NCBI GenBank assembly: GCA_944323165.1
Contig: CALURK010000002.1
Location: 62,001 to 126,000 of the forward strand
Direction of reading: 5' to 3'
Origin: Candidatus Gastranaerophilales bacterium
Lineage (GTDB): Bacteria; Cyanobacteriota; Vampirovibrionia; Gastranaerophilales; Gastranaerophilaceae
Length of the DNA: 64,000 bases
The notes under the pieces were generated by a model. The model saw nothing but the letters and a program-made list of their open reading frames with translations, made no database searches and was not told the origin of the DNA. Positions 1-64,000 of this stretch are shown piece by piece; the first letter of the stretch is position 1, and each line of letters begins with the position of its first letter. The translations under genes were made by a program, and so were the position numbers.

Positions 1-345
1 GTTTCCTGTTCCGCCTAGCGTTACTTGCTGGTAAATTAAAACATCATCACCTATAATAGTAGTTTCACCGATTACAACGCCTTCACCGTGGTCTATAAAA
101 AATCTGTTACCGATCTGTGCCTTGGGATGAATTTCTATTCCTGTAAAAATTCTTGTCCAATAGGAAATTAATCTTGGAATAAAAGGTATTCCCCAATAAG
201 CAAGCTTATGTGCAATTCTATGAGATATAAGGGCTTGTAGCCCCGGATAACAGAATAAAACCTCTACAATATTTGTAGCGGCAGGATCCTTTTCGTAAAT
301 TACTTTTATATCTTCTTTTATTTTTTTTATTGCTCGTATTAGCAT
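1..345 (-). CDS. cysE: Serine O-acetyltransferase, C-terminus cut by window edge
   Basis: CysE acetylates serine with acetyl-CoA to make O-acetylserine, the substrate of the cysteine synthase encoded just upstream. The 115 visible residues begin at an ATG with an AGAAGG ribosome site. They show the short helical N-terminus and then the start of the left-handed beta-helix, with the family stretch [16 protein letters not shown] followed by [14 protein letters not shown] and [10 protein letters not shown]; the active-site His is in DHG. The C-terminal end of the hexapeptide domain lies outside the window. It follows cysK by 22 bases on the same strand, so the two are probably one transcript that couples both steps of cysteine synthesis. 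The N-terminal region is short, like the compact CysE type. Confidence 0.93.
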
Positions 346-367
346 TATATACCTTCTTTTTACAAAT

Positions 368-1234
368 TTACCATACCGATAAATAGCGTTCGCCATTGTC
401 AGGAATTATTGCAACTATATTTTTTCCGGGGTATTTTTCTGCAAGCTCTTTTGCTGCACAAACATTAGCTCCTGCAGATATTCCGCAGAAAATACCGTGT
501 TTTTTCGCTAAATTTACTGCTTCTTCTATTGCTTTATCTCCTTCAATTGTCAAAATTCCGTCCAAATGAGCAAATTCTGAAATTTCAGGAATAAAATTCG
601 CGCCTATACCTTGTATTTTATGTGGACCAGCCTTTCCTTTCGTAAACAAAGGGCTTTCTGCCGGCTCTACTCCAAATACCATTGCGTTTGGTAAATATTT
701 CTTCAAACCAAAAGCTGTTCCTCCAGTTCCAATACCGGCAACAATAATATCAACAGAGTTATTTGTATCATCCATAATCTCTTTTGCGGTTTGCTCGTGG
801 GCTTTTGCATTATCCAAATTTGAAAACTGCATAGGAATCCAACTTTTGGGGTAAATATTTTTAAGCTCTTCAGCTTTATCCACAGCCCCTTGCATGCCGG
901 ATTCTGCGGAAGTTAACACAAGTTCTGCTCCGTATGCGGCGATATTTTTTTGCCTTTCAACAGACATATTTTCCGGCATGCATATAATAAGTTTTAACCC
1001 TAAAACCGCACAACACATTGCAAGCCCAATTCCTGTATTACCGCTTGTTGGCTCTATAATAACCGTGTCTTGATTTATTTCGCCCCTCGTCATTGCCTCT
1101 TTTATCATAGAATAAGAAGCTCTGTCTTTAATGGAGCTTGAAGGATTGAAATATTCAAGTTTCAGGCAAATATTGTCTTTATATTTTACAAGAGGAGTAT
1201 TGCCGATAAGTTCCAAGACATTGTTATAAATCAT
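368..1234 (-). CDS. cysK: Cysteine synthase (O-acetylserine sulfhydrylase)
   Basis: This PLP enzyme makes cysteine from O-acetylserine and sulfide. Visible signatures are the PLP lysine K36 in SSSIKDRAS, the substrate loop PTSGNTG at residues 62-68, the phosphate-binding loop GTGGT at 169-173 and GISAGAN near 251-257, where the Ser contacts the PLP ring nitrogen. Its 288 residues are slightly under the usual length of about 300. It lies directly upstream of cysE on the minus strand. CysK and CysE form a regulatory complex in many bacteria, but the CysE C-terminal tail needed to judge that here is outside the window. The broader family also includes cystathionine beta-synthase-like enzymes; the adjacent cysE favours cysteine synthase. 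Confidence 0.93.
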
Positions 1235-1320
1235 ACGGAAAACCTTTCTTTACAGTTGCCAAGCAGATAAAAATATCCTCACCCGAATTTCTAAATTCGC
1301 AAATGCTCATTAAGAAATTC

Positions 1321-1361
1321 TACCCTCTCCGCCTTTCGCTTACGCTTTCCGGAGAGGGGTA
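1321..1361. repeat. Imperfect palindrome between tyrS and cysK
   Basis: The 11-base arm TACCCTCTCCG at 1321-1331 faces CGGAGAGGGGTA at 1350-1361, complementary apart from one extra G, around an 18-base loop. No clean T-run follows on either strand, so it is not a canonical terminator. It resembles GC-rich dispersed palindromes and shares its CCCTCTC/GAGAGGG style with the hairpins at 2710-2769. Confidence 0.6.
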
Positions 1362-1364
1362 ATA

Positions 1365-2597
1365 TTATACTAATTTCGCAAACTTTCTTTTGCCTGCCTG
1401 TAATACCACATCCATATTCGGTTTAATCGTATAAGCCATATCTGAAAGTTTTTCGCCATCAAGTTTGACACCCCCGCCCTGTATCAGACGTTTAGCTTCA
1501 CCTTTGCTTTGTACGAAAGAAAGTTTTACTAATAAGTCTAATATGTTTATTTCAGACTCTATTTTAACACTTTCTATATCTTCAGGTATTCCCTTATTGG
1601 ATACTACATTTATAAACTCTTCTTGAGCCTTATCTGCGGCTTCTTTTCCGTGATATTCTTCAGTAATCATATGTGCTAATTTCATTTTTATATCTCGAGG
1701 ATTTATTGAACCTGATTCAATTTCTTTATCCATTTTTACAAGCTCTGACTGATCCACATCTGTTAAAAGTGAATAGTAGCGGGTAATTAAAGTATCAGGA
1801 ATACTCATAAGTTTACCAAACATATCTTTTGCACTATCAGTTAGAGAAATACAGTGTTCAGGATAACTTTTTGACATCTTAACAACACCGTCAGTACCTT
1901 CCAGTAGAGGCAATAGCATTACTAACTGCGGGTATTTTTCCCCGTAAGCAGTTTGAATATCACGCCCTAAAAGAGTGTTAAATCTCTGATCAGTACCTCC
2001 AAGTTCTATATCAGAATCAACTGCAACAGAATCATAAGCTTGCATTAGAGGATAGAAGAATTCGTGAATTGCGATTGGTTTTCCTTCTGCATATCTCTTT
2101 GCAAAATCATCTCTTGTCATCATCTGAGCAACAGTAACTTTCCCAGCTAATTGCAAAAGTTCTGTAAAAGTCATTTTGTGAAGCCAATCAGCATTATTTA
2201 CAACTTCCGCCTTTGAAACATCCAGAACTTTTCCCATTTGGGCAAAATAAGTCTTGGCATTCTCTTCAACCTGCTCTTTTGTTAAAGCCGGACGTGTTTC
2301 GGACTTTCCGGAAGGATCGCCTATCATTGCAGTCGCTCCGCCTACGAGCAGGACAATTTTATGTCCGAGTTTTTGAAACTCTTTTAACTTTCTCATAACA
2401 ACGGTGTGTCCGAGGTGTAAATCAGGTCTTGTCGGATCCATACCGAGTTTTATTCTCAGAGGCGTATTTGTATCGGCTGCGTGCTGTAATTTTGCCGCAA
2501 GCTCCTGTACTCCGCCGTTTGCTCCGCCGGGTAAAACTTCTGCGTTTCTTGTAAGTTGGATTGCCTGAGCTATAAATTCCTGTCTTATTTCACTCAT
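1365..2597 (-). CDS. tyrS: Tyrosyl-tRNA synthetase
   Basis: This class I aminoacyl-tRNA synthetase charges tRNA-Tyr. The HIGH-type signature is HLGH at residues 61-64 and the KMSKS loop is K240-S244. The tyrosine-binding region includes QAYDSVAVDSDIELGGTDQR near 186-205. The last 65 residues or so form an S4-like RNA-binding domain (ILDLLVKLSFVQSKGEAKRL, then GGGVKLDG). At 410 residues it matches the TyrS2-like lineage. It reads on the minus strand and is followed by cysK 130 bases downstream, across a palindrome. No T-box-like leader is evident upstream. Confidence 0.96.
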   Translation of the reverse strand: MSEIRQEFIAQAIQLTRNAEVLPGGANGGVQELAAKLQHAADTNTPLRIKLGMDPTRPDLHLGHTVVMRKLKEFQKLGHKIVLLVGGATAMIGDPSGKSETRPALTKEQVEENAKTYFAQMGKVLDVSKAEVVNNADWLHKMTFTELLQLAGKVTVAQMMTRDDFAKRYAEGKPIAIHEFFYPLMQAYDSVAVDSDIELGGTDQRFNTLLGRDIQTAYGEKYPQLVMLLPLLEGTDGVVKMSKSYPEHCISLTDSAKDMFGKLMSIPDTLITRYYSLLTDVDQSELVKMDKEIESGSINPRDIKMKLAHMITEEYHGKEAADKAQEEFINVVSNKGIPEDIESVKIESEINILDLLVKLSFVQSKGEAKRLIQGGGVKLDGEKLSDMAYTIKPNMDVVLQAGKRKFAKLV

Positions 2598-2668
2598 TTT
2601 TATACTCCTCTTTAATATTCCAATTGTCTTTAGGATAACAAAAAGATAGGTGAAGGTAAATATAGCTT

Positions 2669-2818
2669 CTTCATTTTTTCTTCTTTAAAAAAGTTGCCAC
2701 CCACCCCAACCCTCCCTCAAAAGGGAGGGAGAGCTGCTGACTTGGCGCGTTCCTTCCCTGGAGGGAAGGTTAGGAAGGGTGCTTTTTTATGATTACTTCA
2801 TTTTTTCTTCTTTAAAAA
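2669..2818. repeat. Direct-repeat-flanked double-hairpin element
   Basis: A 23-base sequence starting CTTCATTTTTTCTTC and ending TTTAAAAA occurs exactly at 2669-2691 and 2796-2818. Between the copies lie two hairpins: CCCTCCCT (2710-2717) with AGGGAGGG (2722-2729), and CCTTCCC (2752-2758) with GGGAAGG (2763-2769). The second copy runs on into an inverted copy of part of itself (AAAATGAAAGAAGAAAAAA). A flanked palindrome of this size looks like a non-autonomous mobile or REP-like element, but no transposase is nearby. Confidence 0.55.
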
Positions 2819-2885
2819 TGAAAGAAGAAAAAATTTCAGAGGGCACGCTCACGCTTTGCCCATCCTGCATGTGACAAAACTTGCG

Positions 2886-2980
2886 TCATTGCAAGGAGCG
2901 TCAGCGATGCGGCAATCCGGTTTAATTGTCAAATTCGTTCAAGATTGCTTCGGGCTGTTCCGGCTGTTCCCTCGCAATGA
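2886..2980. repeat. Palindromic intergenic element with TCATTGC ends
   Basis: The element opens TCATTGCAAGG and closes CCCTCGCAATGA, which are near-perfect inverted ends. An inner pair, GGCAATC at 2921-2927 and GATTGCTTCG at 2943-2952, continues the symmetry. A 9-base tandem duplication, GGCTGTTCC, sits at 2953-2970. Elements of the form 'TCATTGCGAGGAGCG...CGGCAATC' are widespread dispersed palindromes in many bacterial genomes, and this copy fits that class. Confidence 0.65.
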
Positions 2981-3103
2981 TAATATAGTTATTACAATTT
3001 TTATGCAAAAACGACTATTTTATTAAGAAATGTTAAACAATTTACGAGTTATTAAGTTTTGTAAATACAAATTTTAAAAAGCTGAAATTCAGACGCAGCG
3101 CAC

Positions 3104-3186
<83 letters not shown>

Positions 3187-3233
3187 ACAGGGAATTACAC
3201 GAAGATATTAAAAAAGGAAAAAGGAGGAAAATT

Positions 3234-3875
3234 ATGGGAATTACTATTGCACAAATTCAGGATGCAAAACTGAGAGAGTTAGCGGCAAAAGTTGACGGTT
3301 CATTCAAAGGAGAGACAAAAGGAAACAAAGTACTTGATGATTGCGAAATGGAAATTTTTACATCACAGGTTAAATCTGCCGGACTGGACGCTGAATACGA
3401 GGAGTTTTTGAAAATTCATAAACAAACTCAGGCAGCAGGAAAGGAGTTTGATGTTAATAAGGCAGCAACGGAACAAACAAGAATAGAAGAAAAAATTAAA
3501 ACCGCTAAAGAAAAAATCGCTAATTTACGTGAAAAACTTGCAGAAATAGAAAATCGTCCGGAATCTGCTAAGAAAGAAAAATGTAAGGCTATAGGCTGTT
3601 GGAGCGGTTTTGGTGTTGGTGCCATACCTGGAACTATAGCTTCTATCGTAATGGAAACTTTTATTCCGGCTGTTGTTCTGTCAGGGGCAGGTGCATTAGT
3701 CGGTCTAGGTATTGGTTTAGGGGTCTATTACTTAACCAGATCTAAAGACGAAGAAAAAGCTTACAGCGAAAACAATAAAAAAGAATATGCACAAACTCAG
3801 GCGGCATTGAAAGCAGCAGAGCAGGAATTACAGAAGAGCAAATTAGAATTACAACATTTTATGAATACTCTGTAA
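3234..3875 (+). CDS. Unknown protein with coiled coils flanking a hydrophobic hairpin (copy 1)
   Basis: I do not recognise this family. The 213-residue product starts at an ATG with an AAGGAGG site. The first 62 residues are almost identical to those of the next gene and include a stretch like a degraded EF-hand loop (ETKGNKVLDDCE, residues 27-38). Residues 70-112 are a charged, coiled-coil-like helix. Residues 118-168 are glycine-rich and hydrophobic, enough for a membrane hairpin, and end in YYLTRSK. The last 40 residues (TQAALKAAEQELQ and on) are another amphipathic helix. It is the first of a tandem pair downstream of a (GTA)17 tract. No signal peptide is apparent. A membrane-associated or secreted-effector-like scaffold is possible; function is unknown. 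Confidence 0.8.
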   Translation: MGITIAQIQDAKLRELAAKVDGSFKGETKGNKVLDDCEMEIFTSQVKSAGLDAEYEEFLKIHKQTQAAGKEFDVNKAATEQTRIEEKIKTAKEKIANLREKLAEIENRPESAKKEKCKAIGCWSGFGVGAIPGTIASIVMETFIPAVVLSGAGALVGLGIGLGVYYLTRSKDEEKAYSENNKKEYAQTQAALKAAEQELQKSKLELQHFMNTL

Positions 3876-3954
3876 TTGAATTATAACCGGTAAATTTTAT
3901 ATACATACAACAAACAACACCAAGATATAAAAAAAAGGAAAAAAGGAGGAAATT

Positions 3955-4602
3955 ATGGGGATTACTATTGCACAAATTCAGGACGCAAAACTGAGAGAGT
4001 TAGCGGCAAAAGTTGACGGTTCATTCGAAGGAGAGACAAAAGGAAACAAAGTACTTGATGATTGCGAAATGGGAATTTTTACATCTCAGGTTAAAGCCGC
4101 CGGACTGGACGCTGAGTACGAGGAGTTCTTGAAAATTCATAAACAAACTCCGGCTGCAGGAAAGGAATTTGACGTTAGTACGGCAGCTGCGGAAAAAACT
4201 AGATTAGAAGCAAACGTTCAAAAAGCTGAAGCAAAAGTTGCTAATTTACGTGAAAAACTTGCAGAAATAAAAAATCGTCCAACTGCAAAAAGAAATGATT
4301 ATAGGGCAAATGGGACAATCTATGGTGCGTTGTCCTCAGGTACAGTATTTGGCGGTTTACTTGCTCTAGGCTCTAGGCATAATCGTATCAGCAAGTTCTT
4401 TTGCGGCGGAATGCTTAGCGGACTTGTCGGCGGTGTTTGCGGCGGACTTATCGGTATGGGGATTTATTACTTGACCAGATCTAAAAAAGAGAGCGAAAGC
4501 AATAAAAATGAATATGCACAAACTCAGGCGGCATTGAAAGCTGCTGAACAGGAATTACAGCAGAGCAAATTAGAATTACAACATTTTATGAATAATCTGT
4601 AA
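3955..4602 (+). CDS. Unknown protein with coiled coils flanking a hydrophobic hairpin (copy 2)
   Basis: This 215-residue protein is a tandem paralogue of the preceding one and starts with the same AAGGAGG spacing. The N-terminal 62 residues differ at only about four positions (for example K25E and E40G), and the C-terminal 40 residues are nearly identical. The middle differs: its hydrophobic part (residues 120-172) is longer and reads GTVFGGLLALG, then GLVGGVCGGLIGMGIYYLT. Conserved ends around a diverged glycine-rich membrane segment point to gene duplication followed by divergence or exchange of the middle. The stretch after each copy (AATTTTATATACATACAAC) is also duplicated, so the repeat unit includes intergenic DNA. 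Function is unknown. Confidence 0.8.
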   Translation: MGITIAQIQDAKLRELAAKVDGSFEGETKGNKVLDDCEMGIFTSQVKAAGLDAEYEEFLKIHKQTPAAGKEFDVSTAAAEKTRLEANVQKAEAKVANLREKLAEIKNRPTAKRNDYRANGTIYGALSSGTVFGGLLALGSRHNRISKFFCGGMLSGLVGGVCGGLIGMGIYYLTRSKKESESNKNEYAQTQAALKAAEQELQQSKLELQHFMNNL

Positions 4603-4661
4603 ATTTTATATACATACAACAAAAAACACGAGGATATTATACGAGAAAAGGAGAAATGAAC

Positions 4662-4796
4662 ATGAGTAATTTAGAAGTAACATCACAACAGGGAACAAAA
4701 TCAACCCCTCAAAAACAGCCAAAGTATATTTACAGGGCTAAAATAATAGAGGATGATGACTCCGTTTTTTATTACTTATCGCAACAGCAACGGTAA
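4662..4796 (+). pseudogene. 5' part of a frame-shifted gene
   Basis: An ATG with a good AGGAG site eight bases upstream opens a 44-codon frame (MSNLEVTSQQ, then KYIYRAKIIEDDDSV) that stops at 4794-4796. Shortly before the stop is a run of six T (4765-4770). Removing one T joins this frame to the next one and gives a continuous, natural-looking protein (DDDSVFITYRNSNGK). This is therefore the true start of the 4753-5118 gene, separated by a one-base insertion that may be a real mutation, a slippery switch or an assembly error. Confidence 0.65.
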
Positions 4797-5118
4797 ACAA
4801 GTTACATATAAACCAAATGGTTACAACACTTTTGCAGAAGATGCAGCTCTTTTATTTAATACTGTAAATAAATATTTTACCGGAAAAAATCCTAATATAA
4901 CCCCTGAAGAGCAGGTACAATTAAGAGCAGATATTGCAAAACAAAAGAAACCGATGGGCGGAGTATGTACTGATTCAGGTAGGACAGAGCTTGACATATA
5001 CGGAGGTATTGATTTTGTCCTAAAAACATTCTCTGATGAATCTTCAGAAGGCGGCAAGAACATAACGCCGAATGAAGTATATCAAATGTATGAAATGTTC
5101 CATAAATGGACTGAATAG
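4753..5118 (+). CDS. Unknown protein, probably the 3' part of a frame-shifted gene
   Basis: This 121-codon frame encodes a soluble, polar protein I do not recognise (TYRNSNGKQVTYKPNGY, then VNKYFTGKNPNITPEEQ and a C-terminal ITPNEVYQMYEMFHKW). Its own ATG lacks a properly spaced ribosome site, whereas the overlapping frame at 4662 has a good one. The T6 run at 4765-4770 is the likely junction; corrected, the product would be about 151 residues. It follows the tandem pair at 3234-4602 with a similar leader (aaaacacgaggatatta), so it may be cotranscribed. A terminator follows at 5141. The TPEE and TPNE helix starts give it a weakly calcium-protein-like look, but no full EF-hand is visible. Confidence 0.6.
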   Translation: MMTPFFITYRNSNGKQVTYKPNGYNTFAEDAALLFNTVNKYFTGKNPNITPEEQVQLRADIAKQKKPMGGVCTDSGRTELDIYGGIDFVLKTFSDESSEGGKNITPNEVYQMYEMFHKWTE

Positions 5119-5140
5119 AAATAAATAATACAAGTTGTCA

Positions 5141-5174
5141 GGCGGGTAAAGCATAAGCTTGCCCGCCTTTTTAA
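5141..5174 (+). terminator. Rho-independent terminator after the 3234-5118 cluster
   Basis: GGCGGG at 5141-5146 pairs with CCCGCC at 5162-5167, and AGC (5150-5152) with GCT (5157-5159), around a small loop. A T-run follows at 5168-5172. Confidence 0.85.
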
Positions 5175-5326
5175 TTTAATATTCTGGTAGGCACGCATTA
5201 TCACTTAAAAGTTTTGTTTTCTTATTTAATGCCCCTTCGCCCACCCTTGCTTACGAAACTACGGTTCATCACCCCTCACAAACTTAATATAAGTTCGAAA
5301 AGTCGACATTAACTACAAACGAGGGA

Positions 5327-5355
5327 TTGACAAAACAATAAAACTATTTTACTAT
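5327..5355 (+). promoter_or_regulatory. Strong sigma-70 type promoter
   Basis: A perfect -35 TTGACA (5327-5332) is followed by a 17-base spacer and -10 TACTAT (5350-5355). It predicts a transcript starting near 5362 that carries the leader peptide at 5391 and about 240 bases of structured leader before the gene at 5602. Confidence 0.8.
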
Positions 5356-5390
5356 GTCTTTGTATCGATATATCGATTCAAAGGGAAAAT

Positions 5391-5447
5391 ATGAACGAAC
5401 AAATTTTAAACAAACTCAATTTATCTTGGTGGCGCTGGTCAGTTTAA
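5391..5447 (+). CDS. Tryptophan-rich 18-residue leader peptide (candidate)
   Basis: An AAAGGG ribosome site six bases upstream precedes an 18-codon frame, MNEQILNKLNLSWWRWSV. Three of its last six codons are TGG. The stop codon lies inside the left arm of an 11-base-pair hairpin. A strong promoter sits 36 bases upstream. This is the layout of a tryptophan attenuator leader. Oddly, the gene that follows (5602) is not a tryptophan-synthesis gene and contains no tryptophan at all. The peptide could be a relic of a lost trp operon or a sensor for something else. Confidence 0.45.
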   Translation: MNEQILNKLNLSWWRWSV

Positions 5448-5559
5448 CTGCCGGCATGTAGTCACGTTTTGAGTTCAGATATCGGCAGTTAAAGCCTAAA
5501 GGTTTTGTCTGCTTGTTATGGCTTGTGGAAGTTAAAATTTGTAAACAAAACCGTTTAGG
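5437..5559 (+). promoter_or_regulatory. Structured RNA leader with alternative hairpins
   Basis: TTTAACTGCCG at 5443-5453 pairs perfectly with CGGCAGTTAAA at 5483-5493. The same left arm can pair with GGTCAGT just upstream (5437-5443), inside the Trp codons, so the two pairings exclude each other. A second stem joins CCTAAAGGTTTTGT (5495-5508) to ACAAAACC-G-TTTAGG (5545-5559), 14 pairs with one bulged G. I do not recognise a known riboswitch class. Confidence 0.55.
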
Positions 5560-5601
5560 AAAAGCAATTTTTAGTCTTTACAAGTTTTAGGAATATGAAT
5601 T

Positions 5602-6819
5602 ATGTCATCAAATAACAACAAAATTTTAATAGATACATTGCCGAAGTCGTTGAAGCCTGTAGCAAAATTTATTCGACATAAAGATCAGGCTGCGGGGCTT
5701 TCCACGACAAGGTTTATTCAGGATGTTTCTACAAGTTTGCTTCCGAAAGTTGTTTTCTCAAGAAGTATTGCCGATCTTACTGAGAATACATTTTTGGAAA
5801 CATCTGAAGAAGCGCTAATTTACTTTGTACCAACAATTTTAGGGGAGAAAGTTGCAAGAAAGATTTTTTCTAAAGGTTTAAATAATGATTTAAAAAAAGA
5901 TGTTGCAACGACTGGTGTAGAACTTTTAGAAAAAGGAGGAGCTAAAAATAAAAAAGTTATTCCCGTAAAAGCTGCAATTGCTCTTGCTGCAATGGCAATT
6001 CCGTTAACAGAATTTTCTCTCAATTACATAAAAAATTTGATGACATTGAAGTTGTTTAAGAAAAGTGATTTTAAAAATATCGCTTCATTGGAAAAAACAG
6101 ATGAGGATATAAAGCACCAAGAGAAAGTAAAAAAGAGTGCTCAAAAACATATCGGAATAGCCGCCGGAATCTACGCAGGCTGTCTAGGTTTAGCAGCACT
6201 ATTGGCAACAAAAGGCAAAAATTCAAAGGTTTTACAAAATATTTCAGAATTTATAGTTGCTCCCGGATCTAAAATGTTTAAAAAATCTCCAAAAGCTAAA
6301 AATTTCTTCAACAAATATACCTGTATGGACTTTAATAATCAAAACGGAAGGTTAGTTTTGAGTAAAGGACAATTAACAACTTGCGTACTTATAGGAGGTG
6401 CCGGATATTTTGGTGCTTCTGCTGACAGAGGTAAAGAAAATTTGAAAGAAACAGCTACAAGATTTCCTCTAATGGGACTTTATGTTATTACAGGGAGCGA
6501 ACTTGTTGAAAAAGGTTTTAGAAAACTTTTACAAAAGATGGGAAAATGTAAGGATTTGTTTGATAAAGATGCGAATGTTCCTAATTTTGATAAGTTAGAA
6601 GATATTGCAAAGAAGCTTTCTAAAGAGAAAAATACAAAAATTGAGCAAGAGTATAAATCTTTAGTTAAGCAAAAAGCTCTTATATTTGGTTTACCGTATT
6701 TATTCTCAATCGGAGTGATGGGATTTTTTGTTGCAGGAATGACGAATTATTTTACAAAAAAACGGTATCAGAATGCTAAAAAAGCGGAATTAGAAAGTTT
6801 AAATAACAAAAACCGGTAG
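5602..6819 (+). CDS. Unknown multi-pass membrane protein, tryptophan-free
   Basis: I do not recognise this 405-residue protein. It has several hydrophobic helices (near residues 125-150, 185-205, 255-275, 290-305 and 360-385) separated by long lysine-rich cytosolic-looking segments, and no classical signal peptide. It contains no tryptophan. The organisation (soluble N-terminal 120 residues, alternating membrane helices and basic linkers) resembles the membrane protein at 62552-64000, although the sequences are not obviously alignable. It is expressed from the long leader described above and ends in a terminator that overlaps its stop codon. Function is unknown; a lineage-specific envelope protein is the simplest guess. 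Confidence 0.75.
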   Translation: MSSNNNKILIDTLPKSLKPVAKFIRHKDQAAGLSTTRFIQDVSTSLLPKVVFSRSIADLTENTFLETSEEALIYFVPTILGEKVARKIFSKGLNNDLKKDVATTGVELLEKGGAKNKKVIPVKAAIALAAMAIPLTEFSLNYIKNLMTLKLFKKSDFKNIASLEKTDEDIKHQEKVKKSAQKHIGIAAGIYAGCLGLAALLATKGKNSKVLQNISEFIVAPGSKMFKKSPKAKNFFNKYTCMDFNNQNGRLVLSKGQLTTCVLIGGAGYFGASADRGKENLKETATRFPLMGLYVITGSELVEKGFRKLLQKMGKCKDLFDKDANVPNFDKLEDIAKKLSKEKNTKIEQEYKSLVKQKALIFGLPYLFSIGVMGFFVAGMTNYFTKKRYQNAKKAELESLNNKNR

Positions 6820-6835
6820 ATTTTAATACTACCGG
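6813..6835. terminator. Bidirectional hairpin between convergent genes
   Basis: CCGGTAG (6813-6819) pairs with CTACCGG (6829-6835). The left arm includes the TAG stop of the 5602 gene. Only short T-runs follow, so strength is uncertain. Confidence 0.6.
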
Positions 6836-6867
6836 CTTACAAAATTTTCTCCTATTCTCTTAATCTG

Positions 6868-7755
6868 TTAGTCTGCATAACAGCTAAGAGAATAACTGCC
6901 TCTTAGTTTATTTATAGCTCTCATTTCTGTTTGTCTGATACATTCTTTTGTAACACCGAATAATTTTCCGATATCTTCTAATGTTGTTCTTGCAAAATTT
7001 TCCAAACCAAATCTCATTTTTATTACGGTTTGTTCACGTTCTTTTAATGTAGAAACGACGTTTGCAATTTCTTTTTTTAATTCTTCATACTCTATAGATT
7101 CTTCAATATTTGTATTTTCATCTTCTAAAACATCTGCTACATTTAATTCGCTTCCGTTTTTGCCGTCAAAGCTGCCTTCTATTGATACTGTTGTTGTGTA
7201 AGCTGATAAGAATGTGTCAATTTTTTCAGGTTCCAAATTCATCTTCTCTGCAACATCTTTTGTTGAAACTTGACAGTTGTATGCTCTTTCCATTTCTGTT
7301 TTGATTTTAGAAAATTTTGATAAGGTTTCTTGAATATATACAGGAATTTTCATACAGTATGATTGCTCTGAAATTGCTTTGAACATTGCTTGTTTTATCC
7401 ACCAGCTTGCGTAAGTTGAAAATCTGTATCCTAATTCCGGGTTGAATTTCTCAACAGCTATCATTAAGCCTAAATTCCCTTCTTGAATTAAATCAATCAT
7501 CGGAAGTTTTGAAACGTGAATTGCTTTTCTTGCAATAGTTAAAACCAATTTTAAATTAGATTGAACTAATATTTTTTTTGCCTCTTTGTCACCTGTCTTT
7601 GCAAGTCTTGCAACTTCTTTTTCTTCATCTGCATTAAGTGATTTGAACGAATTAACTTTTCTAACGTAAGACATCATATCATTACCGTTAAATGATACAA
7701 AACTGTTTCTTGAAGGGTTGGTTGTTTTTTTCATTTGAATAGCTGTTTCTTTCAT
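6868..7755 (-). CDS. RNA polymerase sigma factor, sigma-70 family (group 2-like)
   Basis: This sigma subunit directs RNA polymerase to a promoter class. Region 2 spans about residues 62-130 and includes DLIQEGNLGLMIAVEKF and YRFSTYASWWIKQA, the -10 recognition and melting elements. Region 3 follows (ISEQSYCMKIPVYIQE). Region 4 ends with the helix-turn-helix TLEDIGKLFGVTKECIRQ, the -35 reader. It is 295 residues, lacks the long N-terminal region 1.1 of a primary sigma, and its region 4 differs from RpoD consensus (FGVTKECIRQTE in place of GVTRERIRQIE), so it is probably an alternative sigma factor. The N-terminus has the SFVSFNG stretch seen in other proteins here. It is transcribed alone. Confidence 0.9.
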   Translation of the reverse strand: MKETAIQMKKTTNPSRNSFVSFNGNDMMSYVRKVNSFKSLNADEEKEVARLAKTGDKEAKKILVQSNLKLVLTIARKAIHVSKLPMIDLIQEGNLGLMIAVEKFNPELGYRFSTYASWWIKQAMFKAISEQSYCMKIPVYIQETLSKFSKIKTEMERAYNCQVSTKDVAEKMNLEPEKIDTFLSAYTTTVSIEGSFDGKNGSELNVADVLEDENTNIEESIEYEELKKEIANVVSTLKEREQTVIKMRFGLENFARTTLEDIGKLFGVTKECIRQTEMRAINKLRGSYSLSCYAD

Positions 7756-7923
7756 ACTGTTAAACTCCTAAATTATAAATGTGGGTAAATTAATCAACTT
7801 TGTATAAGGATTTGAAAACACATAACAAATATTTCTTATATACTTATAATATATCAGAAGTATATAAAACTCAATACTTTTGTTAAGAAATATTACAAAA
7901 ATACCCCTATTTTTGAGAAATTT

Positions 7924-9117
7924 TTACAAAACTTCACATTCTTGAAAATTTTGTATATATAATCTAAGGTCGTTAACACGAGTATTTACAACCATTATGA
8001 CATCTTTCATCTCTGCTTCTAATCTTTTTGCTCCTTTAAAGCAAGTATGGAAAAATAAGACCGTGGCTGTACCTTTTACAAGAGAATTTTTTAAATCAAG
8101 AATTTTTTGATAAATATTAGGATCAATAATTTCCTTGTTTTCGCACATTAGCGTAAAAATATCGCCAAACCACCACTGAACCTCTTCTACATTATTTGAT
8201 TTTAGACCTTTTAGAGCTTTCTTTAAATAAGTAAGAAGCTTAGAGTAGATTTCTTCTAATTTTCGTTTCTTAGCAGGCAGAACTTTTTTGAAATAATTCA
8301 TAGTTTGGTTATAACCGATTTCAATTAATTTTCTTCTTGCATCTTTGTTTAGGTTAAAATCCGCAAAGAAAATATCTCCTGTATTAATTCTTATACAATC
8401 ATATCTGTCATTTTGTCCGTAGAGTTCTGTTACAAAATCTGTCGCAATATCTGTAACGCAGCTGTAGATAGTGTTTATGAAAGATATCGGATTTTTTTCA
8501 TCCTTGCTGTAATCCCCTTCCAGTCTGAATTCTAAAATTCTGCTTTCTGAATGATTTAAGGTGTCAGATAATCGCCACATAGGAGAAGCTTTTTGCAAAT
8601 CGCCATCTACCAAATAACAATCTTCATATTTGTAGGGAGCCATTAGACCTGGCATACTTGAAGAAACTTTTATAGCTTTAGCAACTTCAAAATCAGGAGT
8701 TTTTTCTGTTGAAAATTCTTGGTTACAGAATTTTGTTAGATTTGTTGTTATAATAACAAGTTTTTTTTCTACATCCTCAAAAGTAACATTCTTATTTTTT
8801 ATTTTTTCATTCTTCTTTAATAACAACTCATTTAACCAATCCAAAAAAATTTCGCCTTTACTTATAGCAAAAGCATTACCAAATCCTAAATGTATATCTT
8901 TGAATAAATCAAAATTTACTTTCATAAAAAGGTTTTCTAATTCATAAGATTTGTATCCGCATGCAATGAGAGCAGCCATAACTGCGCCAACTGACGAACC
9001 TCCAATAATATCATATTCAATTCCGAGTTCTTCCAAAGCTCTTATTGTTCCAATGTATGCCATACCTCTAATAGCTCCGCCTCCAAACAGGCAAGTATAT
9101 TTTAATGGATTAGTCAT
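7924..9117 (-). CDS. Patatin-like phospholipase
   Basis: Patatin-family enzymes hydrolyse acyl esters with a Ser-Asp dyad. The oxyanion loop GGGAIRG lies at residues 12-18 and the nucleophile is Ser42 in GSSVG (40-44). The catalytic Asp is in YLVDGDLQ near residue 170. The C-terminal 180 residues are helical and not recognised. I place the start at 9117 (MTNPLKY), where GGAG lies eight bases upstream, instead of at the upstream ATG (9132), which would precede that site. The start overlaps the stop of the previous gene as ATGACTAA, indicating translational coupling. Substrate is unknown; membrane phospholipid is likely. Confidence 0.85.
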   Translation of the reverse strand: MTNPLKYTCLFGGGAIRGMAYIGTIRALEELGIEYDIIGGSSVGAVMAALIACGYKSYELENLFMKVNFDLFKDIHLGFGNAFAISKGEIFLDWLNELLLKKNEKIKNKNVTFEDVEKKLVIITTNLTKFCNQEFSTEKTPDFEVAKAIKVSSSMPGLMAPYKYEDCYLVDGDLQKASPMWRLSDTLNHSESRILEFRLEGDYSKDEKNPISFINTIYSCVTDIATDFVTELYGQNDRYDCIRINTGDIFFADFNLNKDARRKLIEIGYNQTMNYFKKVLPAKKRKLEEIYSKLLTYLKKALKGLKSNNVEEVQWWFGDIFTLMCENKEIIDPNIYQKILDLKNSLVKGTATVLFFHTCFKGAKRLEAEMKDVIMVVNTRVNDLRLYIQNFQECEVL

Positions 9118-10642
9118 TTGTGAAATCTCCATGTTTAAACATCGTTTTTCTATAGTAATCTATGTTGTATTCAGGTTCAAAGTATGAAAACTTTTCTTTG
9201 CCTTTTTTTACGAAAATACCACAATTTTTTCCGTCAAAGATTAGTACCCAATTAGGATCTTGTTTTAAAACAGAATATATATCGTTTCTTTTCCTTGGCA
9301 TAAGAATATCTGTCGGATATTTGTTGATTATATCTTGCCAATTTTTTTCAACAAGTTCATAGGCTCTTAATGTTTCGAATTCTTCATCATTGTAAACTTC
9401 TTCATATCTGCCATCCATATATATTAAGTTATCAGGATATAATTTGTAAGAAGTATAGCTTCCATAGCCGAATGGGACTACGATATTTCCTTTGATATTA
9501 TTGATTTTAAGAAATTCTATTTCGTAAAGCGGAAATTTATTACTATCCGCTCTTGGTGCCAATGGTGAAAAAAGAGGAATTAATAATGCAAGTATGATAA
9601 TTGCCAAATACAAACTTTTTTCAATTTTTTTCAACCATTTTTTTAATTTTATAAAAACACATACTATATCGTTGTAACAGAGTGCCGCTGTTGAAATTAT
9701 TGATAATGAAAGAAGTTTTACATGAGCCAATCCCATATATAGAGTAACTGCAAGTATTATAGTTTTTGTAATATCAAGTTTTTTCTTTTTTAGAAACGTT
9801 GATATGAAACCAAAGGCCGCGAAAACGCTAGGATAAATATAGTATAAAATATGTCGTGGAGCAAAAAACGGCCACCATTCAACAACATATTTTCTTTGTT
9901 TTGTTGTTGCAGAGAATAAAAAGTTTAAATATTTTACTCCATAAGGGTTAATTATAAGAAGTAAGCCAGATGCTGTTCCGGCCAAAAAATATTTTTTCCA
10001 AGATTTTTTCTCTAATATTGCACCAATCATATACATAAAAATAAGTCCAATTCCAGCAACAACACCACCGTGTAAGTTGTTCCACAAAATTACTATAGGC
10101 AGCAGTATCCATATAAGATTTTTATATTTTCCTTTTCTGGTACCCTCAAGAATGTATAGGAAAATGCTGAAAAATAAGAAGCTAAATAGTTGACATCTGA
10201 CTAATTCCGAATTTAATCTCAGGAATAAAACCAAAAAAATAGACATAAAAATCAGAGAAGTCGGATAGGCGTGTTTTTGGAGTTTTTGAGTTTTTATAAC
10301 AAAGAAAGTTGTTAAAAACATCATTAATGCCTGAAATAACAATAATCCTACAGCTCCAATGTGTTTCAGAATAAAATAAAAAACGACCCCGGAGCCCCAT
10401 TCATGGTCATACCAAGGATGGGTTGGTGTATATGATAAAAAATCTTTGAATGGTAAAATGCCTTGTTCAATAAACCTTTCTCCTACGATAAGTCGTGCGA
10501 ATAAGTCGTAATCATAGTTGGTAGAAAGACAGGCTAAAAATAAGCTAAAAATTCCAAGAATAAACAATAGAAAAAATTGTCTTTTTTTACTAGATACCAA
10601 AAGTATAATCTCCCTCCAAAAATATTTTATAACAAAAATCAT
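9110..10642 (-). CDS. GT-C-like integral membrane protein
   Basis: The 510-residue protein has about ten predicted membrane helices followed by a soluble C-terminal domain (from about residue 365). After the first helix there is an acidic periplasmic loop (NYDYDLFARLIVGERFIEQG, then YDHEWGSG near residue 80), as in lipid-linked-sugar glycosyltransferases of the GT-C fold. The C-terminal part (GSYTSYKLYPDNLIYMDGRYEEVY) is typical of such proteins, where it forms the outer domain. The likely role is sugar transfer to an envelope glycan or protein, inferred from fold pattern only. It is transcribed first in a two-gene unit with the patatin, with an 8-base overlap. Confidence 0.6.
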   Translation of the reverse strand: MIFVIKYFWREIILLVSSKKRQFFLLFILGIFSLFLACLSTNYDYDLFARLIVGERFIEQGILPFKDFLSYTPTHPWYDHEWGSGVVFYFILKHIGAVGLLLFQALMMFLTTFFVIKTQKLQKHAYPTSLIFMSIFLVLFLRLNSELVRCQLFSFLFFSIFLYILEGTRKGKYKNLIWILLPIVILWNNLHGGVVAGIGLIFMYMIGAILEKKSWKKYFLAGTASGLLLIINPYGVKYLNFLFSATTKQRKYVVEWWPFFAPRHILYYIYPSVFAAFGFISTFLKKKKLDITKTIILAVTLYMGLAHVKLLSLSIISTAALCYNDIVCVFIKLKKWLKKIEKSLYLAIIILALLIPLFSPLAPRADSNKFPLYEIEFLKINNIKGNIVVPFGYGSYTSYKLYPDNLIYMDGRYEEVYNDEEFETLRAYELVEKNWQDIINKYPTDILMPRKRNDIYSVLKQDPNWVLIFDGKNCGIFVKKGKEKFSYFEPEYNIDYYRKTMFKHGDFTND

Positions 10643-10700
10643 TAATTGTGATAGAATAAAGGTATTAAATTTACAAAAAATGACAATATTGGGGGAGTAA

Positions 10701-11942
10701 ATGGGGTTAACATTAGTAGAGAAGATTATTTCCGAACACGCAGGTAAAGAAGTTCACTCAGGTGAGTTGGTCATATCAAAAGTTGATGTAACTGCTGTGC
10801 AAGATGGAACAGGGCCTTTAACCGTTCAAGAATTTAAGAAACTTGGCAAGGATAGATTAAATAATCCTGAAAGGACTATTTTATTTATAGACCATGCTTC
10901 ACCTAGCCCTAGAAAAGAGCTTTCTAATACACACATGGTCCTAAGAGAATTCCATAAAGAATACGGGGCAGTGCTTTCAGATGTCGGAGCAGGTGTATGC
11001 CACCAAAGATTAATAGAAACCTTTGTTAATCCTGGAGAAGTTTTGGTAGGAGCAGATTCTCATACTTGTACTTCAGGCGCGTTAGGTGCTTTTGCTACCG
11101 GCATGGGATCTACGGATGTGGCTGTTGCTATGGCTTTAGGTAAAACTTGGCTAAAAGTTCCTGCTACTTACAAAATTGTTGTCAAAGGAAAATTTAAACC
11201 CGGAATATGTTCCAAAGACTTAATGCTTTATCTAATAGGTATGATAGGTGCTGATGGTGCAACGTATAAAGCTTTAGAATTTACCGGTGATACTATTGAT
11301 AATATGTCAATGTCAGAAAGGTTTACGCTTGCTAATATGGCAGTGGAAGCTGGTGCTAAATGCGGATTATTTGTTGCGGATGATAAGACTAAAGAGTTTT
11401 TAAAACAAAGAGGACGTGAAGACAAGTTCAGACAAATATTACCTGATAAAGATGCAACGTACGAAAGAATTATAGAAATAAATGCTGAGGATGTTCCTCA
11501 TATTGTTTCTTGCCCTCATACTGTTGATAATACAAAAACAGTTGATGAACTTAAGGCTGTAAAAGTTGATCAGGTTTATGTTGGAACTTGCACTAACGGA
11601 AGAATTGAAGATTTAAGAATAGTGGCTGATATTTTGAAAGGAAAAACTGTTCATCCTGATGTCAGAATGCTAATTTCTCCGGCTTCTAAGGATGTATTTA
11701 AGCAGGCTTTAAAAGAAGGTTTAATTGATATTTTTGTCGAAGCTAATGCTGCAATATTAGCTCCGGGATGTGGTCCGTGTGTCGGTGTACATGCCGGAAT
11801 TTTAGGTGATGGAGAAGTTTGTCTTGCAACTCAAAACAGAAACTTCCAAGGAAGAATGGGGAATACTAAAGGATTTATTTACTTAGCCTCTCCTTATGTT
11901 GCTGCCTATACAGCTTTGAGAGGATATATTTCCGCAGAATAA
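10701..11942 (+). CDS. leuC: 3-Isopropylmalate dehydratase large subunit (LeuC/aconitase family)
   Basis: The product isomerises 2-isopropylmalate to 3-isopropylmalate in leucine synthesis, using a [4Fe-4S] cluster. The cluster ligands are the Cys in VGTCTNGR (about residue 299) and the two in APGCGPCVG (about 357 and 360). Active-site stretches HASPSPRKELSNTH and GADSHTCTSGALGAFATGMGSTD are present. At 413 residues it matches the short archaeal-type LeuC/homoaconitase lineage, so homoaconitase or a related dehydratase is an alternative. The small subunit (leuD) is not in this window. It leads a plus-strand unit with a small membrane protein and mtnA, and has a strong GGGGGAG ribosome site. 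Confidence 0.88.
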   Translation: MGLTLVEKIISEHAGKEVHSGELVISKVDVTAVQDGTGPLTVQEFKKLGKDRLNNPERTILFIDHASPSPRKELSNTHMVLREFHKEYGAVLSDVGAGVCHQRLIETFVNPGEVLVGADSHTCTSGALGAFATGMGSTDVAVAMALGKTWLKVPATYKIVVKGKFKPGICSKDLMLYLIGMIGADGATYKALEFTGDTIDNMSMSERFTLANMAVEAGAKCGLFVADDKTKEFLKQRGREDKFRQILPDKDATYERIIEINAEDVPHIVSCPHTVDNTKTVDELKAVKVDQVYVGTCTNGRIEDLRIVADILKGKTVHPDVRMLISPASKDVFKQALKEGLIDIFVEANAAILAPGCGPCVGVHAGILGDGEVCLATQNRNFQGRMGNTKGFIYLASPYVAAYTALRGYISAE

Positions 11943-11954
11943 TGTGAGGTTATA

Positions 11955-12440
11955 ATGAATTTATTATTATTGAAACAAATATCTCTTATAAGTGCGTTTG
12001 CGGGTGCTATTTTAGGTTTTATAACAATAGTGCCTTATGTAAGCTTCTTAAGTTTTATGGTTTTAATACTGTGTCTGGCAGCTTTGGTAATCGTATATTT
12101 GAAGCAAAATGAATTGATAGGCATTATAAGTGTAAGAGAAGGTTGTATTTTTGGTGCTTTAATAGGGTTTGTTTCTTTTATTGCATTTTCCGTAGTTTAT
12201 GCACCTTTAAGCATGCTTTTAGGATGGATTTTCCCTTCTTATACCCAAGGATTTTTAAGGTTTTTCTTAACGAGCTTCGGCTCTTTTATTGTAATGGTTC
12301 TGTTAATGATTCTTATGGCAGGACTAAGTGCTTTATTTAATGCGTTTGCTGGGCTTGTTACTGCTTATGTTTACGAACTTATCACTGGAGTTAAAAAAGA
12401 AAATAACCAAAATACAAGTGTAGATTTTGAAATTAAGTAA
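11955..12440 (+). CDS. Small four-helix membrane protein
   Basis: The 161-residue product is almost entirely hydrophobic, with four predicted membrane helices (about residues 7-30, 32-50, 62-90 and 108-145) and a short polar tail (KKENNQNTSVDFEIK). It lies 12 bases after leuC and 14 before mtnA, so it is cotranscribed with both; start at ATG with a GAGG site. It resembles the loosely defined 'DUF4199/YIP1-like' type of small membrane proteins in hydropathy only. Function is not inferred. Confidence 0.75.
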   Translation: MNLLLLKQISLISAFAGAILGFITIVPYVSFLSFMVLILCLAALVIVYLKQNELIGIISVREGCIFGALIGFVSFIAFSVVYAPLSMLLGWIFPSYTQGFLRFFLTSFGSFIVMVLLMILMAGLSALFNAFAGLVTAYVYELITGVKKENNQNTSVDFEIK

Positions 12441-12454
12441 AGGATTAAGTATAA

Positions 12455-13516
12455 ATGGAATTTAAGTCAAAAATAAAAACGATAGAATGGGAAGGTACTT
12501 ATTCTAAAATGGTTGATCAGACAGTAGTACCTTATGAATATAAATTTGTAAATATAACAACAGGCGACGATATGTTTGACGCCATTAGAAATATGATAGT
12601 AAGAGGTGCGCCTGCAATCGGTATTGCCGGTGCGCACGGTGTAATTCTTTTTGCACAAGAACTTGCCCAAAAAGGGCTTTCCAGAGAAGATTTTGTAAAA
12701 CAACTTATAGAAAAAGCTGAATATATGAAAACTTCTCGTCCGACAGCTGTAAATCTAATGTGGGCTTGTGAAAAACAAATTGAGGTTATCAAAAATTCTA
12801 AATCTGATATTAACGGAATAATTGAAGAATTAAAAGTTAACGGCGTGAAGCTTGAAAATGAAGATATAGAGATTAATAAAAAAATAGGTGACTATGGAGC
12901 AGAGGTCGTTCCAAAAGGGGCTACAATTCTTACGCACTGTAATGCAGGAGCTCTTGCAACAGTCGGTTATGGTACTGCTCTTGGGGTTGTAAGATCTGCT
13001 TATGCAAAAGACAATACAATTCAAGTTTTTGCGGATGAAACACGACCGCGTCAACAAGGTGCAAGAATTACAACTTTTGAACTAGCGATGGACGGGATCC
13101 CTGTAACATTGATTACAGATGGTATGTGCTCATATTTCATGAAAAAAGGTATGATTGATATGGTTGTAGTCGGGGCTGACAGAATTGCTGCAAACGGTGA
13201 TACTGCAAATAAGATTGGAACTTATACCGTTGCAATTGCTGCTAAATACCATAATATTCCGTTTTATATAGCTGCTCCTTTGTCTACAATTGATATTTCG
13301 ATTAAATCAGGTGATGAAATCCCGATAGAAGAACGTTCAAGAGAAGAAGTTACCCATATAAACGGTAAGCCGATTTGTGCATTAGAGGGCGTTAACGTTA
13401 TAAATCCTGGTTTTGATGTGACTCCTCATGATTTGATAGCAGGAATTATTACCGAAAAAGGTATACTAAGACCTGATTATAACAAGTCAATATCTGAGGC
13501 ATTTAAAAATATCTAG
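12455..13516 (+). CDS. mtnA: Methylthioribose-1-phosphate isomerase
   Basis: MtnA converts 5-methylthioribose-1-phosphate to methylthioribulose-1-phosphate in methionine salvage and belongs to the eIF-2B-like family. Diagnostic stretches are RGAPAIGIAGAHGV near residue 50, the catalytic-Cys region THCNAGALATVGYGTALG near 162, DETRPRQQGARITTFEL near 198, and GADRIAANGDTANKIGTY with the catalytic Asp near 240. At 353 residues it has full family length. Its stop codon shares the palindrome CTAG with the stop of the convergent pdxA gene. Other methionine-salvage genes are not in the window. Ribose-1,5-bisphosphate isomerases are relatives but lack this length and N-terminal domain. Confidence 0.94.
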   Translation: MEFKSKIKTIEWEGTYSKMVDQTVVPYEYKFVNITTGDDMFDAIRNMIVRGAPAIGIAGAHGVILFAQELAQKGLSREDFVKQLIEKAEYMKTSRPTAVNLMWACEKQIEVIKNSKSDINGIIEELKVNGVKLENEDIEINKKIGDYGAEVVPKGATILTHCNAGALATVGYGTALGVVRSAYAKDNTIQVFADETRPRQQGARITTFELAMDGIPVTLITDGMCSYFMKKGMIDMVVVGADRIAANGDTANKIGTYTVAIAAKYHNIPFYIAAPLSTIDISIKSGDEIPIEERSREEVTHINGKPICALEGVNVINPGFDVTPHDLIAGIITEKGILRPDYNKSISEAFKNI

Positions 13517-14448
13517 TATAAGCAATATTTTATAGCTTCTATCATAGATTCAGGGTTAGCAATATTCTTCCCTGCAATATCGAAGGCTGTACCATGGCTA
13601 GGTGATGTTCTTATGATATCAAGTCCTATTGTCATATTTACAGTCTTTTCGGATGCAATAGCCTTTATAGGTATAAGACCTTGGTCGTGATAGCAGGCTA
13701 TATAACAATCATAAGGAATCTTTTCACCTTTAATATAATTTTGAACAGCTTTTACAAACAATGTGTCAGCAGGGAGAGGGTTTGTAATATTTATACCCCT
13801 TTTTCTTACTGCATCTATTGCCGGTAATATGTTTTCATTTTCCTCAGTCCCAATCACACCGTTTTCTCCGGCATGAGGGTTTAGCGCACAAAGTGCAAAA
13901 GATGGTTTCTTTATCATCAATTTGTTTTGGAAAAAGCTCCTCAAACGTTCTGTTTTTTCTATTATTAGCTCTTTTGTAATACTCTTGCTAACATCTTTAA
14001 GCGCGCAATGTCTTGTTAGAAGCAATACTCTAAAATCTTTTGAAACAAAAAGCATTTCAGCTTTTTGTCCGTCATGTGCTAAAAATTTTTCTAAAATTTC
14101 AGTTTGGCCTTTATAATTGTGACCTGCAAGATTCATGGCTTCCTTAGAAGTTGGTGCGGTAACAATAAATTTAGGTTTTAATTCACAAGCTTTTTTTAGA
14201 GCCCGAAATGCGAAATCTCCTGCGTTTGAAGAAATTTCTCCCGGCACAACTTTTTCGGGATAATCTAATTCTATAATTTCATAATTGTTGTTAATATTTC
14301 CGTATGTATTTAAAATCTTAGAGTTAGAAATTATCGCAATATCCTTTGAAGGCAAATTAAGCAAGTTTAAAGCTTTAATTGTAATTTCTGCCCCTATTCC
14401 GTTTGGGTCACCTGTTGTTATTAAAATTTTGTTTTCGTAATTACTCAT
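13513..14448 (-). CDS. pdxA: 4-Hydroxythreonine-4-phosphate dehydrogenase family (PdxA or PdxA2)
   Basis: This NAD-dependent dehydrogenase acts on 4-phospho-hydroxy acids. GDPNGIGAEIT opens the sequence; metal-site His residues are in GHNYKGQTE, NPHAGENG and CYHDQGLIP; and SPSHGTAFDIAGK closes the active site. It is 311 residues, near full length. PdxA classically acts in de novo PLP synthesis. Here it is translationally coupled (8-base overlap) to a DUF1537 kinase, the arrangement reported for PdxA2 in D-threonate and D-erythronate breakdown, so it may act on the phosphorylated sugar acid instead. Sequence alone does not separate the two roles. Confidence 0.88.
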   Translation of the reverse strand: MSNYENKILITTGDPNGIGAEITIKALNLLNLPSKDIAIISNSKILNTYGNINNNYEIIELDYPEKVVPGEISSNAGDFAFRALKKACELKPKFIVTAPTSKEAMNLAGHNYKGQTEILEKFLAHDGQKAEMLFVSKDFRVLLLTRHCALKDVSKSITKELIIEKTERLRSFFQNKLMIKKPSFALCALNPHAGENGVIGTEENENILPAIDAVRKRGINITNPLPADTLFVKAVQNYIKGEKIPYDCYIACYHDQGLIPIKAIASEKTVNMTIGLDIIRTSPSHGTAFDIAGKNIANPESMIEAIKYCLY

Positions 14449-15745
14449 GATGTTTAAAATAATCTAATATTTCAATTAAAGTTCTTGTATTCCCTAAGTT
14501 TCCTGATTTTGTGACTATCCATTGACCGTTGATATCAGAACATAAAGAAATAGCAGGCGCTACTTCATCAACAAGTTTTAGCTCGTGAGAATTAATAGCT
14601 CTGCAGCACTTATAAGATGTTTCTCCGCCAAGTGTTATTAAGATTGCTCTGATTTCTGAAAGAACTCTTTTAGTAAGTTCTGCAAGGTAATCCGTAATCA
14701 TTGATGATAATTTTTCTTTAGTAAGTTCTGCATTAAATGAATCATCTGAAAATCCATCAAAATTAGCAATAAGATGAGATGTATGAACAATCACTGTTAC
14801 CCCGCTTTTTAAATTCGTAATAACTCTTCCTACAATATCATCATCTACTCCATCGATAATATCGTTTACTCCCAGCGGAATAAAATTTACGTTCTCATAA
14901 TCATCAGATTGTTCAAGTTTATTAATTTGTTCTGCAGTAATATTGGTTGCGGTTCCTGATACAATGAATTTAGGAAGTTTCTCGAGTTTAACAGGTTCTG
15001 ATTCTCTTTCAATTCCTGCAAGCCAACATCTCCCTAAAACTTGTGCTCCTGCTGCAGTTCCTGTTGGTAGAAGCTTTTTGTCACATTTTTTGATTGCAAG
15101 AGCAAGTTGCTCGATGTCTGTTATTGAAGTTGAATCAGCAACTATAAGCTTTTTCCCCTCTTTTATTAATTCGTTGATTTTAATTAATATAGGTCCGGCT
15201 CCGTTCATAATTGTTTTTAAATCAATAGTCCCAACAAGTTCCTTTTCTTTCTCTCCTAACTGAGAACGAAGTAATGTTGGTATATGTGATTCTAAAATCG
15301 GGGAATGAGGATCCATTGCAATTTCAGTTCTTCCGATAGGGACGCCTTTTAAAAGATGATACCCTCCAACAGTAATTCTCCCCTCTTGAGGAAATGCCGG
15401 TATTATAATTGCAGCATCGTATTCCAAAATATTCAACATTGTAAGCGTTTCTTGAGCAATATTGCCTCGAAGAGTTGAATCAATTTTTTTGTAGTAATAA
15501 TCGAAGGAAAAGTTTTCCAAAAACGATTTTACAGCAATCTTAACTCTTTCAACAGCCTCAGTAACATTAATATTTCTTGATTCTGTAGAAACAGCCCAAA
15601 CTTCTGTATCATCTTTTTTTTGCGGAATATAATTATTGTCTAAAAGAATTTTTGTATTAGCACCGCGAAGACGAAATTGAAGCGCAGTATCGTTTGCTCC
15701 AGTTAAATCATCTGCAATTATACCGACTATGTCTGATAAAATCAT
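14441..15745 (-). CDS. Four-carbon sugar-acid kinase (DUF1537 family; DtnK/DenK-like)
   Basis: The family phosphorylates four-carbon sugar acids such as D-threonate or D-erythronate. The N-terminal domain opens with IVGIIADDLTGANDTALQF, the substrate-side signature, and has DYYYKKIDSTLRGNI near residue 85. The C-terminal nucleotide-binding domain ends in ILITLGGETSYKCCRAINSH. At 434 residues the length is typical. The start overlaps the end of ssb by ATGA and its end overlaps pdxA by 8 bases, so all three are one transcript. The match with pdxA suggests a two-step sugar-acid pathway; the usual third-step dehydrogenase is not in the window. True substrate is unknown. Confidence 0.85.
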   Translation of the reverse strand: MILSDIVGIIADDLTGANDTALQFRLRGANTKILLDNNYIPQKKDDTEVWAVSTESRNINVTEAVERVKIAVKSFLENFSFDYYYKKIDSTLRGNIAQETLTMLNILEYDAAIIIPAFPQEGRITVGGYHLLKGVPIGRTEIAMDPHSPILESHIPTLLRSQLGEKEKELVGTIDLKTIMNGAGPILIKINELIKEGKKLIVADSTSITDIEQLALAIKKCDKKLLPTGTAAGAQVLGRCWLAGIERESEPVKLEKLPKFIVSGTATNITAEQINKLEQSDDYENVNFIPLGVNDIIDGVDDDIVGRVITNLKSGVTVIVHTSHLIANFDGFSDDSFNAELTKEKLSSMITDYLAELTKRVLSEIRAILITLGGETSYKCCRAINSHELKLVDEVAPAISLCSDINGQWIVTKSGNLGNTRTLIEILDYFKHHE

Positions 15746-16071
15746 TGTTCAGCGTCTCTTTTTGATCCTAAAAGTCTTACATTGTTGGCTACAATAAGAA
15801 AACGTTCTCTTTCTTCACCGGTCTGATCTGTCCATTTGCTGATAGAAATTCTACCATCTACGACTACTTGACGACCTTTTTTTATGTATTCGCCGGCGAA
15901 TTCTGCCTGCTTATCCCAAACCTCTATATTATACCAGTCTGTAACCTCTTCTTTTGTTTTTGAATCCCATCTTCCTACAGCGAGCGAAAATGTTGTTTTA
16001 ACCTTACCTGATTCAAAATATTTGATTTCTGCATCCTGACCGGCTCTGCCTATAATTGTGGCGGTATTCAT
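15742..16071 (-). CDS. ssb: Single-stranded DNA-binding protein, short form
   Basis: SSB coats single-stranded DNA during replication and repair. The OB-fold is complete (NTATIIGRAGQDAEIKYFES, then FSLAVGRWD, TDWYNIEVWDKQAEF and GRQVVVDGRIS). At 109 residues it stops right after the fold (RLLGSKRDAEQ) and has no linker or acidic DDDIPF-type tip, which other SSBs use to recruit repair proteins. Short SSBs occur in cyanobacteria, and a second, full-length SSB elsewhere in the genome is possible. It is first in the ssb-kinase-pdxA unit. Confidence 0.92.
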   Translation of the reverse strand: MNTATIIGRAGQDAEIKYFESGKVKTTFSLAVGRWDSKTKEEVTDWYNIEVWDKQAEFAGEYIKKGRQVVVDGRISISKWTDQTGEERERFLIVANNVRLLGSKRDAEQ

Positions 16072-16219
16072 TAATTTTCTCCTTACTAACTTAATAACTC
16101 AATTATATCATGTATTCAATTTAAAACGATTAACTATTACTAATTGTAAATTTTTTTCTGTTTGGTAGCAAAAATTTAATTTATAAGATTTAAAATAACA
16201 TATATTAAGGAGAAAAGAA

Positions 16220-19162
16220 GTGATATTAAGTGTAAATTCGGCAGAAAAAGTAGTTCCTATAAATTATTCAATAAAGAAAACTAAATCCCAACAAAGCAAC
16301 AATTTACCTCAAAATTCAGATCAAAAAGATATTCAAGGCATCCCACGAGGGTATGTATCTTTTAGAAAAGCAGAGGAGAGTAAATTACATTTAACAGATG
16401 ATGCTCAAAGGCTTCTGGAGAGCGCAAAGCTTATCGCAAAAACTTATCATCATAAGGAGATTTTGCCTCAACATATTATCCAAGCAGAACTTGATATAAC
16501 GAGATTTAATATCGAAAACTTGGGTGATGAAACATTAGACAGTGGTTCTGTAGAATATGTATCTTCGCTTAACCACATGGCAAATGATTATTCTAAAACA
16601 AATTTGGTTGCAAGTGCAAAAAATAGGAAATTTTTAAATGCGGTATTAGATAATTTAGAAGAAGATAACAGGAAACTATTAGAGCAAACAGAAGTTGATG
16701 AAGAATATCAAGAAGAACCAAAGCTATCAAAACATATTGAGTCAAATCTTCAAAAGCTTGTAGGTCAGGTTCCTGCTATTAATGCTTATGTTTTACTGGC
16801 TACGGCAATTAATACGCTTACAAGTGAAGGAAACTTATATGCTTCTGATTTTTTAAAGAGTTTAGTGAGTTTTGCTGCATATAAAAATAGTGATGATATT
16901 AAAAAAAGTTATATGAAAGCTTATGATGCAAAAGCAATAGATGCCTGGAATAAACTTGCACTTGGCTCAAATATGATTATTACATATACAAATCCTAAAG
17001 AAGTTGATAGGATGACAGCAAGTATAATAAAGACTATGAATCAGCCAAAGTACGGTAATTTTAATAGTAAGAATACACTGCTTTACGCTATGTCTGAAAA
17101 TATAAATGATAAATTGCTGTTGCAAGAATTAGTTAATCTAAAAGATATTTATCCTGAAAAAAGAAAAATAATTATGGTCGATATGGGAAATTTAATTGCT
17201 AATTCTGTAAAAGGGAAGCATGATGAGTTAGAAATTTTCACAAATCTTTTCAGTATCATAGGTAACTCCGATGATAATTTGAAATTAATGTTGTTTCAGG
17301 ATAAAGAAAGTTATTATCAATTGAAAGGAGAACCATCATTTGCTCCTTTTTACAATAATATGGTAACGTATGCCATTCCTCAAATTCAAACGTATGAAGC
17401 AAGAGCTATGTTAAATAAAAAAATGCTTCAAAATGTAAAAACTCCTTTTACAAAAGAAGCAAAAGACAGGGCAATTTATCATGCATCTAATATAAATGGT
17501 ATATTCCCGGATAAAGCTGTAGATTTGATGAAAAGAATTTCTGAGTATTATGGTGAGTCAAGAAAGAAAATAACTTCAAAAGATGTAGATGAGTTTGCAC
17601 AAATTGGGTATGAGTTGTTTAGCAATAATGATAACAATAAATCCAGTATAATATATGATACAGGAAAGACTTTGGATACATTATACGGTAAAGAAACTAC
17701 TAAAAAGGACGTAGAAGCTATAATAAGGCAGATAAAAACCGGCATTATAGGAACTAGAGGTATAATAATTTCTTCAAAGGATAATGAGGCGGGTTCAGGC
17801 AGAAGATACACAGCAGAAACCATTGCTGGCGAAGCAAAAATTCCATTTGTAGCAATTGATGCTGCAGAGTTCGCGACTTCTGAAAGGGATACTGATGGGC
17901 TTATCGTTGACACCCCTAAGAAACAAATGAATCAGATCTTTGCTGAAGCAAAGAATGCTGCACGCCAAAACCAGTATAAGACTGCGATTGTATATGTTAA
18001 TAATTTTGAAGAATTAGCTTTCTCAAGTCCGTACTTACCTGGTTATAAGCAAGCTATGTCTCAATTGACAAAGGAAATGCAGAAAGCTGTACAAGAGGAT
18101 GTAAGTATATTGGTTATAGCATCTACTGACGAAGACTACGCACCGTTAATTCCTGTATATGTAAGAGGTTTTAACCAGTCTTTGTCTGTTGATTCTCCTG
18201 CTTTTAACAAACGTGCAAGAAAAGAAGTTTTGGTAAATAAGATAAATGAAGTTAGGTTGCCGTTGGCTTATAAAACAGCAGAAGAAAAAGATGCTATTAT
18301 GGATAGGTTGGTTAAGCTGACTGAATACATGTCTTTTGTTGAAATAAAATCTTTGATAGATAAGACAATTCAAATTATGTATGAAAGAAATAAACAAAAA
18401 GCATCAATTGGTGATTTTATAGAAGCGTATTTGCAACTTGTAACAGGAAGAACTTCGCGTCCGGAGATGCCGGAATTTAATAAACGCGCAACAACTTCTC
18501 ATGAGTGCGGACATGCAACTAATTTGGAAGTGATGAATGATATTTTGAAAAGAAAGGGGAAGCCTTGGCATCAATTTAGGAATGTCAATTTTATAACTCT
18601 GGATCCGAGAGGAGGTTTCTTAGGTGCTGTATTTGAGGATAGAGCTGATAATACGGACTATCCTTTTGAAGCGATGTTTACTGGTCTAGTTTGTTCTTAT
18701 GGCGGGTATTCTTGTGAAAAACTTTTCTTTGGTATGGATGGTTCAAGCGGAATCTCTCAGGATTTAGCTCAAGCCACTTCAGCTGCAAAAAGAGGGATTG
18801 AATATTTCGGCTTTGGGTTTAATACAGGAAAAGTTTCTAATGCGGCTAAAATTCAATCATCTACTTTTTCTGAAAAAGTTTATAAGGATATGGATGTAAT
18901 TCTTACAAATGCTAAAGTTGCATCTGACTTAATTACTGAAACCTATAAAAAGTTTAATGAGTGGTTTACGCAGAAGTATTCTAAGCTTATTGGAACAGAT
19001 GATTGTATGGTCGACGGTGAAGTATTTAGAAAACTCCTTTCTAATTGGAAGAAATCGTTGACTATTGATAAAAAAGAAGAAGTTAATATTATGGAAGATA
19101 TGATTATGGATATCATAGATTGTTCTAAAAAAGGTATAAAATACGGACATTTAAAAAAATAA
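16220..19162 (+). CDS. FtsH-like membrane-free protease with degenerate AAA+ domain and Clp-N-like N-terminus
   Basis: The 980-residue protein starts at GTG with an AAGGAG site. Residues 50-90 look like a Clp N-domain repeat (LTDDAQRLLESAKLIAKTY, ILPQHIIQAEL). Residues 510-660 align with the FtsH AAA+ module, but the P-loop reads SKDNEAGSGRRY (about 519-530) without the GKT lysine and the Walker B acidic pair is replaced (YVNNFEEL). Residues 745-960 match the M41 protease: zinc ligands H761 and H765 with catalytic E762 in TTSHECGHAT, and the third ligand Asp in GISQDLAQAT. No membrane helix is visible, unlike FtsH. It is probably an ATP-independent or partner-dependent zinc protease. It is transcribed alone and ends at a strong terminator. 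Confidence 0.75.
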   Translation: MILSVNSAEKVVPINYSIKKTKSQQSNNLPQNSDQKDIQGIPRGYVSFRKAEESKLHLTDDAQRLLESAKLIAKTYHHKEILPQHIIQAELDITRFNIENLGDETLDSGSVEYVSSLNHMANDYSKTNLVASAKNRKFLNAVLDNLEEDNRKLLEQTEVDEEYQEEPKLSKHIESNLQKLVGQVPAINAYVLLATAINTLTSEGNLYASDFLKSLVSFAAYKNSDDIKKSYMKAYDAKAIDAWNKLALGSNMIITYTNPKEVDRMTASIIKTMNQPKYGNFNSKNTLLYAMSENINDKLLLQELVNLKDIYPEKRKIIMVDMGNLIANSVKGKHDELEIFTNLFSIIGNSDDNLKLMLFQDKESYYQLKGEPSFAPFYNNMVTYAIPQIQTYEARAMLNKKMLQNVKTPFTKEAKDRAIYHASNINGIFPDKAVDLMKRISEYYGESRKKITSKDVDEFAQIGYELFSNNDNNKSSIIYDTGKTLDTLYGKETTKKDVEAIIRQIKTGIIGTRGIIISSKDNEAGSGRRYTAETIAGEAKIPFVAIDAAEFATSERDTDGLIVDTPKKQMNQIFAEAKNAARQNQYKTAIVYVNNFEELAFSSPYLPGYKQAMSQLTKEMQKAVQEDVSILVIASTDEDYAPLIPVYVRGFNQSLSVDSPAFNKRARKEVLVNKINEVRLPLAYKTAEEKDAIMDRLVKLTEYMSFVEIKSLIDKTIQIMYERNKQKASIGDFIEAYLQLVTGRTSRPEMPEFNKRATTSHECGHATNLEVMNDILKRKGKPWHQFRNVNFITLDPRGGFLGAVFEDRADNTDYPFEAMFTGLVCSYGGYSCEKLFFGMDGSSGISQDLAQATSAAKRGIEYFGFGFNTGKVSNAAKIQSSTFSEKVYKDMDVILTNAKVASDLITETYKKFNEWFTQKYSKLIGTDDCMVDGEVFRKLLSNWKKSLTIDKKEEVNIMEDMIMDIIDCSKKGIKYGHLKK

Positions 19163-19184
19163 TATAAAACTCAAGAGATAATAA

Positions 19185-19216
19185 AAAAGCGGTAAGTGTA
19201 TTCACTTACCGCTTTT
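19185..19216. terminator. Strong bidirectional terminator
   Basis: A perfect 14-base stem AAAAGCGGTAAGTG (19185-19198) with CACTTACCGCTTTT (19203-19216) around the loop TATT serves the convergent FtsH-like and parvulin genes. Confidence 0.92.
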
Positions 19217-19235
19217 ACAAATCCTTTTTACAAAT

Positions 19236-20342
19236 TTATTTTTTTACTTCTTTTGGAGTTTCAGCTTTGACAGGTTTTGGAGCTTTTTTAGGATTAAACG
19301 AGTCATTTAAGTACTCAATTTTTGCATTTTTCATCAGACCCGCTGTCAAATTCTTAAGTATTTCGATTTGTTTTTGTGTTTCTAAGTAGAACTTAATTTC
19401 ATCTTTTACCTTAACAAAAGGAGTTGAGCCTGCTGCCATTCTGTCTGTAACTTTGATAATATGGAAACCATAAGGTGATTTTACTAATGTTTCACTTATC
19501 GTGTTAGGTTTCATTGAAAATGCTGCATTTGCAAATTCAGGAACCATTGCTTCTTTAGGGAAGAAACCTAACTCTCCGCCTCTTTCTCCGCTAGCTTTAT
19601 CGTCTGACTTCTTCTGAGCAATTTGTTCAAAATTATCAGGATTTTGTTTTACTTCTTTTAATATAGCTTCAGCTTTTGCTTGTTGAGCTGCAACTTGTTC
19701 TTCTACTTTCTTATTTAATTCTGCTGGATCTATATTTGGATTTTTTGATTTAATTTGTTGAATTATATCCAATACATTTGCAGAAATTAGTATATGAGAT
19801 GCTCTTACCTGTTCGCCGTGAGTGAATTCGCTCTTATGTGTGTTGTAATATTTTTCAGCATCAGCATCTGTTATATCTATTTTTTGAATAGAATTTACAA
19901 GTTTTTTGATTTTTATTTGTGTTTTTAAATCATCTGTAAATTGAGAATTAGATACACCTCTTTGTTTAAGTAGTTGATTTAATTGTTCTTTTGAACCTAC
20001 TCTGTCTATTATAGTTTTTAATTCATTTTGAACATCTTCATCTGTTGCTGTAATTTTACGTTTAGCAATTTCTTGGTCAAGTAAAGATTTTATTATTAAT
20101 TCATTAACAATTTTATCCTTGAATATTCCATACATAGGGTTTTCATCTGATTTTACAAAATTCTTTGAGCCGCCAAATGATTTAAGAAATGATTTATCAA
20201 CACTCCTGTCAAAGGCTTGATCAAATTCTGCTTGGGTAATTACTGTACCATTTACTTTAACTATTCCTTCTGATTTCGGAAACAGAGTACACCCAGATAG
20301 TAGCACTGTTGATAATGCAATGCATGTGATTAATTTTTTCAT
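19236..20342 (-). CDS. Parvulin-type peptidyl-prolyl isomerase lipoprotein (PrsA/SurA-like foldase)
   Basis: The 368-residue protein helps fold exported proteins outside the inner membrane. It has a lipoprotein signal with lipobox LSGC (Cys18), a SurA-like helical N-terminal region (residues 25-170, including GTVITQAEFDQAF) and a parvulin domain about 178-305 (RASHILI, GGELGFFPKEAMVPEF, SPYGFHIIKVTDR). A long helical insert (residues 195-235) splits the parvulin start. The C-terminal tail is proline- and lysine-rich (KKAPKPVKAETPKEVKK). It follows mfd by 23 bases and likely ends the murA-mfd transcript. PrsA and SurA roles cannot be told apart from sequence. Confidence 0.9.
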   Translation of the reverse strand: MKKLITCIALSTVLLSGCTLFPKSEGIVKVNGTVITQAEFDQAFDRSVDKSFLKSFGGSKNFVKSDENPMYGIFKDKIVNELIIKSLLDQEIAKRKITATDEDVQNELKTIIDRVGSKEQLNQLLKQRGVSNSQFTDDLKTQIKIKKLVNSIQKIDITDADAEKYYNTHKSEFTHGEQVRASHILISANVLDIIQQIKSKNPNIDPAELNKKVEEQVAAQQAKAEAILKEVKQNPDNFEQIAQKKSDDKASGERGGELGFFPKEAMVPEFANAAFSMKPNTISETLVKSPYGFHIIKVTDRMAAGSTPFVKVKDEIKFYLETQKQIEILKNLTAGLMKNAKIEYLNDSFNPKKAPKPVKAETPKEVKK

Positions 20343-20365
20343 TTAATACTCCTTATATAAACTCT

Positions 20366-23300
20366 CTACTTGTATTTACTTATGGTTTCTTTTATATAAT
20401 AAAACAAACCTGTTAAAATGTTAAATATTTCTTCAAAAGTTAGGTTTTGATAATTTATTAATAAGATAGATTTGCCGTCTTGACAGGTTTTTGGCGCTAC
20501 GGTGAATTTAACTCTTCTTAATATATTTTTATCTAAACCGTTCTTGATTATGTTCCATTCATAAGGTGTGAACGGTGAATACACTCTTATATCGTTGCCG
20601 GCTTCTCGAATTATTGTAACTCCGCATTCTGTTGCGGCTAATCTTATTTGTATTAATTTTATTAAATTTTCAACCTCGTCTGGAATTCTTGAGAAGCGGT
20701 CTTTCCATTCGGATACAATGTAGTTCAATTCTGTTTCATTTTTTACATCAGAAAGTCGTTTATATTCAATCATTTTCTGTTCAGTCGAACCAACCCACTC
20801 ATCAGGAATAAATGCTGTAATATTTATATCTACAATTGTAGGTTTATTTGCTTTAACAGTTTCACCCTTAAGTTCATTTACTGTTTCTTCAAGTAATTGG
20901 CAGTAGGTATCAAAACCTACGTTAATCATGTGTCCGTGTTGTTTTGTGCCTAAAATATTTCCGACGCCTCTTATTTCAACATCTCGCATTGCAATTCTAT
21001 AACCGCTTCCGAGTGTTGTAAACTCTTTTATTGCTTTCAATCGTTCTGTTGCTTCTTCCGATAACTCTTTATTCTTTTTGTAGAAGCAATAACAGTAAGC
21101 TTGTTTTTCACTCCTTCCCACACGTCCTCTTAGCTGATATAGTTGTGCAAGACCGAGTTTATCTGCCTCATGGATAATCATTGTGTTTGCGTTTGGAATA
21201 TCAAGCCCGTTTTCAATAATGGTTGTACATAGAAGTATATCTGATTCGTGATTATCAAAACCTATAATCACGTCTTCTAGTTGTTTTTCGCTTAATTGCC
21301 CGTGGCCGATTGCAATTCTTGCTTGCGGTACCAATTTCTGAAGCTCCAGCTTGAATTCTTCAATTGTTTCAACTCTGTTGTATAGATAAAAGACTTGTCC
21401 GTCCCGGTCTAATTCGTTTACTATAGCATTTTTAACCGTCTGCTCGTTGTATTCTCCGACATAAGTTTTTATAGGAAGCCTGTTCTGAGGAGGGGTGTTA
21501 ATTACAGAAATGTCTTTTATTCCGGAAAGTGACATATATAAAGTTCGAGGAATAGGAGTTGCTGACATTGATATGATGTCAATATTCTCTCTGAATTCTT
21601 TTAATTTTTCCTTATGCCTTACTCCGAAACGGTGTTCTTCATCAATAACCAACAGTCCTAAATCTTTAAATTGAACGTTGTCTTGTAAAAGGCTATGTGT
21701 CGCTATTACAACATCGCATTTCCCTGTCGCAATATTTTTTAAAGTTTCTTTTCTCTCTTTTAAGCTCCTGAATCTGCAAAGTAGCTCTACATCGATGCCA
21801 AAGGGTTTAAATCTTTCTGATACTGTTTGAAAATGCTGAAGAGCAAGTACTGTTGTAGGTACAATTACCGCAACTTGCTTAAGTGATGTTACAGCCTTAA
21901 ACATAGCACGCATTGCAACTTCCGTTTTACCAAATCCAACATCTCCGCAAACGAGCCTGTCCATAGGATTTGGACTCTCCATATCGGATTTAATTTGATT
22001 TATGGCTTTTAATTGGTCTGGAGTTTCTATATATTCAAAAGTATCTTCCATCTCCAATTGTAAAGGCGAATCAGGTGCAAATTGGATACCTGTTTGCATT
22101 TTTCTTCTGGCGTACAGTCTTAATAAATCATAAGCTATTGTTTCAACTTCCTTTTTGACTCGTGTTTTTGTATTTTCCCAATCACTTCCTCCCATTCTGG
22201 AAAGCTTTGGTTTTATTTGACCTGAGCCTCTGTATCTGCATAGCATGTTTATTTGCTCTGCCGGTATATGTAATTTATCCTTATTCGCGTATTCTATCGT
22301 TAAATAATCTTTTAATTGACCGTCAAATTCTTGCTTTGTAAGTCCTTTATAAATTCCGACTCCATGAATAGAATGTACTACATATTCGCCTTCTTGAATA
22401 TCATTTATACTTTCTATGTACTCGGCTTTCTCTTTGTAATGGCGCTTTCTGTTGGTTGGAATCTCTTTTTGGCGCTTATTAAAAAGTTCTCTGTCTGTTA
22501 GTAAGAGAATTTTCCCATCTCTTATTTCTGTTCCTTGTGAAGTTATATTTCTTATGTATTTTAAGTCAAAAAGACCATACTCAGAGAGAACTTCTTTTAC
22601 TCTTTCTTGAAAATCCGTTGCAATAGTTATTTGATAACCTTTGTGTTCTTGGATAAATTTGGCAACTTCGTCCATATTGGCATCAAAGATTTGAACATTT
22701 CTTGCATCTATGTCAATAACTTCATTATTTTCGTCAGATAGAAAATTGTTTAAGTAGATTTTTTGAAAACTTGCCAATTGATTTGTTATTTCTGTATAAG
22801 TAAAATGATTTATCTCTTTAAGCGGATATATCATTTGTGTTTTTAAAGCTTCATTATAATTGTTTATAAAACTGTCATCAATTTGCTGGAATTTAGCACT
22901 TACCTCTGCGTACTCGTCTACGACGATTACATAATCGTCAAAATAATCAAATATACTTACAAGATTTTCGTTAAAATATGACTGATATACGTTTATTCCT
23001 TCAAAAAATCCTTCATTGTTGAGTTTTTCATTCAGTTCTTTGGGAAAATCGTTTGGAATATTTTGAGGAAGTATGAATTTGTATAAAGGTTTAATGTTAA
23101 TTTGCTTTATTTTTTCTATGGATTTTTGAGTTTCATTATTGAAAAATCTTATATCAACAATTTCGTCGCCCCAAAATTCAATTCTTACTGGATTTTCTTC
23201 CAGAGTGTAAACATCCGTAATATCACCTCTGATGCTGAATTCTCCAATATCAGAAACCATTGTAGAGCGTTTGTAGCCTAAATTGATTAATTTTTGGAGC

Positions 23301-23725
23301 AAATCTTGTTGAGAGATACTATTTCCGATTTTGAGCGTAAAAGAATTTGCTTCAAAAAAATCTTTTGTCGGAAATTTCTCTAACAGAACTTTTGTTGGAG
23401 CAATTACTATCTCTGGTCTGTCCAGAAGAGTTTTTATTTGTTTTTCATAATCATAAAGACTCCCTGCAACAGATTCGTATGGGGAGATGTTTTGATAAGG
23501 TAATGTTACACTCTCAAGCTCAAATAATCGCTCCAAATCTGCAGAATACTTAAGCGCAGATTGTTCGGTTGAGGTAATAAATAAGACTTTTCTTCCTGAA
23601 AGTTCATAAATATACTTTAAGAGCAGTAAACGACTAAATGCCGTTAAACCTGTTAAAGTAAAGCTTTTACCTTTTTTTACATTTCTTACTAAATGGTCAA
23701 AAAATGTTGCAAATTCTAATTTCAT
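20366..23725 (-). CDS. mfd: Transcription-repair coupling factor
   Basis: Mfd removes RNA polymerase stalled at DNA damage and recruits UvrA. At 1119 residues it is full length. A UvrB-like N-terminal part (to about residue 350) is followed by the CarD-like RNA-polymerase-binding domain (GEYVVHSIHGVGIYKGL, near 450-510), then the RecG-like translocase with Walker A GDVGFGKTE and Walker B VIDEEHRFG, helicase motif SATPIPRT and QLRGRVGRS. The C-terminal TRCF domain ends the protein. Its ATG overlaps the TAA of the preceding small gene (TAATG), so translation is coupled to it. Confidence 0.97.
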   Translation of the reverse strand: MKLEFATFFDHLVRNVKKGKSFTLTGLTAFSRLLLLKYIYELSGRKVLFITSTEQSALKYSADLERLFELESVTLPYQNISPYESVAGSLYDYEKQIKTLLDRPEIVIAPTKVLLEKFPTKDFFEANSFTLKIGNSISQQDLLQKLINLGYKRSTMVSDIGEFSIRGDITDVYTLEENPVRIEFWGDEIVDIRFFNNETQKSIEKIKQINIKPLYKFILPQNIPNDFPKELNEKLNNEGFFEGINVYQSYFNENLVSIFDYFDDYVIVVDEYAEVSAKFQQIDDSFINNYNEALKTQMIYPLKEINHFTYTEITNQLASFQKIYLNNFLSDENNEVIDIDARNVQIFDANMDEVAKFIQEHKGYQITIATDFQERVKEVLSEYGLFDLKYIRNITSQGTEIRDGKILLLTDRELFNKRQKEIPTNRKRHYKEKAEYIESINDIQEGEYVVHSIHGVGIYKGLTKQEFDGQLKDYLTIEYANKDKLHIPAEQINMLCRYRGSGQIKPKLSRMGGSDWENTKTRVKKEVETIAYDLLRLYARRKMQTGIQFAPDSPLQLEMEDTFEYIETPDQLKAINQIKSDMESPNPMDRLVCGDVGFGKTEVAMRAMFKAVTSLKQVAVIVPTTVLALQHFQTVSERFKPFGIDVELLCRFRSLKERKETLKNIATGKCDVVIATHSLLQDNVQFKDLGLLVIDEEHRFGVRHKEKLKEFRENIDIISMSATPIPRTLYMSLSGIKDISVINTPPQNRLPIKTYVGEYNEQTVKNAIVNELDRDGQVFYLYNRVETIEEFKLELQKLVPQARIAIGHGQLSEKQLEDVIIGFDNHESDILLCTTIIENGLDIPNANTMIIHEADKLGLAQLYQLRGRVGRSEKQAYCYCFYKKNKELSEEATERLKAIKEFTTLGSGYRIAMRDVEIRGVGNILGTKQHGHMINVGFDTYCQLLEETVNELKGETVKANKPTIVDINITAFIPDEWVGSTEQKMIEYKRLSDVKNETELNYIVSEWKDRFSRIPDEVENLIKLIQIRLAATECGVTIIREAGNDIRVYSPFTPYEWNIIKNGLDKNILRRVKFTVAPKTCQDGKSILLINYQNLTFEEIFNILTGLFYYIKETISKYK

Positions 23726-24057
23726 TAGCTATGATTAGGGCTTTCGTACTCAATACCCATTTCCTTTAAAGCTGCAATAAATCTTTCTGCACAAGCATGT
23801 TGAACCTCCGGCGGAACAACTCTCAATAATTCTACAGTTTTAGATATAATGGGATCTTTATCGTACCAGCGAGAACCGTTAACAGGTTTTACTAAATCAT
23901 AAAACCTATCTAAAGCTTCCTTTGAAACTTTTTGTTCTAATTTATCAAGAAAAACTACAGCATGTTCTTTTAACTCATCCTGATAGTTTTTTAAAAGCTC
24001 AATAACTTCCAAGAGTTTTGGATCATGGTCGTACCATCTCTTATAAGCGGGACTCAT
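23725..24057 (-). CDS. Small protein with two RWYDxDP repeats (copy A)
   Basis: I do not recognise this 110-residue protein as a named family. It contains two tandem units starting RWYDHDPKLLEVIELL (residue 7) and RWYDKDPIISKTVELL (about residue 63). Each is followed by about 30 helical residues (E-rich, hydrophobic every third or fourth position) and so forms a roughly 37-56 residue helical repeat. A second protein with the same two-repeat plan lies at 49752. It overlaps murA by 17 bases and mfd by one base, so it is made with cell-wall and repair proteins. The role is unknown; conserved W, Y and D suggest a protein-binding helical module. Confidence 0.8.
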   Translation of the reverse strand: MSPAYKRWYDHDPKLLEVIELLKNYQDELKEHAVVFLDKLEQKVSKEALDRFYDLVKPVNGSRWYDKDPIISKTVELLRVVPPEVQHACAERFIAALKEMGIEYESPNHS

Positions 24058-25357
24058 TTAATACCCCCTTTATTTGATTGTCAGTTTCATCATTATATCT
24101 ATAAATTTTTCCACCTAAGTTCTGAAGCTTGTATTCAAACTCTTCATATCCTCTGTCAATATGGTGTAATTTTTCGACAGTCGTTTCTCCTGTAGCCATT
24201 AAACCTGCAATAACAAGAGCTGCACCTGCTCTCAAATCACTTGCTGCAACAGTTGCCCCCGTAAGATTTTTAACACCTTTTACGATAGCATGGTTTCTAT
24301 CCTGATGAATATCTGCCCCCATTCTTCTTAAATCAGGTACTTGCATAAAACGATTTTCATACAAACTTTCAGTAATAATACCGACTCCATTTGCTGTGGT
24401 TAAAAGCGTCATGGCTATTGCCTGCAAGTCAGTAGGAAAACCAGGATATGGCTGAGTTACAAAATTTATAGAATTTAAACGGCTTTTGCAACTTACCTCA
24501 ATAGTAGTAGGTTCCATCAATTTTATGCTCGCACCCATTTTTATTAATTTATCATTGAAGAAAGTCAAATGTGCAGGGAAAACATTTCTAATAATAGCTT
24601 TGCCCTTAGTGGCAACAACAGCTGCCATAAAAGTTCCGGCTTCAATTCTGTCAGGAATTGTGGTGTACTCTGCGGAATGTAAATTTTCCTGTTTGACTCC
24701 GTTTATAATGATTTCAGAAGTTCCTGCTCCTGTAATATCAGCCCCTATTGTATTCAAGAAATTAGCTAAATCAATTATTTCAGGTTCTTGTGCAGCATTT
24801 TGAATTCTTGTAGAACCTTCCGCAAGAATTGCTGCCAACATCAAGTTCTCTGTAGCACCGACAGACGGTATATCAAGATAAATATCTGTTCCAACTAATT
24901 TTGTAGCTTTTGCATGAACATAACCATTTTCTATCTTGATTTTAGCACCGAGAGCTTCCAAACCTTTTATATGAAAATCAACTCTTCTTTCACCAATAGC
25001 ACATCCACCCGGAAGAGCCACAATAGCTTCTTTGCACCTTGACATTAAAGCTCCCAGTATAATAAAGGATGCTCTCATTTTGCTTACAAGTTCATATTTA
25101 GCTGTTATTGAAGTTATATCAGTTGCGTCTACTTCAACAGATTTTTCTTTTTTATCATAAACATACTTTGCACCTAAATCAGACAGGACGTTTAACATTA
25201 TATCTACATCCGTAAGGTGAGGTACGTTATATATTTTGGTTTTACCTTTCACAAGAATTGTAGCAGCAAGATGTTTTAATACGGCGTTCTTTGCCCCGCC
25301 TATGGAAACTTCTCCTTTTAGAGTCTCTCCACCTATTATTTTGAACTTCTCTGCCAA
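24041..25357 (-). CDS. murA: UDP-N-acetylglucosamine 1-carboxyvinyltransferase
   Basis: MurA transfers enolpyruvate from PEP to UDP-GlcNAc, the first committed step of peptidoglycan synthesis. The fosfomycin-target cysteine is C119 in LPGGCAIGERRVD, unlike the fosfomycin-resistant Asp variants. SIGGAKNAVLK starts the fold (about residue 19) and DLRAGAALVIAGL is near 380. At 438 residues it is full length. The start is TTG, supported by GGAGG four bases upstream. It leads the murA / RWYD protein / mfd / foldase unit on the minus strand. It is a clear orthologue of MurA and not of EPSP synthase. Confidence 0.96.
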   Translation of the reverse strand: MAEKFKIIGGETLKGEVSIGGAKNAVLKHLAATILVKGKTKIYNVPHLTDVDIMLNVLSDLGAKYVYDKKEKSVEVDATDITSITAKYELVSKMRASFIILGALMSRCKEAIVALPGGCAIGERRVDFHIKGLEALGAKIKIENGYVHAKATKLVGTDIYLDIPSVGATENLMLAAILAEGSTRIQNAAQEPEIIDLANFLNTIGADITGAGTSEIIINGVKQENLHSAEYTTIPDRIEAGTFMAAVVATKGKAIIRNVFPAHLTFFNDKLIKMGASIKLMEPTTIEVSCKSRLNSINFVTQPYPGFPTDLQAIAMTLLTTANGVGIITESLYENRFMQVPDLRRMGADIHQDRNHAIVKGVKNLTGATVAASDLRAGAALVIAGLMATGETTVEKLHHIDRGYEEFEYKLQNLGGKIYRYNDETDNQIKGVLNESRL

Positions 25358-25427
25358 AATTCCTCCAATCTATATATAATAATACAATTATTAAGATTGA
25401 ATGTAAAGTAGTATTATAAAATAAATA

Positions 25428-25452
25428 AAAACCCACATTTTATGTGGGTTTT
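25428..25452. terminator. Hairpin after rubrerythrin
   Basis: AAAACCCACAT (25428-25438) pairs with ATGTGGGTTTT (25442-25452) over a 3-base loop. It lies downstream of the minus-strand rubrerythrin gene, whose transcript would end in T-rich sequence. Confidence 0.88.
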
Positions 25453-25457
25453 ACTGA

Positions 25458-25997
25458 TTAATAATTCTTAGCTTTCACCATAAAGAAACTTTGCGGATGT
25501 TTACAAACCGGGCAGGTTTCTATTGCTTTATCACCAGTGTAAGAGAAACCGCAGTTTGCGCATTCCCAGATGACCGGTTCAGACTTTTTAAACACTTCAT
25601 TATTTTTTATATTTTCAAGAAGTTTTCTATATCTTTCTTCGTGCTCTTTTTCTATTTTTGCTACATTTTCAAAAAGAAGTGCTATATCGTTAAACCCTTC
25701 TTCTCTTGCTTCTTTTGCAAATTTTGCGTACATGTCTGTCCATTCATAATTTTCGCCGGATGCAGCATCTTCAAGATTTTCAATAGTTGAAGGTACTGAG
25801 CCTCCGTGCAATAGTTTAAACCAAATTTTTGCGTGTTCTTTTTCGTTGTTTGCTGTTTCTTCAAAAATTTTAGCAATTTGTACATAACCGTCTTTTTTAG
25901 CTTGTGAAGCGTAGTAAGTATACTTATTTCTCGCTTGTGACTCTCCAGAAAAAGCTTCTTTTAAATTCGCTTCGGTTTTACTTCCTCTTAATTCCAT
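25458..25997 (-). CDS. Rubrerythrin
   Basis: Rubrerythrin reduces hydrogen peroxide with a non-haem di-iron site and is a marker of anaerobes. The ferritin-like four-helix part (residues 1-130) has the ExxH-type ligand helices [10 protein letters not shown] (about 51-60) and IEKEHEERY (about 115-123). The rubredoxin domain has C146, C149, C162 and C165 (ECANCGF ... CPVCKHP). Electrons would come from rubredoxin or ferredoxin. It is a single gene, divergent from rarA, with a terminator on its 3' side. Confidence 0.96.
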
Positions 25998-26058
25998 ATA
26001 AATCTCCTTTCTATTTAGAGTAGTATTATAACATAATAATTTGTGCTAACATAGAGTT

Positions 26059-27291
26059 ATGGATTTATTTACGCAATTGGAAGAAGTGAATCGTCAAACT
26101 CCGCTTGCGGAACTATTGAGGCCCAAAACATTAGATGAATTCTTGGGACAATCGAATGTTGTTGCTCCAAATTCGCCGTTGTTAAATTTACTCAAAACTC
26201 AGAGGTTATTTTCGCTTATATTGTGGGGAACTCCTGGGTGTGGAAAAACAACTTTAGCAAGACTTATTGCAACTAAGGTTAATGCTCAGTTTATAGAACT
26301 TTCTGCTGTAACTTCAGGAATTAAGGAAATTAAGGAAACTGTAGAGCAAGCCCGTCAGGCTTTGAGAGCTGGGCAAAAGACTATTTTGTTTATAGATGAA
26401 ATCCACAGATATTCAAAAACACAGCAAGATGCCTTATTGCCACACGTAGAAAATGGAACAATTTTTCTTATAGGCTCAACGACTGAAAATCCATCATTTC
26501 AAGTTGTACCGGCGCTTATTTCAAGGGTGCAGGTTATAAGACTTAATCCAATCAATGATGTTAGCATGACTAAAATTGTTAACAGAGGGTTTGAATACTT
26601 AGAAAAGCATTATCAACCGATTCAATATGATGAAGAGGTTACAAAATTTATTGTAAATAACGCTAGGGGAGATGCCAGAACTGCTCTTAATCTTGTTGAA
26701 AATTCATATTTTGCAAGTAATTTCTCTAATGATACAAGACTTTTATCGGTAGAAATTTTAGAGAGTATAACACAGAAGAGAAATACAAGATACTCGACTC
26801 AAGAACATTATGATTGTGCCAGTGCATTCCAAAAAAGTTTAAGGGGGTCTGATGCGGATGCGGCGATTTATTACTTAGCAAAAATGATTGAAGCCGGTGA
26901 AGATCCAAGATTTATTGCAAGAAGGCTTATTGTATGTGCAGCTGAAGATGTTGGCATTGCTGATCCTAATGCTATGAACATTGCTGTTAACGCATATAGA
27001 GCCGTTGAAATTATCGGACTGCCTGAAGGAAGAATTCCTCTTGCAAACGCTGTTGTATATGTTGCAAAAGCTCCAAAATCAAATAAGGCTTGTTTAGCTA
27101 TTGATAAAGCTCTTGCGGATATTGAATCTGGAAAAGATTTTCCTCCGCCAATGCATTTGAGGGATGCACATTACAAAGATGCTAAGAAATATGGGTTTGG
27201 TGATGGTTATATCTATACTCACGATGCTCCTTATATTGAACAGCAATTTTTACCTGACGAACTTGTTAATAGAAAGTATTTGGAGGATTAG
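26059..27291 (+). CDS. rarA: Replication-associated recombination protein RarA (MgsA)
   Basis: RarA is an AAA+ ATPase of the clamp-loader clade acting at stalled replication forks. Walker A is GTPGCGKT at residues 57-64 and Walker B is ILFIDEIHR at about 108-116. Sensor 1 is in LIGSTTENPSF and the arginine finger in ALISRVQVI. The C-terminal tetramerisation domain follows (MIEAGEDPRFIARRLIVCAAEDVG). At 410 residues it is full length. Its stop TAG shares its G with the GTG start of the next gene, so the first GT-C-like protein is translationally coupled to it. Confidence 0.95.
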   Translation: MDLFTQLEEVNRQTPLAELLRPKTLDEFLGQSNVVAPNSPLLNLLKTQRLFSLILWGTPGCGKTTLARLIATKVNAQFIELSAVTSGIKEIKETVEQARQALRAGQKTILFIDEIHRYSKTQQDALLPHVENGTIFLIGSTTENPSFQVVPALISRVQVIRLNPINDVSMTKIVNRGFEYLEKHYQPIQYDEEVTKFIVNNARGDARTALNLVENSYFASNFSNDTRLLSVEILESITQKRNTRYSTQEHYDCASAFQKSLRGSDADAAIYYLAKMIEAGEDPRFIARRLIVCAAEDVGIADPNAMNIAVNAYRAVEIIGLPEGRIPLANAVVYVAKAPKSNKACLAIDKALADIESGKDFPPPMHLRDAHYKDAKKYGFGDGYIYTHDAPYIEQQFLPDELVNRKYLED

Positions 27292-28718
27292 TGGTAGACT
27301 TTATTTTGAAGAGAGGGTATAAGTTTTTTATTATATTCCTTTTTGCTTTAGGTATATTGTTAAGGCTGTATCTTTATTTACAAAATTCTTCTCTATGGTT
27401 TGATGAGGCCGGACTTGCTATTAATTTTTTTACAAAATCTTACAAAGGTTTATTGGGAGGATTAGATTACTTACAGGCGGCTCCTGCCGGTTTTTGCTTG
27501 ATGGTTAAAGCATTAATTGATATTTTTCACTTTGATAATGATTTTTATAAGGATTATCTAATCAGGATAGTCCCATTTTTGAGCGGTGTTTTAACTTTAC
27601 CGGCATTTTTTTATTTGATTAATTTGGTTTTTAAAGATAAAGTTAAGATTTTATTTTCGTTTGCGCTTTTTGCTTTGAATGCTCATTCAATAATATATTC
27701 ATCACAATGTAAACAGTATGAAACTGAATTGCTATGTGCAGTAATACTTATTACGTTGTTCTTAAAGATTATAAGAGGAGAGTACAAATGGTTTTATTCT
27801 TTTCTAATTTCCATTGTACCTTGGTTTTCTTATTCTTCTTTCTTTATTATAGCTGCCGGAATGCTTGGTGTACTTGTAAAGAAAAGGTATAGAGAATTTT
27901 TATATTGCATTATCCCTCTTGTGTTAAGTTGTGTTGCGTATTATTTTCTGAGTCTTAAAGACGTTTTTCTAATCAATTATTCCGGCATGGATCAGGTGTG
28001 GGTTAATTTTAAAGCTTTCTTGGATTTTCACCATCCGATAAGATTATTTTTAAGATTTGGTGAAATTTTTGTTTCTAATAAAGTGTTGGCAATTTTTTCA
28101 GGATGTATTATTTTTTATTCTTTGTGTAATTTCTGTTTTTCCAAAAGAGATTTTTCAGAGAAAGTTTTGTTTTGCTTACCTGTACTTATTTTGATAATAG
28201 CTTCACTTCTTCATAAATATCCTGTTTATTCCAGACTTATTTTGTTTACGCTTCCTGTTTTTGTAATAGTTATTGCAGATTTAAAGGGATATTTTAATAA
28301 CATTCTTAAATTTACTCTGGTTCTGCTTGTTATATATGCTCTTTTTTCGACGACTGTATATGCAAAAGAAATGGCTTATTCTTATGCCAGAGATGTGATA
28401 ATTTATTTGCAAAAAAATATTCAAGAAAAAGATTCTATTATTATGGACAATGATGCCAATGAATTCTATTATTATATGATTGGTAAAAGTATAGACAATA
28501 AAATTTATAAAATGCCGGTTACTTGCATAAAATGTAATGTCGATATGTGTAAGGACTACATAAATTCATTGCCAAATGGAGATTATTATTTTCTGTCTTC
28601 TCATGATAATGTAGTTGACGTTGCAAAGGACTATAAAATGTATGATTTGCCTTTTAAGCCGAAATATGTTAAGGCTGTATACTTTAAGAAAGGGGATTGG
28701 GTAAGTGAAAGTAGATAG
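27291..28718 (+). CDS. GT-C-fold glycosyltransferase-like membrane protein (tandem copy 1)
   Basis: The 475-residue membrane protein has about ten hydrophobic helices and a WFDEAGLA motif just after the first one (about residues 37-44). This acidic pair in the first outer loop is the catalytic signature of dolichol- or undecaprenyl-phosphate-sugar glycosyltransferases (GT39/ArnT-like). The C-terminal 100 residues are soluble. It starts at GTG using GGAGG four bases upstream and overlaps rarA. A paralogue of the same layout follows and overlaps it by 14 bases. The likely substrate is a lipid-linked sugar, from fold only. Confidence 0.65.
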   Translation: MVDFILKRGYKFFIIFLFALGILLRLYLYLQNSSLWFDEAGLAINFFTKSYKGLLGGLDYLQAAPAGFCLMVKALIDIFHFDNDFYKDYLIRIVPFLSGVLTLPAFFYLINLVFKDKVKILFSFALFALNAHSIIYSSQCKQYETELLCAVILITLFLKIIRGEYKWFYSFLISIVPWFSYSSFFIIAAGMLGVLVKKRYREFLYCIIPLVLSCVAYYFLSLKDVFLINYSGMDQVWVNFKAFLDFHHPIRLFLRFGEIFVSNKVLAIFSGCIIFYSLCNFCFSKRDFSEKVLFCLPVLILIIASLLHKYPVYSRLILFTLPVFVIVIADLKGYFNNILKFTLVLLVIYALFSTTVYAKEMAYSYARDVIIYLQKNIQEKDSIIMDNDANEFYYYMIGKSIDNKIYKMPVTCIKCNVDMCKDYINSLPNGDYYFLSSHDNVVDVAKDYKMYDLPFKPKYVKAVYFKKGDWVSESR

Positions 28719-30099
28719 TAGAATACATGGTTTCTGTAAATTTATAATACCAACGGTACTTCTACTTGGTGTTTTAATAAGGTGTTTTGCTTATTTTAGA
28801 AATCTCTCTTTCTGGGGAGATGAAGCTTGTTTGGCTTTGAATGTTATAAATAAAAGTTATATGGAATTATTTAAAGGGCTTGATTATTTGCAGGTTGCAC
28901 CTCCTTTGTTTCTTGTCTTTTCAAAAGCTCTTTATCAAGTTATAAATCCTCAATCTGTGTGGGTGAGAGATTTGTGTTTTAGAATAATTCCTTTTTTATC
29001 AGGTTTAGCTTCTATTCCTTGTTTTTATTTTTTATTGAAATTGATGGTCAAAAATAATTTTTCAAGAATTGTCGGGCTTATTATTTTTGTTTTTAATACA
29101 ACGACGATTCTTTATTGTGCCCAATTTAAACAATATTCTTTAGAATTGCTTGTTTCAATACTCTTAATTATTATTTTTTACAAGGTGCTTTTTGAACAAA
29201 AATACAAGTGGTATTATTCTTTACTAGTAGCTGTGGCACCCTGGTTTTCTTTATCATCGCTATTTATTGCCGGCAGTTATTTTTTTATAACTATGTTTAA
29301 AAATATTAAACTTTTATTAAAACTGTGTATCCCGTTTTTACTGAGTTTTACAGTTTTCTATTTTGTATATCTAAAGCCTGTTTCCGCTTATAATTATGAG
29401 GGAATGTACAACTGGTGGCAAAATGGTTATGGTTTTGTTTCTTTGGTTCATCCTTTTAGAGTTGCAATAAGGTTTGGGGAACTTTTTAGTTTTAATAAAT
29501 TTATTGCAGAGATAATTGGAGTTTTTATCTTGGCAGTCGCTGCGTGTTCTGTTGTTCCTATAAAGAAGGATAATTTCTTAAGGAAGAGTTTTACATATTT
29601 GCCTATTGTGTTAACATTCTTTGCTTCTGCTTTAAAATTATATCCCATCGAAGCAAGATTGATAATGTTTTTATTTCCATTACTTGTTATATCTATATCA
29701 GAATACAATTTAAAATATCGTAAATATATTTTAACTTTAGTTTGTTTTATAAGCATAATAACTTCAATATATTACACAATAAAACCTTATAAATTCTATA
29801 CTTCAGCTCGTGAAGTTGTTAGTTATGTAGAAAATGATTTCACAAAAGGCGATAAAATCATTTTAGATAATGCTTTTCACAGGTATTTGTATTACATAAA
29901 AGATAAGAAAAACATAGTTATAATGAATGATGGATGTGGGGATTTTTATACACAAAGTTGCAATGACAAAATAGAGGATTTACCAAAAGGTTCTTATTAT
30001 CTGGTTTTAAAAAATAATCCCGGGAAAATGTTAACGAATAAAATAACAGTAATAAGTGAATATAATTTACATTCAACCGTTATAAAATTTAAGAAATAA
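28705..30099 (+). CDS. GT-C-fold glycosyltransferase-like membrane protein (tandem copy 2)
   Basis: This 464-residue paralogue of the preceding gene has the corresponding signature WGDEACLA near residue 38 and the shared stretch GLDYLQVAP. Both share about ten membrane helices and a soluble C-terminal part. It starts at GTG, overlapping the end of the preceding gene, and ends at a terminator. The two probably arose by tandem duplication and may act on different substrates or form a heteromer. Proof that either is active is lacking. Confidence 0.65.
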   Translation: MKVDSRIHGFCKFIIPTVLLLGVLIRCFAYFRNLSFWGDEACLALNVINKSYMELFKGLDYLQVAPPLFLVFSKALYQVINPQSVWVRDLCFRIIPFLSGLASIPCFYFLLKLMVKNNFSRIVGLIIFVFNTTTILYCAQFKQYSLELLVSILLIIIFYKVLFEQKYKWYYSLLVAVAPWFSLSSLFIAGSYFFITMFKNIKLLLKLCIPFLLSFTVFYFVYLKPVSAYNYEGMYNWWQNGYGFVSLVHPFRVAIRFGELFSFNKFIAEIIGVFILAVAACSVVPIKKDNFLRKSFTYLPIVLTFFASALKLYPIEARLIMFLFPLLVISISEYNLKYRKYILTLVCFISIITSIYYTIKPYKFYTSAREVVSYVENDFTKGDKIILDNAFHRYLYYIKDKKNIVIMNDGCGDFYTQSCNDKIEDLPKGSYYLVLKNNPGKMLTNKITVISEYNLHSTVIKFKK

Positions 30100-30102
30100 A
30101 AA

Positions 30103-30130
30103 AGGACTTCTACAAGAGAAGTCCTCTTTT
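30103..30130. terminator. Terminator between GT-C copy 2 and rpsT
   Basis: AGGACTTCT (30103-30111) pairs with AGAAGTCCT (30117-30125) and is followed by CTTTTATTTTA on the plus strand. It lies between convergent genes. Confidence 0.85.
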
Positions 30131-30147
30131 ATTTTACTTTTATCGGC

Positions 30148-30414
30148 TTATTTTGCTAATTTTTTGATAGCAAGAACAAGTCTTGATTTCTTTCTTGCAG
30201 CTGTATTTTTATGTAAAATACCTTTAGAAACAGCTTTGTCGCATAATTGATAAACTCTTGAAATAGCTGAATTCAAAGCATCCTTATCATCACCTTCAGC
30301 CAATGTTAAAGCTTTTTTAACAGCTGTCTTAATAGATGTCTTGAATGCCACATTTCTTTGTCTGTTTGCTTCTGCAATTAGAACTCTTTTTTTTGCTGAC
30401 TTAATATTTGCCAT
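30148..30414 (-). CDS. rpsT: 30S ribosomal protein S20
   Basis: S20 binds 16S rRNA early in small-subunit assembly. The 88-residue basic protein starts MANIKSAKKRVLIAE, has AFKTSIKTAVKKAL near residue 24, and ends in a basic tail (NTAARKKSRLVLAIKKLAK), all typical of S20. It is a single gene on the minus strand, downstream of the acidic 924-residue protein. No regulator or leader fold is apparent upstream. Confidence 0.97.
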   Translation of the reverse strand: MANIKSAKKRVLIAEANRQRNVAFKTSIKTAVKKALTLAEGDDKDALNSAISRVYQLCDKAVSKGILHKNTAARKKSRLVLAIKKLAK

Positions 30415-30535
30415 TTTATATTTCCTTTCACTTGTGACAGAAATTGAGGTTAATGACTCCTTAATAACTGTCTATCACTTGAGGATAGTGAGTAAGTACA
30501 TTGTACTAGTAAAAAATTTTTTTGTAAATAGCGTA

Positions 30536-33310
30536 TTAAGCTTTTTTAATTTCTGTTAAGGTCGGATCTAATAATCTTCTTCCAATGTTATCAAAATTTA
30601 TGGAAAATAAAGTTTTATTTCCGTACTTTATCATTTTTTCAACTACACCGCTGCCATATTTTGCGTGAGTTACTGTATCTCCTTGTTGAATCGGATCACT
30701 TACTACCATATCTTCTTGAGGGATATCGGCATTATATACAGGAACTATTGGGGTAGATGAATTTTTTGTTTCTAAAATTTCATTTTCGTTATCTTCTTCT
30801 AAGTCTATAGTTTCATTATTGCTCTCCAAAATTCCCTCATTTTCTGAACTTGAACTATCTTCTTCAAGTAAGTCCCCTTCATCCGATACATCTTCTAAGA
30901 TATTTTCATCATTATTTAATTCGTCTATAAAATCTAAATCTGAATCTGAAATATCATCATCTTTTCTTGTAGTGAATACTTTGTCAACATCTTTAACAAT
31001 TTGTTTGTCAATATCTTCCTCTGATCTGGTATCTTCTTCCAAATCATCTTCTGTCATGTCGACTAAAATATCATCCTCATCTGCTTCATTTGGATCCAAT
31101 TCAACTATTTCATCAAAATCCGAATTATCATCCGTTGATATTGGAAGAACTTCTTGTTCCGATGACATCTCTTCTAAAGGCTGAACTTCTTCTTTTTCGT
31201 CCTCAACATTCTCTAAATCAATGTCAATATCTTCCGGAATTTCTATTTCTTCCGGATTATTCTCATCAGAAATTTCCTCAATAGGAGCTTCCGGCATTTC
31301 TACTTCTTCCAGCTTATCTTCACCAGTAATCTCCTCGATAGGGGCTTCTGGAATTTCATCTTCCACTTCTTCTTCCGGCAATATATTTTCTATTTCGGAA
31401 TCAAGTGTTATTTCTTCTGGCTCCAGATTCTCAACAGGGATATAATCTTGTATTTCTTCAGACGTTTCAATATCATTTTCAAAGGCATCCTCTAACGGAA
31501 TTTCTTCTATGGTATCTTCGGAAATTGCTTCCTGTAAAATTTCATCATTCTCAGATAGGCTTATAGGATTTTCTTCTAAAAAGTCCTCTTCAGAAGAATT
31601 TTCAAGAACGCTTATTTCCTCTAATGTTTCACCAATGACAGCCCTTTCAGATTGTTCTTGTTCAAGATTATCGGTTTGAAATTCTAAATCCTTTTCAACT
31701 AATTCTTCGTCATCTGAAGAATCATCACTGAAAAACAAGTTGTCTGCAGGAGGTACTAATTCCTCTTTTGCAGCATTGGAAATAATATTATCTGATTGTT
31801 CTTCTATATTTGCGATAATCTCTTCGTTAGAGAGTATATTCTCTGTATTTTCATCTTCTTTATCTTCTTCTATAATCTCAGGTTCAATAGTTTCTGGCTC
31901 AGATATGTCGGTATTGTCGCTTTCTTCTTGAAGGGAAGCTTCTATATCATCCTCTGAGATTTCTTCAGGTTCTGAAATTGCAGTGCCATCCGCGTCAGCG
32001 GCAACTACATCTTCTTCTGAAGAAGAGTCAGCTTTTACTTTTTCCTGGACTGATTCTGTATTTAAAGGTGCTTCTTCTTTGTCAATAGCATTTTCTTCAG
32101 TTTTTTCTTCCTCTGTAATTTCTTGTTTTTGACATGGAATTACTTCATTAATCAATTTGGAAGAAGATATTAAAGGTATGTAATTGACAGCTTCTCCGGC
32201 AATTAAGTATGTACCTTTGCAAAGTGATTTTAAGAATGTTTTATATACTTTAAAAATATCATTATTTGTAAGTGAAGGTGAGATTATAAAATTATCAAAA
32301 AGATTTTTTATGTCATTTAAGTATTTAAACTTAGAATGAGTTATAAAAGTTGTAGGCACAGAACCTTCAAGTATATTTTTTAAATTCTTTTTGCTTGTTG
32401 TATTTGATAATTCCAAAAATACCTGTAAACCATTTTTGTTCAGCATTTTTTCGTATAAAAATGCTAAATAACGGTTCTGAAAACTGCTGTCCAGTTTCGA
32501 TAAATCAATTACTGAACAACTTTGTTCCAGAATTCTGTCAATTTTGTCGGCTTCAACTTTATTTTTTGCAAAATATCCGAGCTTATGGAATTTAGCAAGT
32601 TTATTTTTTAGAACAAGAAGCTTAAAGACATGGGATTTATCCACCATCTCATCGACAATATTTTTTAAAGTTTCAAACGGAACAAACGGAACCGTTTTCG
32701 AATAATCCGCGAGATCTTTAAAAATCTCTACAATAAGAGATTTGCTATCGCTTGTCGCATCATTAAGGCAATCTTGGTACATAAACGCTAGTGAAGCTGT
32801 ATCCAGAGGTAACTTAAAATCAACCCCTGCTGTGAATTTCTTTGCATTAATTATTCCAAGAGTATCTATAATAACGACTTTTTTGTTTATATTGTTAAAT
32901 TGTTTTGTAAGATTTCTAACTATAATGTTATTTTCTTCTTTATCATCGATGCTCATAAGCATTTTTTTGTCAAAAGCTGACGCATCAATTATAATATTCA
33001 AATCTTTTCCCGGCATTACGCCTGCAATAATCGGCTCATTCGCATTTATTGAATTGTTAAGTATATTGAATGTAAAGTCCTTAATTTCAGAATCTTCAGG
33101 AGGAAGAGTCTTATCATAGGGCTGTAAAGTGCCATCGTATAAAAATAGAATTTTAGCTATTGCAATCGAATTTATTCCGGAACGTTTAATTTGAATAATT
33201 TGAGCAATATAATTCTTTGCAAGCCCTGAAACTTGTATAAAAGAGGATAAGCTTATACTCTCATCAGCTTCAAATTTTATAAAACCATCTCTTACTTCTA
33301 AAATCTTCAT
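30536..33310 (-). CDS. Acidic protein with degenerate HerA-like domain and UvrD/PcrA-type Tudor tail
   Basis: The 924-residue protein has three parts. Residues 1-390 look like a HerA/DUF87 ATPase, with an HAS-barrel-like start (MKILEVRDGFIKFEADESIS) and a Walker-B-like strand plus IDLSKLDSSFQNR. The P-loop position reads GVMPGKDLN, so nucleotide binding is doubtful. Residues about 395-865 are extremely acidic, low complexity, with short repeats (PEAPIEEI). Residues about 870-924 (GDTVTHAKYGSGVVEKM, then GRRLLDPTLTEIKK) resemble the C-terminal Tudor-like domain of UvrD/PcrA, which binds RNA polymerase. The acidic tract and Tudor tail together suggest a protein that binds polymerase, nucleoid or DNA-mimic partners. 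It has no helicase motifs. Confidence 0.6.
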   Translation of the reverse strand: MKILEVRDGFIKFEADESISLSSFIQVSGLAKNYIAQIIQIKRSGINSIAIAKILFLYDGTLQPYDKTLPPEDSEIKDFTFNILNNSINANEPIIAGVMPGKDLNIIIDASAFDKKMLMSIDDKEENNIIVRNLTKQFNNINKKVVIIDTLGIINAKKFTAGVDFKLPLDTASLAFMYQDCLNDATSDSKSLIVEIFKDLADYSKTVPFVPFETLKNIVDEMVDKSHVFKLLVLKNKLAKFHKLGYFAKNKVEADKIDRILEQSCSVIDLSKLDSSFQNRYLAFLYEKMLNKNGLQVFLELSNTTSKKNLKNILEGSVPTTFITHSKFKYLNDIKNLFDNFIISPSLTNNDIFKVYKTFLKSLCKGTYLIAGEAVNYIPLISSSKLINEVIPCQKQEITEEEKTEENAIDKEEAPLNTESVQEKVKADSSSEEDVVAADADGTAISEPEEISEDDIEASLQEESDNTDISEPETIEPEIIEEDKEDENTENILSNEEIIANIEEQSDNIISNAAKEELVPPADNLFFSDDSSDDEELVEKDLEFQTDNLEQEQSERAVIGETLEEISVLENSSEEDFLEENPISLSENDEILQEAISEDTIEEIPLEDAFENDIETSEEIQDYIPVENLEPEEITLDSEIENILPEEEVEDEIPEAPIEEITGEDKLEEVEMPEAPIEEISDENNPEEIEIPEDIDIDLENVEDEKEEVQPLEEMSSEQEVLPISTDDNSDFDEIVELDPNEADEDDILVDMTEDDLEEDTRSEEDIDKQIVKDVDKVFTTRKDDDISDSDLDFIDELNNDENILEDVSDEGDLLEEDSSSSENEGILESNNETIDLEEDNENEILETKNSSTPIVPVYNADIPQEDMVVSDPIQQGDTVTHAKYGSGVVEKMIKYGNKTLFSINFDNIGRRLLDPTLTEIKKA

Positions 33311-33377
33311 CGAATAAATTTTACCATGAACATGCTTTTTTTTATATATTTTTTACAAAATATAAAATTTTAAAATT

Positions 33378-34490
33378 TTAAGCTTCGGAAACTTCTTTTA
33401 AAAATAATTCATGCATTTTTCTTATTTTATCACCTTCATGGACAGCACCGACTTCTAAATCATTGTTTTGATATTTCTTAAAAATTTCTTGTAAAAATTT
33501 TATTCTTTCAGGATTTGTTTTTTTGAGTTTGTTAATTGTGTCTACACAAAAATTTTCCTCATACATAGATGGAATTTCATAATTTTTCATTGCCTCATAA
33601 TATTTTTTTGCTTCATCATATAACTCAGATCCTTTTTCAATAGAACCTTTTCTACTTTGTAGACTTCTTAGCTTAACGCAATCTTTTCTTAACATATCTT
33701 TATGGCGTTGTATATATTTGTCAATATCAACTTTTGATAAATCGCCGTACTTTTTGCCAGTTTGTTCAAGACAATGTGCGGGATTATTTTTTAGCTTTCT
33801 TAACATTGGTTGAATTTCTGCATTGAGAAATTCTTCCTCCCCAAAAGCTCTGTATACCAGATCTTTTTGTCGAAAATGCTCCAGCTCGTGACGCATTGTA
33901 GCTAAAACATCTGTTTCGCTTGTTTTTCCTCCTTGCATGTATAGTGTAATTGTTTTTAAATCCATACTTCCGCCGTTTGCAAAATCTGTACTGATTTTTA
34001 TATTAGGTGTATCATAAGCGAATTTGTATCCTAAATCCGAACACATTTTATCGTAACTTCTTCCAAGCCATTGATCTATTTCTAATCCATTCATATCTTT
34101 GAATAATTCTGCATAATTTTTATCAATTTTTCCGCTTGAAACTAACTCCTCAAGTTTTTTTGCTTGAACATCTGTCAAAGCTTTAGGTTTTACTTTCCCC
34201 CGACTTGCAATCCATAATCCTATGCCGGCAAGTGCTGCGATTCCTGTTCCAATAAGTAACGTTTTGCCGACGGAAGAACCTTGCTTTTCTTGTTTTAGAT
34301 TTTTAATTTTATCAGCAGCTGAAATGGTTGAATCTTTGTATGATATATTATTTTGTACGGGATTATTGTTATAGCTGCTGTTACTGCTAAAATTAGGAAT
34401 AGTATTTGCTGTACCCTTGAATAACAATGGATACATTGGATATGCACAATTAATATTGTTAAAATAACCGTAGTTTATTGGTGATAACAT
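33378..34490 (-). CDS. Membrane-anchored HExxH protein (candidate metallopeptidase)
   Basis: I start this gene at the ATG at 34490, since the TTG at 34538 precedes the likely promoter. The 370-residue product has a polar N-terminus with LLFKGTAN, one membrane helix (GKTLLIGTGIAALAGIGLWI, about residue 80-100) and a soluble domain carrying HELEH in MRHELEHFRQKD (about residue 201). That zinc-protease motif and the preceding TSETDVLATMRH context fit a metallopeptidase. I recognise no family beyond that. The C-terminus is helical and lysine-rich. It has its own promoter of the shared block and is divergent from the M16-like gene. Zinc ligand three is not assigned. Confidence 0.6.
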   Translation of the reverse strand: MLSPINYGYFNNINCAYPMYPLLFKGTANTIPNFSSNSSYNNNPVQNNISYKDSTISAADKIKNLKQEKQGSSVGKTLLIGTGIAALAGIGLWIASRGKVKPKALTDVQAKKLEELVSSGKIDKNYAELFKDMNGLEIDQWLGRSYDKMCSDLGYKFAYDTPNIKISTDFANGGSMDLKTITLYMQGGKTSETDVLATMRHELEHFRQKDLVYRAFGEEEFLNAEIQPMLRKLKNNPAHCLEQTGKKYGDLSKVDIDKYIQRHKDMLRKDCVKLRSLQSRKGSIEKGSELYDEAKKYYEAMKNYEIPSMYEENFCVDTINKLKKTNPERIKFLQEIFKKYQNNDLEVGAVHEGDKIRKMHELFLKEVSEA

Positions 34491-34517
34491 AAAATAACCT
34501 ATAGACCTTTCTAACCT

Positions 34518-34552
34518 TATATACAATAAGTTGGACAAGAAGTTAAAATTGC
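34518..34552 (-). promoter_or_regulatory. Shared promoter-like block, copy at the HExxH gene
   Basis: On the minus strand GCAATTTT starts at 34552 and ACTTATTGTATATAAG at 34531, offset 21. The context AAAAAGGCAATTTT is the same 14-mer as at 39588. Its position favours the ATG at 34490 as start, 41 bases downstream. Confidence 0.6.
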
Positions 34553-34644
34553 CTTTTTGTTACAAAACTTAATAGCTTATATTTGAATGTTTAGTAATTA
34601 AATTTAAGTTTGAAACCATATTTTATTTGTGGTTAAATTTTTGT

Positions 34645-35841
34645 ATGAGAGAATTTAAGTTAAAAAATAACGTTAGTGTTTGCGTTAAACAAAATAAAAA
34701 CACTCCGAGAGCAGCTTTAACATTGAATATTTCAATTAATAAACCGGAAAAATATGCCGGTGAATATTCGATTATGAACAGATTGCTCTTAAAGGGAACT
34801 AAGAAGTATTCATCTGAAGAATTGTCAGTTTTATTAGATGAAAATGCGATAGATTTTTCTTGTGAAATGAAATCTGATTATTTAAGGATTAGATTTGTAT
34901 GTCTTAATGAAGATTTTGAGAAAGCGCTTTCTATTATGCAAGATGTAATCCTCAATTCAACCTTCTCTGAATTTGAAAAAGAGAGAGTTAAAATGAAGGG
35001 TGAATTAACGGCGGAATTGGATTCTGCAAAAGTTAAAGTGTCAGATTTATTTACAAAGACTATTTATAAAGATCACTATTACGGTCATAGTTATACAAAA
35101 GTTTTGGAAGAATTAGACCGAGTAACACAAGATGGTGTAATAAATTCTTATAAGGAAATTCTAAACACCGGAAAGAAAACTCTTGTTCTTGTAGGTGATG
35201 TTGATTCTGAATTATTGGAAAAATATTTGGGCGATCTTCCTGAGTCTAAAGAAAACAAATCTCTGATAGAGGCACCTTGCGAGATAACTCAGGAGTATTC
35301 TGAAATTATAAAAGAGGATGCTAACCAGGCACAAATTCTTCAAGGTTGGCTCGTCCCTACAATAGGTTCTGAGGAATATCCTGTATTAATGCTTTTAAAT
35401 GTAATTCTAGGCGCAAGCGGGTTATCTTCAAGATTATTTTTAGAATTAAGAGAGAAAAAAGGTTTGGCATATACGGTAAGATCTGCATACGAAACTCATG
35501 CAAAGTCAGCCGTATTTAGTATATATATAGGAACAGAGCCTTCAAATATCAAAACTTCAATCGAAGGTTTTAAAGAGGAAATTGAAAAAATAAAGAAAGT
35601 TCCAGTAAGTGAGCAAGAATTGAAAAATGCTGTAAATAATTTGATAGGCAAACAACAGTTTGTAACAGAGACAAACTCTCAGCAAGCAAATATGATGGCT
35701 TACTATTCAATTATGGGAAAACCTTATGATTATCAGCAAGAAGTTCGAAAACTTCTGCATTCTGTCACTCCGGAGCAAATACAAAACATTGCAAATAAAT
35801 ATTTCACGGAAAATTATGTTTTGTCCGTAATAAAGCCTTAG
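34645..35841 (+). CDS. M16-family (pitrilysin-like) protein lacking the zinc motif
   Basis: M16 peptidases act as pairs of similar halves. This 398-residue protein has both halves: N-terminal (residues 1-180) and C-terminal (from LVPTIGSEEYPVL, about 230). The catalytic HxxEH position reads EYSIMNRLLLKGT, with no His pair, so it is predicted inactive. The C-terminal half retains the substrate-groove pattern SRLFLELREKKGLAY. I place the start at the ATG at 34645; an upstream TTG (34627) has no better ribosome site. It resembles the non-catalytic partner of M16B pairs, but no active M16 gene is in the window. It is followed 11 bases later by the M14-like gene. Confidence 0.7.
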   Translation: MREFKLKNNVSVCVKQNKNTPRAALTLNISINKPEKYAGEYSIMNRLLLKGTKKYSSEELSVLLDENAIDFSCEMKSDYLRIRFVCLNEDFEKALSIMQDVILNSTFSEFEKERVKMKGELTAELDSAKVKVSDLFTKTIYKDHYYGHSYTKVLEELDRVTQDGVINSYKEILNTGKKTLVLVGDVDSELLEKYLGDLPESKENKSLIEAPCEITQEYSEIIKEDANQAQILQGWLVPTIGSEEYPVLMLLNVILGASGLSSRLFLELREKKGLAYTVRSAYETHAKSAVFSIYIGTEPSNIKTSIEGFKEEIEKIKKVPVSEQELKNAVNNLIGKQQFVTETNSQQANMMAYYSIMGKPYDYQQEVRKLLHSVTPEQIQNIANKYFTENYVLSVIKP

Positions 35842-35852
35842 GAGAGCAAGAA

Positions 35853-36431
35853 GTGGAAATTACCGGCAATACAAAAAATCCAAAAGTATTAGTAATAGGG
35901 TGTTTTCATGGTGATGAACCTCAAGGTAACTATCTGATAGAAGAGTATTTGAAAGAAAATAACACTACAAATCTGCTTTTTATTCCTTGCCTAAACGAGT
36001 ATGGCGTTAGAAATAATGTTCGAACGAATGAAAATGGCGTTGATTTGAATAGGAATTTTCCTACTCGAAATTGGGAACTTACTGATAAAAACGAATTCTT
36101 CGGAGGAGAAACTCCTTCGAGTGAAAAGGAAACCAGATTTGTAGTCGATATTGTAGAAAAGTATAATCCCCAAATTATACTGACCCTTCATGCTCCTTTT
36201 AAAGTTGTAAATTATGATGGAGATGCCAGATCTTTAGCGGAAGAAATTTCGGAAATTATTAATTATCCTGTAGAGGAAAATATCGGATACCCTACTCCTG
36301 GGAGCTTTGGAACTTGGGCTGGTGTAGAAAGAAATATTCCAACGATAACACTTGAACTTGATGAAGAGGTTGAGGTAGAATCACTAAAAGAGTCGGTTTT
36401 TAAAATTTTTAAGTTGCTGGAAAATAAATAA
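35853..36431 (+). CDS. M14-like zinc carboxypeptidase (MpaA/succinylglutamate-desuccinylase type)
   Basis: The 192-residue enzyme has the zinc ligands of the M14 fold: HGDE at residues 20-23, the Arg/Asn pair in DLNRNFP near 64-70, the His in LTLHAP near 110, and the catalytic Glu in LELDEEVE near 173. MpaA releases gamma-D-Glu-diaminopimelate from murein peptides and is close in motif and size, so a role in peptidoglycan recycling is plausible. Aspartoacylase-like enzymes are alternatives. Start is GTG with AGGAG eight bases upstream. It lies between the M16-like gene and uppS (11-base gaps), consistent with an envelope operon. Confidence 0.75.
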   Translation: MEITGNTKNPKVLVIGCFHGDEPQGNYLIEEYLKENNTTNLLFIPCLNEYGVRNNVRTNENGVDLNRNFPTRNWELTDKNEFFGGETPSSEKETRFVVDIVEKYNPQIILTLHAPFKVVNYDGDARSLAEEISEIINYPVEENIGYPTPGSFGTWAGVERNIPTITLELDEEVEVESLKESVFKIFKLLENK

Positions 36432-36442
36432 CAAGGAATAGT

Positions 36443-37147
36443 ATGGAAGATATAAAAAAGATTGTGGAAGAGTGTGATTTAAAACACATAGCGATAATAA
36501 TGGATGGAAATCGCCGCTGGGCAAAGGAGAGAAATCTCCCATCTGCTTTTGGTCATAAAAAAGGTGTTGATGCTCTAAAGGCTGCGATGCGTGCTTGTGA
36601 TGATTTTGGGGTAAAGTATTTAACTGTTTACGCTTTTTCAACGGAAAATTGGAACAGAAAACCTGAGGAAGTTAATTTCTTGATGGATTTGCTTGCTCAA
36701 ACCCTGAAGAACGAATTAAAAGAGATGAATGAAAATAATGTAGTAATTTCGTTTATTGGTGATACAACAAAGCTTAGCCCAAAATTACAGGAAATCTTGC
36801 AAAATTCCGTTGATACAACAAAAAATAATACAGGTGTAAATCTTCAAATAGCTTTTAATTATGGCTCCCGTGATGAAATAGTTCACGCGGTTAGGGAAAT
36901 TATAGAATCAGGTGAAAAGGAAATAACGGAGGAAACGATTTCAAAACATTTGTATACGAGAAATATTCCTGATCCTGATTTGTTAGTCAGAACAGGTGGA
37001 GAAATGAGAGTTTCTAACTACTTGTTGTGGCAGATAGCTTATTCGGAAATAATTGTAATGGATAAATTCTGGCCGGAGTTTGACAAGGACGCTTTGGCTG
37101 AATGTATTTTGGAATACAACAAAAGAAACAGAAGATTCGGAAAATAA
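36443..37147 (+). CDS. uppS: Undecaprenyl diphosphate synthase
   Basis: UppS condenses isopentenyl diphosphate with farnesyl diphosphate to make the C55 carrier lipid for wall glycans. The catalytic Asp is D21 in IIMDGNRRWAK. Other signatures are GHKKGV near residue 46, AFSTENWNRP-like (AFSTENWNRKPEEV near 67-80) and RTGGEMRVSNYLLWQ near 178, and the pattern ends with FWPEF. At 234 residues it is of usual length. It ends the M16-like/M14-like/uppS run. The pairing with the peptidase gene fits wall precursor metabolism. Confidence 0.95.
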   Translation: MEDIKKIVEECDLKHIAIIMDGNRRWAKERNLPSAFGHKKGVDALKAAMRACDDFGVKYLTVYAFSTENWNRKPEEVNFLMDLLAQTLKNELKEMNENNVVISFIGDTTKLSPKLQEILQNSVDTTKNNTGVNLQIAFNYGSRDEIVHAVREIIESGEKEITEETISKHLYTRNIPDPDLLVRTGGEMRVSNYLLWQIAYSEIIVMDKFWPEFDKDALAECILEYNKRNRRFGK

Positions 37148-37234
37148 TCTTGCTTTACATTTACCAATTTTTGTAGTAATTTTTACCATGTAAAGAGGTT
37201 TTAACCTCTGTGTAAAAAAAGAAGGAGAACTCAG

Positions 37235-38194
37235 ATGAGTGAAAGAAAATTAGTTGGAACAGGCGAAATGTTCAAAAAAGCATTAGCTGGCGGATACGCT
37301 ATCGGTGCTTACAACGTTAACAACATGGAAATTTTGCAAGGTATTGCAGAAGCTGCTGAAGAAACAAGATCACCAATTATTCTTCAAGTTTCAGCAGGTG
37401 CAAGAAAGTATGCTAACCAAACTTATTTGATTAAGTTGGTAGAAGCTGCTCTTGCAACAACTACAGTGCCTATAGCTTTACACCTTGATCACGGTGCTGA
37501 TTTCGAAATTTGTAAAGCTTGTATTGATGGCGGTTTCTCTTCAGTTATGATCGACGGAAGCAGATTCCCATTAGAAGAAAATATTAAGTTAACAAAACAA
37601 GTTGTTGATTATGCTCACCCACGCGGTATTTCAGTTGAAGCTGAATTAGGTAAATTAGCTGGTGTTGAAGATGATGTTAAAGTTCATGCAAAAGATTCAA
37701 CTTATACAGATCCAGAAGAAGCTGCAAGATTTGTTAAAGAAACAGGATGTGACTCTTTAGCTGTTGCAATCGGAACTTCTCACGGTGCTTACAAATTCAA
37801 AGGCGAAGCTAAATTAGACTTTGAAAGATTAGCAGAAATCAAAAAAGCAGTTAATGATATTGTTGGTTTTGATTATCCGTTAGTTCTTCACGGTTCATCT
37901 TCAGTTCCTGCTGAATTTGTAGCTAAATGTAATAAATTCGGCGGTAACTTACCTGATGCACAAGGTGTTCCTGAAGATATGCTTAACTATGCTTCTAAAC
38001 ACGGTGTTGCTAAGATTAACATCGATACAGATTTAAGATTAGCAATGACTTCTACTATCAGAGAATTCTTTATTGAACATCCTGAAAAATTTGACCCACG
38101 TGAATACATGGGACCTGGTAGAACTGCAGTTAAAGAAATGGTTATGCACAAAATGCGTGATGTATTAGGTACTGCAGGTCACGCTGACGACTAG
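37235..38194 (+). CDS. fba: Class II fructose-bisphosphate aldolase
   Basis: This zinc aldolase interconverts fructose-1,6-bisphosphate with the two triose phosphates. Zinc ligands are in HLDHG (H83, D85, H86). The later sites are GTSHGAY near 177 and VLHGSSSVP near 208, and NIDTDLRLA follows near 265. At 319 residues it is typical of the class IIB/TagY-like type. It has a strong AGAAGGAG site and sigma-70-like promoter (TTTACA, 17-base spacer, TAATTT), fitting high expression. A terminator follows after 67 bases. Confidence 0.95.
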   Translation: MSERKLVGTGEMFKKALAGGYAIGAYNVNNMEILQGIAEAAEETRSPIILQVSAGARKYANQTYLIKLVEAALATTTVPIALHLDHGADFEICKACIDGGFSSVMIDGSRFPLEENIKLTKQVVDYAHPRGISVEAELGKLAGVEDDVKVHAKDSTYTDPEEAARFVKETGCDSLAVAIGTSHGAYKFKGEAKLDFERLAEIKKAVNDIVGFDYPLVLHGSSSVPAEFVAKCNKFGGNLPDAQGVPEDMLNYASKHGVAKINIDTDLRLAMTSTIREFFIEHPEKFDPREYMGPGRTAVKEMVMHKMRDVLGTAGHADD

Positions 38195-38261
38195 TGCTAG
38201 ATACTTTATCGGAGTGATTTTGGAATGTGATTTCAAATGCTCCTGGAAGATAAATTAAGAA

Positions 38262-38298
38262 AATATGGGCAAGACAGTTGGTTATGCCCATATTTTTT
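38262..38298 (+). terminator. Terminator after fba
   Basis: AATATGGGCA (38262-38271) pairs with TGCCCATATT (38284-38293), and a T-run continues to 38298. Confidence 0.93.
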
Positions 38299-38315
38299 TA
38301 TGTTACAATTAACCT

Positions 38316-39554
38316 ATGAGTAAGAAGATTTTGATTATAGGAAATGGCGCAAAAGAGTACGCGCTTGCAAAAAAACTTTCAGAAAAACACGATATATTTA
38401 TAACTCCGGCATCTGATACTTTGAAGGAGTTTGCAACTTGTATTGATATTAGAGAAGATAATGTTTCCGGGCTTCTTAATTTTGTAATGGAAAATGATAT
38501 TGATATGACAATACCAATATCTTTAAAAGCCTTAAAAACAGATATAGTAGAGTTGTTTAATAATAATAGACAAAAGATTTTTGCGCCTGATAGAAATGCT
38601 GCAAAAATAGTTTTTGATAAGGCTTTAGCAAAAAAGATTTTATATAAACTGAGAATTCCGACTCCAAAGTTTGGGATTTTTGAAAAGCAAAATATGGTTT
38701 TGGATTATATAAAAAATCAAAAAGGGCCTTTTGTTTTAAAAACAGATGATTCAAATAGTGCGGCTGTTTTTACGTCATACCTTGCAGCCAAATCTCTTGT
38801 GGAGTCGAGTTTTATCGAGAAAAACAAGCGCATAATAATAGAAGATTATGTTTATGGAACACCGTTTTCTTTTTATACAATAACGGACGGATATAAAGCT
38901 CTGCCAATAGGCTCTTCAATATGTTATAAACATTATCTGGATGGAGATGGCGGACAGCTTACAAGCGGAATGGGAGCTTGCTCTCCAAATTATAAGCTAA
39001 CGCAAGAACAGGAGTATTTCCTGATGGATAGTGTTATTTATCCGACTCTTGATTATTTAGAAATCGAGGGAAATCCTTATTTGGGAATTTTGGGTGTAAA
39101 TGGAATTTTAACTGAAGATGGTAGTATTCAAATTCTAGGTTGGCAATCTTTCATGCAAGATTGTGATGCTCCGGCTCTATTAGAAGTTTTGGATGAAGAT
39201 TTATATGGACTTTTCTATTCTTGTGTAGTAGGCTCTTTCAGTGATGAAGTAGAATATATAAAAAATAAGGATTTGTTTGCATCATCTTTGGTTTTGACGT
39301 GCAAAAATAAGAATAACAAAGAAAACGTTATAAAAGGTTTGGATTCTCTTGATGAAAATATGGTCTTAGTTTTCTATCCAGCTGTTTCAAAGAACCGCTA
39401 TTTAGAATATGAAGCAAATGAAGGTGCTGTTGTTTCTATAACAGCGACTTCCGTTACTCCATCCAGAGCTATAAATAAAATGTACTCTGAAGCCGAGGAT
39501 ATATCCTTTGAGTCTGTTTATTACAGGCGTGATATTTGTAAACCTAAAATTTAA
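38316..39554 (+). CDS. PurD-like ATP-grasp protein, divergent active site
   Basis: PurD ligates phosphoribosylamine and glycine in purine synthesis. This 412-residue protein has the PurD layout: N-terminal Rossmann stretch KILIIGNGAKEYALAKKL, ATP-grasp domain (residues 100-320), and DGDGGQLTSGMGACSP near 212-227, equivalent to the GDxGxxTxGMGAYSP family motif. The usual late motif LEFNxRFGDPE is replaced by ILGWQSFMQDCD, losing the Mg-binding Glu and Asn. That makes it either an unusual PurD or an ATP-grasp protein of different use. It has its own transcript (after a terminator). Confidence 0.6.
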   Translation: MSKKILIIGNGAKEYALAKKLSEKHDIFITPASDTLKEFATCIDIREDNVSGLLNFVMENDIDMTIPISLKALKTDIVELFNNNRQKIFAPDRNAAKIVFDKALAKKILYKLRIPTPKFGIFEKQNMVLDYIKNQKGPFVLKTDDSNSAAVFTSYLAAKSLVESSFIEKNKRIIIEDYVYGTPFSFYTITDGYKALPIGSSICYKHYLDGDGGQLTSGMGACSPNYKLTQEQEYFLMDSVIYPTLDYLEIEGNPYLGILGVNGILTEDGSIQILGWQSFMQDCDAPALLEVLDEDLYGLFYSCVVGSFSDEVEYIKNKDLFASSLVLTCKNKNNKENVIKGLDSLDENMVLVFYPAVSKNRYLEYEANEGAVVSITATSVTPSRAINKMYSEAEDISFESVYYRRDICKPKI

Positions 39555-39587
39555 ATTAACATTTCTTAATAATTCCTGATCAAAAAG

Positions 39588-39624
39588 GCAATTTTATATT
39601 TTACAAATACTTTATATATATACG
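39588..39624 (+). promoter_or_regulatory. Shared promoter-like block, copy at the RHH gene
   Basis: GCAATTTT starts at 39588 and ACTTTATATATATACG at 39609, a 21-base offset identical to four other copies. It lies 57 bases before the ATG at 39666. The 14-mer AAAAAGGCAATTTT around the upstream box is shared with the copy at 34552. Confidence 0.6.
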
Positions 39625-39665
39625 AGTGATAAGAAAATTATACAAAGGATAAAAGGAGTACATTT

Positions 39666-39857
39666 ATGGCAAGAGTATTGATTTCAATGCCTGAAAGCTT
39701 TTTAGGCAAAATTGACGAAGTCGCAGAAAACGAGAGCAGATCACGTTCAGAACTTATTCGTGAAGCTTTGAGAAGTTACATTGCACGTTCACAAGTTCGT
39801 AACAATACGTTGGCTGACAAGAATGCTAGGATTTTAGAGGCACTACTGGAGGGGTAG
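39666..39857 (+). CDS. Ribbon-helix-helix DNA-binding protein
   Basis: The 63-residue protein matches the Arc/MetJ/CopG fold: a beta strand (ARVLISMPESFLGK), then two helices (IDEVAENESRSRSELIREALRSYIARSQ). RSRSELIREALR is the typical hinge pattern, and the strand residues contact DNA. No toxin gene partner follows, so it is a stand-alone regulator or an orphan antitoxin-like protein. It has a good ribosome site (AAAGGAG) and a promoter of the shared block. A terminator lies at 39997 after 140 bases of non-coding, purine-rich sequence. Confidence 0.88.
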   Translation: MARVLISMPESFLGKIDEVAENESRSRSELIREALRSYIARSQVRNNTLADKNARILEALLEG

Positions 39858-39996
39858 TTGTGAATAATAATTAAGAATAATTGCTTGATGATTATTCATA
39901 ACCCTGAGGGGATTTAGTTAGAACGAGGAAAGAAGAGAAAAACACGAGAAGAGAAATTGTAAAAAGAAAAAATTAATGGGAAAGAAAACAACCATG

Positions 39997-40027
39997 GGAA
40001 TTCTTGTTTCAAGAATTCCTTTTTTTT
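39997..40027 (+). terminator. Rho-independent terminator
   Basis: GGAATTCTTG (39997-40006) pairs with CAAGAATTCC (40010-40019) over a 3-base loop, followed by eight T. Confidence 0.93.
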
Positions 40028-40071
40028 ATGCAATTGACACAAGCTTCTGTTAGCGATACATTACAAGAAGT

Positions 40072-41304
40072 ATGAAAAATAAGTGGATAAAATTATCTTT
40101 AATAATTTTAGGCTCTTTATTTTACTTTTTTGCTAACTTTCAAAGAATAGCAATTCCTGGAGCTATATTTGATGTTTTACAGCACGAGCTTATGGTCAGT
40201 GCCCCTTTTATAACGGCTTTTGGTGCTATTTTTATGTACATATATGCCTTTAACCAACTTATAAATGGTATATTGGTTGACAGATACGGAGGTTTAAGAG
40301 TTATGATGGCAGGGGGAATTGTCCTTGCTCTTGGCTCCCTATTATTCCCTCTTACTTTAAATCTTCCAATTATGTACTTTTCAAGAGTCCTTGTAGGGCT
40401 TGGCGGAAGTATGTTTTACTTAAGTTTGATTAGAGAATTGAGAGAATTCTTTTCTGATAAAAACTTTGGAATAGCAATTTCCGTAATGCTCTGTATCGGA
40501 TATTGCGGCGGTATTGCTGCAAATGCTCCGTTTGTTTTTGCAATAAGGTACATGAATTGGCGCTCTGTATTAATCATTTTAGCAAGCGTTGTTATCGCTG
40601 CCCTAATAATTTTTGTCATTCTTTCATCTAAAATTAAATTTCCTGAGATTAATAAAAATGTGAAATTAAGAACTCTTCCGTTTAGGCTTGTTTTGCATAA
40701 AAAACATAATAGAAATTTATTCAGTTTTGCTTGTTGTAATTTTGGAATTTCTTATGTAATCCAAGCAATAATCGGTAAAAAATTTTTGGAAGATTTTTGT
40801 TTGATGTCGTCCTCAAAAGCCGCCATGATTCTTTCAGGAATGGCTGTTATTGCTGCTATATTTAATATAATAAACGCATCTTTTTGCAAAATGTGCCACA
40901 ATCATAGGGTTATCTTTCTCAAAAATGCTTCTGTTATAACTTTTGTTTCTCTTTTATTAATCTGTTTATTCTTGGCTTTGAACATCAGAACAAACGCTAT
41001 TGCTATAATTTTCTGTATTCTGGCAGCTAATGCCAGTTTAACATCGCTTCTCGTGCCTGTTCTTCATCTTACAAACAGAAAAATGGTATCAGGAACAGCC
41101 GTCAGTATTATGAATTTTTGCTTCTTTATGATGGTTGGAATTCTCGGAACCGCCGCTGGCTTCTTATTAAACGTTTTTGAACCGCAAAAAATAGGAAATG
41201 TTCTTGTCTATTCAAACAAATCCTATTTACTCGTTTTCGGTTTATTCTTTGTTATAAGCGTTTTTGAAATGTATAAGGCAATGAAACTTTCTAACAAATA
41301 TTAA
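40072..41304 (+). CDS. Major facilitator superfamily transporter
   Basis: The 410-residue protein has 12 hydrophobic helices and the MFS-type loop after helix 2 (GILVDRYGGLRVM, about residue 66, close to the GxLaDrxGrkxxl motif). A long basic loop separates the two halves (residues 185-215). It belongs to the organic-anion/sugar-type MFS by general appearance; substrate is not inferable. It starts at ATG with AAGAAG seven bases upstream, and it ends in a TTAA overlap with the convergent AbrB-like gene. No regulator is linked apart from that neighbour. Confidence 0.85.
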   Translation: MKNKWIKLSLIILGSLFYFFANFQRIAIPGAIFDVLQHELMVSAPFITAFGAIFMYIYAFNQLINGILVDRYGGLRVMMAGGIVLALGSLLFPLTLNLPIMYFSRVLVGLGGSMFYLSLIRELREFFSDKNFGIAISVMLCIGYCGGIAANAPFVFAIRYMNWRSVLIILASVVIAALIIFVILSSKIKFPEINKNVKLRTLPFRLVLHKKHNRNLFSFACCNFGISYVIQAIIGKKFLEDFCLMSSSKAAMILSGMAVIAAIFNIINASFCKMCHNHRVIFLKNASVITFVSLLLICLFLALNIRTNAIAIIFCILAANASLTSLLVPVLHLTNRKMVSGTAVSIMNFCFFMMVGILGTAAGFLLNVFEPQKIGNVLVYSNKSYLLVFGLFFVISVFEMYKAMKLSNKY

Positions 41305-41453
41305 TTCGAAATCTTTCTTATTCTGATTTCATTATTCTCAATATAAATTTCAACCTTATCAAGAATAGGGTTAATTCTCAATCCGTCAAGAATTGCTTTT
41401 GGAATTACGACTCCCCAGCTATTCCCTACTTGAACCATTTTTTTCTCAATCAT
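41301..41453 (-). CDS. SpoVT/AbrB-fold antitoxin-like DNA-binding protein
   Basis: This 50-residue gene is short but clear: MIEKKMVQVGNSWGVVIP, then KAILDGLRINPILDKVEIYI and IRIRKIS, the swapped-hairpin AbrB/MazE pattern (VGNSWGVxIPKxIL). GAGG lies seven bases before the ATG. It is divergent from the 61-residue gene at 41546, across palindromic sequence that probably is its operator. MazE-type proteins usually pair with MazF toxins; none is present. It is either an orphan antitoxin or an autoregulator of the divergent gene. Confidence 0.82.
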   Translation of the reverse strand: MIEKKMVQVGNSWGVVIPKAILDGLRINPILDKVEIYIENNEIRIRKISN

Positions 41454-41465
41454 GTTACTACCTCT

Positions 41466-41525
41466 ATAATAACATAGATTATAACATTTTGTGCTTGATT
41501 TATTATACTTACTTATGTTATAACA
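41466..41525. promoter_or_regulatory. Divergent promoter with palindromic operator-like sites
   Basis: The plus-strand promoter TTGATT (41495-41500), 17 bases, TTATAA (41518-41523) is overlapped by the perfect palindrome TGTTATAACA (41516-41525). A second, related site, TTATAACAT, lies at 41479-41487, over a TATAAT-like -10 for the minus-strand AbrB-like gene. ACTTAC/GTAAGT arms flank the first site. Confidence 0.6.
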
Positions 41526-41545
41526 AATGTAAGTATGGAGGGCGT

Positions 41546-41731
41546 ATGAAAAAAGATTTTTCTAAAGATATTGATGAAATTATGAATATGATGGAAGTTT
41601 TAATCTATGCAGAGCGATGGATTGAAAGCGGCGGAGAATGCTCTTTCTCTGCTCAGGATGCAATTATAGCTCAAAGTGAATATCTGCTTAATAAATTACG
41701 TGTTTTGAGTGTTAATTATATCGGTCAATAA
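41546..41731 (+). CDS. Small 61-residue helical protein
   Basis: The start ATG at 41546 follows a strong TGGAGGG site four bases away; an in-frame earlier ATG-like start at 41393 lies inside the AbrB-like gene and is not supported. The product is acidic at first (MKKDFSKDIDEIMNMMEVL), then IYAERWIESGGECSFSAQDAI and a C-terminal helix. It is not similar to MazF or any toxin I know. Its 3' end overlaps coaE by 36 bases, convergent. Divergence from the AbrB-like gene over operator-like sites suggests coregulation. Function is unknown. Confidence 0.6.
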   Translation: MKKDFSKDIDEIMNMMEVLIYAERWIESGGECSFSAQDAIIAQSEYLLNKLRVLSVNYIGQ

Positions 41732-42265
41732 TGAGTCAACTTGTGTTTCTAAATCTCTAATAGTTGAATTATTATGCAAAATAAAGTCCGATTTTTTTAT
41801 TTTTTCTTCCTGCTCCTGCTGCGAATTCATCCTACTTAGAGCTTGAGTTTTTGTAATATGATTTCTTTCCATAAGTCTTTGAAGTCTTATATCATCATCA
41901 CACTGTACAAAAATAATCTTGTCGAATAGTTTGTCAAAGCCTGTTTCAAAGAGCAAAGGTATTGAGATAAAAACTATCTGGTATCCCTTTTTAAAAATTT
42001 TTAAGATTTCTTCCTTTACTTTGGGGTGGATAATTTCTTCCAATTTCTTTTTTAAATCAGGATTGGAAAAAACTAAGTTTCCAAGTTTTTTTCTGTCAAT
42101 TTTTCCATCTGTGAAAACATCGTAGCCATAAAAATCTTTCACTTGTTCTAAAATTTTGTGAGCGATTTTATCAGTATCATATACAGGATAATTTTTGTTA
42201 GAAATAAATTTTTCTACCTGAGATTTTCCTGACGCTATATTACCCGTTATTGCAACTTTGAGCAT
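41696..42265 (-). CDS. coaE: Dephospho-CoA kinase
   Basis: CoaE performs the last step of coenzyme A synthesis. The P-loop GNIASGKS covers residues 8-15. Typical sites follow: YDTDKIAHKI near residue 29, PLLFETGFDKLFDKIIFV near 104-121, and RLMERNHITKTQALSRMNSQ. At 189 residues it is full length. Its start overlaps the pseudouridine-synthase gene by 26 bases, so it ends the thioesterase / pseudouridine synthase / coaE unit. Confidence 0.94.
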   Translation of the reverse strand: MLKVAITGNIASGKSQVEKFISNKNYPVYDTDKIAHKILEQVKDFYGYDVFTDGKIDRKKLGNLVFSNPDLKKKLEEIIHPKVKEEILKIFKKGYQIVFISIPLLFETGFDKLFDKIIFVQCDDDIRLQRLMERNHITKTQALSRMNSQQEQEEKIKKSDFILHNNSTIRDLETQVDSLLTDIINTQNT

Positions 42266-43001
42266 ATTCTCTTTTAACTTTCAAAATATAATTCTTTAAT
42301 TCTTTAACTTGTTTAGGCTTAAGCTGTTTAACCTCGCCTCGTTTAAGTCCTTCTATCGTAATTGTTGCGTGTTGAACTCTTTTTAAGCTTTCGACTTCAA
42401 AACCAAGTTTTGCAAACATTTTTCTTATTTGTCGGTTAATTCCCTGATATAAAATAACTTGAATTTCAGAACTTTTTGTTCCGATTTCAATAGGAGTTAC
42501 ATCTGCATACGCTATTTTCTGTTCTCCTGTATCAGTTTCTATTTCAATTCCATTAAGCATTTGTTCCGCTTGTGACGGAGTAAATTTGCCGTTAATGTGA
42601 ACCACATATATTTTAGGAACTTTTATAGACGGATGGGTCATGTCGTTTATTAATTCACCGTCATTTGTAAGAATAATTAAGCCTGTAGACTCTTTATCAA
42701 GCCTTCCTACTGGTTTAAGATGTCTAAGCTCTTCCGGGATAACATCATATATGGTTTTTCTATTCTTTTCATCATCCGCAGTTGTAATATATCCTGCCGG
42801 TTTGTAGAATTTGTAGTATTCTAAATTTTGAGGTTTAACAAGTTTTCCATCAACGTAAACTTTGTCTTTTTCTCTCACGTGAAAACCCAAAATTTCAACC
42901 TTTTGGTCATTAACGCGAACTCTTCCTTCAAGAATAAGCTCATCAGCTTTTCTTCGGGAACAAATTCCTGTGGACGCGATATATTTATTTAAGCGGGGCA
43001 T
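42240..43001 (-). CDS. RluB/RsuA-family rRNA pseudouridine synthase
   Basis: The family modifies uridines in 16S or 23S rRNA. An S4 RNA-binding domain occupies residues 1-60 (RLNKYIASTGICSRRKADELI). The catalytic Asp is D102 in GRLDKESTGLIILTNDGEL. The late family stretch is LYQGINRQIRKMFAKLGFEVESLKR, near residue 187-211. At 253 residues it matches RluB/RsuA; the exact target (RluB vs RsuA vs RluE/F) cannot be told. Starts within the thioesterase gene (13-base overlap). Confidence 0.92.
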   Translation of the reverse strand: MPRLNKYIASTGICSRRKADELILEGRVRVNDQKVEILGFHVREKDKVYVDGKLVKPQNLEYYKFYKPAGYITTADDEKNRKTIYDVIPEELRHLKPVGRLDKESTGLIILTNDGELINDMTHPSIKVPKIYVVHINGKFTPSQAEQMLNGIEIETDTGEQKIAYADVTPIEIGTKSSEIQVILYQGINRQIRKMFAKLGFEVESLKRVQHATITIEGLKRGEVKQLKPKQVKELKNYILKVKREYAQSCNNG

Positions 43002-43405
43002 GCGAGTACCTTCTCAAAAGCATTCTTTAAAACTTCAGGCATTCTTCTGTGTAAACTTCCGTTATTGCGAATTGCAACTACTTCAAATTCTGCTTGTATA
43101 AATAATTTTCCGCTTTCTTTGTTTTTTATTGTTTGTTCAAATACAACCGTTACAGGGGTAATTTTTTTTACCCAAGTTTCAACAACTACTATGTCATTAA
43201 GTCTTCCTGAAGCCTTGTATCTGATATTCATATTTGTAACAGGCATTACGATATCCTGTTTTTCCAGATCTAATAAATTTAAACCTAGTTTTTCACAGTA
43301 TTCAACTCTGCCCATCTCAAGCCAGCGAAGGTATGATCCGTGCCATACGACTCCGTATGCGTCTGTGTCAGAATAATAAACTTTTTGTTCAAATGTATGT
43401 TTCAT
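42989..43405 (-). CDS. YbgC-type acyl-CoA thioesterase
   Basis: This hotdog-fold enzyme of the 4HBT family hydrolyses acyl-CoA. The family motif YSDTDAYGVVWHGSYLRWLE spans residues 11-30, with the catalytic Asp15 and His22. At 138 residues it is typical of YbgC, which in other bacteria sits in tol-pal clusters; no tol-pal genes are here. It opens the three-gene minus unit with the pseudouridine synthase and coaE. The CoA-related pairing may be only incidental. Confidence 0.88.
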   Translation of the reverse strand: MKHTFEQKVYYSDTDAYGVVWHGSYLRWLEMGRVEYCEKLGLNLLDLEKQDIVMPVTNMNIRYKASGRLNDIVVVETWVKKITPVTVVFEQTIKNKESGKLFIQAEFEVVAIRNNGSLHRRMPEVLKNAFEKVLACPA

Positions 43406-43450
43406 AGAATTATTCTAACATGATATAATCAATAATGTAAGGAGGGTAAT

Positions 43451-43834
43451 ATGAAATTTTTACATTCAATGATTAGAGTTAAAAACGTGGAAGAATCTGT
43501 GAAATTTTATACTGAAGTTTTAAACATGAAGCTTGATAGCAAAAAAAGACTCGATGATTGCTGGTTATATTTTTTAACAGATGAGTCAGGCTGCTGCCAG
43601 ATAGAATTAACTTATAATGATGAAACACCTCAAGGCGGATATAACCTAGGGAATGGGTTTGGTCATTTTGCTTTTGAAGTGAAATCTTTGAGTGAATTTA
43701 CGGAAAAAATTAATAAATTAGGGTATAAATATTTATATGAACCTTTTGATTTGACAGGAAATGGTTCTATGATTGCTTTTATAAAGGATCCTGACGGATA
43801 CGAAATTGAATTGATTGAAAAAGTTCAATGGTAA
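43451..43834 (+). CDS. Glyoxalase I / VOC-superfamily enzyme
   Basis: The 127-residue VOC-fold protein has the usual lactoylglutathione-lyase layout: HSMIRVKNVEESVKFYTEVL (metal-ligand His5), GCCQIELTYN (Glu near residue 57), FGHFAFEV (His near 76) and KDPDGYEIELIE (Glu near 121). All four metal ligands are in place, so an active metalloenzyme is likely. Methylglyoxal detoxification is the best guess; other VOC functions are possible, because glutathione is not certain in this lineage. It has an AAGGAGG site and a strong terminator after it. Confidence 0.82.
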   Translation: MKFLHSMIRVKNVEESVKFYTEVLNMKLDSKKRLDDCWLYFLTDESGCCQIELTYNDETPQGGYNLGNGFGHFAFEVKSLSEFTEKINKLGYKYLYEPFDLTGNGSMIAFIKDPDGYEIELIEKVQW

Positions 43835-43857
43835 ATAAAAATAGTAAAACTATGCAG

Positions 43858-43894
43858 AAAAATGGCTGTTTTTGAATTTTAAACAGCCATTTTT
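43858..43894 (+). terminator. Terminator after the glyoxalase-like gene
   Basis: AAAAATGGCTGTTT (43858-43871) pairs perfectly with AAACAGCCATTTTT (43881-43894), with T continuing to 43895. Confidence 0.95.
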
Positions 43895-43919
43895 TGTGGT
43901 AACATTTCTTTACAAAAAC

Positions 43920-43956
43920 GCAATTTTTATAAAAAAGTTGACTTTATATATATGTA
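43920..43956 (+). promoter_or_regulatory. Shared promoter-like block, copy at the 50-residue gene
   Basis: GCAATTTT starts at 43920 and ACTTTATATATATGTA at 43941, offset 21. An AACATTTCTT upstream (43901-43910) is also found before the copy at 39588. It lies 53 bases before the ATG at 43994. Confidence 0.6.
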
Positions 43957-43993
43957 TGGTTAAAAAATAAGGTAAGTAGATTGGAGGTTAGGT

Positions 43994-44146
43994 ATGAATA
44001 TTGCTTTAAGAAAATTGGCATTATTGGAGAAAAATTTAATTCAAAGGGAAGAGGAAGCTAGACTGGAAGGCTATGCAACATCACCTGTGGATTCTGCATT
44101 TAGGGAACAAATTACAAAGTTAATGGAGAAAGTTAGAAATATCTAA
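43994..44146 (+). CDS. 50-residue helical protein
   Basis: An ATG preceded by GGAGG (six bases) opens a 50-codon frame beginning MNIALRKLALLEKNLIQREE and ending FREQITKLMEKVRNI. It is amphipathic and probably forms two helices. It has its own promoter-like block of the shared type and terminates by a 4-base CTAA overlap with the convergent ABC-transporter gene. No family is recognised. The regulatory-sized length suggests a small regulator or adaptor. Confidence 0.65.
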   Translation: MNIALRKLALLEKNLIQREEEARLEGYATSPVDSAFREQITKLMEKVRNI

Positions 44147-45879
44147 CTCTGATTTGTAATAGAAGAAAGATTTACAAGCTCTCTAAAATCCGAATTGTTT
44201 TTTAAAAGTTCATCAAATGATGCAATGTCTATTATTTCTGCGTTTTTCATGAAGACAATTCTGTCTGCGAATTTTATTGTAGAAAGCCTATGGGCTACAG
44301 CTATTATAGTTTTATCTCCTTTTAGGTCTTTTAACACATTACAAATTCCATCCTCTGTTTTTAAATCCAACGATGCAGTAGCTTCATCTAATATAAGGAT
44401 ATCAGGATTTGTATACAATGCTCTTGCAAGAACTAATCTCTGTTTTTGTCCTTGAGACAAGCCTGATGAATCAATAAATGGATTTGAATTTATTCCGTCT
44501 TTGAAATTATTTTTTATAAAGTCATATAATTGCGCCTTTTTTAAAGCTTCAATTACCAGCGCCTCATTAATATCTTTTGAACCAAATGTTACATTATCCT
44601 TAATGGAAGAATTAATCACCGCAAATTCTTGGGGGATGTATCCTATTTTTAGCGGAGTATTTATAATTTGATTATCTGTTAAAATCTCTCCTGAAGTAGG
44701 TTTGTAAAGCCCCGCGATAATATCTATAAGGGTTGTTTTTCCAGCTCCGGAAAGTCCTGCAATCCCAATAAATTCTCCTTTTTTTATTGTTAAATTTATG
44801 TTTTTGAGCACTAGTTTGTCTTTTTCATAGCCAAAATTAATGTTTCTGAGTTCAAGCTGTTGCTTTAAGGAATAATATATTTTATTCTGCGGCTCTTCAA
44901 TTTTTGAGATGTTGAACTCTTCACATAAGCTTAGGATTTCGTCAACTAACGGAGTTACGGAATTGATCCCGTTAAGATTTACCTGAATTCTTGAAATAGT
45001 TGGTGAAAGTCTGAAAATCGCTGAAACTATGACGGCAAAAGATGCTATCAGTCTGTCTGGCTGAGAAAAGTTTTCTATTGAGATAACTGATAATAAGATG
45101 AACAACAAAATTATAATAAACGGTTCTGTAACAAAAGGTGGAATTGTATTTAAAAAGAGTGTTTCCTGATCATATTTGAAAAAATTGTGAATTGCAGATT
45201 TATAATTATCATAAAAGAATTTTTCATTGTTAGAAACTTTTACACCTTTTAGATTTATTATTGCCTCGTTACTTCTTTGATTAAATAAGGTTGAGGCTTC
45301 ACTTAATTTCTTGGAAATTTTAGCAATTTGTGGCTTAAATATACAATTTTGTACACCGATAAGAAGTATTGCAAAAATCAATGTTACTAATGTAGCAATT
45401 GGGAATTTGACTATTAGAAATAATGATATTAAAGAAAAGATGAAGAAGTTTACATTTAGATTCAGTAATCTCATGATGTAATTACTTATGATGTTTGGTA
45501 TTAAAAAGCCAAGTATATTTTCTTTTTTAGCAAGCGGAATTTTTGATGTTTCTTGATAAGACGTTGTTAAAAAATACCTCATGAAACTCAATTTTACTTC
45601 AGCTTCAACATTTTTAGTGAATTTTGCCTGCAAGTATGTGTAGAAAATCATAAAAATGTTCTTAAGCAAGAATAGCACGATAATAAAAATTCCTATCAAA
45701 ACAGGTGAGTCAATCCAAGAAGTAACTGTTTTTTTTGATAGAAGCTTCATAATGAATGGATAAGTTAGGGCTACTCCAAAAAGTTCTAAAATACCTACCA
45801 AAAAGGATAGACAAGAATATCTATAAAAAGAATTTTTATTTTTGTTGAAATATTTAAAAAATTTTCTAAATCTATTCAC
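44143..45879 (-). CDS. ABC exporter, fused permease and ATPase
   Basis: The 578-residue half-transporter exports a lipid, peptide or glycan. Six membrane helices fill residues 20-310. The ATPase half (about 335-575) has Walker A GLSGAGKTTL, an LSQGQ-type signature (SGLSQGQKQRLVLARAL), Walker B ILILDEATASL and the switch His in AVAHRLSTIKFADR. Order and length fit the MsbA/PglK clade. PglK-like flippases for lipid-linked oligosaccharides would fit the nearby GT-C-like genes, but substrate is not determinable. It is transcribed alone, with a CTAA overlap at its 3' end. Confidence 0.88.
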   Translation of the reverse strand: MNRFRKFFKYFNKNKNSFYRYSCLSFLVGILELFGVALTYPFIMKLLSKKTVTSWIDSPVLIGIFIIVLFLLKNIFMIFYTYLQAKFTKNVEAEVKLSFMRYFLTTSYQETSKIPLAKKENILGFLIPNIISNYIMRLLNLNVNFFIFSLISLFLIVKFPIATLVTLIFAILLIGVQNCIFKPQIAKISKKLSEASTLFNQRSNEAIINLKGVKVSNNEKFFYDNYKSAIHNFFKYDQETLFLNTIPPFVTEPFIIILLFILLSVISIENFSQPDRLIASFAVIVSAIFRLSPTISRIQVNLNGINSVTPLVDEILSLCEEFNISKIEEPQNKIYYSLKQQLELRNINFGYEKDKLVLKNINLTIKKGEFIGIAGLSGAGKTTLIDIIAGLYKPTSGEILTDNQIINTPLKIGYIPQEFAVINSSIKDNVTFGSKDINEALVIEALKKAQLYDFIKNNFKDGINSNPFIDSSGLSQGQKQRLVLARALYTNPDILILDEATASLDLKTEDGICNVLKDLKGDKTIIAVAHRLSTIKFADRIVFMKNAEIIDIASFDELLKNNSDFRELVNLSSITNQS

Positions 45880-45934
45880 ACTTAAATATTACATTAAAAA
45901 AAATTAATTTCATATATGAGCAAAGTTTATGTGT

Positions 45935-45940
45935 TATAAT
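45935..45940 (+). promoter_or_regulatory. Extended -10 promoter for the Bax-inhibitor-like gene
   Basis: TATAAT at 45935-45940 preceded by TGT (extended -10) lies 32 bases before the ATG at 45967. Confidence 0.5.
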
Positions 45941-45966
45941 ATTGTTGAATGTTAGAAGGAGGGTAT

Positions 45967-46692
45967 ATGGCGAATCCAATATTAAATGATAAATTTGTGG
46001 ATCAGGAAAGAGTTTTGCAGGGTGAACCGATGACTGTAAACGGAACAATTCAGATTACCGCATTTTTAGGAATTATTCTTATTGCTGCAGCAGCTTTTGT
46101 TTGGTCAAGGTTTACACTAGGTTATACAGATATTGCTATGATGTTAACTTCCGTTGGTGGTATTGCAGCTTTTATTATCGGTTTGATAGTAGCTTTTACA
46201 AGAATTAAATACCTTATTCCTATATATGCAGCCGCAGAGGGTCTGCTTTTAGGTGGTGTTTCGTCTATGTTCGAAGCTTCTTATCCGGGAATTGTTGCGC
46301 AGGCTGTAGCTGGTACATTTGCAGCATTATTCTCAATGCTTATACTATATAGAACGAATGTTATTAGATGTACCGATAAATTCAGAAGTGTAATTTTTAT
46401 CTCAACTGCTTCTATAGCTGTTATTTATCTCGTAGATTTCATAGGAAGTTTCTTCCATTTTGCAGTTCCTTTAATAAATACCTCTTCAGTGATAGGTATA
46501 GGTTTTAGTGTTCTTGTAATTGTTATTGCAGCTTTAAACCTTATTATAGATTTTGATTTTATAGAACGTGGTGCGCAAAATTATTTACCTAAGGACATGG
46601 AATGGTATGGCGCCTTTGGACTTATGGTAACACTCGTTTGGTTGTATTTGGAAATCCTGAGGCTGCTTGCAAAACTGCAAGATAGAAGATAG
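45967..46692 (+). CDS. Bax inhibitor-1/YccA-family membrane protein
   Basis: The start at 45967 (MANPILND) follows AGGAGGG directly, so the earlier ATG at 45949, which precedes the ribosome site, is not used. The 241-residue protein has seven hydrophobic helices with the family stretch GLLLGGVSSMFEASYPGIVAQAV near residue 90 and a C-terminal helix with the acidic motif typical of BI-1 family Ca2+ channels (DFDFIERGAQ, near residue 200). YccA in other bacteria modulates FtsH; here an FtsH-like protein is at 16220, but any link is speculation. Confidence 0.82.
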   Translation: MANPILNDKFVDQERVLQGEPMTVNGTIQITAFLGIILIAAAAFVWSRFTLGYTDIAMMLTSVGGIAAFIIGLIVAFTRIKYLIPIYAAAEGLLLGGVSSMFEASYPGIVAQAVAGTFAALFSMLILYRTNVIRCTDKFRSVIFISTASIAVIYLVDFIGSFFHFAVPLINTSSVIGIGFSVLVIVIAALNLIIDFDFIERGAQNYLPKDMEWYGAFGLMVTLVWLYLEILRLLAKLQDRR

Positions 46693-46699
46693 ATTTTTT

Positions 46700-46737
46700 A
46701 ACAAGCTTCTTTTATAATAAAGGAAGCTTGTTTTTTA
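46700..46737 (+). terminator. Terminator between the BI-1-like gene and rmuC
   Basis: AACAAGCTTC (46700-46709) pairs with GAAGCTTGTT (46723-46732), then a T-run to 46736. The T-run runs directly into the ribosome site of rmuC. Confidence 0.9.
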
Positions 46738-46748
46738 GGAGGGTGGAA

Positions 46749-47933
46749 GTGACAGAGATTTTATCTTTTATTATAGGTGTTTTAGTTTCATCAATTGTTT
46801 GTTATATTATTTATTCAAAAAAAATACTTGCTCTAAAAGAAGAATTAATAACGCTAAGTGCTAAAACAAAATCAACAGAAGATTTACAGGAAATTATAAA
46901 AAGAGATTTTGTTCAATTGGCGAATGAAACTATAAAGAATGAGCAAGAAGACTTGAGAAAACAAAACAGAGAAACTCTTGAGGAAAAAATTCTTCCGCTT
47001 ACAAAAGAATTGGGTGAATTTAAAGCGAAGGTTGAAAGATTTAACTTAGCCGGAGTGGAAAATACTACAAAAATTGTTGAACAAATAGGTAATCTTGAAA
47101 AAAATAATAAAGTAATAGAACAAGAAGCAAAAAATTTGGTAGAAGCTTTAACTAAAAACCAAAATGTAAAAGGCTCCTATGGTGAAAACCTTTTGGATAC
47201 AATATTACAGTCCTGTGGGATGGTAGAGGGAATTCATTATTCCAAACAAATGGTTATGACATCTGCCAATTTGAAAGATAATGAGGAACACATTGTAAGG
47301 CCTGATGTTGTCATTAATCTTCCTAATAATCACCATTTAATTATTGATTCAAAGGTTACTTTGACAAGTTATTTGGATTATGTGAAAGATGAAACTAAAT
47401 TAAAAGAATTTAAGTCAGAGGTTAAAAAAAGGATAGTTGATCTTGCAAATAAAAACTATCAAAACGCCGGGGATTTATCTCAGCCAGACTTTGTGCTTAT
47501 GTACATGCCAGTTGAAACTTCTGTTAATCTGCTGTATGAGGATTCTGAACTGATAAATAGCGCTTATAAATCAAATGTAATTATTGTCGGAACATCTTCT
47601 TTATTGGCAACAATAAGGCTTGTAAATCAGCTTATGGCACAGCAAAAGCAAAAAGAGAGTATTAATCAAATAGTTAATGCCGGCACAAATCTTTATGAAA
47701 CTTTTGTGCAATTTTGCGAAGATTTGATAGATGTTCAGAAAAGATTTGAAGATGTTAATAAAAAATTGAATACAACAATTAACAGGTTTAGAAGAGGAAA
47801 TAAAAATAAACCGAGTCTATTCTCTCAAGTAGAAGCTTTAAAAGATTTTGGAATAAGTACAACAAAAGAAATTCCGGATAAACTTTTACAGGATGAAGAT
47901 GAAATGTTGGAAGGTGCGTATACAAATGACTAA
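46749..47933 (+). CDS. rmuC: DNA recombination protein RmuC
   Basis: RmuC is a PD-(D/E)xK nuclease-like protein that limits DNA inversions. The start is GTG at 46749, following AGGAGGG by five bases; the upstream 46728 start would run through the terminator. The 394-residue product has a membrane helix at the N-terminus (SFIIGVLVSSIVCYII), a coiled coil (to about residue 150), then the nuclease core GSYGENLLDTILQSC, RPDVVINLPNNHHLIIDSK and TSSLLATIRL. It overlaps the following regulator by ATGACTAA. Confidence 0.93.
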   Translation: MTEILSFIIGVLVSSIVCYIIYSKKILALKEELITLSAKTKSTEDLQEIIKRDFVQLANETIKNEQEDLRKQNRETLEEKILPLTKELGEFKAKVERFNLAGVENTTKIVEQIGNLEKNNKVIEQEAKNLVEALTKNQNVKGSYGENLLDTILQSCGMVEGIHYSKQMVMTSANLKDNEEHIVRPDVVINLPNNHHLIIDSKVTLTSYLDYVKDETKLKEFKSEVKKRIVDLANKNYQNAGDLSQPDFVLMYMPVETSVNLLYEDSELINSAYKSNVIIVGTSSLLATIRLVNQLMAQQKQKESINQIVNAGTNLYETFVQFCEDLIDVQKRFEDVNKKLNTTINRFRRGNKNKPSLFSQVEALKDFGISTTKEIPDKLLQDEDEMLEGAYTND

Positions 47934-48621
47934 AATTTTGGTAGTAGATGACGATAAGGCTATAAATGAATTAATAAAAGTAAACTTAGAGCTTCAGGGT
48001 TATAACGTAGTTCAGGCATATAATGGAGTTGAGGGCTTTGCTAAAGCTAAGCAGGAAGAACCTTCACTTATCATATTGGATGTTATGATGCCGGATGTAG
48101 ACGGGTATACTATGGCACAAAGGGTAAGACAATGCCCTGAAATATCTGACACTCCAATTATCATGCTAACTGCACTTTCTGAATTAGGTAACAAAGTTGA
48201 AGGTTTTAATATTGGTGTAGATGATTATTTGACAAAACCATTCGAGATTGATGAATTAATTGTAAGAGTAAGAGCGTTGTTGAAGAGAACAAATCAAATT
48301 CCTAAATCAACAGCAGTAAGAGAACTTCTGACGTATAAAGAGATAACGCTGTTGCCGGAAACATACAGTGTGAAAATAAATGATAAAATTCAAAAATTGA
48401 CGCCAATAGAATATGATATTTTTAATTTGTTATTCCAAAATCACGGTACAATGGTGTCAGGAGCAAGACTCTTAAAAGAAATTTGGGGATATGATCCCGA
48501 CGACAATGTCGAAACTATCAGAGTCCATATACGTCATTTAAGAAGTAAAATTGATAAAATATCGGATGGTAAGAAATACATTGAAACAATTTATGGTGGG
48601 GGGTATAAATTAAATCTGTAA
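47926..48621 (+). CDS. OmpR/PhoB-family response regulator
   Basis: The 231-residue two-domain regulator starts at 47926 (MTKILVVDDD), inside the end of rmuC (ATGACTAA overlap). The receiver domain has acidic D8-D10, the phosphoacceptor D52 in LIILDVMMPD, T82 and K104 in YLTKPF. The winged-helix DNA-binding domain follows (TPIEYDIFNLLFQ, then DDNVETIRVHIRHLRSKI). No histidine kinase is next to it, so its partner is elsewhere or it is a NblR/RpaB-type orphan, as in cyanobacteria. Its target is unknown. It is likely coexpressed with rmuC. Confidence 0.93.
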   Translation: MTKILVVDDDKAINELIKVNLELQGYNVVQAYNGVEGFAKAKQEEPSLIILDVMMPDVDGYTMAQRVRQCPEISDTPIIMLTALSELGNKVEGFNIGVDDYLTKPFEIDELIVRVRALLKRTNQIPKSTAVRELLTYKEITLLPETYSVKINDKIQKLTPIEYDIFNLLFQNHGTMVSGARLLKEIWGYDPDDNVETIRVHIRHLRSKIDKISDGKKYIETIYGGGYKLNL

Positions 48622-48653
48622 TGTAAATAAATGTAAAGAAAAATAATATTCTT

Positions 48654-48690
48654 GAAATTATACAAAATTTATATACTTTATAAATATATG
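48654..48690 (+). promoter_or_regulatory. Shared promoter-like block, copy at the YD-repeat-like gene
   Basis: GAAATTAT starts at 48654 and ACTTTATAAATATATG at 48675, offset 21. It lies 66 bases before the TTG start at 48741. Confidence 0.55.
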
Positions 48691-48740
48691 TAAGGATGGC
48701 TTATAAATATATAAAACAAGTATCTAAATAGGAGAAAAAT

Positions 48741-49661
48741 TTGGTAGATTCATATTATAAACTGGCAATTCCAGTTGCATTACAAGAATATTATCATGTA
48801 ACAGATGTTATAAAGTCCGATCTTCCCAAAGAAAAAAGTATTAGTACGGAAGTGTTAGTCGTTCGTGATTCACAAGGATATGTTTCATCTGTAAAGTATT
48901 TTACACCTGAAAAAGATCTTTCCAAAGAGATTTGTTACCAAAATAAAGAGATTTATAAAATTAATTATTATCGGGGAGGAAGGTTATATTCTACAGAAGA
49001 ATATAGAAATGATTTATTAGAAGTAAAATTTGTGTATTTAAAAAATGGACAAATCGCCTATATGTACCAATATTCTTATGATAACAAAGGTAAGATAGTT
49101 GGTATAAGCAAGCAGACAAAAGAACGTGAAATTGCTGTTATGTATAAATATGACGAATTTGACAGAATTTCGGCGAGAGAAATTTATTTAAACGGCAAGA
49201 GTATTTTACACCAGCATTACGGATACGATATTTTAGATAGAATAAGTGAGTATTCTGATGACAATCAACGTATAAAGGTTATTAAATTAAGCCATAAAAA
49301 TGAATTGTTATCGTACGTAGTAACGGATAAAAACGGTAATAATATAGAGATAGAAAATAATATCACAAAAATGGGTTATGAAAGCTCAAGGGTAAGTATA
49401 AACGGACATTATACAATAGTAAAAGATCCTAATTACGTGGATAATTTAATACTAAAGAAACCTCATACAAGTGAAGATGATTTAGATTTAATAATAGCAA
49501 ATATCTTTGGAGTACGAGATGATGTTGTAAAAACAAAAAGAGAAACAAATATAGAAAATTTATTAAAAAAGATCATAAATGACAACGTAGAGGAGCGCGT
49601 TTTCCCAATATCGATGCGAAAACTTGCCCTGTATCAAAGTAGAGTAACTCAACAATCGTAA
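48741..49661 (+). CDS. YD-repeat-like cytosolic protein
   Basis: Starts at TTG with AGGAG seven bases upstream. The 306-residue protein has beta-rich repeats of the RHS/YD type: YSYDNKGKIVGI, YKYDEFDRISAREIY, YGYDILDRISEYSDD. A helical C-terminal part follows (from about residue 240). Unlike RHS toxins, it is small, lacks a signal peptide and has no C-terminal nuclease domain, so a stand-alone binding protein is likely. It has its own copy of the shared promoter block. I do not assign a function. Confidence 0.7.
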   Translation: MVDSYYKLAIPVALQEYYHVTDVIKSDLPKEKSISTEVLVVRDSQGYVSSVKYFTPEKDLSKEICYQNKEIYKINYYRGGRLYSTEEYRNDLLEVKFVYLKNGQIAYMYQYSYDNKGKIVGISKQTKEREIAVMYKYDEFDRISAREIYLNGKSILHQHYGYDILDRISEYSDDNQRIKVIKLSHKNELLSYVVTDKNGNNIEIENNITKMGYESSRVSINGHYTIVKDPNYVDNLILKKPHTSEDDLDLIIANIFGVRDDVVKTKRETNIENLLKKIINDNVEERVFPISMRKLALYQSRVTQQS

Positions 49662-49692
49662 TTTGCATAAATTTTGTAAAAATATCTAGTAT

Positions 49693-49721
49693 TTTACAAA
49701 ATATAAAAAATATAGTATAAT
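49693..49721 (+). promoter_or_regulatory. Sigma-70-like promoter for the RWYD copy B gene
   Basis: TTTACA (49693-49698), 17-base spacer, TATAAT (49716-49721), 31 bases before the ATG at 49752. Confidence 0.7.
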
Positions 49722-49751
49722 AAACGAGTAGTCAGGTTATCAGGAGGTTTT

Positions 49752-50144
49752 ATGAAGGAAGAGTTTACAACAAATGCGCGTCGCTGGTACGATAAAGATC
49801 CGGTACTGTCTTCTGCAATGAAAACGCTGGAAGAATCTGATGACGAAACACAAATAAAGGTCGCACTAAACTTAATCAAAATAATAACAGAACATCATTT
49901 GTCTAATACAGAGTACGAATCAGTAGAGGACATAGTATCAGCTGCAGAAGATGTGATGGACGAGTCAAAGCACGGTCGTTGGTATGATTTGGACGGAACA
50001 TTAAGAACTGCTATCAGCTTGTTGCAGAATTGCCCGGAATCTACCAGAGGTATTATAGCTAAAGAAATGGCTAAAAATGTCATCGATACTATAAAAAAAG
50101 AAGAAGATGTTGATGATGTTGAAATAGAAATTCCGGAAGAGTAG
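49752..50144 (+). CDS. Small protein with two RWYDxD repeats (copy B)
   Basis: The 130-residue protein has the same two-repeat plan as the gene at 23725: RWYDKDPVLSSAMKTLEES at residue 11 and RWYDLDGTLRTAISLLQNC near 77, each followed by helical sequence. The repeats are spaced about 66 residues apart here, and the linker (SNTEYESVEDIVSAAED) and tail (VDDVEIEIPEE) are acidic. It has its own TATAAT promoter and AGGAGG site. The conserved R-W-Y-D-x-D core across four repeats suggests a small helical binding module. No family name is known to me. Confidence 0.8.
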   Translation: MKEEFTTNARRWYDKDPVLSSAMKTLEESDDETQIKVALNLIKIITEHHLSNTEYESVEDIVSAAEDVMDESKHGRWYDLDGTLRTAISLLQNCPESTRGIIAKEMAKNVIDTIKKEEDVDDVEIEIPEE

Positions 50145-50197
50145 CAAATTTTATTTTTAGGAGTTTTCACTATGATAAGATAGTGAGGTTCCAAGCA

Positions 50198-50377
50198 ATG
50201 AAAATACAACCAGCAATGAATATAATGAAGCGTGATATTTTATCTCAGAAAGCTGCTCAGAAGAAGTTATCCAACGGGGTTGAAACTGTAAAAAGTTCAG
50301 TTTTGGATTTATCAGGCGAAGAGAATGGATATTTTAAATTTGGTAGTCGTTTGGTAAAAATGGTATTCCCAAGATAA
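50198..50377 (+). CDS. 59-residue basic protein of unknown function
   Basis: The ATG at 50198 (MKIQPAMNIMKRDILSQKAA) has GAGG eight bases upstream; an earlier in-frame GTG (50183) is less likely. The product is lysine-rich, with KSSVLDLSGEENGYFKFGSR near its end. AGGAG at 50159 also precedes a 3-codon frame (ATG ATA AGA TAG) at 50172, a possible minigene leader. It lies 53 bases after copy B. No family is recognised. Confidence 0.5.
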   Translation: MKIQPAMNIMKRDILSQKAAQKKLSNGVETVKSSVLDLSGEENGYFKFGSRLVKMVFPR

Positions 50378-50379
50378 GT

Positions 50380-52674
50380 TTAGTCGATATCAATAGGGCT
50401 TCTTTGTATTAGATCTATAGCTTCTCTTGCCGTAAACACTAATTCTTCAGGAATATTGGATATGGTACAGAATTGTCTAAGAACATCAACAACTCTTTTG
50501 AAGCATCTAACGATGTCACCTTCTCCCATATCGATTTCATCAATAATGCTGTCCCACTCAGCTCCATTTGTCCACATTTCTATAAGTGGAGAGTAGAATG
50601 CATTTATGTACATAGGATCTTCAACATCGTGATTTTTTTGTTTTTTATCTAAATCACGTCTGATGTCCTTTATCTTATTAAGTCGTTTTCTGACGTTTGG
50701 TGAAAGAGGTAGTTGAGAATACAAATCAGCTCTCATATCTTCTGTTGTAATAGCACAAACCACACTTGCCAATTCTGCAGGAGTTAGCCCGTCAAGAACG
50801 CCAGAGAAAATTATTCTAGCAAGAAATAGTTCATTTTCTGAGCGTAACTGTGATATTGTAACTCCTTGTTCTGTAGGGTAGTCATCTTTGATGTAGCCAT
50901 AATCTATTAAAACGGCTCTATGTGATAGAAATTTATTCCAAAAAATATCCTTTTGTTTTTCAATTTCTTTTTCTAAAGCTTTTTCCTTAGAATAATATCT
51001 TTCCAAAACATCAATAATTTTCATATGTTTTTTGAAAAGTTTGCAATTATCACATTCATAAGAATGCATTTTGTGCAGCATTAACTTTGTTTGTCTGCCA
51101 AATTCAGCGGCATCATCGCTTAAAGGTCTATTTTTTTTCTTTTCTTGTTTTTGTATAGTTTTGAAAATTCGCCTGTTTTGAACGTAGATTTCTCTTATTT
51201 TATTGTATTCAAGCAAATCTTCATTTGTCTTGTTGCAGAAACATTTAAAAGAGTTGCACTCTTCGATTTTTTTATCAAACTCAGATTTAAGCATAAGCAG
51301 TGGCTCAAGTCTGTAGTTAGATGAAAAATATCCGAAGCTTTTTAACACAAGCTCTTTTGCTTCTTCAAGCGAAAATCTCTGAAGCAAATTAAGTACCATA
51401 GAATAGCTAGGAGAGAATTTGCTTTCCAGAGGATTTGCTTCACTGAGAACGAGTTCAGCGACCTCTTCCGGAGTTTGGAAAGGTGAACCTACAATAACCA
51501 CATAACCGATTTCATCCATTCCTCTTCTTCCTGCACGCCCTGACATTTGAAGGAATTCGCTTGGAGTAAGTGTTCTATGTCCGGAATCAGTTCTTTTGCT
51601 GATGGAACTTATTACGGTAGACCTTGCCGGCATGTTAATTCCGGCAGCAAGGGTTTCTGTTGCAAAAACAACTTTTATTAAACCTTTTTGGAACAGTTTT
51701 TCCACTAAAACTTTCCAACCCGGGAGAAGTCCCGCATGATGAGATGCAACACCAAGCAAAAGATACTCAATATGCTTATTTTTGTATAGATACGGATTTT
51801 CTGCTATATATTCATCAATAATTTGTCTTATTTCATCTTGTTCTTTTTTTGTTACAAGACAAAGAGAAGCACATTTTTCCATTTGTTCATCACATTTTTT
51901 TCTGGAGAAAGTAAAGTATATAGCAGGAAGCATATTCTTTTCATGCAAATTTCTAACAACATCTTTTACGATATTTTTCTTTTGAACAGCTTTACCTCTT
52001 CTAAATTCTTTTTTCTCAGGTTTAATTTTTTTATTAAGGGTCCCATTAGGAGTCAATAACGGTAAAAGAGTGTTTGGTTGAGAAGAGTCAAAATAGTAAA
52101 ATCTCAAAGGAACAGGTCTAAAGTCTGTATTAATAAGTTCGGTTTTGGAATGAACTGTGTTAATCCACTCTGTAAGTTTATCCGCATTTGCGACCGTTGC
52201 AGAAAGTGCAATGATTTGGACATTTGTCGGACAATAAATTATACTTTCCTCCCAAACCGTACCTCTCTGTTCATCGTTCATATAATGTACTTCATCCAAT
52301 ATAACATATTTTACGTCCTTTAAGTTATCAGTAACAGAACCGAAATTTGTTCCGTAAAGCATATTTCTGAATACTTCTGTTGTCATAACTACAATTTGAG
52401 CATTTCTATTAATGGATGTATCTCCAGTGAGAAGTCCAACTTTATCAGAACCGTATTTTTCAGAAAAATCATTATATTTTTGGTTTGATAAAGCTTTAAG
52501 AGGAGTTGTGTAAAAAACTTTTTGATTTTTTTGAAGAGCACAATGAATAGCGTGTTCTGCAATAACGGTCTTTCCTGCACCGGTCGGAGCACAGACTACA
52601 ACACTTTTCCCCTCTGAAATGCATTTGCAAGCATCTTTTTGAAAATCATCAAGCTCAAACGGAAATTCGTACAT
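50380..52674 (-). CDS. Ski2/Mtr4-like DExH-box helicase with DSHCT domain
   Basis: The 764-residue RNA helicase has Walker A APTGAGKT (residues 29-36), DEVH at 127-130, SAT in LSATVAN near 157 and QMSGRAGRRG near 377. The C-terminal region (from about 620; SGVLDGLTPAELASVVCAITTE) is the DSHCT domain of Ski2/Mtr4/HelY helicases. A cysteine pair in YECDNCKLF near residue 535 may bind metal. Such helicases in cyanobacteria and actinobacteria are thought to act in RNA turnover. It is transcribed alone and convergent with the 59-residue gene. Confidence 0.9.
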   Translation of the reverse strand: MYEFPFELDDFQKDACKCISEGKSVVVCAPTGAGKTVIAEHAIHCALQKNQKVFYTTPLKALSNQKYNDFSEKYGSDKVGLLTGDTSINRNAQIVVMTTEVFRNMLYGTNFGSVTDNLKDVKYVILDEVHYMNDEQRGTVWEESIIYCPTNVQIIALSATVANADKLTEWINTVHSKTELINTDFRPVPLRFYYFDSSQPNTLLPLLTPNGTLNKKIKPEKKEFRRGKAVQKKNIVKDVVRNLHEKNMLPAIYFTFSRKKCDEQMEKCASLCLVTKKEQDEIRQIIDEYIAENPYLYKNKHIEYLLLGVASHHAGLLPGWKVLVEKLFQKGLIKVVFATETLAAGINMPARSTVISSISKRTDSGHRTLTPSEFLQMSGRAGRRGMDEIGYVVIVGSPFQTPEEVAELVLSEANPLESKFSPSYSMVLNLLQRFSLEEAKELVLKSFGYFSSNYRLEPLLMLKSEFDKKIEECNSFKCFCNKTNEDLLEYNKIREIYVQNRRIFKTIQKQEKKKNRPLSDDAAEFGRQTKLMLHKMHSYECDNCKLFKKHMKIIDVLERYYSKEKALEKEIEKQKDIFWNKFLSHRAVLIDYGYIKDDYPTEQGVTISQLRSENELFLARIIFSGVLDGLTPAELASVVCAITTEDMRADLYSQLPLSPNVRKRLNKIKDIRRDLDKKQKNHDVEDPMYINAFYSPLIEMWTNGAEWDSIIDEIDMGEGDIVRCFKRVVDVLRQFCTISNIPEELVFTAREAIDLIQRSPIDID

Positions 52675-52750
52675 TAAAACCTCAATAATAAACTATTCTC
52701 TATTCTTATTTTAACACAGAATTGAGAGATTTACTTTATGGGAAACACAA

Positions 52751-52792
52751 AAGCAAGGAGTTTGTAAACTTTAGGGTAGACTCTCCTTGCTT
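52751..52792 (-). terminator. Terminator after flagellin
   Basis: On the minus strand, AAGCAAGGAG (52792-52783) pairs with CTCCTTGCTT (52760-52751), followed by TTGTGTTT. It is downstream of the flagellin gene. Confidence 0.8.
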
Positions 52793-52824
52793 TTTCAGGG
52801 TAATGTATTCCCAAATCTTAAAAA

Positions 52825-53688
52825 TTATAACAAGTTCAATGCAATACTTGGAGTTTGGTTTGCAGTAGCAAGTAATGTTGCAGAAGCTTGTTGTAAAATT
52901 TGAGCTTGAATGTAATTTGAAGATTCTTCAGCAACATCAGCATCTCTAAGTGTTGATAATGAAGAAGTAATATTTTCAGATTGAACACCAATAGATTCAA
53001 TAGCAGATTCAATTCTGTTTTGTGCAGAACCTAAAGTTGTTGTACGAGCAGAAATGACATTTATTACTTCGTCAATTTTGTCAAGCATATCAGCTTGGTT
53101 ACCCGTAATTTTTGTTCCATCATATCCAGAACAGTTCTTTGCAACCTCTGTAATGCTTTCTCCGAATAAAGAATTAACATCACCCGCTTCAAATAATGAT
53201 GCGTCCAATGCAATCTGGCTAGAGGTGTCACCATATAAGCCAACTTGGAGGGTTATAGTATTCATAGAACCATCCATCATATTCAAACCGTTAAATTCAC
53301 AGTTAGCAGCGATACGATCGATTTCTTCCAGTCTTGCAGTAATTTCAGATTGAATAGCCTTTAAAGAATCAGAGCCATAAGTTCCGTTAGCAGCCTGTTC
53401 TGTCAAATCTCTAACACGTTGTAAGTGAGAAGAAACCAAAGAATAAGTATCTTCCAAAGTTGTTAACATGTCAGCACCAGTTGCTGCGTTGTCTGCGGCT
53501 ACATCCAATGAACCTAATTGAGTTTCCCAGTTTGTTGCAATTGAATAACCTGCTGCGTTGTCAGATGCGTGGTTAATTTTGTAACCTGTGGTCATTCTTT
53601 CAATTGCTTGGTTCAAAGAATTTGTTGCTTTGCTCAAATTGGATTGAACAATGAGGGATGAAATGTTTGTGTTAATTGTAATTGCCAT
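52825..53688 (-). CDS. fliC: Flagellin
   Basis: Flagellin polymerises as the filament. The conserved N-terminal D0/D1 helix (ITINTNISSLIVQSNLSKATNSLNQAIERMTTGYKI split at residue 20 here) runs to about residue 150 and the C-terminal helix covers 235-287, ending in SIALNLL. The variable middle is short (about 60 residues), so the protein is 287 residues, a small flagellin. ISRASDDAAGY-type motif reads INHASDNAAGYSI. It is alone in the window, with a strong AGAAAGGAG site and a terminator. Other flagellar genes are not visible. Confidence 0.96.
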   Translation of the reverse strand: MAITINTNISSLIVQSNLSKATNSLNQAIERMTTGYKINHASDNAAGYSIATNWETQLGSLDVAADNAATGADMLTTLEDTYSLVSSHLQRVRDLTEQAANGTYGSDSLKAIQSEITARLEEIDRIAANCEFNGLNMMDGSMNTITLQVGLYGDTSSQIALDASLFEAGDVNSLFGESITEVAKNCSGYDGTKITGNQADMLDKIDEVINVISARTTTLGSAQNRIESAIESIGVQSENITSSLSTLRDADVAEESSNYIQAQILQQASATLLATANQTPSIALNLL

Positions 53689-53866
53689 TTTTACTCCTTT
53701 CTGGCGTCACATCCTACGAATGCGTCCGTGCATTTGTCTTTTATATTTGTTTAATTCCACACTTTCAGAATTTATAACAACTTATGGGAAATAAATTTAC
53801 AATTTGTTACAATATGGGGCTAAAACAATTGTTAATGTTATAATTTTGTAGATGGGAGTTATATAA

Positions 53867-54076
53867 ATGGGAAAGATAGTTATAGATAATAATCGTTGCA
53901 AGTCTTGCTATATATGCACAGAAACTTGTCCGAAGGGGCTTATAAAGAAAAGTAATAAAACAAATCGCTTGGGTGATTATATGGTAGAATTTGATGATCC
54001 GAAAGGTGAGTGTATAGGTTGTGCCATGTGCGCCAAACGTTGTCCTGATATGGCAATAACAGAAGTTTATAGATAA
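53867..54076 (+). CDS. korD: 2-Oxoacid:ferredoxin oxidoreductase, delta (ferredoxin) subunit
   Basis: The 69-residue 2x[4Fe-4S] ferredoxin has two cluster motifs: CKSCYICTETCP (Cys 11, 14, 17, 21) and CIGCAMCAKRCP. It passes electrons from the TPP domain to free ferredoxin. It leads the delta-alpha-beta-gamma cluster, 30 bases before the alpha subunit, the standard order of four-subunit 2-oxoglutarate/2-oxoisovalerate oxidoreductases. Subunit composition does not reveal the acid used (2-oxoglutarate, branched-chain, or pyruvate). Confidence 0.9.
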   Translation: MGKIVIDNNRCKSCYICTETCPKGLIKKSNKTNRLGDYMVEFDDPKGECIGCAMCAKRCPDMAITEVYR

Positions 54077-54106
54077 GGATATTTATATCGTAATACTGGA
54101 GAAAAA

Positions 54107-55219
54107 ATGACAGAAGAAAAAGTTTTAATAAAAGGTAATTATGCAATAGCTCAGGCTGCAATAAATGCGGGTTGCCAATGCTATTTTGGTTATCCGATTA
54201 CTCCTCAAACAGAAATAGGGGAGTATTTAAGCGGAAAGATGCAGGAGCTTGGAAGGGCTTATGTTTGTGCTGAGAGTGAACTTGGCGCAATAAATATGGT
54301 GATGGGAGCTGTGGCAACAGGAGTGAAGGCAATGACATCATCATCTTCTTGTGCGGTATCTCTTATGCAGGAAGCCCTGTCGTATGCCGCTTCTGACGAA
54401 TTGCCTGTGGTTTTAGTAAACGTTATGAGAACAGGTCCTGGCTTAGGTTATATATATCCGGCTCAGGGTGATTATAACCAAGCTGTTTACGGAGGAGGTA
54501 ACGGGGATTATAAGCTTATAGTTTTAGCTCCTTCTACTGTTCAGGAATGCGTTGATTTAACTTATAGAGCTTTTTATTTGGCTCAGAAATATAGAAATCC
54601 AACCATGATTCTTGCTGACGGACTTTTGGGACAAATGATGGAGCCTGCAAGTTTTGGTGAGTACCCGTATCCTGAAGTTGATGTTTCTTCTTGGGCATTA
54701 ACCGGTGCAAAAGGCAGACCTGCAAGAACTATTTATTCTGTTGCGACAGAAGAAAAGAAACAAATTCAACATATTTATGATTTACATAAAAAGTTTGAAG
54801 TAATAGCAGAAAATGAAACTTCTTATGAGGAATTTAATACGGAAGATGCTGAGTTTATCCTTGTTGCATTTGGTTCTATGACTCGTAATATTAAAGCTGC
54901 AATGAATGTTTTAAGAGCACAGGGTAAAAAGGTAGGGTGCTTTAGACCGATTACATTATCACCGTTCCCGTATAAGAATATTAAAGCTTTAGCGGAAAAG
55001 GGCAAGGATATGATTGTGGTCGAAATGAATATGGGGCAGATGCTTAAAGATGTTAAGTATGCTGTAGAAGGAAAATCTCAGGTAAGTTTCGTAAACAGAC
55101 CTTGCGGAGAATGGTTAAGTGTAGAAGAAATTGTTGCTGCTGTTAATGAAATTATTGCAGCTAAGGAAGGTAGTATATCCGGCAAAGAAATGGAGAGTCG
55201 TTATGCAACAAGTATTTAG
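54107..55219 (+). CDS. korA: 2-Oxoacid:ferredoxin oxidoreductase, alpha subunit
   Basis: The 370-residue subunit has domain I (pyrimidine-binding) with FGYPITPQTEIGEYL near residue 23, ESELGAINMVMGAVATGVKAMTSSS near 48-72, and domain II (GSMTRNIKAAMNVL, about 265). It forms the heterotetramer active site with the beta subunit. It overlaps beta by 17 bases. VorB/KorA-type subunits share these motifs; the name is therefore by class only. Confidence 0.9.
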   Translation: MTEEKVLIKGNYAIAQAAINAGCQCYFGYPITPQTEIGEYLSGKMQELGRAYVCAESELGAINMVMGAVATGVKAMTSSSSCAVSLMQEALSYAASDELPVVLVNVMRTGPGLGYIYPAQGDYNQAVYGGGNGDYKLIVLAPSTVQECVDLTYRAFYLAQKYRNPTMILADGLLGQMMEPASFGEYPYPEVDVSSWALTGAKGRPARTIYSVATEEKKQIQHIYDLHKKFEVIAENETSYEEFNTEDAEFILVAFGSMTRNIKAAMNVLRAQGKKVGCFRPITLSPFPYKNIKALAEKGKDMIVVEMNMGQMLKDVKYAVEGKSQVSFVNRPCGEWLSVEEIVAAVNEIIAAKEGSISGKEMESRYATSI

Positions 55220-55952
55220 TATTCCAAAGTCGATGAAAAAGGATTTTAAGTATACATTCTGTCCGGGATGTGACCATGGTATTGCAATAAGGCTTGTTGC
55301 GGAAGTTATAGATGAACTTGGAATTAGAGAAGATATAATTTCTTCGACTTCTGTCGGATGTTCAGTATTTTTGTATGACTTTCTAGATGTAGACTGTGTA
55401 GAAGCACCTCACGGAAGGGCTCTTGCTTCAGCAACTGGTGTAAAAAGAGCAAGACCTGATAAAATTGTATTTACTTATTCAGGGGATGGGGATTTTGCTT
55501 CAATCGGTTTGGCTGAATCTATGCATACTGCTTTAAGAGGGGAAAGGGTTACAAGTTTTTGCATAAACAATACAACTTATGGAATGACAGGTGGACAGTT
55601 AGGGCCGACTACTATGATGGGGCAAGTTACTACGACATCTCCTACGGGGAGAAATAGAGAGTATTATGGCTATCCTATTAAGGTTGCTGAACATATTGCA
55701 TTATGTGATGGTACTGCTTATTCAGCAAGGGTTGCTTTGGATAGTATTCCGCATATAAATGAAGCTAAAAAGGCTATAAAAAAAGCCTTTCAAGTTCAGT
55801 TAGACGGTTTGGGTTTTGGGTTTGTAGAAATTCTTTCTTCTTGTCCTACTAACTGGCATTTATCTCCTGAGGGGGCGCATAAGAGAATTAGAGAAGAAAT
55901 GATTCCTGTATTTCCTCTAGGAGTGTTTAAAGATATAACGGAGAATAAATAA
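55203..55952 (+). CDS. korB: 2-Oxoacid:ferredoxin oxidoreductase, beta (TPP) subunit
   Basis: The start is the ATG at 55203 (MQQVFSIPKSMKKDFKYTF) with GGAG eight bases upstream; the longer frame from 55131 lies in korA. The 249-residue subunit binds thiamine diphosphate: GDGDFASIGLAESMH near residue 99, with NNTTYGMTGGQ near 129. The Cys pattern CPGCDHG near 20-26 is part of the cluster-binding region. It abuts korC with no gap. Confidence 0.9.
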   Translation: MQQVFSIPKSMKKDFKYTFCPGCDHGIAIRLVAEVIDELGIREDIISSTSVGCSVFLYDFLDVDCVEAPHGRALASATGVKRARPDKIVFTYSGDGDFASIGLAESMHTALRGERVTSFCINNTTYGMTGGQLGPTTMMGQVTTTSPTGRNREYYGYPIKVAEHIALCDGTAYSARVALDSIPHINEAKKAIKKAFQVQLDGLGFGFVEILSSCPTNWHLSPEGAHKRIREEMIPVFPLGVFKDITENK

Positions 55953-56498
55953 ATGGAAACAAATTTTATAATAGCTGGTTTTGGTGGACAGGGTGTTCTT
56001 TTAGCCGGAACAGTTCTTGCAAATGCGTTTATGTTACAAGGCAAAAATGTTACTTGGTATCCGTGCTATGGCGCAGAAATGAGAGGGGGCACTGTTAATT
56101 GTGAAATAGTTGTTTCTGATACAGAAGTGAGCTCTGTTCACAAGCAAGATACTGATTATGCACTTGTCTTAAATCAACAGTCCTTTGACAGATTTGTTCA
56201 ACGAGTTAAAAAAGGCGGGACTATTATTGCAAATTCTACTCTTGTTGAAAAAACAAAACCAAGATATGACATTCATTATGTTTTTGCTCCAATGGGTGAA
56301 ATCGCAAATAGTTTGGGAACAAGTAAAGTTACTAATGTTGTTTCTTTAGGTGTTTTGTCTTCTGCTTGCGAGATTGTTTCAAAAGAATTTTTAGCAAAAG
56401 GTGTTGAAAAGGTTTTGGGCGAAAAGAAAAGAGATTTGCTACCTCTGAACAATAAAGCTCTTGCGTTAGGGGCTGAGGCTTTACTTCAAAAAGCTTAA
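55953..56498 (+). CDS. korC: 2-Oxoacid:ferredoxin oxidoreductase, gamma subunit
   Basis: The 181-residue subunit (domain III/IV-like) has the typical start NFIIAGFGGQGVLLAGTVL and the TWYPCYGAEMRGGTVNCEIV motif near residue 38. It ends the cluster directly after korB. The gamma subunit binds CoA/substrate cofactors in related enzymes. Expected complex: delta-alpha-beta-gamma in the cytoplasm. Confidence 0.9.
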   Translation: METNFIIAGFGGQGVLLAGTVLANAFMLQGKNVTWYPCYGAEMRGGTVNCEIVVSDTEVSSVHKQDTDYALVLNQQSFDRFVQRVKKGGTIIANSTLVEKTKPRYDIHYVFAPMGEIANSLGTSKVTNVVSLGVLSSACEIVSKEFLAKGVEKVLGEKKRDLLPLNNKALALGAEALLQKA

Positions 56499-56555
56499 TT
56501 TTATTCTTATTCCTGTTTGTAATAAAATACTAATGTACAGTTAGTAAGGGGAATT

Positions 56556-57869
56556 ATGAAAAAAGTTTATATAGAAGTAATGGGTTGTCAGATGAATAAG
56601 TCTGATGCTGAGCGAATGTATGGAATGCTTGAGTTTTTGGACTATTATGAAACAGATAATCCAAAAGAGGCAGATTTGCTTATAATCAACACTTGTTCGG
56701 TAAGACAATTATCAGAAGATAAGGCTTACAGTGCAATTGGTGTTTGGGGTAAATGGAAGAAAAATAAACCTGATTTAAAAATTGTTTTTGCGGGATGTGT
56801 CGCTCAACAAGCAGGAGAAAATATTTTAAAACGAGCGCCTTATGTTGATTTGGTTTTGGGAACTCAAAGAGTTTATGAGCTTCCTGAACTTATAAAAATG
56901 ATTGAAGCTGGAGAAAGGCTCGTTTCTGTTGATGAAATACCTTATGAAGAGTCTGATATAAAGATTAACAGAGTAAAAAGCGTAAATGCTTGGATTCCTA
57001 TTATGGAAGGATGTAATAACTTCTGTACGTACTGTATTGTGCCTTATACAAGAGGAAGAGAACGTTCTAGAAAGTCTGAACTTATTATAAGTGAAGTTAA
57101 AAAGGCTTTATCAGAAGGTTTTAAAGAAATTACGCTTCTGGGGCAGAATGTTGATAGTTATAAAGGTCAAAATGAGGGTGAAAATCTTTCTTGGCTTTTA
57201 AGGCAAATTAATTCAATAGAAGGCAAATTCAGAATACGTTTTGTAACGTCTTATCCTACTGATATTACGGAAGAACTCATCAATACAGTAATAGAGTTGG
57301 ATAAAGTTTGTGAGTATTTCCATATACCAATGCAATCAGGCGATGATTATGTTTTGAAGAAAATGAATCGTAGGTATGATTACGCTACTTATAAAAAGAT
57401 ATGTGACAATATAAGGAGTCGTATTCCTGATGTTACAATAACCAGCGATTTCATAGCAGGTTTCCCAGGGGAAACTGAAGAACAATTTGAAAATACCTTA
57501 AAGGCAATGACAGAGCTTGAATTGGATTACTCAAATACAGCAGCTTATTCGCCAAGGGAAAAAACCGTTGCTGCTAAGTGGGTTGATTTATATATCCCAG
57601 AGGATGTTAAAACAGAACGTCTAGCAAGACTCAATGAACATAATAGGAAATGCTGTTTAAAATCGAATCAAAAGTACGTAGGACGAGAAATGGAAGTTCT
57701 TATTGAAAAATTTGAAGGGATAAATGATAGGGGCGAAAATATCATTACTGGTCGTACCAGAAATAATAAAATTGTTCACATCCCTTATGATAAAGATATT
57801 ACAGGAGAATTTGTCAACGTAAAAATAACCTCTGCGAGGACTTGGTACTTAAGAGGGGAGATGATTTAA
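56556..57869 (+). CDS. miaB: tRNA-2-methylthio-N6-dimethylallyladenosine synthase
   Basis: MiaB methylthiolates i6A37 of tRNAs. The N-terminal UPF0004 domain has cluster ligands C11, C47 and C81; the radical-SAM cluster ligands are C153, C157 and C160 in CNNFCTYC; and a TRAM domain ends the protein (about 375-437). At 437 residues it is full length. It reads together with alr and the TonB-C-like gene. Confidence 0.96.
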   Translation: MKKVYIEVMGCQMNKSDAERMYGMLEFLDYYETDNPKEADLLIINTCSVRQLSEDKAYSAIGVWGKWKKNKPDLKIVFAGCVAQQAGENILKRAPYVDLVLGTQRVYELPELIKMIEAGERLVSVDEIPYEESDIKINRVKSVNAWIPIMEGCNNFCTYCIVPYTRGRERSRKSELIISEVKKALSEGFKEITLLGQNVDSYKGQNEGENLSWLLRQINSIEGKFRIRFVTSYPTDITEELINTVIELDKVCEYFHIPMQSGDDYVLKKMNRRYDYATYKKICDNIRSRIPDVTITSDFIAGFPGETEEQFENTLKAMTELELDYSNTAAYSPREKTVAAKWVDLYIPEDVKTERLARLNEHNRKCCLKSNQKYVGREMEVLIEKFEGINDRGENIITGRTRNNKIVHIPYDKDITGEFVNVKITSARTWYLRGEMI

Positions 57870-57870
57870 A

Positions 57871-58992
57871 ATGAAAAATGTCAGACAGGCAAATGTGAAT
57901 ATACACAAAGATGCTTGGGTTGAAATTAATCTGGACTCTTTGGCACAAAATATTCAGGAAATAAAAAAAGGTATTCCAAAAGATAAGAAATTTTTGGCAA
58001 TAGTAAAAGCTGATGCTTACGGTCACGGAGCTTCTATGCTTGCACAAACTATGTTGGCATCCGGAGTTGATGCTTTTGGAGTATCTTCTGTTGATGAAGG
58101 ATTAGATTTGCGTAAAGTAAAAATAAAAGCTCCAATACTTGTAGTAGGTGCAATTCCTCTTTGGGCAATAGAGTCAGCTGCTCAGAACGATATTGCTTTT
58201 TCGATATTTAATGATGAGCATTTAGAGGCTTGTAAAGACGTTTATGAAAGAACAGGGATTAAACCTAAGGTTCATGTTAAGTTAGATACAGGCATGAATA
58301 GAATTGGTGTGCGCTCAGAAAACGGAGTAAGTTATATTGAAAAAGTTCGTCAGGCAGATTTTGTAGATTTTGAGGGCGTATTTACTCATTTGGCTTCAGC
58401 AGAAGAGCCTGAAGAAACGAAGAAACAAATAGATAGATGGAATAGTGTAATAGAAAATATTGATACGAAAGGTCTTTTATTACATATTCAAAATACTGCT
58501 GCAACTTTTGCTTATGATATTAAATCAAATATGGTGAGGGTTGGGATTTCTTTATACGGTTTGTATCCGGATTTGCCGCAAAAAGTCAATTATAAGCCGA
58601 AATTAAAACAAGTTATGGGATTAAAAGGGAGAATTACAAACATTCACGAGGTTATGCCCGGTGAAGGTGTCAGCTATTCCCATAAGTTTATTGCAGAGAA
58701 AAAATCGAGGGTTGCTACAATTCCAATTGGATATGCAGATGGAGTATCAAGAAATCTTTCTAACAAAATATATGGCTTGATTAACGGGCATAAAGTTCGA
58801 CAAATCGGTAATATAACTATGGATCAGATGATGTTTGACCTTGATGGTGTCGAAGCTCATGTTGGAGATGTTGTAACTCTTTTAGATGATAAAACTTTAT
58901 CACTTGATAGTTGGGCAAAAATATTGCATACTATTAATTATGAACTAACATGCAGGTTAAAAGTGAGATTGCCTAGAATATACGTAAGGTAG
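57871..58992 (+). CDS. alr: Alanine racemase
   Basis: Alr makes D-alanine for the cell wall. The PLP-lysine is K46 in AIVKADAYGHGA, and the second catalytic base is Tyr in GVSYSHKF near residue 270. MNRIGV near 140 and PIGYADG near 285 are also present. At 373 residues it is typical. It starts two bases after miaB's stop and is followed at eight bases by the TonB-C-like gene. Confidence 0.96.
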   Translation: MKNVRQANVNIHKDAWVEINLDSLAQNIQEIKKGIPKDKKFLAIVKADAYGHGASMLAQTMLASGVDAFGVSSVDEGLDLRKVKIKAPILVVGAIPLWAIESAAQNDIAFSIFNDEHLEACKDVYERTGIKPKVHVKLDTGMNRIGVRSENGVSYIEKVRQADFVDFEGVFTHLASAEEPEETKKQIDRWNSVIENIDTKGLLLHIQNTAATFAYDIKSNMVRVGISLYGLYPDLPQKVNYKPKLKQVMGLKGRITNIHEVMPGEGVSYSHKFIAEKKSRVATIPIGYADGVSRNLSNKIYGLINGHKVRQIGNITMDQMMFDLDGVEAHVGDVVTLLDDKTLSLDSWAKILHTINYELTCRLKVRLPRIYVR

Positions 58993-58999
58993 GTGTTAT

Positions 59000-59407
59000 A
59001 TGTTTAATAGAGTTTTGAATAAAGTATTGTTAATAGCTGTATTTTCAGCTTTTGTGTTACCTTCATTTGCGGACGAAATCGTTATACCAGCAAAAGAAGA
59101 TTTAAAAAAGTCAAAACAAACAGCAGAAATTCAAAATCTTAATCAATATTTTGAATATTTACCAAATGCCGTTCATAACAACTGGACACCTTATAAGGCT
59201 AACACAGATTATGAAGTAACAGTTCAGTTTAGGGTAAAAAAGAATGGTGAAATAACTGCACCCGTAATTGTAAAATCTACCAATGAAAAAGCGAATGCTT
59301 CAGTCTTAAATGCTGTAAAAGCTGGCGCTCCATACAAACCATTACCTTCAAAATTTCCAGGTGATAGCGTAAATACTCAAGTAGAGTTAAGGTATATTAA
59401 GAACTAA
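59000..59407 (+). CDS. Exported protein with TonB C-terminal-like domain
   Basis: The 135-residue protein has a signal peptide (cut expected after SFA at residue 24) and then a domain typical of TonB C-termini: VHNNWTPYKANTDYEVTVQFRV with KNGEITAPVIVKST, then VLNAVKAGAPYKPLPSKF. It lacks the membrane anchor and the proline-rich spacer of TonB, so it is a free periplasmic domain. Its stop shares CTAA with the convergent gatD gene. A role in envelope protein contacts is probable. Confidence 0.8.
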   Translation: MFNRVLNKVLLIAVFSAFVLPSFADEIVIPAKEDLKKSKQTAEIQNLNQYFEYLPNAVHNNWTPYKANTDYEVTVQFRVKKNGEITAPVIVKSTNEKANASVLNAVKAGAPYKPLPSKFPGDSVNTQVELRYIKN

Positions 59408-60108
59408 TACTTTTTGCCTACAAGAGAATTGTGTGTAAGAATTTCTATATTGTCTTCAATAGGTTCAGGTTTTGAGCCAAGAGCTAATTCTATCAGATAA
59501 TCTGCGAATTGAGGATTTTTAGGAAGAAACGAACCGTGCATATAGGTGCCAAATACGTTTTTGTATCTTGCGCCTTCAGTCTTATCCTTACCATTGTTAC
59601 CGTTTCCGATTACAACCGTTCCGATAGGCTCTGTATCACCTTCTAGATATGTAAGTCCGCTGTGATTCTCAAACCCAACGAGAGTATTAGGTTCTACAAA
59701 ATCACTTTTAACAGTTACGTTTCCTATAAAGCGTTTATTTCCGGCAATTGTGTACGCGTCAAGCAGACTAATACCTAAAAGCTTTTCGCCATTGTGAGGT
59801 TGATAATAGTGCCCCAAAAGCTGATATCCGCCGCAAATTCCTAAGAAAACAGCCATGTTTTCTCGCTCTGAAATTAAAAATTCCTTATGTTTCTGTAGTT
59901 CTTTAGAAACTTCAATTTGTTGTAAGTCTTGTCCACCGCCTATGAAATAAATATCGTGATTACTAATCTTATCTCCAACATTTATCTCATCAATTTCAAG
60001 GTCAATACCTCTCCATTCACATCTTTTTTTTAATGTAATTATATTTCCTATATCACCATAAATATTAAGAAGTTTAGGATATAAGTGCCCTAATTTTAAT
60101 TTTTTCAT
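59404..60108 (-). CDS. gatD: Lipid II isoglutaminyl synthase, glutaminase subunit (GatD-like)
   Basis: GatD releases ammonia from glutamine for amidation of D-glutamate in lipid II, working with MurT. The 234-residue class I-like amidotransferase has the nucleophile C92 in LGICGGYQLLG and the His near residue 191 in GTYMHGSFLPKN. The ruler-like N-terminus LGHLYPKLLNIYGDIGN is as in GatD/CobQ-like proteins. MurT is not next to it, which is unusual. It is one base from recO. Confidence 0.85.
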   Translation of the reverse strand: MKKLKLGHLYPKLLNIYGDIGNIITLKKRCEWRGIDLEIDEINVGDKISNHDIYFIGGGQDLQQIEVSKELQKHKEFLISERENMAVFLGICGGYQLLGHYYQPHNGEKLLGISLLDAYTIAGNKRFIGNVTVKSDFVEPNTLVGFENHSGLTYLEGDTEPIGTVVIGNGNNGKDKTEGARYKNVFGTYMHGSFLPKNPQFADYLIELALGSKPEPIEDNIEILTHNSLVGKKY

Positions 60109-60109
60109 C

Positions 60110-60874
60110 CTAGCCTGCCAGTTCTTGAATTAATTTAACAGATTTTTGACGTTTGTTCGTATGAATTTTTATGTAATCATCTAAAAGATTAAAACAAACT
60201 TGACAAACTTTTTCTGTAGCTTTTCTGTCATACTCACTTTCATAGTCAAAATCAAATTGTAACATTGCCTGCAAAAAATCTCTAATTTTACTATGCATTT
60301 TTAATCTGACACCAAGGTGCTCATTGCATTCCTTGCAAATAATTCCTCCCATTGATGAAGAAAAATACATTTCTTCGTCAAGAACTTGTTCTCTACAACA
60401 AAGGCAAGTATCTAATTCAACACAAAATCCCATTATAAGAAGTATTTTTAGTTGAAATTTAATAGCAGCAATTAGCATGTCTTTTTTTTCTGTAGCATTC
60501 GAAATTTTATTAAGAGCCTTATACAAAATGTCATAAATTTCTTCTGATGCTGATTCAGAGCCTTCACCAAAATTCATGACCAGTTCTGATATGTAAGAGG
60601 ATAATACTAATTTATCCATGTCCTCTCTTGTTTTTCTGAAATGATTAACAGTTTGTGCTTGAACGATTGTATCCAACGAACGCCCTTTTATTAGCTGGAG
60701 TGAATTTGCAACTAATAAATCCATTCGTGCTCCAAGTTTACTTTTAGGTTTTTTTATACCCTTAGCAACTCCTTTAATAAGTCCGTTTTCTTTAGAGTAC
60801 ATTACTATAATCTTATCTGCATCATTTAGGTTGTATGATTTTAAATTAATCGCTTCTGTTACATAATTATTCAT
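60110..60874 (-). CDS. recO: DNA repair protein RecO
   Basis: RecO mediates RecA loading with RecR. The 254-residue protein has an N-terminal OB fold (AINLKSYNLNDADKIIVMYSK), a helical middle and a zinc-finger-like cluster with CLCCREQ (about residue 153) and CKECNE (about 173). Full length. It overlaps pilT by 8 bases and is one base from gatD. Confidence 0.93.
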   Translation of the reverse strand: MNNYVTEAINLKSYNLNDADKIIVMYSKENGLIKGVAKGIKKPKSKLGARMDLLVANSLQLIKGRSLDTIVQAQTVNHFRKTREDMDKLVLSSYISELVMNFGEGSESASEEIYDILYKALNKISNATEKKDMLIAAIKFQLKILLIMGFCVELDTCLCCREQVLDEEMYFSSSMGGIICKECNEHLGVRLKMHSKIRDFLQAMLQFDFDYESEYDRKATEKVCQVCFNLLDDYIKIHTNKRQKSVKLIQELAG

Positions 60875-61964
60875 AATAAGCTTTTGTACCTACGTATACG
60901 CCTCTGAATATTTTTTCCAGTTCCGGAACATCGTTTGAGCTGTCAATAGCCTCTTCTTGCGATATTAATTCTTTGTTCACAAGTGAAACTAAGGATGAAT
61001 TCATCGTAATCATGTCATCAATATTGTTATCTCTTAAAATATCATAAATTTTTTCTGTATTATCTTTTATAATATAGTCTTTAACAGTAGATGTAACAAC
61101 CATGATTTCACAGGCCGGAAATCTTTTCTGAAGTTTTTCAGAATAAACGAGTTTTTGGGCGATTGTTGCTCTAAGAGTATCTGCAAGTTGTTTTCTTATA
61201 AGATATCTATTAGCTTCATCAAACATATTTACAATTCTATTTATTGTTTGAACGGCATCGTTTGTGTGGAGTGTTGATAAAACCAAGTGTCCTGTTTCTG
61301 CCGCTTTTAAAGCTGCTGACATGGTTTCGCTATCTCTAATTTCTCCAATAAATATAACGTCAGGATCTTGTCTAAGGGCATATTTTATACCATCAGCAAA
61401 TGATTTTGTGTCAACTCCAAGCTGGCGTTGAGAGAGTATACTGTTTTTACACTCAAAAACATATTCTACAGGATCTTCCAATGTGATAATGTGCTTAGCC
61501 TTTGTTTCATTAATGTGATTTATTAATGAAGCTATTGTTGTAGATTTTCCGCATCCTGTAGGACCTGTAACCAAAATTATACCATTCGGTTGGTTAATAA
61601 TAGAAGGCATCATGTCAGGTAAATTTAATGTTTTCAAAGATGGAATATTGTATGGAATATTTCTTATAACTAAAGCTGGCATGCCCAATTGACGGTTATA
61701 GTTTATTCTGAAACGAGAACAACCTTTGATTTCATACATAAAATCCACGTCGCACAAGGTTAAAATTTTATCTCGAATAATAGTCGGGGCTATATCTAAT
61801 ATAGCATTGTCAATGTCTTCTTTCGACAAAGGATGTATGTTTGCTTTTTTTATAAAACCGTTAATTCTAAGATAAGGAGAGTGTCCGACCATTAAATGTT
61901 CGTCAGAAGCTCCTGTTTTGACAGCTTGTCTTAAAAACTGAATTATACTAAAAATCTCTTCCAT
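60867..61964 (-). CDS. pilT: PilT-type twitching/secretion ATPase
   Basis: The start at 61964 (MEEIFSII) uses GGAGG five bases upstream; the earlier ATG at 61979 contains that site. The 365-residue PilT-like ATPase has Walker A GPTGCGKS (134-141), the Asp-box TLEDPVEY, Walker B IFIGEIRDSETM and His-box GHLVLSTLHTND. It powers type IV pilus retraction. No other pilus gene is visible here. Confidence 0.93.
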   Translation of the reverse strand: MEEIFSIIQFLRQAVKTGASDEHLMVGHSPYLRINGFIKKANIHPLSKEDIDNAILDIAPTIIRDKILTLCDVDFMYEIKGCSRFRINYNRQLGMPALVIRNIPYNIPSLKTLNLPDMMPSIINQPNGIILVTGPTGCGKSTTIASLINHINETKAKHIITLEDPVEYVFECKNSILSQRQLGVDTKSFADGIKYALRQDPDVIFIGEIRDSETMSAALKAAETGHLVLSTLHTNDAVQTINRIVNMFDEANRYLIRKQLADTLRATIAQKLVYSEKLQKRFPACEIMVVTSTVKDYIIKDNTEKIYDILRDNNIDDMITMNSSLVSLVNKELISQEEAIDSSNDVPELEKIFRGVYVGTKAYYE

Positions 61965-62031
61965 AAAGCCTCCATACATAAAATCGTAGCATTATAAATT
62001 TATTTTGACAATACGTTTACAAAACGAAAAG

Positions 62032-62054
62032 AAACCGGCTTAAAGAGCCGGTTT
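62032..62054 (-). terminator. Terminator after the Ser/Cys repeat gene
   Basis: AAACCGGCT (62032-62040) pairs with AGCCGGTTT (62046-62054) over a 5-base loop. On the minus strand T-rich sequence follows. Confidence 0.85.
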
Positions 62055-62085
62055 TGAATAAATTTATGTTGATTAGAAATTTATA

Positions 62086-62451
62086 TTAGCAAGAATAGCT
62101 GCAACTTCCGCCGCTTGAAAATCCTCCGCTGCTTGCTGTTGAAACAGATGCAGAAGCGATAGAACCGCAAGATTCTCCACTACCTGAATATGCGATAGAA
62201 CCGCAAGATTCTCCACTGCCTGAATATGCAATAGAACCAGCAGCTTCACAGCTTTCTCCAAATGCCATGATTGATGCATCGCTAGGTCCTGAATAAAAAC
62301 TACATGTATCAAGTCCACTATCTCCTGAATCTGATGAAATTAGTGATGTATTATTTGATATTAAATGAGTTGTTTTAGATGATGTGTCAGAACATCCTAT
62401 AAATTTAAAACATTTGCTTTGTTTTTCGTCTGATGAACTTACTGTTAGCAT
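62086..62451 (-). CDS. Ser/Gly/Cys repeat protein
   Basis: The 121-residue protein is 30 percent or more serine and glycine. Its second half repeats a 12-residue unit, ESCGSIAYSGSG, twice plus partial copies, and it ends GGSCSYSC. Cysteines recur at regular spacing, about eight in all. There is no signal peptide. The repeat unit is visible in DNA as 36 bases (62156-62191, 62192-62227, partial 62228 on). It resembles modified-peptide precursors or surface/spore-coat-like proteins, but no modifying enzyme is near. It has its own shared promoter block. Confidence 0.65.
   Translation of the reverse strand: MLTVSSSDEKQSKCFKFIGCSDTSSKTTHLISNNTSLISSDSGDSGLDTCSFYSGPSDASIMAFGESCEAAGSIAYSGSGESCGSIAYSGSGESCGSIASASVSTASSGGFSSGGSCSYSC
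62156..62251 (-). repeat. 36-base tandem repeats in the Ser/Cys protein
   Basis: Two nearly exact 36-base copies (62156-62191 and 62192-62227; one base differs) and a diverged partial third (from 62228) encode the 12-residue unit. They keep the reading frame if copies are lost or gained. Confidence 0.9.
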
Positions 62452-62480
62452 AACCTTAATCCTTACTAAATGTGTTTACA

Positions 62481-62513
62481 CATATATAAAGTAAAAAAAA
62501 AGAGGTCAATTTC
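62481..62513 (-). promoter_or_regulatory. Shared promoter-like block, copy at the Ser/Cys repeat gene
   Basis: On the minus strand GAAATTGA starts at 62513 and ACTTTATATATG at 62492, offset 21. Here a standard TTGACC lies at the right distance (17 bases) from TATATG, so this copy also reads as sigma-70-like. It is 41 bases before the ATG at 62451. Confidence 0.6.
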
Positions 62514-62551
62514 AGAACTCTTTTTTTTCTTTACAAATGTTAACAAATTTT

Positions 62552-64000
62552 TTAAGCATTCACTTCATGGTGGTTTTTATAATCATACGTTCCAGGGAAA
62601 GCGTTTACACCTGTAGTTTTTCGGGTAACATAGTACTGAATTTTAGGTATATAAGTTGAAAGCATTGCTGCTGCAAATCCAAATCCTGTAATAAAGTTAA
62701 TAAAGCTTAACGCTAAATTCTTGTTTTTAGCTTTAGCAAGTATCTCTTTATTAATTTTTCCGTCTTTAGAATTTTTACACAAGCTTTCAACATATTGTTC
62801 CATTTCAGATTTTAGTTTATAAAGCTTTTTATTTGAAACGTACTTAAATTCTTCTTTATGTGCACCTTTCGTAAAATCTTTGAAAACTTCATCTAAGAGT
62901 TTAGGGTTGTTGATTTCAGCTTTGTTAAAGGAGTCTAAAAGCTGCTGCTTTGTAAGAACTGCCTCTCCAAGTCTTTCTGGCTGAAGCTTAGACATTTCTC
63001 TTGCTCTTGCCATTACTTCAGAATCTTTTATATATTTTTCAGCTTCGCTTAATTTTATAACTTCTAACGGGTTTTTATTGGTTAATTTTTGAAATTTCGA
63101 TTGTTCAGCTGTTTCAAATTTTATTCCTTCCGGTAATTTTACTTCTTTACCTAATACAGCTTTTTTGAACTCTTCAACACTCATTTCTTTATCTTTAATA
63201 AAATCTGTTAAGCGTTTAGTAAGAAGCTCTGCAGTAGAAGGATTTAAACGACTGGCTCTGCCTGTTTCCAATAGATTCATAAGCTTAATAATGTGTCCTT
63301 GAGCCCACATATAGAAGTAAATTGAGCCAATATCTCTTATTGCGACTTCTCTTCTTTCTTCTTTGCTTCTTGCATTGTACATTCTACCGCCTGCAATTCC
63401 GGCGTCACTGGAAAGGAGTTTACCTGTATTAGTATTCTCTATTGCATTTGTAAATGCATTTATCGCACTTATTCCTCCGCCCTTAAATGACGGATTTTGT
63501 GCATTTTTTACCTCAGGTTGATTGCGTCTTTTGTGAAGAACGTGGCGTGTGAGAGCTTGATTAACTTTTGGAACCACAAAACCTATAAATAAGTTTGTAA
63601 CAATAACACTTGTAAGAACTTTTGCTCCCTTGATTAGTGCCACTTGCTTGGATGAGAAACCTTTTGGAGCGACTTTTTTCATGAAATTTTCAAATGGTGT
63701 TCTTAAAACTTTATCCGTTCCGACATCAAAATTTGCACCAGGTTTTTTTAGAATATGAGCGACTACTTTATCTCCCAGGCTGTTCATTGCTCCAACACCG
63801 CATAACCAAACAACAGAACCCATGCTCTCTTCTATAAATCTTTCTCTTGCTTCATCCCATTTTCCGCGTTTATATGCCTGATAGGTTCTTCCGACTACTA
63901 CTGTGCCTTCCAACGCAACAATTGGAGCCATTGCATCGGCCTTTGTTAACTTTGTAAGTGCTTCTGTAACTTTGCCTGTAACTATCGGATTCAATATAAA
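62552..64000 (-). CDS. Multi-pass membrane protein, 5' end beyond window
   Basis: The frame is open at the window edge. The visible portion starts TTG-like at 63994 (NPIVTGKVTEAL), but the true start is probably outside. At least 480 residues are visible, with hydrophobic helices near residues 20-60, 130-160 and 440-465, and long lysine- and glutamate-rich segments between. NPSFKGGG is near residue 165. It resembles the 5602 gene in layout (soluble start, spaced helices, basic linkers) and could belong to one lineage-specific group. Function is unknown. Confidence 0.7.
   Translation of the reverse strand, partial: FILNPIVTGKVTEALTKLTKADAMAPIVALEGTVVVGRTYQAYKRGKWDEARERFIEESMGSVVWLCGVGAMNSLGDKVVAHILKKPGANFDVGTDKVLRTPFENFMKKVAPKGFSSKQVALIKGAKVLTSVIVTNLFIGFVVPKVNQALTRHVLHKRRNQPEVKNAQNPSFKGGGISAINAFTNAIENTNTGKLLSSDAGIAGGRMYNARSKEERREVAIRDIGSIYFYMWAQGHIIKLMNLLETGRASRLNPSTAELLTKRLTDFIKDKEMSVEEFKKAVLGKEVKLPEGIKFETAEQSKFQKLTNKNPLEVIKLSEAEKYIKDSEVMARAREMSKLQPERLGEAVLTKQQLLDSFNKAEINNPKLLDEVFKDFTKGAHKEEFKYVSNKKLYKLKSEMEQYVESLCKNSKDGKINKEILAKAKNKNLALSFINFITGFGFAAAMLSTYIPKIQYYVTRKTTGVNAFPGTYDYKNHHEVNA

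Follow-up and report, generated by a model that had tools for sequence, protein, structure and literature searches.

Why should a gene whose protein contains no tryptophan be preceded by what looks like a tryptophan-sensing leader? In the attenuator of the Escherichia coli trp operon (trpL), a short leader with tandem UGG codons is accompanied by segments that pair as 1:2, 2:3 and 3:4, and by a terminator. A comparable arrangement was noticed in the window analysed here, a stretch of 64,000 nucleotides from contig CALURK010000002.1 of a gut bacterium, Candidatus Gastranaerophilales bacterium. A preliminary description of the locus, made from its letters, proposed either tryptophan-sensing control of a new target or a relic of a trp operon. 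Our comparison of related loci supports the first proposal, through the leader kept at 129 of 131 loci, covarying 1:2, 2:3 and 3:4 stems, and terminators in about half of the relatives. The leader is very probably a trp-type attenuator that responds to tryptophan through a translating ribosome, and its target, a Trp-free membrane protein confined to this lineage, probably serves tryptophan acquisition. The features of the locus, in window coordinates, are the following.

5327 to 5355, plus strand: sigma-70-type promoter TTGACA-17-TACTAT, consensus match 10/12, with TTGACA similarly placed in the related loci compared
5358 to 5383, no strand: palindrome CTTTGTATCGATATATCGATTCAAAG across the predicted start site, with one mismatch in the window copy
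5391 to 5447, plus strand: leader peptide MNEQILNKLNLSWWRWSV and its stop, with tandem Trp codons at 5427-5432
5413 to 5419, plus strand: segment a (Leu-Asn codons), which can pair with segment b at 5469-5475
5443 to 5453, plus strand: segment 2, including the leader stop codon, which pairs with segment 3 in an antiterminator-like stem 2:3
5469 to 5475, plus strand: segment b, partner of a, in a helix compared with shuffles
5483 to 5496, plus strand: segment 3, which pairs with segment 2 (5443-5453) or segment 4 (5501-5512)
5498 to 5512, plus strand: segment 4, which pairs with 3 (terminator position, U-run absent) or 6 (5545-5555)
5533 to 5545, plus strand: 5' arm of the ribosome-binding-site-proximal stem, which can pair with 5577-5589, no covariation
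5545 to 5555, plus strand: segment 6, partner of 4, crossing the ribosome-binding-site-proximal stem
5577 to 5592, plus strand: 3' arm of the ribosome-binding-site-proximal stem, flush at its end with the Shine-Dalgarno AGGA (5589-5592)
5602 to 6819, plus strand: predicted membrane protein of 405 aa without Trp, for which Pfam, NCBIfam and PDB gave no relative

The leader frame carries TGG codons at 5427, 5430 and 5436 and ends with TAA at 5445-5447. The three TGG codons near its end are thus present as first described, and the stop does lie within the left arm of a perfect 11-bp stem (5443-5453 with 5483-5493). From relatives we gathered 131 non-identical orthologs of the 405-aa protein whose genes have a start codon. 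In 129 of them a short frame with TGGTGG lies upstream, and the other two loci (L192 and L200) bear a single-Trp version of the leader, while a WW leader precedes none of 20 members of a paralogous subfamily (38-44% identity). The leader peptides at the ortholog loci comprise 121 distinct sequences with the conserved core LNxxWW, the third Trp of the window copy varying across the family, and the leader is retained across orthologs down to about 45% identity. The codons for LNxxWW occur a single time in the bacterium's own genome. Among controls, such a leader precedes 1 of 51 window ORFs (the leader's own target gene) and none of the 85 ORFs that neighbour it in related loci. When TGGTGG was planted in shuffled flanks, it landed in a frame of this kind in 741 of 2580 trials (29%), compared with 129 of 131 observed; the frequency of WW leaders before orthologs exceeds chance. 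Rfam gave no match in the window at the gathering threshold, and only sub-threshold matches at six loci with E up to 1, the best relevant being Thr_leader (28 bits against 55, on L220). Hence, these searches placed the leader with neither T-boxes nor other Rfam leaders.

The gene behind this leader belongs to a family found only inside the order Gastranaerophilales, in 63 genomes, after a search of 244 genomes across the phylum. Relatives named by protein search are labelled Candidatus Gastranaerophilales, 'Melainabacteria' or 'bacterium', several of them from rumen samples. Two adjacent similar genes of unknown function (3234-3875 and 3955-4602) also lie in the window and are paired at one related locus (L039) too.

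As first described, the downstream ORF lacks any tryptophan. Residues of the window ORFs are 0.55% Trp, which gives a single 405-aa protein a probability of about 0.11 of having none, and several other window ORFs longer than 300 aa are Trp-free, including one of 924 aa (30536-33310). One Trp-free protein of this length is therefore unremarkable in this genome; the conservation of its Trp-freeness is remarkable. Tryptophan is absent from 126 of the 131 orthologs and present once in the other five, whereas all 20 paralogs hold two to five (Fisher P about 1e-20, with kinship ignored). At two positions every paralog has Trp, while the orthologs mostly have Leu (124/131) or Phe (115/131); three orthologs of low identity (L210, L218 and L221) keep Trp at the first of these. 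Trp-freeness tracks the leader, as one evolutionary split and not as many independent ones. Since this is one family split and Trp is rare in the genome, the avoidance is suggestive of selection rather than proof of it. Similar trends are described for biosynthetic enzymes with a low cognate bias (PMC4209129) and for Chlamydia, where selection acts on Trp content, including Down-Trp selection (PMC3937554). In those cases too a protein needed during starvation avoids the missing residue; unlike them, the present case concerns an auxotroph's membrane protein with a Trp leader of its own. The raised Trp content reported for Chlamydia Trp transporters (PMC3937554) is the opposite trend to that of our target.

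The gene content of the host fits a need for external tryptophan. Searches found no trpA in 34 of 34 genomes of the genus, no trpC in the 22 of 22 examined, and no trpB in the genome of the window, so the genus appears unable to make tryptophan. In some relatives trpR and trpB persist as a pair while trpA is missing, as would serve the salvage of indole; among them are two (G006 and G033) of the five genus members that lack a homolog of the window gene. This resembles the Chlamydia trpRBA salvage operon (PMC7755916); unlike that case, the window's genome lacks both trpR and trpB and has a leader-controlled gene instead. A whole trpEGDCFBA operon is present in one relative from another family (G044, locus L248), in which genes were named from order and sequence and trpA, trpB and trpC by searches; its proteins hold zero or one Trp each. 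In this single relative examined with a whole trp operon, no WW leader precedes trpE.

Searches of Pfam, NCBIfam and PDB with the 405-aa sequence returned no family, its AlphaFold model is poor (pLDDT 59) and yielded no fold match, which leaves the idea of a transporter without structural support, and Foldseek matches of such a model were set aside as meaningless. We infer that these Trp auxotrophs most likely use the protein to take up or salvage Trp. An alternative with somewhat less than an even chance, and compatible with the attenuator, is that the cell makes it under low Trp as a general starvation or envelope protein. The missing family and fold matches, the mere four or so hydrophobic stretches, and the absence of the gene from 10 of 43 trpA-less genomes are consistent with such a role. 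Against it, the presence of the gene follows the absence of trpA: orthologs occur in 33 of those 43 relatives and in 1 of 14 with trpA (P 5e-6, confounded by phylogeny, and with one genome that has only the paralog counted as lacking the ortholog). In addition, in one genome (G031, locus L116) a further homolog of the window gene, a partial one, adjoins trpB-trpR.

Transcription of the locus probably starts from the promoter at 5327-5355, whose boxes are TTGACA (5327-5332) and TACTAT (5350-5355). It had been called perfect: its sequence and 17-nt spacing are as described, while perfection did not hold, with 10 of 12 consensus matches and a -10 box of TACTAT. Promoter-like sites within 4800-7000 are rarer than in shuffled sequence. 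Across the predicted start lies the palindrome (5358-5383), a candidate operator or 5'-terminal RNA hairpin. It is near-perfect in the window and perfect with an invariant core in most relatives, and in the form TGTATCGATATATCGATACA it overlaps the predicted start in most loci of groups A and B, two of the four leader layouts (groups A, B, C and D) that we distinguished across the family. The palindrome suggests a second, protein-mediated control. That this control is the main one, exerted by a TrpR-like or other repressor, with RNA stems that matter and the leader as a minor fine tuner, we consider unlikely. The perfect copies in most A/B loci, the single copy of the exact core per genome wherever it is found, and the resemblance of its half-sites, TGTWWC..GWWACA, to palindromes before trpR-trpB in G006, G033 and G046 would all fit such a regulator. 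However, the window's own genome has no match to the TrpR family (PF01371) at E up to 1 and thus does not qualify the locus as part of a TrpR regulon, and the exact core is found at 25 of 40 group A/B loci and 1 of 89 other leader-bearing loci, whereas the leader is near universal. Small helix-turn-helix (HTH) proteins with weak TrpR matches were judged by eye to be of other HTH types. L116, L250, L251 and L252 are loci of relatives with a trpR-trpB pair but no trpA, and palindromes of the TGTWWC..GWWACA type are present at the promoters of these pairs.

The preliminary description proposed to fold the RNA stems across homologous loci and inspect them for covariation. Done in this way, 1:2, 2:3 and 3:4 covary in group D and 2:3 does so in the window's group, so that leader and stems are both conserved among close relatives. 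Groups C and D show a textbook layout, CCTGT / ACAGG / ACCTGT / ACAGGT-U-run. In the group D alignment (31 sequences), stem 1:2 is paired in 88.5% of cells with 28 double changes, 2:3 in 91.2% with 27, and 3:4 in 94.1% with 45, and each of the three covariation scores was reached by 0 of 500 shuffles. The sequences of group C are too uniform, and therefore give no covariation signal. A search for perfect four-segment repeats found 6-mers in 19 of 131 loci and in 32 of 5240 shuffles, with none in the window's group.

Intrinsic terminators follow the leader at 61 loci of groups C and D, about half of the family. The terminator rule selected 67 of the 131 loci, with two (L192 and L200) added by hand and three in groups A/B regarded as chance; a laxer rule fires in 94 of 1310 shuffles. 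In models of the 61 non-identical C/D loci, placing a ribosome at WW lowered terminator formation by more than 0.05 in 31 and raised it in none. Meanwhile, sister group B displays a covarying helix a:b on the leader codons (0/500 shuffles). Its helix e:f, in contact with the Shine-Dalgarno, covaries as well: it is paired in 99.2% of cells, and none of 500 shuffles attained its score. As aligned, the group's 2:3 does not stand out and is weakly supported, and a nested-fold model of Shine-Dalgarno accessibility on stalling gave a slight switch (6 of 12 up, 3 down).

The window belongs to group A, represented by 23 aligned sequences. Here the 2:3 stem, a perfect 11 bp in the window, is paired in 93.3% of cells, with four pairs showing double changes and 17 double changes in all, and its covariation score was reached by 0 of 500 shuffles. 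Stem 3:4 is weaker (81.8% paired, three double changes, 1 of 500 shuffles), and one of its columns never pairs. Helix a:b has 7 bp in the window, with a group mean of 10.6 compared with 6.9 in shuffles. The stem arm said to pair with the Trp-codon region does so weakly in the window, the equivalent 1:2 being strong and covarying in relatives. On this comparative evidence, the sensing half of the group A leader is well supported.

The output half in the window's group can be read from the sequence with less confidence, and perhaps concerns the initiation of translation. No intrinsic terminator was found in the window, where 3:4 lacks a U-run; because of this, we do not file the window as a classical transcription attenuator. 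The attenuator architecture first proposed thus stands for the leader and the alternative stems and falls for a classical terminator output in this copy. The second stem of that description exists as well, as 13 nt with 92% complementarity (5533-5545 with 5577-5589) rather than as 14 bp. In all 23 group A sequences the arm adjacent to the Shine-Dalgarno can take part in a helix of 7-13 bp, with two alternative partners. Helix 4:6 is paired in 94.5% of cells, and it crosses the ribosome-binding-site-proximal stem in a pseudoknot-like manner; neither of the two covaries. Simple modelling of Shine-Dalgarno occlusion was rejected as support for translational control in group A, since a nested-fold equilibrium model that ignores pseudoknots showed no consistent switch on stalling, with 7 of 25 more open and 9 of 25 less. 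Likewise rejected was a gene-proximal element shared elsewhere in the genome: BLAST matches were weak, the pattern was found once, and the matches inspected were unrelated or vaguely alike. A stem at another locus of the same genome (L002, 1500-1560), CTTGTAAAG..GCAATTTTT..TTTACAAGTTTTAG, lies before another gene and resembles the gene-proximal element of the window.

Comparison thus shows a conserved leader, alternative stems, terminators in relatives, avoidance of Trp and missing trp genes. On this footing we postulate the following course of events, in which stalling, polarity and the output step of the window copy are deduced. When charged tRNA-Trp is scarce, the ribosome would stall at the tandem UGG codons and mask segments a and 1, leaving 2 to pair with 3; formation of 2:3 would prevent 3:4, and the gene would be on. 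With ample Trp, the ribosome would reach the leader stop codon inside segment 2, and therefore 3 would pair with 4 and expression would stop. Outside the window's genus, 3:4 is an intrinsic terminator in most of the family. Within the genus, segment 4 appears to feed the crossing helices instead, namely 4:6 and the stem flush with the Shine-Dalgarno, and given the absent U-run this suggests that output is probably set at initiation of translation. The target protein could be produced during Trp starvation because it holds no Trp.

The opposite polarity would apply if free Trp in the exit tunnel arrested the ribosome, so that excess Trp induced the gene, for instance for export or use. In TnaC, arrest depends on a critical Trp at a fixed distance from a required final Pro before the stop. 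Such a mechanism finds some encouragement in group D, whose peptides, of about 24 residues, have a late third Trp about 12 residues after WW and directly before the stop. At L169, L177, L179, L188, L199, L213 and other group D loci, the leader runs past segment 2 and has this late Trp codon before the stop (TGxLSW[QR], then stop); stalling at this codon would put the ribosome over segment 2, so that the two Trp sites could act oppositely. The window peptide, however, has no Pro and does not match the TnaC type, peptides of groups A to C (those of group C end in WWRL) have no late Trp, starvation control agrees with the 1:2/2:3/3:4 layout, and the host appears to be an auxotroph, all of which makes a TnaC-like arrest quite improbable. 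Least probable is that the leader is a remnant or a transplant from a lost trp operon and no longer works: the genus does lack trpA and trpC where searched, but the leader and stems are kept at 129 of 131 loci with compensatory changes and over orthologs of as little as about 45% identity, and G044, the one such relative examined, has a full operon with no WW leader before it, so that this part of the preliminary description is refuted by conservation.

We return to the proposed starvation-responsive attenuator and how it relates to known systems. In the open-licence literature, judged by titles, we found nothing on point about attenuation or leader peptides for this group. Translational attenuators of the ermC type also use a leader peptide. 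For trp operons and for trpS2, attenuators whose leaders carry UGG codons have been described (PMC1262725). Like E. coli trpL and the Actinobacterial trp attenuators treated there (PMC1262725), the present family combines a tandem-UGG leader with 1:2, 2:3 and 3:4 pairing and, at about half of its loci, a U-run terminator. Unlike them, its target is a Trp-free membrane protein and not a trp gene, its host lacks the pathway genes searched, and the window's subgroup has no terminator. The candidate helix next to the Shine-Dalgarno, competing with upstream stems, is reminiscent of ermC-type attenuators and of translational T-boxes (PMC1262725); here, unlike in those, the signal would be uncharged tRNA-Trp sensed via a stalled ribosome, and occlusion is a candidate.

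Taken as a whole, the locus might represent a new family of Trp-scavenging membrane proteins in Trp-auxotrophic gut Gastranaerophilales. The WW-leader attenuator would allow expression only in Trp starvation, and the removal of Trp, with Leu and Phe in place of the ancestral residues, would let the protein be made at the time of need. Within the family, the attenuator would have shifted from terminating transcription to controlling translation in a pseudoknot-like manner without a terminator. We hold this full scenario only tentatively and think it rather less likely than its failure in some part. Since the family includes versions of the attenuator with and without a terminator, a switch of output level is open to study, and the leader-controlled subfamily that avoids Trp, beside paralogs that do not, offers a natural experiment on the avoidance of a scarce residue. 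If true, our reading would carry amino-acid attenuation beyond the biosynthetic operons of organisms that make the amino acid, to a membrane protein of an auxotroph. It would also provide a handle that points to the function of an unknown family of genes in mostly uncultured inhabitants of the gut, and the family's expression would report Trp starvation there.

Follow-up and report, generated by a model that had tools for sequence, protein, structure and literature searches.

An Hsp100-FtsH chimaeric M41 protease with two pseudo-AAA modules in Gastranaerophilales gut bacteria

In the usual view, AAA+ proteases require ATP for feeding their cutting chamber. FtsH (TIGR01241; M41 in Pfam and MEROPS) has an AAA fold followed by an M41 peptidase with an HExxH motif and an Asp as third zinc ligand, and the Hsp100 proteins ClpC and ClpB carry Clp_N, D1 and AAA_lid_9. 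MtaLonC, from Meiothermus taiwanensis, is a Lon-like protease that forms a hexamer and lacks ATPase activity; it still binds nucleotides and degrades unfolded, not well-folded, proteins (PMC3391209). In plants and algae, the FtsHi proteins (Ycf2-FtsHi motor) are degenerate FtsH paralogues kept by selection (PMC9020784). The protein described here, from a lineage of gut bacteria that are non-photosynthetic relatives of cyanobacteria, is an Hsp100-FtsH M41 protease in which both AAA modules are pseudo-AAA.

Within the window, by which we mean the whole stretch of 64,000 nt analysed, the protein is encoded by a 980-aa ORF with a GTG start and a clear ribosome-binding site (AAGGAGAAAA, at 16207). 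The layout is given in Table 1. Pfam matches Peptidase_M41 at residues 752-924 (50.7 bits against a cut-off of 29.9) and AAA at residues 525-638 (31.6 bits against 21.2). The score with the FtsH equivalog model TIGR01241, 71.7 bits, lies so far below the 600-bit cut-off that the protein is better named an Hsp100-FtsH chimaera than FtsH. Its maximal 19-residue hydropathy (KD19) is 1.35, as against 2.59 in the resident FtsH, which indicates that a membrane helix is absent. A regular ftsH with an intact AAA domain is present on another contig of the same genome (G000:C19), and two Clp-type unfoldases are encoded besides it. A separate 452-aa frame (G000:C2:176130-177410, in L210) has four Clp_N matches and no space for an AAA domain, and represents a free-standing multi-Clp-N protein.

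Table 1. Positions in the window of the chimaera gene, its promoter-like element and the segments of its product.
Feature	Position	Strand	Evidence
Conserved promoter-like element: TTGTAAAT..., TAGCAAAAA (16166-16174), then TTTAAAAT	16144..16196	+	Precedes nearly every gene of the family
Hsp100-FtsH chimaeric metalloprotease, 980 aa	16220..19162	+	ORF; 80 relatives; close-pair dN/dS about 0.05-0.17
Disordered N-terminal leader with invariant Phe48 (GYVSFRK; SYITFK, INFKG in relatives)	16220..16366	+	pLDDT about 30-40, residues 1-50
Clp N-domain-like helical segment, residues 57-150	16388..16669	+	hhalign match (P 2e-6) with the N domains of ClpC/ClpB; Foldseek
Pseudo-AAA module 1, ClpC/ClpB D1 type, without Walker A, residues 231-478	16910..17653	+	D1 profile A4; Foldseek Hsp100
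Pseudo-AAA module 2, FtsH type, residues 481-748	17660..18463	+	Pfam AAA, 31.6 bits; compared residue by residue with FtsH and relatives
M41 peptidase domain, residues 750-975, with H761/E762/H765/D848 zinc site	18467..19144	+	Pfam M41 (50.7 bits); zinc-site residues each 80/80

In the C-terminal half, the zinc motif HECGH occupies residues 761-765; the residue aligned with the third FtsH zinc ligand is Asp848. The P-loop of the second AAA module reads SKDNEAGSGRRY (519-530). Having EAGSGRR in place of the FtsH GxPGTGKT, it lacks both the Lys and the Thr of Walker A (R528 and R529 are found instead), and in the Walker B strand (IVYVNNFEE, 590-598) the Asp and Glu are changed to N594 and N595. 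Residues were counted over 80 sequences, namely the 980-aa protein and 79 relatives. H761, E762, H765 and D848 are each kept in 80 of the 80, as are the TLDPR substrate strand and the GxG of the pseudo-P-loop (G525, G527). The position of the Walker A Lys is occupied by Arg in all sequences but one (79/80; Lys in L088); the Walker B Glu is found in none, with Asn there in 72. Also absent are the arginine fingers (RPGRFDR in FtsH, VRGFNQ here and other residues in relatives) and the FVG pore loop 1, whose place is taken by a variable insert. Foldseek confirmed the FtsH fold of this half, with E values down to 1e-19 to FtsH structures and target-normalised TM-scores up to 0.79. In the AlphaFold model, the P-loop (519-528) lies between a beta strand (513-518) and a helix (528-539), and Walker B falls at the end of strand 588-594; the topology offers no alternative Walker motifs elsewhere in the second AAA, so that the nucleotide site is rebuilt by no other residues. 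The near-invariant P-loop Arg could mean that a nucleotide or other ligand is still bound and used; by analogy with LonC, the GxGR loop may bind its ligand without hydrolysis. A preliminary description of this locus had claimed an intact M41 zinc site, a dead FtsH-type AAA+ domain and no membrane helix, all of which are borne out here; it would have been refuted by a Walker site restored from other residues or by erosion of HExxH among orthologues, but the model shows no such site and the orthologues all keep the motif.

The front half is of Hsp100 type. In profile-profile comparisons, residues 57-148 align with the N-domain of ClpC and ClpB (P 2e-6). Searched as a single sequence, the 980-aa protein has no Pfam match to Clp_N or D1, and PF02861 matches in 3 of 63 relatives, at best with 4.4e-4. 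Among 76 sequences, the D1 profile A4 picked residues 263-411 of the resident ClpC (E 1.8e-8) and no decoy; extra weak matches across the class fall in frames of ClpC length. The D1 of deeper relatives aligns with ClpC D1 (E 5e-8), and the chimaera family aligns with those relatives (E 2e-12). None of 21 aligned D1 sequences has a P-loop. When the AlphaFold model of residues 50-478 (pLDDT 92, pTM 0.84) was submitted to Foldseek, all 50 of the matches listed were ClpB, Hsp104, ClpA or ClpC. Global TM-scores were low (0.3-0.4 by query), which suggests that the domains of the front half agree better than their relative placement; similarly, the pTM of 0.49 for the whole-chain model makes the placement of the two halves relative to each other uncertain. 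No Clp-type D2 was encountered, the second AAA being of FtsH type. With a front half made of a Clp N-domain and a dead D1, the protein has two dead AAA+ modules fused to one intact protease. Hence the Clp-N-like segment of the preliminary description is real by profile, if weak by single sequence, and belongs to a whole Hsp100-type half; rather than a Clp-type adaptor domain that was kept, as had been thought, this half (N-domain and dead D1) replaces the FtsH membrane segment.

Set against FtsH, the chimaera has in common the succession of AAA fold and M41 domain, the HExxH motif and the Asp ligand, and differs by lacking membrane helices, Walker A Lys and Thr, Walker B Glu, arginine fingers and FVG pore loop, and by having the Hsp100 front half and an M41 insertion of about 20 residues with GKPW. 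With ClpC and ClpB it shares the N-domain and the D1 fold with its lid (Foldseek, profile); unlike them, it has no P-loop in D1, its second AAA is FtsH-type in place of a Clp D2, and its protease is its own, fused. LonC joins an AAA-like part that lacks ATPase activity to an active protease, and it is by this analogy that an ATP-independent mode is proposed here; however, LonC is of Lon type with one AAA-like domain, whereas the chimaera has a zinc M41 domain and two dead AAA modules that differ in ancestry. It may be seen as an independent LonC counterpart in another protease family, and as the reverse of plant FtsHi: kept by selection as these are, it loses the ATPase and keeps the protease, while FtsHi lose the zinc site (PMC9020784). 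No description of a Gastranaerophilales FtsH, a Clp-FtsH chimaera or a soluble FtsH was found in the open-access papers searched, nor did we find a family model for this architecture, in agreement with its earlier designation as new for the FtsH family.

Relatives were gathered by profile search of genome contigs, using a 14-sequence alignment as query, which yielded 80 loci. All but one, which a contig end truncates, have frames that are open over about 980-1060 aa. Essentially all come from Gastranaerophilales-type genomes (labelled Gastranaerophilales, Melainabacteria or Cyanobacteria); two MAGs labelled Acinetobacter and Clostridia group inside the chimaera family and are probably mislabelled. 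The 80 ATPase-dead sequences form a single clade (SH-aLRT 100). Strong matches in a survey of the class were limited to the order, with a patchy distribution there, and a survey of the phylum at E 1e-12 matched 44 of 292 genomes, all from one family. In the genus of the window genome, a strong match is present in 16 of the 29 genomes surveyed; absence from nearly half of them argues that the role of the gene is not housekeeping. Seven genomes of the genus have ssb adjoining prsA with no chimaera gene between them. No functional gene neighbour was identified: in its genus the chimaera gene stands by itself, flanked by ssb and prsA, and in other genera it lies elsewhere. For close pairs, dN/dS (NG86) is about 0.05-0.17 over the whole gene, and the second pseudo-AAA is the most tightly constrained domain in most pairs (omega mostly 0.02-0.08), and is no decaying remnant. 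The gene is not decaying and is under strong purifying selection.

Four soluble relatives from other families of the order (L017-L020) have an intact FtsH AAA, with GxPGTGKT and an IDE Walker B. L018 is shorter than L017, L019 and L020 and has no D1; the long M41 insertion is common to the chimaera, L017 and L018. Three further soluble FtsH-type proteins, from genus g11, have an altered Walker B beginning with IND or IDD (L196:415-3114, L197:416-3055 and L021; IDDFD or INDFD). Two genomes of this genus, G045 and G054, also encode an intact-ATPase soluble paralogue; the window genome has none. The altered forms of g11 possibly correspond to a halfway stage of ATPase loss or to members of a mixed ring. 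The FtsH ATPase is still intact in distant soluble relatives, so that its loss in the chimaera is probably derived. On the simplest reading, D1 was already dead when the FtsH ATPase was lost; as long branches blur the deep tree, we do not claim the exact order. The Clp N-domain was seen only in the ATPase-dead clade.

The promoter-like element (TTGTAAAT, TAGCAAAAA, GTTTAA) accompanies family genes even at about 30% protein identity, mostly some 40-110 nt before the start codon. No heat-shock CIRCE element was found upstream of the chimaera gene. In the leader, Phe48 is invariant in 66 aligned sequences. A total of 1.264 Mb of the window genome was scanned with a matrix made from the family element; a score of at least 13 together with a ribosome site selected 20 genes, including that of the chimaera. 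Among the products are alpha-amylases, one metallophosphatase/5'-nucleotidase and one HNH protein, and many have no Pfam match; Phe motifs in their leaders are of the kind NFKG, SFGA and VNFRS. Copies of TAGCAAAAA followed after about 12 nt by GTTTTA lie a short way ahead of genes for products with the disordered Phe-motif leader at L232:3564, L247:5897 and 14177, L225:9345, L260:390, L246:11765, L212:16401 and L204:15257, among others.

By rules chosen in part after these matches had been seen, F[KRGTS][GASNKER] occurs within residues 6-70 in 17 of the 20 element-linked products, against 285 of 850 (p 4e-6). A start of M-x-I type is seen in 14/20 against 137/850, and the two features together in 13/20 against 52/850 (p 3.5e-11). 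There was no excess of the same Phe motif at residues 106-170 of these products. With the rules fixed, two other genomes gave 6 of 8 (G108, p 0.04) and 2 of 6 (G044, not significant). The link was weaker with a first, loose regular expression for the promoter (10/30 against 143/1241, p 0.0017); the matrix by itself gave 15/26 against 291/1270 (p 1.7e-4), and the stronger link above came with the ribosome-site filter and broader rules. A column-shuffled matrix gave no matches. Across the genome as a whole, the Phe motif is modestly enriched in N-termini (z about 2.6). It is conceivable, if doubtful, that the chimaera is the resident protease of a lineage-specific programme of gut Gastranaerophilales, whose genes have one promoter type (TAGCAAAAA...GTTTTA) and whose products have a disordered Phe-motif leader that sorts them to a shared, possibly ATP-poor place. 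In this gut lineage, which is common and little studied, the promoter and leader set may bring to light a sorting or regulatory system not yet described.

With both AAA motors dead and the cutting site kept, the chimaera probably digests proteins without ATP. We favour, at a probability of roughly 0.6, a soluble Hsp100-FtsH fusion whose AAA modules do not hydrolyse ATP and which works as an ATP-independent zinc M41 protease, as in LonC. From the sequence we infer that ATP-driven unfolding has been lost. Most likely, the two dead AAA modules would assemble into a static ring for positioning and gating the M41 sites. Substrates would be recruited by the Clp-type N-domain, and proteolysis would depend on zinc and not on ATP. 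As no ATP-driven pulling is possible, substrates would have to be already unfolded, damaged or flexible. An active zinc site, the formation of a ring and this mode of substrate choice are all predicted. A heteromeric ATPase partner is possible.

The same dead-AAA scaffold might alternatively serve a dedicated processing protease, whose targets would be a single partner or a handful of them, perhaps co-regulated leader-carrying proteins, in place of unfolded protein in general. Such a role would fit the promoter-like element and leader type that the chimaera gene has in common with about 20 genes of the genome, its patchy and dispensable occurrence, and the strong constraint on the pseudo-AAA, as expected of a specific docking surface. 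We consider it unlikely, as no gene neighbour is conserved beyond the ssb/prsA context of the chromosome, the leader on the chimaera itself fits co-localisation as well as substrate recognition, and the regulon association was replicated only in part. The pulling might also be supplied by a separate unfoldase (ClpC, ClpB or FtsH) on which the chimaera docks, or with which it mixes, as a protease arm. The Hsp100-like front half is consistent with this, as are the FtsH and the two Clp-type unfoldases of the genome and the coexistence, in both G045 and G054, of an intact-ATPase soluble form with a second form of altered Walker B. However, the window genome has no such intact paralogue, and loss of the arginine fingers and pore loop 1 makes the chimaera unfit as an active ring member. 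Clp unfoldases, moreover, dock their protease by loops on D2, but here the second AAA is of FtsH type. This arrangement, too, we consider unlikely.

Both AAA modules being already pseudo, the protein might be a pseudo-enzyme altogether, a scaffold or sequestering factor whose zinc protease is unused; plant FtsHi are indeed FtsH paralogues that have been retained although their protease does not work (PMC9020784). Conservation of the four zinc and catalytic residues and of the TLDPR strand in 80 of 80 relatives makes this very unlikely. Loss of the Walker motifs, and absence of the gene from the same site in sister genomes, could finally point to a decaying ftsH pseudogene or an assembly artefact, whose probability we regard as negligible given the same losses across a deep clade; a pseudogene or erosion is ruled out by the open frames of the 80 relatives together with the dN/dS values. 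A conserved family with the FtsH cutting site kept and both AAA modules disabled asks what role the AAA+ ring has besides ATP use (gating, assembly, docking), and the question is sharpened by the tightest selection being on the dead FtsH-type module. The intact-ATPase relatives in the same order make the transition testable by residue swaps.

Three other loci of the window may be mentioned. A sigma-70-type factor with a similar leader (SFVSFNGND) is encoded at 6868-7755 (-) and is a candidate regulator. At 33378-34538 (-), a protein of 386 aa that has the HExxH motif RHELEH, and LLFKG in its N-terminal part, is possibly a second leader-carrying metalloprotease. Two near-identical paralogues, each about 214 aa long (MGITIAQIQDAKLRELAAKVDGSF...) and hydrophobic in a middle segment, lie in tandem at 3234-3875 and 3955-4602 (+).
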